Below are positions 1 through 11,754 of a stretch of 11,754 bases of DNA, piece by piece. Below the pieces are notes generated by a model. The model did no database searches. It saw only the letters and a program-made list of their open reading frames with translations, and was not told where the DNA came from. This stretch comes from Pseudomonadota bacterium (lineage in GTDB: Bacteria > Pseudomonadota > Gammaproteobacteria > Burkholderiales > SG8-39): contig QGUL01000018.1 in the NCBI GenBank assembly GCA_003242425.1, positions 1-11,754 on the forward strand. Reading direction: 5' to 3'. A program made the position numbers and the translations under genes. Position 1 is the first letter of the stretch. Every line of letters starts with the position of its first letter.

Positions 1-1003
1 GCTCGGCTTTGATGGCCCGGCCCGCATAGATGCCCATCTGTTTGGCTGCGGGCGCAAGCCCCGGCACCGGCTTGCCGTCCTGCTCGAGGGCGGCGAGATC
101 GCCGGCGACGAAGATGCGCGGATGGGCGGGCACGCGCAGATCGCCGCCTACGATCACGCGTCCCGCCTTGTCGAGCGGCACGCCAAGGGTGCGCGCGAGC
201 GGCGAGGCCGCCACGCCCGCGGCCCACAGTACGGTGCGGGCGCGGATGTAACGTTTCCCGATCTGCACGCCTTCGCGATCGATCGCCGCCACCGGCGCGC
301 CGGTCAGCACTTCCACGCCCAGTTTGTGCAACTGCGCTTCGGCCTTGCGCGACAGCGCTTCGGGGAACGAGCCGAGCACGCGGGGATCGGCTTCCACCAG
401 GCGCACACGCGCGCTGGCGGGATCGATGCGACGGAAGTCGTAGCGCAAAGTGTGGCGGGCGATTTCGGCCAGCGTGCCGGCGAGTTCCACGCCCGTCGGT
501 CCGCCGCCGACGATCACGAAGCTCAGCCATTCGCGTCTGCGTTCGGGATCGGCCTCGGCTTCGGCGCGCTCGAAAGCGAGCAGCAGGCGACGGCGGATAC
601 CGAGCGCGTCTTCCAGCGTTTTCAATCCCGGCGCGACCTGCGCCCAGTCCTCGTGACCGAAATAGGCGTGCGTGGCGCCGGTGGCGAGCACCAGGTAGTC
701 GAACTGCATGGTGCGTCCATCGCGGAAGCGCAATCGCCGGTTCGCGGCTTCAACCGCTTCGACGTCGCCGAGCACGACGGTGATGTTGGTCTGGCGCTGG
801 AAGAGATGACGCAGCGGTGTGGCGATGGCCGGCGCCGAAAGACCTGCCGTCGCAACCTGGTAGAGCAGGGGCTGGAAGAGGTGGTGATTACGGCGGTCGA
901 CGAGCGTGACGCGGGCCGTGGTCGTGGCGAGCTCGCGTGCGGCCCACAGGCCGGCGAAACCGCCGCCCACGATGACGACGTGGGGAATGCAGGATGCGCT
1001 CAT
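1..1003 (-). CDS. ndh: Type II NADH dehydrogenase (NDH-2), 3' end cut by window
   Basis: This is a membrane-associated FAD enzyme that passes electrons from NADH to quinone without pumping protons. Reading leftwards from the ATG at 1003 gives 334 open codons to the window edge; family members run to about 430, so roughly the last 100 residues, including the usual C-terminal membrane anchor, are off the window. An N-terminal FAD dinucleotide fold carries GGGFAGLWAA (residues 13-22), followed by FQPLLYQVATAGLS (43-56), the NAD-binding GGGPTGVELAG (166-176) and the late FAD motif FVAGDLA (298-304). No good Shine-Dalgarno sequence precedes the start; the start is set by the position of the first nucleotide-binding motif. 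It lies 53 bp downstream of the histidine phosphatase on the same strand and may be co-transcribed with it. The family call is secure; the quinone and NADH roles are family knowledge. Confidence 0.93.
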   Translation of the reverse strand, partial: MSASCIPHVVIVGGGFAGLWAARELATTTARVTLVDRRNHHLFQPLLYQVATAGLSAPAIATPLRHLFQRQTNITVVLGDVEAVEAANRRLRFRDGRTMQFDYLVLATGATHAYFGHEDWAQVAPGLKTLEDALGIRRRLLLAFERAEAEADPERRREWLSFVIVGGGPTGVELAGTLAEIARHTLRYDFRRIDPASARVRLVEADPRVLGSFPEALSRKAEAQLHKLGVEVLTGAPVAAIDREGVQIGKRYIRARTVLWAAGVAASPLARTLGVPLDKAGRVIVGGDLRVPAHPRIFVAGDLAALEQDGKPVPGLAPAAKQMGIYAGRAIKAE

Positions 1004-1056
1004 CGAGCGAGGGGAAAGGACGGAGACCTTCCGCCCGCTGCAATCACCCGGCCCGT

Positions 1057-1827
1057 TCAGGACTTGGGCGCGGCGGGAATGTCGCGTTCGGTGGTGACTG
1101 TGGCGCCCGCTTCCTGCAAGGGCACGACGAAGTTGATCAGCTTGGGCACGAGCTTGCCCTTGCGGCCGACGTGGGGATCGAACTCGTAGGAGGTCACGCC
1201 GCAGTTCGGCACGTCGCTGTTGCGGTCGATTTCGAGCACGCGCTGCTCGTCCATGCGCTCGAACAGGTAGCGGAAGCAGGTGACGATGACCTGGTGCGCG
1301 ATGATCAGCACCCGCTCGCCGCGGTAGCCGCGCGTCAGCGTGTCGAGCACGCTGCGCAGGCGCAGGATGACGTCGCACCAGCTCTCGCCGCCCGGCGGAC
1401 GGAAATAGAACTTGCCGACATGCATGCGCTGCTCGTAGAGCTCCGGGTACTTCAGTTTGATGCCCGAGAGCGTGAGCCGGTCCATGATGCCGAATTCCTT
1501 CTCGCGCAGCCGCTCGTCGATGTGGAAGATGAGGTCGTTGGGACCGATGCCGGCCGCCTCGAGGATGTATTGTGCGGTCTGGCGTGCCCGCACGTAGGGC
1601 GAGCAGAGCACCACGGTGGGTTGTTTCTCGGGCGGCATCTGGCCGAACCAGCGGCCGAGCGCGGCGGCCTGGCGGCGGCCGAGCTCGGAGAGCGGGACAT
1701 CCATGTCGCGCTCGGCGATGTCTATGAGAGGCCGGTCGGCCGCTTCTGCGGCGTCGCGTGCGACGTTACCCGCGCTCTGGCCGTGTCGGACCAGCCAGAG
1801 GATGTCCGGCCATTTTTGTTCCGCCAT
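1057..1827 (-). CDS. Histidine phosphatase family protein (phosphoglycerate mutase-like)
   Basis: This 256-aa protein belongs to the branch-1 histidine phosphatases. The signature LVRHGQS places the phospho-accepting His at residue 15 after Arg14. SPYVRARQTA (76-85) supplies the second phosphate-binding Arg (R80). Acidic residues in LREKEFG (107-113) are candidates for the proton donor, and the second catalytic His lies in IIAHQ (H178). All core residues are therefore present and the enzyme should be active. The C-terminal section after about residue 200 is longer than in minimal cofactor-dependent mutases, and the substrate cannot be read from sequence; it could act on a phosphosugar, a nucleotide or a phosphoprotein. 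There is no signal peptide, so it is cytoplasmic. The ATG has only a weak purine stretch upstream. It precedes the NDH-2 gene and has a plausible sigma-70 promoter about 60 bp upstream. Confidence 0.9.
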   Translation of the reverse strand: MAEQKWPDILWLVRHGQSAGNVARDAAEAADRPLIDIAERDMDVPLSELGRRQAAALGRWFGQMPPEKQPTVVLCSPYVRARQTAQYILEAAGIGPNDLIFHIDERLREKEFGIMDRLTLSGIKLKYPELYEQRMHVGKFYFRPPGGESWCDVILRLRSVLDTLTRGYRGERVLIIAHQVIVTCFRYLFERMDEQRVLEIDRNSDVPNCGVTSYEFDPHVGRKGKLVPKLINFVVPLQEAGATVTTERDIPAAPKS

Positions 1828-1887
1828 GGGATGTTTTTCCAGGTACGCGCCGACCGTTGCGGCAGCGCGTGGTCGGGACGCGGCCCA

Positions 1888-1916
1888 AGTCTAACCCGAC
1901 ATGGGAATGATGTAAC
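1888..1916 (-). promoter_or_regulatory. Candidate sigma-70 promoter for the histidine phosphatase (and NDH-2)
   Basis: On the minus strand a GTTACA hexamer (1911-1916) and a TAGACT hexamer (1888-1893) are separated by exactly 17 bp. Each matches its consensus at four of six positions. The -10 box lies 60 bp upstream of the phosphatase ATG. This is the best promoter-like pair I see for that gene; it is inferred from sequence only. Confidence 0.4.
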
Positions 1917-1918
1917 GC

Positions 1919-1940
1919 TCCGGCGGCGATCGTCGCCGGA
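1919..1940. repeat. 22-bp near-perfect palindrome between the 83-aa gene and the phosphatase promoter
   Basis: The arms TCCGGCGGCGA (1919-1929) and TCGTCGCCGGA (1930-1940) are complementary except for one position, which would be a G-U wobble in plus-strand RNA and an A-C mismatch in minus-strand RNA. It starts 21 bp beyond the stop codon of the upstream 83-aa gene and abuts the -35 box of the phosphatase promoter candidate. It could be a terminator for the 83-aa gene, although no T-tract follows, or an operator site for the phosphatase gene. Confidence 0.45.
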
Positions 1941-1961
1941 CGGTTGTTGCGGGGAAAGCGC

Positions 1962-2213
1962 TCAGTAATCCCAGCGATCTACACCGGAATCGGTGTCGTC
2001 CAGCACTTCGGCGAGCGACAGATTCTCGTAGGCCGTCGCTTCGAGTGCATCCACGGGCTGGTACAGCTTCTCGTCCACCGAGAGCAACTGCCGGTACACC
2101 GCCGGGTGACCGAGGATCATCCCGGTTTCCTCATCGACGCGGTTGCTTGCCAGGTGTTCGAGATCGAAGAGTTCGTCCGCTTCGTCGGTCCAGCCTGGAT
2201 TCGTGATAGCCAT
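1962..2213 (-). CDS. Small acidic hypothetical protein, 83 aa
   Basis: I do not recognise this protein. The ATG at 2213 is preceded by a good AGGAGT Shine-Dalgarno sequence about 10 nt upstream, which selects it over further upstream starts in the same frame, whose extension looks like random GC-rich translation. The product is strikingly acidic: 20 Asp/Glu against 4 Lys/Arg in 83 residues, with the acidic residues clustered at 10-19 and 69-82. It has no signal peptide, membrane segment or cysteine, so a soluble cytoplasmic protein is expected, perhaps a binding partner of a basic protein or nucleic-acid enzyme; that is a guess. It is oriented towards the phosphatase operon with a 134-bp gap containing a palindrome and a promoter candidate, so it is probably a separate transcription unit. 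Confidence 0.75.
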   Translation of the reverse strand: MAITNPGWTDEADELFDLEHLASNRVDEETGMILGHPAVYRQLLSVDEKLYQPVDALEATAYENLSLAEVLDDTDSGVDRWDY

Positions 2214-2351
2214 GCTCAATTGACTCCTGTGGGCACCAAGCCGCTCTGCGGAGGCACGCGGCCGGGCGATCGGTGAGGCATTATTAAATTCGATTCGGCC
2301 ATAAAAGGAAAGCGTCTGCGCACTTGCCCGGGTGCCATTTTGCGCGCTCGT

Positions 2352-2377
2352 CATCACCTGCTTGTGATGCAGGTCAA
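2352..2377. promoter_or_regulatory. Overlapping inverted repeats with a CRP/FNR-like half-site pair
   Basis: Two perfect inverted repeats overlap. CATCAC (2352-2357) pairs with GTGATG (2364-2369) across 6 bp. ACCTGC (2356-2361) pairs with GCAGGT (2369-2374) across 7 bp. Within the same stretch the plus strand reads TGTGA, six bases, then TCA, as in a CRP site. The minus strand of 2364-2377 reads TTGAC, four bases, ATCAC, which matches the FNR/ANR consensus TTGAT-N4-ATCAA at 8 of 10 defined positions. The site is about 157 bp from both flanking start codons. A binding site for a CRP/FNR-family regulator or another dimeric repressor is a reasonable inference, but only from pattern. Confidence 0.35.
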
Positions 2378-2494
2378 TTGCCGTCGACGTTCTCGACCGA
2401 GCCTCTAGAGAGACGCGGCCGGCCGGTGGAAGTTCCCCCGCCGCCGTTGCGCGATGCGGCATGGCGGGACCGCGCGTTGCACCGCATTTCCGAG

Positions 2495-2509
2495 GGCGGC
2501 GTCGCCGCC
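2495..2509 (+). promoter_or_regulatory. GC hairpin just upstream of the lipoprotein ribosome binding site
   Basis: GGCGGC (2495-2500) and GCCGCC (2504-2509) form a perfect 6-bp stem with a 3-nt loop. It ends 6 nt before the AAGGAG ribosome binding site (2516-2521) of the lipoprotein gene. If transcribed it would sit in the leader, where it could protect the 5' end or affect ribosome loading. Short GC stems also arise by chance in DNA of this composition. Confidence 0.3.
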
Positions 2510-2527
2510 TCCAGCAAGGAGCTTTTT

Positions 2528-2797
2528 ATGAGTCCGACGATCCGCTTCTCCGCCGTGCTGCTGCTCAGCCTCGGGCTGACGTCATGCGGGCAGGAGGAGG
2601 CAGCACCGCCGCAGCCGGAAACCCGCATCGGCAGTACGCCCCAGCAGACGCCGCCCGGTGCGGCCGGCGATTCTGCGGGCAACAAAGCGCAGTCGAACAT
2701 CAGGGACGAGGTGCCGACGCAGCAACAGCTCGATCCCACGCCGCCGGCCAATCTCCCGGCGGGCGCCGCGCGCGATTCCTCCGGCACGGCGCGGTAG
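2528..2797 (+). CDS. Small predicted lipoprotein, 89 aa
   Basis: The ATG at 2528 follows a strong AAGGAG ribosome binding site by 6 nt, which decides the start over longer upstream options. Residues 3-19 form a lipoprotein signal with hydrophobic VLLLSLGL, and the lipobox LTSC places the lipidated cysteine at residue 20, followed by GQEE. No Asp follows the Cys, so outer-membrane sorting is plausible. The mature 70 residues are rich in Pro, Gln, Ala, Gly, Thr and Ser and look disordered, with no cysteine or recognisable domain. A short repeated motif of the form GAA-x-DS-x-G occurs at residues 44-51 and again at 79-86. Function is unknown; such proteins often decorate or tether the envelope. 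The stop codon directly abuts the stop of the convergent DUF4112 gene. Confidence 0.8.
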   Translation: MSPTIRFSAVLLLSLGLTSCGQEEAAPPQPETRIGSTPQQTPPGAAGDSAGNKAQSNIRDEVPTQQQLDPTPPANLPAGAARDSSGTAR

Positions 2798-3271
2798 TCA
2801 GGCGCTCGCCAGCGCCATGAGGCTCCGTACTAAGCCGTAAAGGGCGAGGGCGGCGCCGATCGCCGTTAGCACGAGCGCACCCAGCACCAGCGCCAGGAAG
2901 CCGCGGCTTGCGCGTGCGGCCCGTCCGGGATCGTGGAGATGGGCTTCGAGCAGGCGCACGTTGCGCTGGTTGGCTTTCCAGCCCGCGTCGAACAGATCGC
3001 CCAGCAGGGGCACGCTGCCCAGCACGCCTTCGACCAGTACGTTCAAGGCCATGCGGAGCAGGGTGCTGCGCGGTACGCCCAGTTGCCAGGCCTCGCGGAG
3101 GATATAGCCGGAGAGGACGACCCCGATGGCATCCCCTAATCCAGGGATCAGGCCGACGAGGGCGTCCAGCCCGATGCGGAAATCCAGCCCTGGGAGCTTG
3201 ATGGAGTTGTCCAGCAGCCAGGCGAGCCGGGCGAGCTGACGGGTTTTGATTTCGGGGTCGGCTGCGTTCAT
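2798..3271 (-). CDS. DUF4112 family membrane protein
   Basis: This 157-aa protein matches the DUF4112 pattern: an N-terminal LARLLDNS-like stretch (here LAWLLDNSIKLPG, 16-28), then DFRIGLDALVGLIPGLGDA (30-48), a hydrophobic segment to about residue 60, and the second signature SVPLLGDLFDAGWKANQRN (86-104). A C-terminal hydrophobic helix spans about 125-148. It is therefore an inner-membrane protein with two or three membrane segments; the family has no established biochemical function that I know of. I chose the ATG at 3271 because the family homology begins soon after it; no Shine-Dalgarno sequence is visible, and an upstream start is possible in the same frame to 3403. The gene diverges from the diguanylate cyclase gene and is convergent, with zero spacing, with the lipoprotein gene. 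Confidence 0.85.
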   Translation of the reverse strand: MNAADPEIKTRQLARLAWLLDNSIKLPGLDFRIGLDALVGLIPGLGDAIGVVLSGYILREAWQLGVPRSTLLRMALNVLVEGVLGSVPLLGDLFDAGWKANQRNVRLLEAHLHDPGRAARASRGFLALVLGALVLTAIGAALALYGLVRSLMALASA

Positions 3272-3279
3272 GGTGTCGT

Positions 3280-3296
3280 GGCGGGCGCGACCCGCC
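3280..3296 (-). promoter_or_regulatory. Hairpin immediately upstream of the DUF4112 start
   Basis: GGCGGG (3280-3285) and CCCGCC (3291-3296) form a perfect 6-bp GC stem around a 5-nt loop. It ends 8 nt before the DUF4112 ATG, exactly where a ribosome binding site would be expected and where none is visible. It may limit translation, or it may mean that the true start lies upstream. Confidence 0.3.
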
Positions 3297-3402
3297 GTCC
3301 GGTCAGTGTGCGGGAAATCCCGTTCGGCGGAAACTCTCGCACCATACCGCCGATGGGCGGTCGCCGGGCGCGGTGCTTGCCTGACCGAGCGCCAGCGCGA
3401 CA

Positions 3403-3408
3403 AGGAGG
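3403..3408 (+). promoter_or_regulatory. Strong ribosome binding site of the diguanylate cyclase gene
   Basis: AGGAGG lies 9 nt upstream of the ATG at 3418. It is the strongest Shine-Dalgarno sequence in the window; most other genes here have weak or no such sites. Confidence 0.8.
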
Positions 3409-3417
3409 AGTCTTTCC

Positions 3418-4377
3418 ATGGGCACGCAATCTCTGGACAGCCAGCCGGCTTATCGCGAAGAGTTGAAGATCGCGTTGGAAGAGCTCGGCCGCGCCCGCGC
3501 GGCGTTGCGCTGGATGGAACAGCGCCACTTCGTGCTGGTGGAAGCGATGGAAGAGGGCGTGGTCATCCTGGACGAGCATGGCCAGCTCGGCACCTTCAAC
3601 AGCGCAGCCCGGCGACTGGTGGGCGAACCCGAAGCCATCGCACGCTGGCTGTGGGGCGCCGATTCTCAGGCCCGTGTGCCGGGTCGCCATCCCGCCACGG
3701 AAACGCTGCTCGACGGACGACCGCGCACGGGCGTCGAGATGCAGGTAAGCGGCCCCGACGGCGTGACGCGCTGGCTGAACGTCAATGCGCGCGCCGTGTT
3801 CGACATGGATAGCGGCAAGGTGGCGGCGGTGCTGTGCTCCTTCTCCGACATCACTTCGCACAAGCATCTGGAATTCGAACTTGAGCGGCAGGCCACCCGC
3901 GATCCGCTCACCGGTGTCTACAACCGGCGCTATATCGAGCGCCGTCTCGCCGAGGAATTCGAGCGTGCGCGGCGCTCGGACGAACCGCTCGCCTTCGTCG
4001 TGCTCGACCTCGATCATTTCAAGGCAATCAACGACCGGCACGGCCATCTCACAGGCGACAGGGTGTTGAAACGTTTCGCCGACATCCTCACCTTGTCGCT
4101 GCGCGCGCACGATCTCGTCGGTCGCCTGGGCGGCGACGAATTCTGCGCGGTCCTGCCCGGTGCCACCGGCGAGAACGCGCGCGAGGCGATCTCCCGCTGC
4201 CTGGCCGATCTGGCGGCGATGCGGCACGACCGCGAGGGCGGACTGCCGCCCGTCACCGGTACGGCCGGCATCGCGCAGTTCGCCGGCGAGGCGACGCCGC
4301 AACAATTGATCGAGAAAGCCGACCGCGCGCTCTACAGCGCCAAGCAGGCGGGCCGCGGTCGCGTGATGCTGGCCTGA
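3418..4377 (+). CDS. PAS-GGDEF diguanylate cyclase
   Basis: This 319-aa protein makes cyclic di-GMP from two GTP. A short N-terminal coiled segment (about 10-35) leads into a PAS/PAC domain (about 36-148, ending near CSFSDITSHKHLEFELERQ) and a GGDEF domain (about 158-318). The GGDEF motif is intact at 238-242 within GRLGGDEFCAVLP; the metal-binding Asp is in VVLDLDHFK (D197/D199) and the domain opens with the typical DPLTGVYNRR. RAHD (229-232) lies exactly five residues before GGDEF, forming a complete I-site for product inhibition. There are no membrane segments or signal peptide, so it is a cytoplasmic sensor; the PAS ligand cannot be read, and no haem or flavin signature is evident. A strong AGGAGG (3403-3408) 9 nt upstream fixes the start. 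The gene is followed after 4 bp by trxC, so the two are probably co-transcribed and translationally coupled. Confidence 0.95.
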   Translation: MGTQSLDSQPAYREELKIALEELGRARAALRWMEQRHFVLVEAMEEGVVILDEHGQLGTFNSAARRLVGEPEAIARWLWGADSQARVPGRHPATETLLDGRPRTGVEMQVSGPDGVTRWLNVNARAVFDMDSGKVAAVLCSFSDITSHKHLEFELERQATRDPLTGVYNRRYIERRLAEEFERARRSDEPLAFVVLDLDHFKAINDRHGHLTGDRVLKRFADILTLSLRAHDLVGRLGGDEFCAVLPGATGENAREAISRCLADLAAMRHDREGGLPPVTGTAGIAQFAGEATPQQLIEKADRALYSAKQAGRGRVMLA

Positions 4378-4381
4378 AACG

Positions 4382-4810
4382 ATGCATGTCGTCTGTCCGC
4401 ATTGCCATACCACCAATCGCGTGCCGCCGGAGCGGCTGCGGGAAGCGCCGCATTGCGGCCGCTGCAAGGGGCGCCTGTTCGAGGGCAGGCCGCTGGCACT
4501 CGACGCGGCGCATTTCGACCGCCACGTCGGCGCGGACCTGCCGGTGGTGGTCGATTTCTGGGCGGCGTGGTGCGGCCCTTGCAGGATGATGGCGCCGCAC
4601 TACGAGCGTGCTGCGCCCGAGCTGGAGCCCTTCGTGCGGCTCGCCAAGCTGGACACCGAAGCGGCACCCGACATCGCCGCGCGCTACGGCGTCCGTTCCA
4701 TTCCCACGCTCATCCTGTTCCGCAACGGCCGCGAAATCGCGCGTCAGTCCGGCGCGATGGACGCGGGCCGCATCGTGCACTGGGTGCGCGGCATGCTCCC
4801 GGCAACCTAG
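4382..4810 (+). CDS. trxC: Thioredoxin 2 (zinc-finger thioredoxin)
   Basis: This 142-aa protein is a thioredoxin 2-type disulfide reductase, reduced by thioredoxin reductase and supplying electrons to oxidised cytoplasmic proteins. An N-terminal zinc ribbon contributes CPHC (5-8) and CGRC (25-28). The thioredoxin fold then has the active site WCGPC (63-67) in FWAAWCGPCRMM and the cis-proline in RSIPTL (Pro108). Length and domain order match TrxC; lone thioredoxin 1 lacks the zinc ribbon. No Shine-Dalgarno sequence precedes the ATG, which lies only 4 bp after the diguanylate cyclase stop codon, so translation probably depends on ribosomes finishing the upstream gene. In other bacteria trxC is often under peroxide control, but I see no OxyR site here. 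The coupling with a c-di-GMP synthase is unusual. Confidence 0.93.
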   Translation: MHVVCPHCHTTNRVPPERLREAPHCGRCKGRLFEGRPLALDAAHFDRHVGADLPVVVDFWAAWCGPCRMMAPHYERAAPELEPFVRLAKLDTEAAPDIAARYGVRSIPTLILFRNGREIARQSGAMDAGRIVHWVRGMLPAT

Positions 4811-4830
4811 CGCGGCTTCGTAAGCAACAC

Positions 4831-4849
4831 CTGCCGTCAAGGACGGCGG
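4831..4849 (+). terminator. Possible terminator hairpin downstream of trxC (no T-tract)
   Basis: GCCGTC (4833-4838) and GACGGC (4842-4847) form a perfect 6-bp stem with a 3-nt AAG loop, extendable by one wobble and one GC pair to 4831-4849. It begins 21 bp after the trxC stop codon. No run of T follows, so it is a weak terminator candidate and may simply stabilise the 3' end of the transcript. Confidence 0.35.
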
Positions 4850-4863
4850 ACGGCGCCGGGGCG

Positions 4864-4869
4864 TAGAAT
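4864..4869 (+). promoter_or_regulatory. Possible -10 element upstream of the Bcr/CflA gene
   Basis: TAGAAT lies 86 bp upstream of the transporter ATG and matches the sigma-70 -10 consensus at five of six positions. No acceptable -35 hexamer is found 16-18 bp further upstream, so this is only a weak promoter candidate. Confidence 0.25.
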
Positions 4870-4954
4870 CGGCGCGGCAGGCTGCTTCGCGGTATCGTCG
4901 ATCCCATCTTTCCCGAAGGGCGCACCGGCATCCACGCATACGCCTGCACAGCCG

Positions 4955-6145
4955 ATGAAGAACAACGTCGCCTCCCACCGCCTCACCCTGTTGCTCGCCG
5001 GCCTGGCGATGCTGGGTCCTTTTTCCATCGACACCTATCTGCCGTCTTTTCACGCCATCGCGGTTTCGCTGCGGGTGGACGAGGTGCTGGTCCAGCAGAC
5101 CCTGAGCGTCTATCTGCTCGCTTTCTCGACCATGATGCTGTTCCACGGCACCTTGTCCGACACCTTCGGCCGCAGGCGCATCGTGCTGATCGCGCTCGCG
5201 GTGTACATCGGCGCCTCGCTCGCGGCAGTATGGTCGCCCAATCTGCATTGGCTGCTGGTCTGCCGCGCGCTGCAGGGCATGTCGGCCGGGGCGGGAGTGG
5301 TGATCGGAAGGGCCATCGTGCGCGACCTGCTCGCCGGCGCGGACGCGCAACGCGCCATGGCCCAGATCACCATGGTGTTCGGCCTCGCGCCGGCGATCGC
5401 TCCGATCATCGGCGGCTGGCTGCAGCGCGTGTTCGACTGGCCGTCGGTGTTCGCCTTTCTGAGCGCGTTCGGGCTGCTGCTGTGGCTGTCGTCCTATCTG
5501 GGACTGCCCGAATCCCTGCCCCCGGAAGCGCGCCAGCCTCTGCATCTGCGCACTATCGCCGGCAATTACTGCCGCGTGCTGCGCAGCGGGCGTTTCCTGC
5601 TGATGGCGCTCGCGATCGGCACCGGCTTTGCCGGTTTCGGTCTGTACATCGCTTCGGCGCCGTATTTCGTCATGACGCTGCTCGGCCTGCCGGAGACGGC
5701 TTTCGGCTGGCTGTTCGTGCCGATGGTGACGGGCATGATCACCGGCGCATGGGTGGCCTCGCGCAACGCGCATCGCGTCGTGCCCGGGCGCATGATCCGC
5801 AACGGCTACCTGTTCATGGCTGCGGCGGTGGCGGCGAATCTGCTCTACAACGCGCTGCTGCCGCCGGCCTTGCCGTGGATGGTGCTGCCGCTCATGCTCT
5901 ACAACTTCGGGTTGTCGCTCCTCATGCCGAGTCTCACGCTGCGCATCGTGGATCTGTTCCCCGCCTTGCGCGGGCTGGCCTCGTCGCTGCTGTCCTTCGT
6001 GCAGACGGCGGTGTTCGGCGCGACTGCCGCCATCGCGCCGCTGTTCTTCGGCAGCGGCCTGAGGCTCGCGGCCGGCATGGCGGGCGCGTTCCTGCTCAGC
6101 GTCTCGTGCTATCGCGCCACACGCATGCGGGCAGGCGCGGCGTAG
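4955..6145 (+). CDS. Bcr/CflA family drug-resistance MFS transporter
   Basis: This 396-aa integral inner-membrane protein is a proton-coupled exporter of the DHA1 (12-helix) group. The first helix carries the subfamily signature SIDTYLPSFHAIA (24-36), equivalent to the DMYLPA region of Bcr/CflA proteins. The loop between helices 2 and 3 has the MFS motif A, GTLSDTFGRRR (65-75). Motif C, a Gly/Pro-rich segment of helix 5, appears as GLAPAIAPIIGGW (143-155), typical of antiporters. Hydrophobic stretches through about residue 390 fit 12 helices, and the length is normal for the family. Substrates vary (bicyclomycin, chloramphenicol, sulfonamides, cysteine) and cannot be predicted. No Shine-Dalgarno sequence is visible; the start is supported by the family N-terminus. 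soxB follows after 39 bp on the same strand and could share its transcript. Confidence 0.92.
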   Translation: MKNNVASHRLTLLLAGLAMLGPFSIDTYLPSFHAIAVSLRVDEVLVQQTLSVYLLAFSTMMLFHGTLSDTFGRRRIVLIALAVYIGASLAAVWSPNLHWLLVCRALQGMSAGAGVVIGRAIVRDLLAGADAQRAMAQITMVFGLAPAIAPIIGGWLQRVFDWPSVFAFLSAFGLLLWLSSYLGLPESLPPEARQPLHLRTIAGNYCRVLRSGRFLLMALAIGTGFAGFGLYIASAPYFVMTLLGLPETAFGWLFVPMVTGMITGAWVASRNAHRVVPGRMIRNGYLFMAAAVAANLLYNALLPPALPWMVLPLMLYNFGLSLLMPSLTLRIVDLFPALRGLASSLLSFVQTAVFGATAAIAPLFFGSGLRLAAGMAGAFLLSVSCYRATRMRAGAA

Positions 6146-6184
6146 TAGAGTAGAGGCCGCGATTCCAACTGATCGAGTGCGCCT

Positions 6185-7906
6185 ATGCAACGACGCGAAT
6201 TCCTGCACGTGCTTGCCGCCGCGGCCGCGTGCGGCTTCAAGCTCGACGCCTTTGCGAAAACCGACGGCGCGGCGTTCTACGACGTGCCGCGCTTCGGCAA
6301 CGTGAGCCTGCTTCACATCACCGATACCCATGCGCAACTGTTGCCGGTCTATTTCCGCGAACCCAGCGTCAACATCGGCGTCGCCGAGGCGGCGGGGCGG
6401 CCGCCGCATATCGTCGGCGAAGCGCTGCTCAAGGCTTTCGGGATCGCCCCCGGCACGCGCGAAGCGCACGCCTTCACCTATCTCGATTTCGTCGAGGCGG
6501 CGCAGCGCTACGGCCGCGTAGGCGGCTATGCGCACCTCGCCACGCTGGTGAAACGCCTCAAGGCCTCGCGTCCCGGCGCGCTGCTGCTCGACGGCGGCGA
6601 CACCTGGCAGGGCTCGGCCACGGCGCTGTGGACCCGGGGGCAGGATATGGTCGACGCCGTCAAGCTCCTGGGCGTGGATGTGATGACCGGCCACTGGGAA
6701 TTCACCTACGGCGCCGAGCGGGTCAAGGAAGTGGTGCAGAAGGATTTCGCCGGCAAGGTCGATTTCGTCGCGCAGAACATCCGCACCTTCGATTTCGACG
6801 AAGAGGTGTTCGAGCCCTACGTGATCCGCGAGATCAACGGCGTGCAGGTCGCGATCATCGGCCAGGCTTTCCCCTACACGCCCATCGCCAATCCGCGCTA
6901 CTACGTCGAGGAATGGCAGTTCGGCATCCAGGAGGAGCGCCTGCAGGCCTATGTGGACGAGGCGCGCGCCAAGGGTGCGCAGGTCGTGGTCGTGCTCTCG
7001 CACAACGGCATGGACGTGGACCTCAAACTGGCGGGCCGCGTGCGTGGTATCGATGCCATTCTCGGCGGCCACACCCACGACGGCATGCCGCAGCCTGTCG
7101 TGGTGAAAAACGCCGGCGGGCGGACGCTGGTCACCAACGCCGGCTCGAACGGCAAGTTCCTCGGCCTGCTCGATCTGGAGGTGAAAGACGGCCGTATCAC
7201 GGATTACCGCTACCGTCTGCTGCCGGTGTTCGCCGATCTGCTGCCGGCGGATGAGGCGATGCAGCGCTACATCGAACAGGTGCGCGCACCTTACAAAGCC
7301 AGGCTCGAGGAAGTGCTTGCGGTGAGCGAGGATCTGCTCTACCGGCGCGGCAACTTCAACGGCAGCTTCGACCAGCTCATCCTCGACGCGCTGATGAAGG
7401 AGAAGGACGCCGAGATCGCGTTCTCGCCCGGCTTCCGCTGGGGGACGACCGTGCTGCCGGGACAGCCGATCACCCGCGAGCGGCTCATGGATCAGACCGC
7501 CATCACCTATCCGTACACCACGGTGACGATGATGAAAGGCGAGATGATCAAGACCGTGCTGGAAGACGTGTGCGACAACCTGTTCAACCCCGATCCCTAC
7601 CGCCAGCAGGGCGGGGACATGGTGCGCGTGGGCGGGCTCACGTACAGCTGCAATCCGCACGCGAAGTTCGGCGAGCGCATCGGCGACATGCGTCTGAACG
7701 GCAAGCCCATCGAGGCCGGCAAGACCTACAAGGTCGCCGGCTGGGCGCCGGTGGCACCCGGCGCGCAAGGCGAGCCGGTCTGGGAGGTCGTGGAACGCTA
7801 TCTGCGCGCCGAGAAAGTCATCAAGCCGCGGCCTTTGAACCAGCCGCGCCTGGTGGGCGTGAAACGCGGCGACCCCGGCGTGGCGGACGAGTTCTTCAAT
7901 GCATAG
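6185..7906 (+). CDS. soxB: SoxB thiosulfohydrolase, Tat-exported
   Basis: This 573-aa protein is SoxB, the periplasmic dimanganese enzyme that hydrolyses the sulfane sulfonate from the SoxY-bound intermediate during thiosulfate oxidation. It belongs to the 5'-nucleotidase metallophosphoesterase superfamily, but the motif that reads GNHEFDYG in nucleotidases is GHWEFTYG here (169-176), the SoxB form. Other metal-binding motifs are HITDTHAQ (D47, H49), DGGDTWQGS (D139), LSHNG (H273) and GGHTHDG (H296, H298). The N-terminus RREFLHV followed by an Ala-rich stretch is a Tat-type signal. The C-terminal domain (about 375-573) is complete, and length agrees with the family. The start has no clear Shine-Dalgarno sequence but places the Tat motif at residues 3-5. 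SoxXA and SoxYZ, its partners, are absent from the window: the upstream gene is an efflux pump and the downstream gene is a convergent TonB receptor. Confidence 0.93.
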   Translation: MQRREFLHVLAAAAACGFKLDAFAKTDGAAFYDVPRFGNVSLLHITDTHAQLLPVYFREPSVNIGVAEAAGRPPHIVGEALLKAFGIAPGTREAHAFTYLDFVEAAQRYGRVGGYAHLATLVKRLKASRPGALLLDGGDTWQGSATALWTRGQDMVDAVKLLGVDVMTGHWEFTYGAERVKEVVQKDFAGKVDFVAQNIRTFDFDEEVFEPYVIREINGVQVAIIGQAFPYTPIANPRYYVEEWQFGIQEERLQAYVDEARAKGAQVVVVLSHNGMDVDLKLAGRVRGIDAILGGHTHDGMPQPVVVKNAGGRTLVTNAGSNGKFLGLLDLEVKDGRITDYRYRLLPVFADLLPADEAMQRYIEQVRAPYKARLEEVLAVSEDLLYRRGNFNGSFDQLILDALMKEKDAEIAFSPGFRWGTTVLPGQPITRERLMDQTAITYPYTTVTMMKGEMIKTVLEDVCDNLFNPDPYRQQGGDMVRVGGLTYSCNPHAKFGERIGDMRLNGKPIEAGKTYKVAGWAPVAPGAQGEPVWEVVERYLRAEKVIKPRPLNQPRLVGVKRGDPGVADEFFNA

Positions 7907-7908
7907 CT

Positions 7909-9975
7909 TCAGCGGCGCAATTCGGCGATCAGACCGATCGACCAGCTTCGTCCCGGCGCCGGCTCGAAGTATCGCCCGGCGCTCTGGTTGACGATGACGG
8001 AGCCGGCGTAGCGCTTGTCGCCGAGATTGTCGAGACGCGCATAGGTCGCAAGCGACCAGCGGCTGTAACTCTTGCGCAGCTCCAGACGCGCGTTGTAACG
8101 CGTATGCGCCGAGGCGGCGTCGGTATTGGCATCGTCCACGTAGATGCGCCCCACATGCACCGCTTCGACGGCCGCGGTGAGGCCGGATAGCGCGCCAGCC
8201 TGATTCGGTTGCCACATCACGCCGGCGTAGATTTGCCGCGAAGGCGTGCCTGGCAGGCGGTTGCCGTCGCTGTCGCCGCCCGCGAAGCGCGCATCGAGCT
8301 CGGTCCAGGCAAGATCCATTCGCCATGCGCGGCCGAGCGGCCGGCGATACGCCAACTCCATGCCCTTGCGTTCGGTACGTGCGGCGTTGCGGTAGGTGGT
8401 GCGTCCGCCCGCGTTCGATTCCACGACGAGCTCGTCGTCCGTCTCGATGATGAAGAACGCCAGATCGAGCGCATGTCCGGCTCCCGGGCGGAATTTCGCG
8501 CCGACTTCCCAATGGCGCGAGCGGGCGGGATCGAGCGCGAAATTGAGGCCCGGCCCGTCGCTGCGGTAGGCGAGCTCTGTGAAGCTGGGCGTCTCGAAAC
8601 CGCGGCCGAAATTGGCGTAGAGGTTGAGCGTGTCGCCGGCGTGATAGGTCAGCCCCAGCACGGGATTGGTCGCGCGATAGCGCACGTCGCCGCTGTCGTC
8701 AGGGTTGCCGGCTGCGATGTAGCGGTCGTCCACATCGAAGCGCACCGTGCTATGGCGCACGCCGGCCAATGCCGTCCAGCTCGCGGCGAAGCGCCACGTC
8801 AGTTGCGCATAGACATCGGCGTTCCACACCGTATCGTCCTCGTCGCGTTTCAGCGCACCGCGTCGGCCGCCGTCGTTGAGGTAGCCGCGGCGGCGTTCCC
8901 GCATCCCGTCGAGCTCGACGCCGGCGACGAAATCGGCGGTGCCGCCATGCAGCCCGCGTCGCATGTATTGCAGACCCAATCCGCCGTAGTCGCGTTCGAG
9001 ATCGACGATGCCGCCTGCCGAAGTCGGGCTCAGTTGCGCGGCGAGCGGGATCGCAAGCGCCTGGAACAGATCGCGCTGGCCGAAGTAGAGGCGGGCGCCG
9101 ATGGAACGCGAGCCGTCCAGCGCATGCTCGAACAGCAGGCCCGCCTGCCGCTGGCGCACCGACTTGCGCGCGTCTTGAGCGAGGTTCAGTGGCGCCGCGC
9201 CGCGCCGGTCGCTTCCGTACTCCGCACGCGTGAGGCCGCCCGGATCCTGCGCGTGGGGCTGTTCGAAGACGTTGCCGGTCAAAGTGAGCCGGCTCGACGG
9301 CCCGACCTCGAAGCGCAGCTTGGCGTTGAACAGCGTACGTTCCGCGGCGCTGTGCTCGCGCCAGCCGTCGGTCGTGAAACGGCTCAGGGAAGCGGCGCCT
9401 TGGAAGCCCTCGGTTTCGCCGAGCAGGCGCAGGCCCAGCCTTTGAGTGTCGGAACGGGCGCGGTCGAGCCCGGCTTCGATACGATCCGGACCGCCGAGCG
9501 CGGTGGTGACCTGGAGCACACCGCCCGCCGCGTTGCCGTAGAGCTGGGCAAGCGGGCCGCGCAGCACTTCGATACGTTCCGCACCCGCAAGATCGATGGC
9601 CGATACCTGGCCCTGGCCGTCCGGCATGGTGGCGGGAATGCCGTCGACGAGGATGCGCACGCCGCGTACGCCGAAGGTCGAGCGCGCGCCGAATCCGCGG
9701 ATCGAGAGCTGCAGATCCTGGGCGTAGTTCTGGCGTTCGAGTGCCTGGACGCCGGGCAGGCGGACGAGCGGTTCGGACAGATTGACCCGCGGCCCGGCGG
9801 CGCGGATGGCCTCCGCGTCCAGCGTATTCACCGCCGCCGGCGCATCGAAGACGCGCTGTTCACGGCGGCTGGCGGAAACGACGATTTCTTCCGCCGTGTC
9901 CTGAGCGGCAACGGGAAAGCCCGCGCCGCAGGCGAGCACGAACAGGGCACAGCGGCGGAAAGCGCGGATGAACAT
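7909..9975 (-). CDS. TonB-dependent outer-membrane receptor
   Basis: This 688-aa protein imports a ligand (typically a metal chelate) across the outer membrane using energy from TonB-ExbBD. A signal peptide (1-24, ending PVAA) precedes a TonB-box-like EEIVVSASR (29-37). The plug domain (about 40-160) contains RLPGVQ, the strongly conserved SIRGFGARSTFGVRG (91-105), VDGIPATMPDGQGQ (110-123) and IEVLRGPLAQLYGNAAGG (135-152). The rest is a 22-strand-type barrel with the receptor motif NLYANFGRGFETPSF. The plug resembles FecA/YncD-like receptors, which suggests a ferric or other metal complex, but the ligand is not determined. The mature protein ends in IAELRR rather than the common terminal aromatic residue. 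The start codon lies inside a perfect inverted repeat and has no Shine-Dalgarno sequence. The gene ends 2 bp from soxB (convergent) and lies 63 bp downstream of the pilus-type ORF. Confidence 0.93.
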   Translation of the reverse strand: MFIRAFRRCALFVLACGAGFPVAAQDTAEEIVVSASRREQRVFDAPAAVNTLDAEAIRAAGPRVNLSEPLVRLPGVQALERQNYAQDLQLSIRGFGARSTFGVRGVRILVDGIPATMPDGQGQVSAIDLAGAERIEVLRGPLAQLYGNAAGGVLQVTTALGGPDRIEAGLDRARSDTQRLGLRLLGETEGFQGAASLSRFTTDGWREHSAAERTLFNAKLRFEVGPSSRLTLTGNVFEQPHAQDPGGLTRAEYGSDRRGAAPLNLAQDARKSVRQRQAGLLFEHALDGSRSIGARLYFGQRDLFQALAIPLAAQLSPTSAGGIVDLERDYGGLGLQYMRRGLHGGTADFVAGVELDGMRERRRGYLNDGGRRGALKRDEDDTVWNADVYAQLTWRFAASWTALAGVRHSTVRFDVDDRYIAAGNPDDSGDVRYRATNPVLGLTYHAGDTLNLYANFGRGFETPSFTELAYRSDGPGLNFALDPARSRHWEVGAKFRPGAGHALDLAFFIIETDDELVVESNAGGRTTYRNAARTERKGMELAYRRPLGRAWRMDLAWTELDARFAGGDSDGNRLPGTPSRQIYAGVMWQPNQAGALSGLTAAVEAVHVGRIYVDDANTDAASAHTRYNARLELRKSYSRWSLATYARLDNLGDKRYAGSVIVNQSAGRYFEPAPGRSWSIGLIAELRR

Positions 9976-9996
9976 GGTTGGAGGGTATCAACCATG
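9973..9996 (-). promoter_or_regulatory. Perfect hairpin covering the TonB receptor start codon
   Basis: CATGGTTG (9973-9980) and CAACCATG (9989-9996) are perfectly complementary around an 8-nt spacer. In minus-strand RNA the 3' arm contains the receptor's AUG, and the loop and adjoining bases read ACCCUCC, the opposite of a Shine-Dalgarno sequence. The upstream arm holds a second AUG in another frame. The element would hide the start codon in RNA, or act as an operator dyad in DNA. I do not recognise a known riboswitch class here. Confidence 0.5.
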
Positions 9997-10038
9997 CAGC
10001 AGGCAATGTGCCGGAGACGACCGGCGTGCACCGCCGCC

Positions 10039-10602
10039 TCAGCGCAGCGTCTGCAGTTTCTGCTCCACGAATGACGCGATGCCGGGAGCGAGCGTGCCGG
10101 TCTCGCGAGCGCGGGCATAGGCCGCCGCTGCGTCCCCGGTCCGCCCGGCCGCCTCGTAAGAGCGTCCAAGCCCGACCCACCAGATGCCCGCATACGGGGC
10201 GAGGTCCAGCACGGCGAGGTATTCCTCGATGGCTTCGGTGTGACGGCCGAGACGCTGCAACAGCGCGGCGGTGAAGGCCCGGTATTCGGCGTTCGACTCG
10301 GCTGCCGCGGCGTGGGAACGCAAGGTCTGCAGCGCGGCGGCCTCTTCGCCGCGTTCGAGTTGCAACCGTGCCAGCACGATGGCGAAGTTCGTTTGCGCAG
10401 GATTCAAGCGCAGACCCTCGGCCAGCACGGTTTCGGCATCCTCATCGGCATGCGCCTCGATGAGCAGCACCGCCAGCGTCTGACGCGCTGCTTCATGGGA
10501 GGGATCCAAAGCCAAGGCCGACCGCAAGGCGGCGCGTGCTTCGATGACGCCGCTCACCAGTTCGCCGCGGGCGTTGCGGCCCTTGTACTGGAAGGCGGCC
10601 AC
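10039..10602 (-). CDS. Chimeric ORF: MshG/GspF N-terminus joined to MshN-like TPR C-terminus
   Basis: The 187-aa frame begins with a GTG whose first base is the last base of the mshE stop codon, so the two are translationally coupled. Residues 1-22 read (V)AAFQYKGRNARGELVSGVIEA, the hallmark N-terminus of GspF/PilC/MshG inner-membrane platform proteins, and the mshE-mshG coupling is exactly what MSHA operons show. From about residue 23 the protein becomes the TPR C-terminal half of MshN: ALRSALALDPSHEAARQ, then LARLQLERGEEAAALQTL, FTAALLQRLGRHTEAIEEY, WWVGLGRSYEAAGR and a final TGTLAPGIASFVEQKLQ. The rest of MshG (about 380 aa of membrane protein) and the N-terminal membrane half of MshN are missing. 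No frameshift is seen at the join (about 10537-10545). It may be a real deletion fusion, a pseudogene or an assembly chimera; an active product is doubtful. Confidence 0.7.
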   Translation of the reverse strand: MAAFQYKGRNARGELVSGVIEARAALRSALALDPSHEAARQTLAVLLIEAHADEDAETVLAEGLRLNPAQTNFAIVLARLQLERGEEAAALQTLRSHAAAAESNAEYRAFTAALLQRLGRHTEAIEEYLAVLDLAPYAGIWWVGLGRSYEAAGRTGDAAAAYARARETGTLAPGIASFVEQKLQTLR

Positions 10603-11654
10603 TAGTCTTCCACCTCGCTGGTGACGCGCATGACCTCGGCGATGGTGGTGCGTCCGCCGGCCGCGAGCGACAGCGCATGCGAGCGCAGGGTGCAGCCCTG
10701 CATGCGGACGCGCGCAAGCTCCATGAAGCCGGCCGGGTCGTTGCGGTTGACCGCCTCGACCAGGTCGCTGTCCATTTCGAGCAGTTCGTACACGCCGTTG
10801 CGGCCGCGGTAGCCCGTGCCGTTGCAATGCGTACAGCCGCGGCCGCGGACGAAGTTTCCATCGCTTAAGCTCTCGCCGCACGCCTCCAGCCAGGCCCGTT
10901 CCTGCGAAGTGAGAGCATGAGGCTCGGCGCAGCTTTCGCACACCAGCCGGACCAGGCGCTGCGCAAGCACCGCGTGCAGCGAGGTGGACACCATGTACGG
11001 CGGTGCGCCCATGTCGATCAGGCGGATGGGCGTGCTCGCCGCGTCGCGCGTATGCAGCGTGGAGAACACCAGGTGGCCGGTGAGCGCGGCGCGCAAACCG
11101 ATCTGCACGGTTTCCTGGTCGCGCATCTCGCCGACCAGGATCACGTCCGGGTCGTGGCGCAGCACCGAGCGCAGCACGCGCGCGAAAGTCAGATCGATCT
11201 TTTCGTTGACCTGCACCTGGGTTACGCCGGGCAAGCGGTATTCGACCGGGTCCTCGACGGTGATGATCTTCTTGTCGATGGTGTTGATTTCCGCGAGGGT
11301 GGAGTAGAGGGTGGTGGTCTTGCCGCTGCCGGTGGGGCCGGTCACCAGGATCATGCCGCTCGAGCGATGGGAAAGCGCGCGGACGCGGCCGAGGATCGCC
11401 GGCGGCATGCCCAGCGTGTCCAGTCCGCGCGCGCCGGCGGACTGGTTGAGCAGACGCAGCACCACCGACTCGCCGTGTTGCGTCGGCATGGTGGAAATGC
11501 GCACGTCGATCTGCTGCCCCCGTGCGCGGACGTTGCAGCGCCCGTCCTGAGGCAGGCGCTTTTCGGAAATGTCGAGGCCCGCCATAAGCTTCAGGCGCAG
11601 CACCAGCGGCGGGGCGATCTTGGCGTCGGCCTCAGTGCAGTACCAGCATGGAGT
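10602..11654 (-). CDS. mshE: MSHA pilus assembly ATPase MshE (GspE/PilB family), N-terminus missing
   Basis: This is the C-terminal two thirds of a secretion/pilus extension ATPase, which powers pilin polymerisation at the cytoplasmic face of the inner membrane. From the right: LVLRLKLMAGLDISEKRLPQDGR, the MshE-like form of the N2 domain end; ISTMPTQHGESVVLRLL; Walker A GPTGSGKTTTLYS; the Asp box ITVEDPVEYRLPG; Walker B DPDVILVGEMRDQETVQ; the His box STLHTRDA; and a zinc-type tetracysteine set with CESC and CTHC before GRNGVYELLEMD. It ends VTSEVED. Real sequence runs out at about 11654, where adapter begins, so the N-terminal c-di-GMP-binding region and the true start are absent. The apparent extra codons to 11744 are translated adapter. 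MshE is preferred over PilB because of the MAGLDISEKRLPQDGR and STMPTQHGESVV wording. Confidence 0.88.
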   Translation of the reverse strand, partial: TPCWYCTEADAKIAPPLVLRLKLMAGLDISEKRLPQDGRCNVRARGQQIDVRISTMPTQHGESVVLRLLNQSAGARGLDTLGMPPAILGRVRALSHRSSGMILVTGPTGSGKTTTLYSTLAEINTIDKKIITVEDPVEYRLPGVTQVQVNEKIDLTFARVLRSVLRHDPDVILVGEMRDQETVQIGLRAALTGHLVFSTLHTRDAASTPIRLIDMGAPPYMVSTSLHAVLAQRLVRLVCESCAEPHALTSQERAWLEACGESLSDGNFVRGRGCTHCNGTGYRGRNGVYELLEMDSDLVEAVNRNDPAGFMELARVRMQGCTLRSHALSLAAGGRTTIAEVMRVTSEVED

Positions 11655-11754
11655 CTTTCCGTCTATCACATCTCCGAGCCACAGAGACGGACTCAGATAA
11701 AGTATGTCGTGGAGTGCTTGAAAAAAAAAAACATACCCACACATGCCTTATAGT
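11655..11754 (+). other. Illumina Nextera adapter read-through with poly-A tail (artefact)
   Basis: The composition changes abruptly from GC-rich coding DNA. Bases 11655-11673 align without gaps to the rc of the Tn5 mosaic end (12 of 19), 11674-11688 to the next part of the Nextera i7-side adapter (12 of 15, including CCGAGCC), 11689-11696 begin GGACTC as in a Nextera i7 index, and 11697-11720 align to the P7 end that finishes TGCTTG (16 of 24). All blocks fall at the exact expected spacing. Eleven A residues follow at 11721-11731, the usual tail when a read runs past the adapter, then 23 bases of noise. This is low-quality sequencing read-through, not genome. Comparison is from my memory of the adapter sequence. 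Confidence 0.88.

Follow-up and report, generated by a model that had tools for sequence, protein, structure and literature searches.

An in-frame mshG-mshN fusion as the probable scar of an internal deletion in an MSHA pilus locus

RESULTS AND DISCUSSION

A reading frame that joins the start of mshG to the end of mshN

A 187-amino-acid open reading frame on the minus strand of the window, the whole stretch of 11,754 nucleotides analyzed here, starts as the pilus platform protein MshG and then continues as the TPR part of MshN (10602..10039, with a GTG at 10602 and a stop codon at 10039–10041). We consider it very probable that this fusion marks where a single deletion removed the interior of an MSHA pilus locus. 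It appears to be a case of ordinary gene loss, and a real event is more likely than an assembly error. The fusion itself, the usual gene order in relatives, the failure of searches of the assembly to recover the missing genes, and a second copy of the fusion in the database were all observed directly. The assembly to which the window belongs, as contig C239, comprises 533 contigs and 2.42 Mb and is 90.7% complete.

The N-terminus of the frame is VAAFQYKGRNARGELVSGVIEA, with TPR sequence after it. The first 22 codons (10537..10602, minus strand) are assigned to mshG by their similarity to the MshG starts of relatives. Residues 1–23 of the fusion are 78% identical to the N-terminus of MshG from genome G014 (E = 7e-4), and in G014, this start directly adjoins the 3' end of mshE. 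The MshG start could be placed by alignment beside mshE in 24 of 25 chosen loci, and these starts are recognizably similar. The locus that fell out of the set (L210) has a cut mshE, and L109 and L222, both among the 24, probably come from one genome. In the window, the GTG shares one base with the stop codon of mshE, and the same one-base overlap is found in 7 of the 24 loci.

The rest of the frame (10039..10536, minus strand) is the C-terminal TPR part of mshN together with its stop codon. Pfam finds TPR matches here, database relatives bear the name “MSHA biogenesis protein MshN,” and the best of them are 57–66% identical over the TPR part. Matches of the relatives to the fusion mostly begin at query residue 19–21, with a few at 8–18 and one at 35, while residues 21–22 (Glu-Ala) are compatible with both mshG and mshN. 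We therefore place the putative deletion junction at 10531..10545 (minus strand), to within a few codons; the exact base is not fixed because neither parent gene was found in a same-species copy. An earlier note on this DNA, made from the letters alone, had described an MshG start at 10537–10602, its one-base overlap with the mshE stop, and the continuation of the same frame into the TPR part of MshN; all three descriptions hold.

Gene order in relatives

The usual order in the window’s family is mshE-mshG-pilins-mshI-J-K-L-M-mshN, all on one strand, and we take this to have been the ancestral arrangement of the window’s locus. We followed the region downstream of mshE in relatives and found mshG directly after it in 79 of 80 loci from named genomes (the best 80 of 563 were kept); at the remaining locus, the contig stops 31 bases past mshE. 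At the other end, a TPR match at E ≤ 1e-25 was found in 40 of the 98 family genomes searched, the window’s own included. When the other 39 were mapped, a near-complete mshM (266–278 of 278) was directly upstream of mshN in 31. The rest comprise two in which mshM runs into a contig end, four with fewer than 500 bases upstream, and two with a truncated mshM in a scar.

The earlier note had called the gene order in the window wrong. That expectation comes from Vibrio cholerae, where, according to excerpts of PMC4624765, mshN (VC0404) is ahead of mshE and mshG (VC0404–VC0406). Because Vibrio was used as the template, the locus was misread as out of order, whereas in the window’s family, mshN usually ends the locus downstream of mshE-mshG.

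Since mshG and mshN are on one strand with mshN last, a single deletion suffices to produce the junction. Its endpoints would be around codon 22 in mshG and close to where the TPR region begins in mshN, and the frame across the join would have been kept by chance. Measured along one strand, codon 22 of mshG and the position of the join in mshN are 7.8–22.2 kb apart in 17 loci (13 from the family and 4 from outside it), a set in which two loci are probably one genome and one mshG start was extrapolated beyond a contig end. The deleted length was thus probably 8–22 kb. That the mechanism was a deletion, how large and how recent it was, and that function was lost are inferences.

Three genomes of genus g6 (G005, G063, and G066) are exceptions to the usual order, as they have mshN-mshM without mshG or mshE alongside in the stretch read. 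In G063 (L199) and G005 (L223 and L046), the loci hold mshJ-N or mshL-N with no neighboring mshG or mshE in that stretch. In G066 (L200, 3049–19501), no mshL adjoins mshM upstream; there are instead frames of 2,808 and 1,376 amino acids, the former beginning with GGxGND-type repeats, as well as pilin-like genes. G005 also has a distant ATPase some 10 kb further upstream, which we presume belongs to another system. These three genomes were considered as further scars and dropped, as a near-complete mshM is present; judging from this arrangement, the MSHA locus seems to be split in genus g6.

The missing pilus genes

We searched the rest of the assembly for a full mshG, as the earlier note had proposed, and found no family-type copy. 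Three further genes of the GspF/PilC type are present in the genome, the best of which is 31% identical to a family MshG. MshM gave no match in the window’s genome, while all eight control relatives matched, two of them (the scar genomes G104 and G022, described below) by truncated copies or paralogues. A strong mshL was likewise not found in the genome, where the matches are weak (best E = 1.5e-22). Of the eight controls, seven were positive for MshL, six at E ≤ 1e-167 and G022 by a fragment, with none in G104. For MshN, a full-length profile search scored the 7,998 database candidates that share the most words. Among the 120 listed of 603 matches, none was more than 66.5% identical to the window’s TPR part, and therefore no intact MshN of the same species was seen.

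Several contigs hold related genes. Contig C365 (L040, 83–7949) carries a second MSH-like cluster with a regulator, secretin, TPR protein, ATPase, and platform gene. It was rejected as the home of the missing mshG because its platform gene is 31% identical to the family MshG query. Its secretin scores 249.2 bits against an MshL cut-off of 250.2 and sits in this separate cluster. A secretin fragment on C118 was also rejected as mshL (30% identity, E = 1.7e-5), with no MshL match in the locus mapping, and a further secretin is found on C304.

Deletion or chimeric assembly

The earlier note had left two readings side by side, a pilus segment lost by deletion and a chimeric assembly. The first agrees with the gene order in relatives and with the missing genes, although the deletion itself is deduced from them. 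The second would have fragments of mshG and mshN falsely joined in the library or the assembly, with an intact locus in the organism; it is disfavored, and we regard it as unlikely. The assembly is fragmented, and with 533 contigs and 90.7% completeness, the interior of the locus might be unassembled or unbinned. However, mshG, mshM, and a strong mshL were not found in the genome, and the gene order fits a plain deletion.

A second copy of the fusion also argues against a false join. Database entry P0001 holds the same fusion over the full 187 amino acids in a slightly different sequence, with one substitution besides the start residue. It has six member sequences on two contigs, the longest of 3,621 bases. 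P0001 may stem from the window’s own sample, which would lessen its weight against a chimera. Entry P0166 is an intact, 568-amino-acid mshE that is 99.7% identical to the window’s over the shared 330 residues and contains the MshE-related c-di-GMP domain NF053729; it has 17 member sequences on three contigs, the longest of 145,403 bases. Because this intact mshE occurs on such a long contig (up to 145,403 bases), whereas no contig of that size is listed for P0001, an undeleted form of the locus may also exist in the species. No second genome of the window’s genus turned up among the genome searches.

The end of the window’s contig does contain an artifact, which speaks for the chimera. Positions 11651..11754 (unstranded) are Nextera adapter read-through, comprising the transposase end, index, P7, and poly-A, and are not genomic. 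A local alignment of the adapter at the contig end scored 40, while none of 200 shuffled adapter sequences scored above 14. The adapter cuts mshE and gives its open frame a false N-terminus, but this contig end is more than 1 kb away from the mshG/mshN join. Elsewhere in the assembly, the start of C132 is also adapter-like (score 23), and C71 4756–4777 fits the adapter pattern with one mismatch.

The genomic remainder of the gene in the window is the 3' part of mshE (10602..11650, minus strand), the extension ATPase with its T2SSE domain (PF00437, E = 6.4e-112). The mshE gene is split in the assembly, with query residues 2–221 on C357 (40–702) and residues 222–284, from the very next residue onward, on the window’s contig. 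Within mshE, window positions 11596–11650 are identical to positions 1–55 of C357 (L191). This exact overlap of 55 bases suggests, as judged from this single contig pair, an assembly graph with a k of 55, and likewise that repeats could cause a false join only where two sequences have a long stretch in common. We found no repeat of this kind near the fusion: none of the 12-mers of 10501–10579 recurs within the window, and none of the 15-mers of 10401–10700 is present in the six other stretches of the genome that were compared. Within the 55 shared bases, there is a small frameshift with respect to the intact P0166, for which either real decay or a local error could be responsible.

The leftover protein

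The fusion retains the C-terminal TPR region of MshN and lacks the hydrophobic helix found toward the N-terminus in the six MshN compared. Its best 19-residue hydropathy mean is 1.2, compared with 1.55–2.11 in these six. Without this helix, the 187-amino-acid protein would be expected to remain cytoplasmic, and it could be translated by coupling to mshE. Most likely, the leftover TPR protein is a bystander of a recent loss.

We also weighed whether selection keeps the fusion as a cytoplasmic TPR scaffold that is co-translated with MshE and perhaps serves another pilus or secretion machine, such as the C365 cluster. We judge this to be very improbable. In its favor, the frame has been kept without stops, the second copy differs by one substitution, mshN is also open in two relatives with broken loci, and the TPR part is diverging at an ordinary rate (the ratio of TPR to MshE divergence is 1.60 for the window and 1.42–1.91 for 19 others). 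That rate can be explained by recent loss, which it fits as well as it fits kept function. Against selection, a random join has a one-in-three chance of staying in frame, the hydrophobic helix is lost, and no match of the fusion’s shape was found in the 97 other family genomes at E ≤ 1e-25. A related scenario strikes us as equally improbable. Here the deletion would be either polymorphic or fixed in the species, sister strains would have an intact MshE, and the fused TPR protein, made by coupling to that MshE, would have acquired a function in the cytoplasm, such as binding to MshE or to the ATPase of another pilus. The novel TPR protein suggested by the earlier note is thus possible, with no positive support.

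Other broken MSHA loci in the family

Two genomes of genus g23 also have broken loci. In G104 (contig C21; L197, 14745–17960), an mshE fragment with broken frames is followed by mshM without its first part and an open mshN. In G022 (contig C67; L044, 13152–16200), the start of mshL is joined to a later part of mshM, followed again by an open mshN. Like the window, both show an internal loss in the MSHA locus with mshN left open. Unlike the window, they have other endpoints, with an mshE or mshL fragment on the left and mshM on the right. The right endpoints are at mshM residues 59 and 62 in G104 and G022, respectively, while the left endpoints differ; given the near-equal mshM endpoints, the two scars may share one event. 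Because the g23 scars differ from that of the window, this one bacterial family has seen at least two separate breakages of MSHA loci. The mean TPR distance of G104 and G022 is 0.61, compared with 0.51–0.59 in 18 of 19 comparison genomes; the 19th (L166) is at 0.70.

Comparison with known systems

The V. cholerae MSHA locus (mshI-mshF and mshB-mshQ), as outlined in excerpts of PMC4624765, makes the mshE ATPase, the mshG start, and the mshN TPR part recognizable in the window. Unlike V. cholerae, the window’s family has the order E-G-...-I-J-K-L-M-N, from which the window keeps mshE, 22 codons of mshG, and the tail of mshN. The same excerpts report that V. cholerae has no surface pili once mshA, mshE, or mshL is lost, whereas pilus production is not lowered by the loss of mshI, mshM, or mshN. 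In the MSH model, as given in parts of PMC6668835, mshA, mshE, mshG, mshL, and mshM are mandatory. The mshE of the window’s genome is recognized by PF00437, with the gene split over two contigs. What is left of mshG is the 22 codons in the fusion, with no family-type copy elsewhere, and in this 90.7% complete genome, MshM has no match and MshL only weak ones. With most of mshG gone, and the secretin and MshM gone from the assembly, the locus should not make a pilus.

The same parts of PMC6668835 also mention type IV filament loci that are inactive and partly deleted. The window is like the deleted loci mentioned there in that MSH-required genes are missing and outer genes are left, and unlike them in that its two ends join in frame. 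Among the titles and abstract openings returned by a literature search, we saw no paper about such a deletion. The window illustrates how a pilus locus can be reduced by one deletion to a single chimeric frame, which an annotation could take for a new protein. It also flags adapter sequence in an assembly as truncating mshE.

Genes flanking the fusion

Downstream of the fusion and on the same strand is a TonB-dependent receptor gene (7909..9975, minus strand), which has no match in the 10 relatives’ loci that hold an mshN TPR match above 60 bits. The MshE of the window is 63–70% identical to that of MshE loci in named genomes, and the nearest named MshE relatives of this bacterium are Betaproteobacteria. 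Convergent with the TonB-dependent receptor gene, positions 6185–7906 encode a strong match to the SoxB thiosulfohydrolase (TIGR04486; 887 bits, where the cut-off is 550), which hints at sulfur oxidation.
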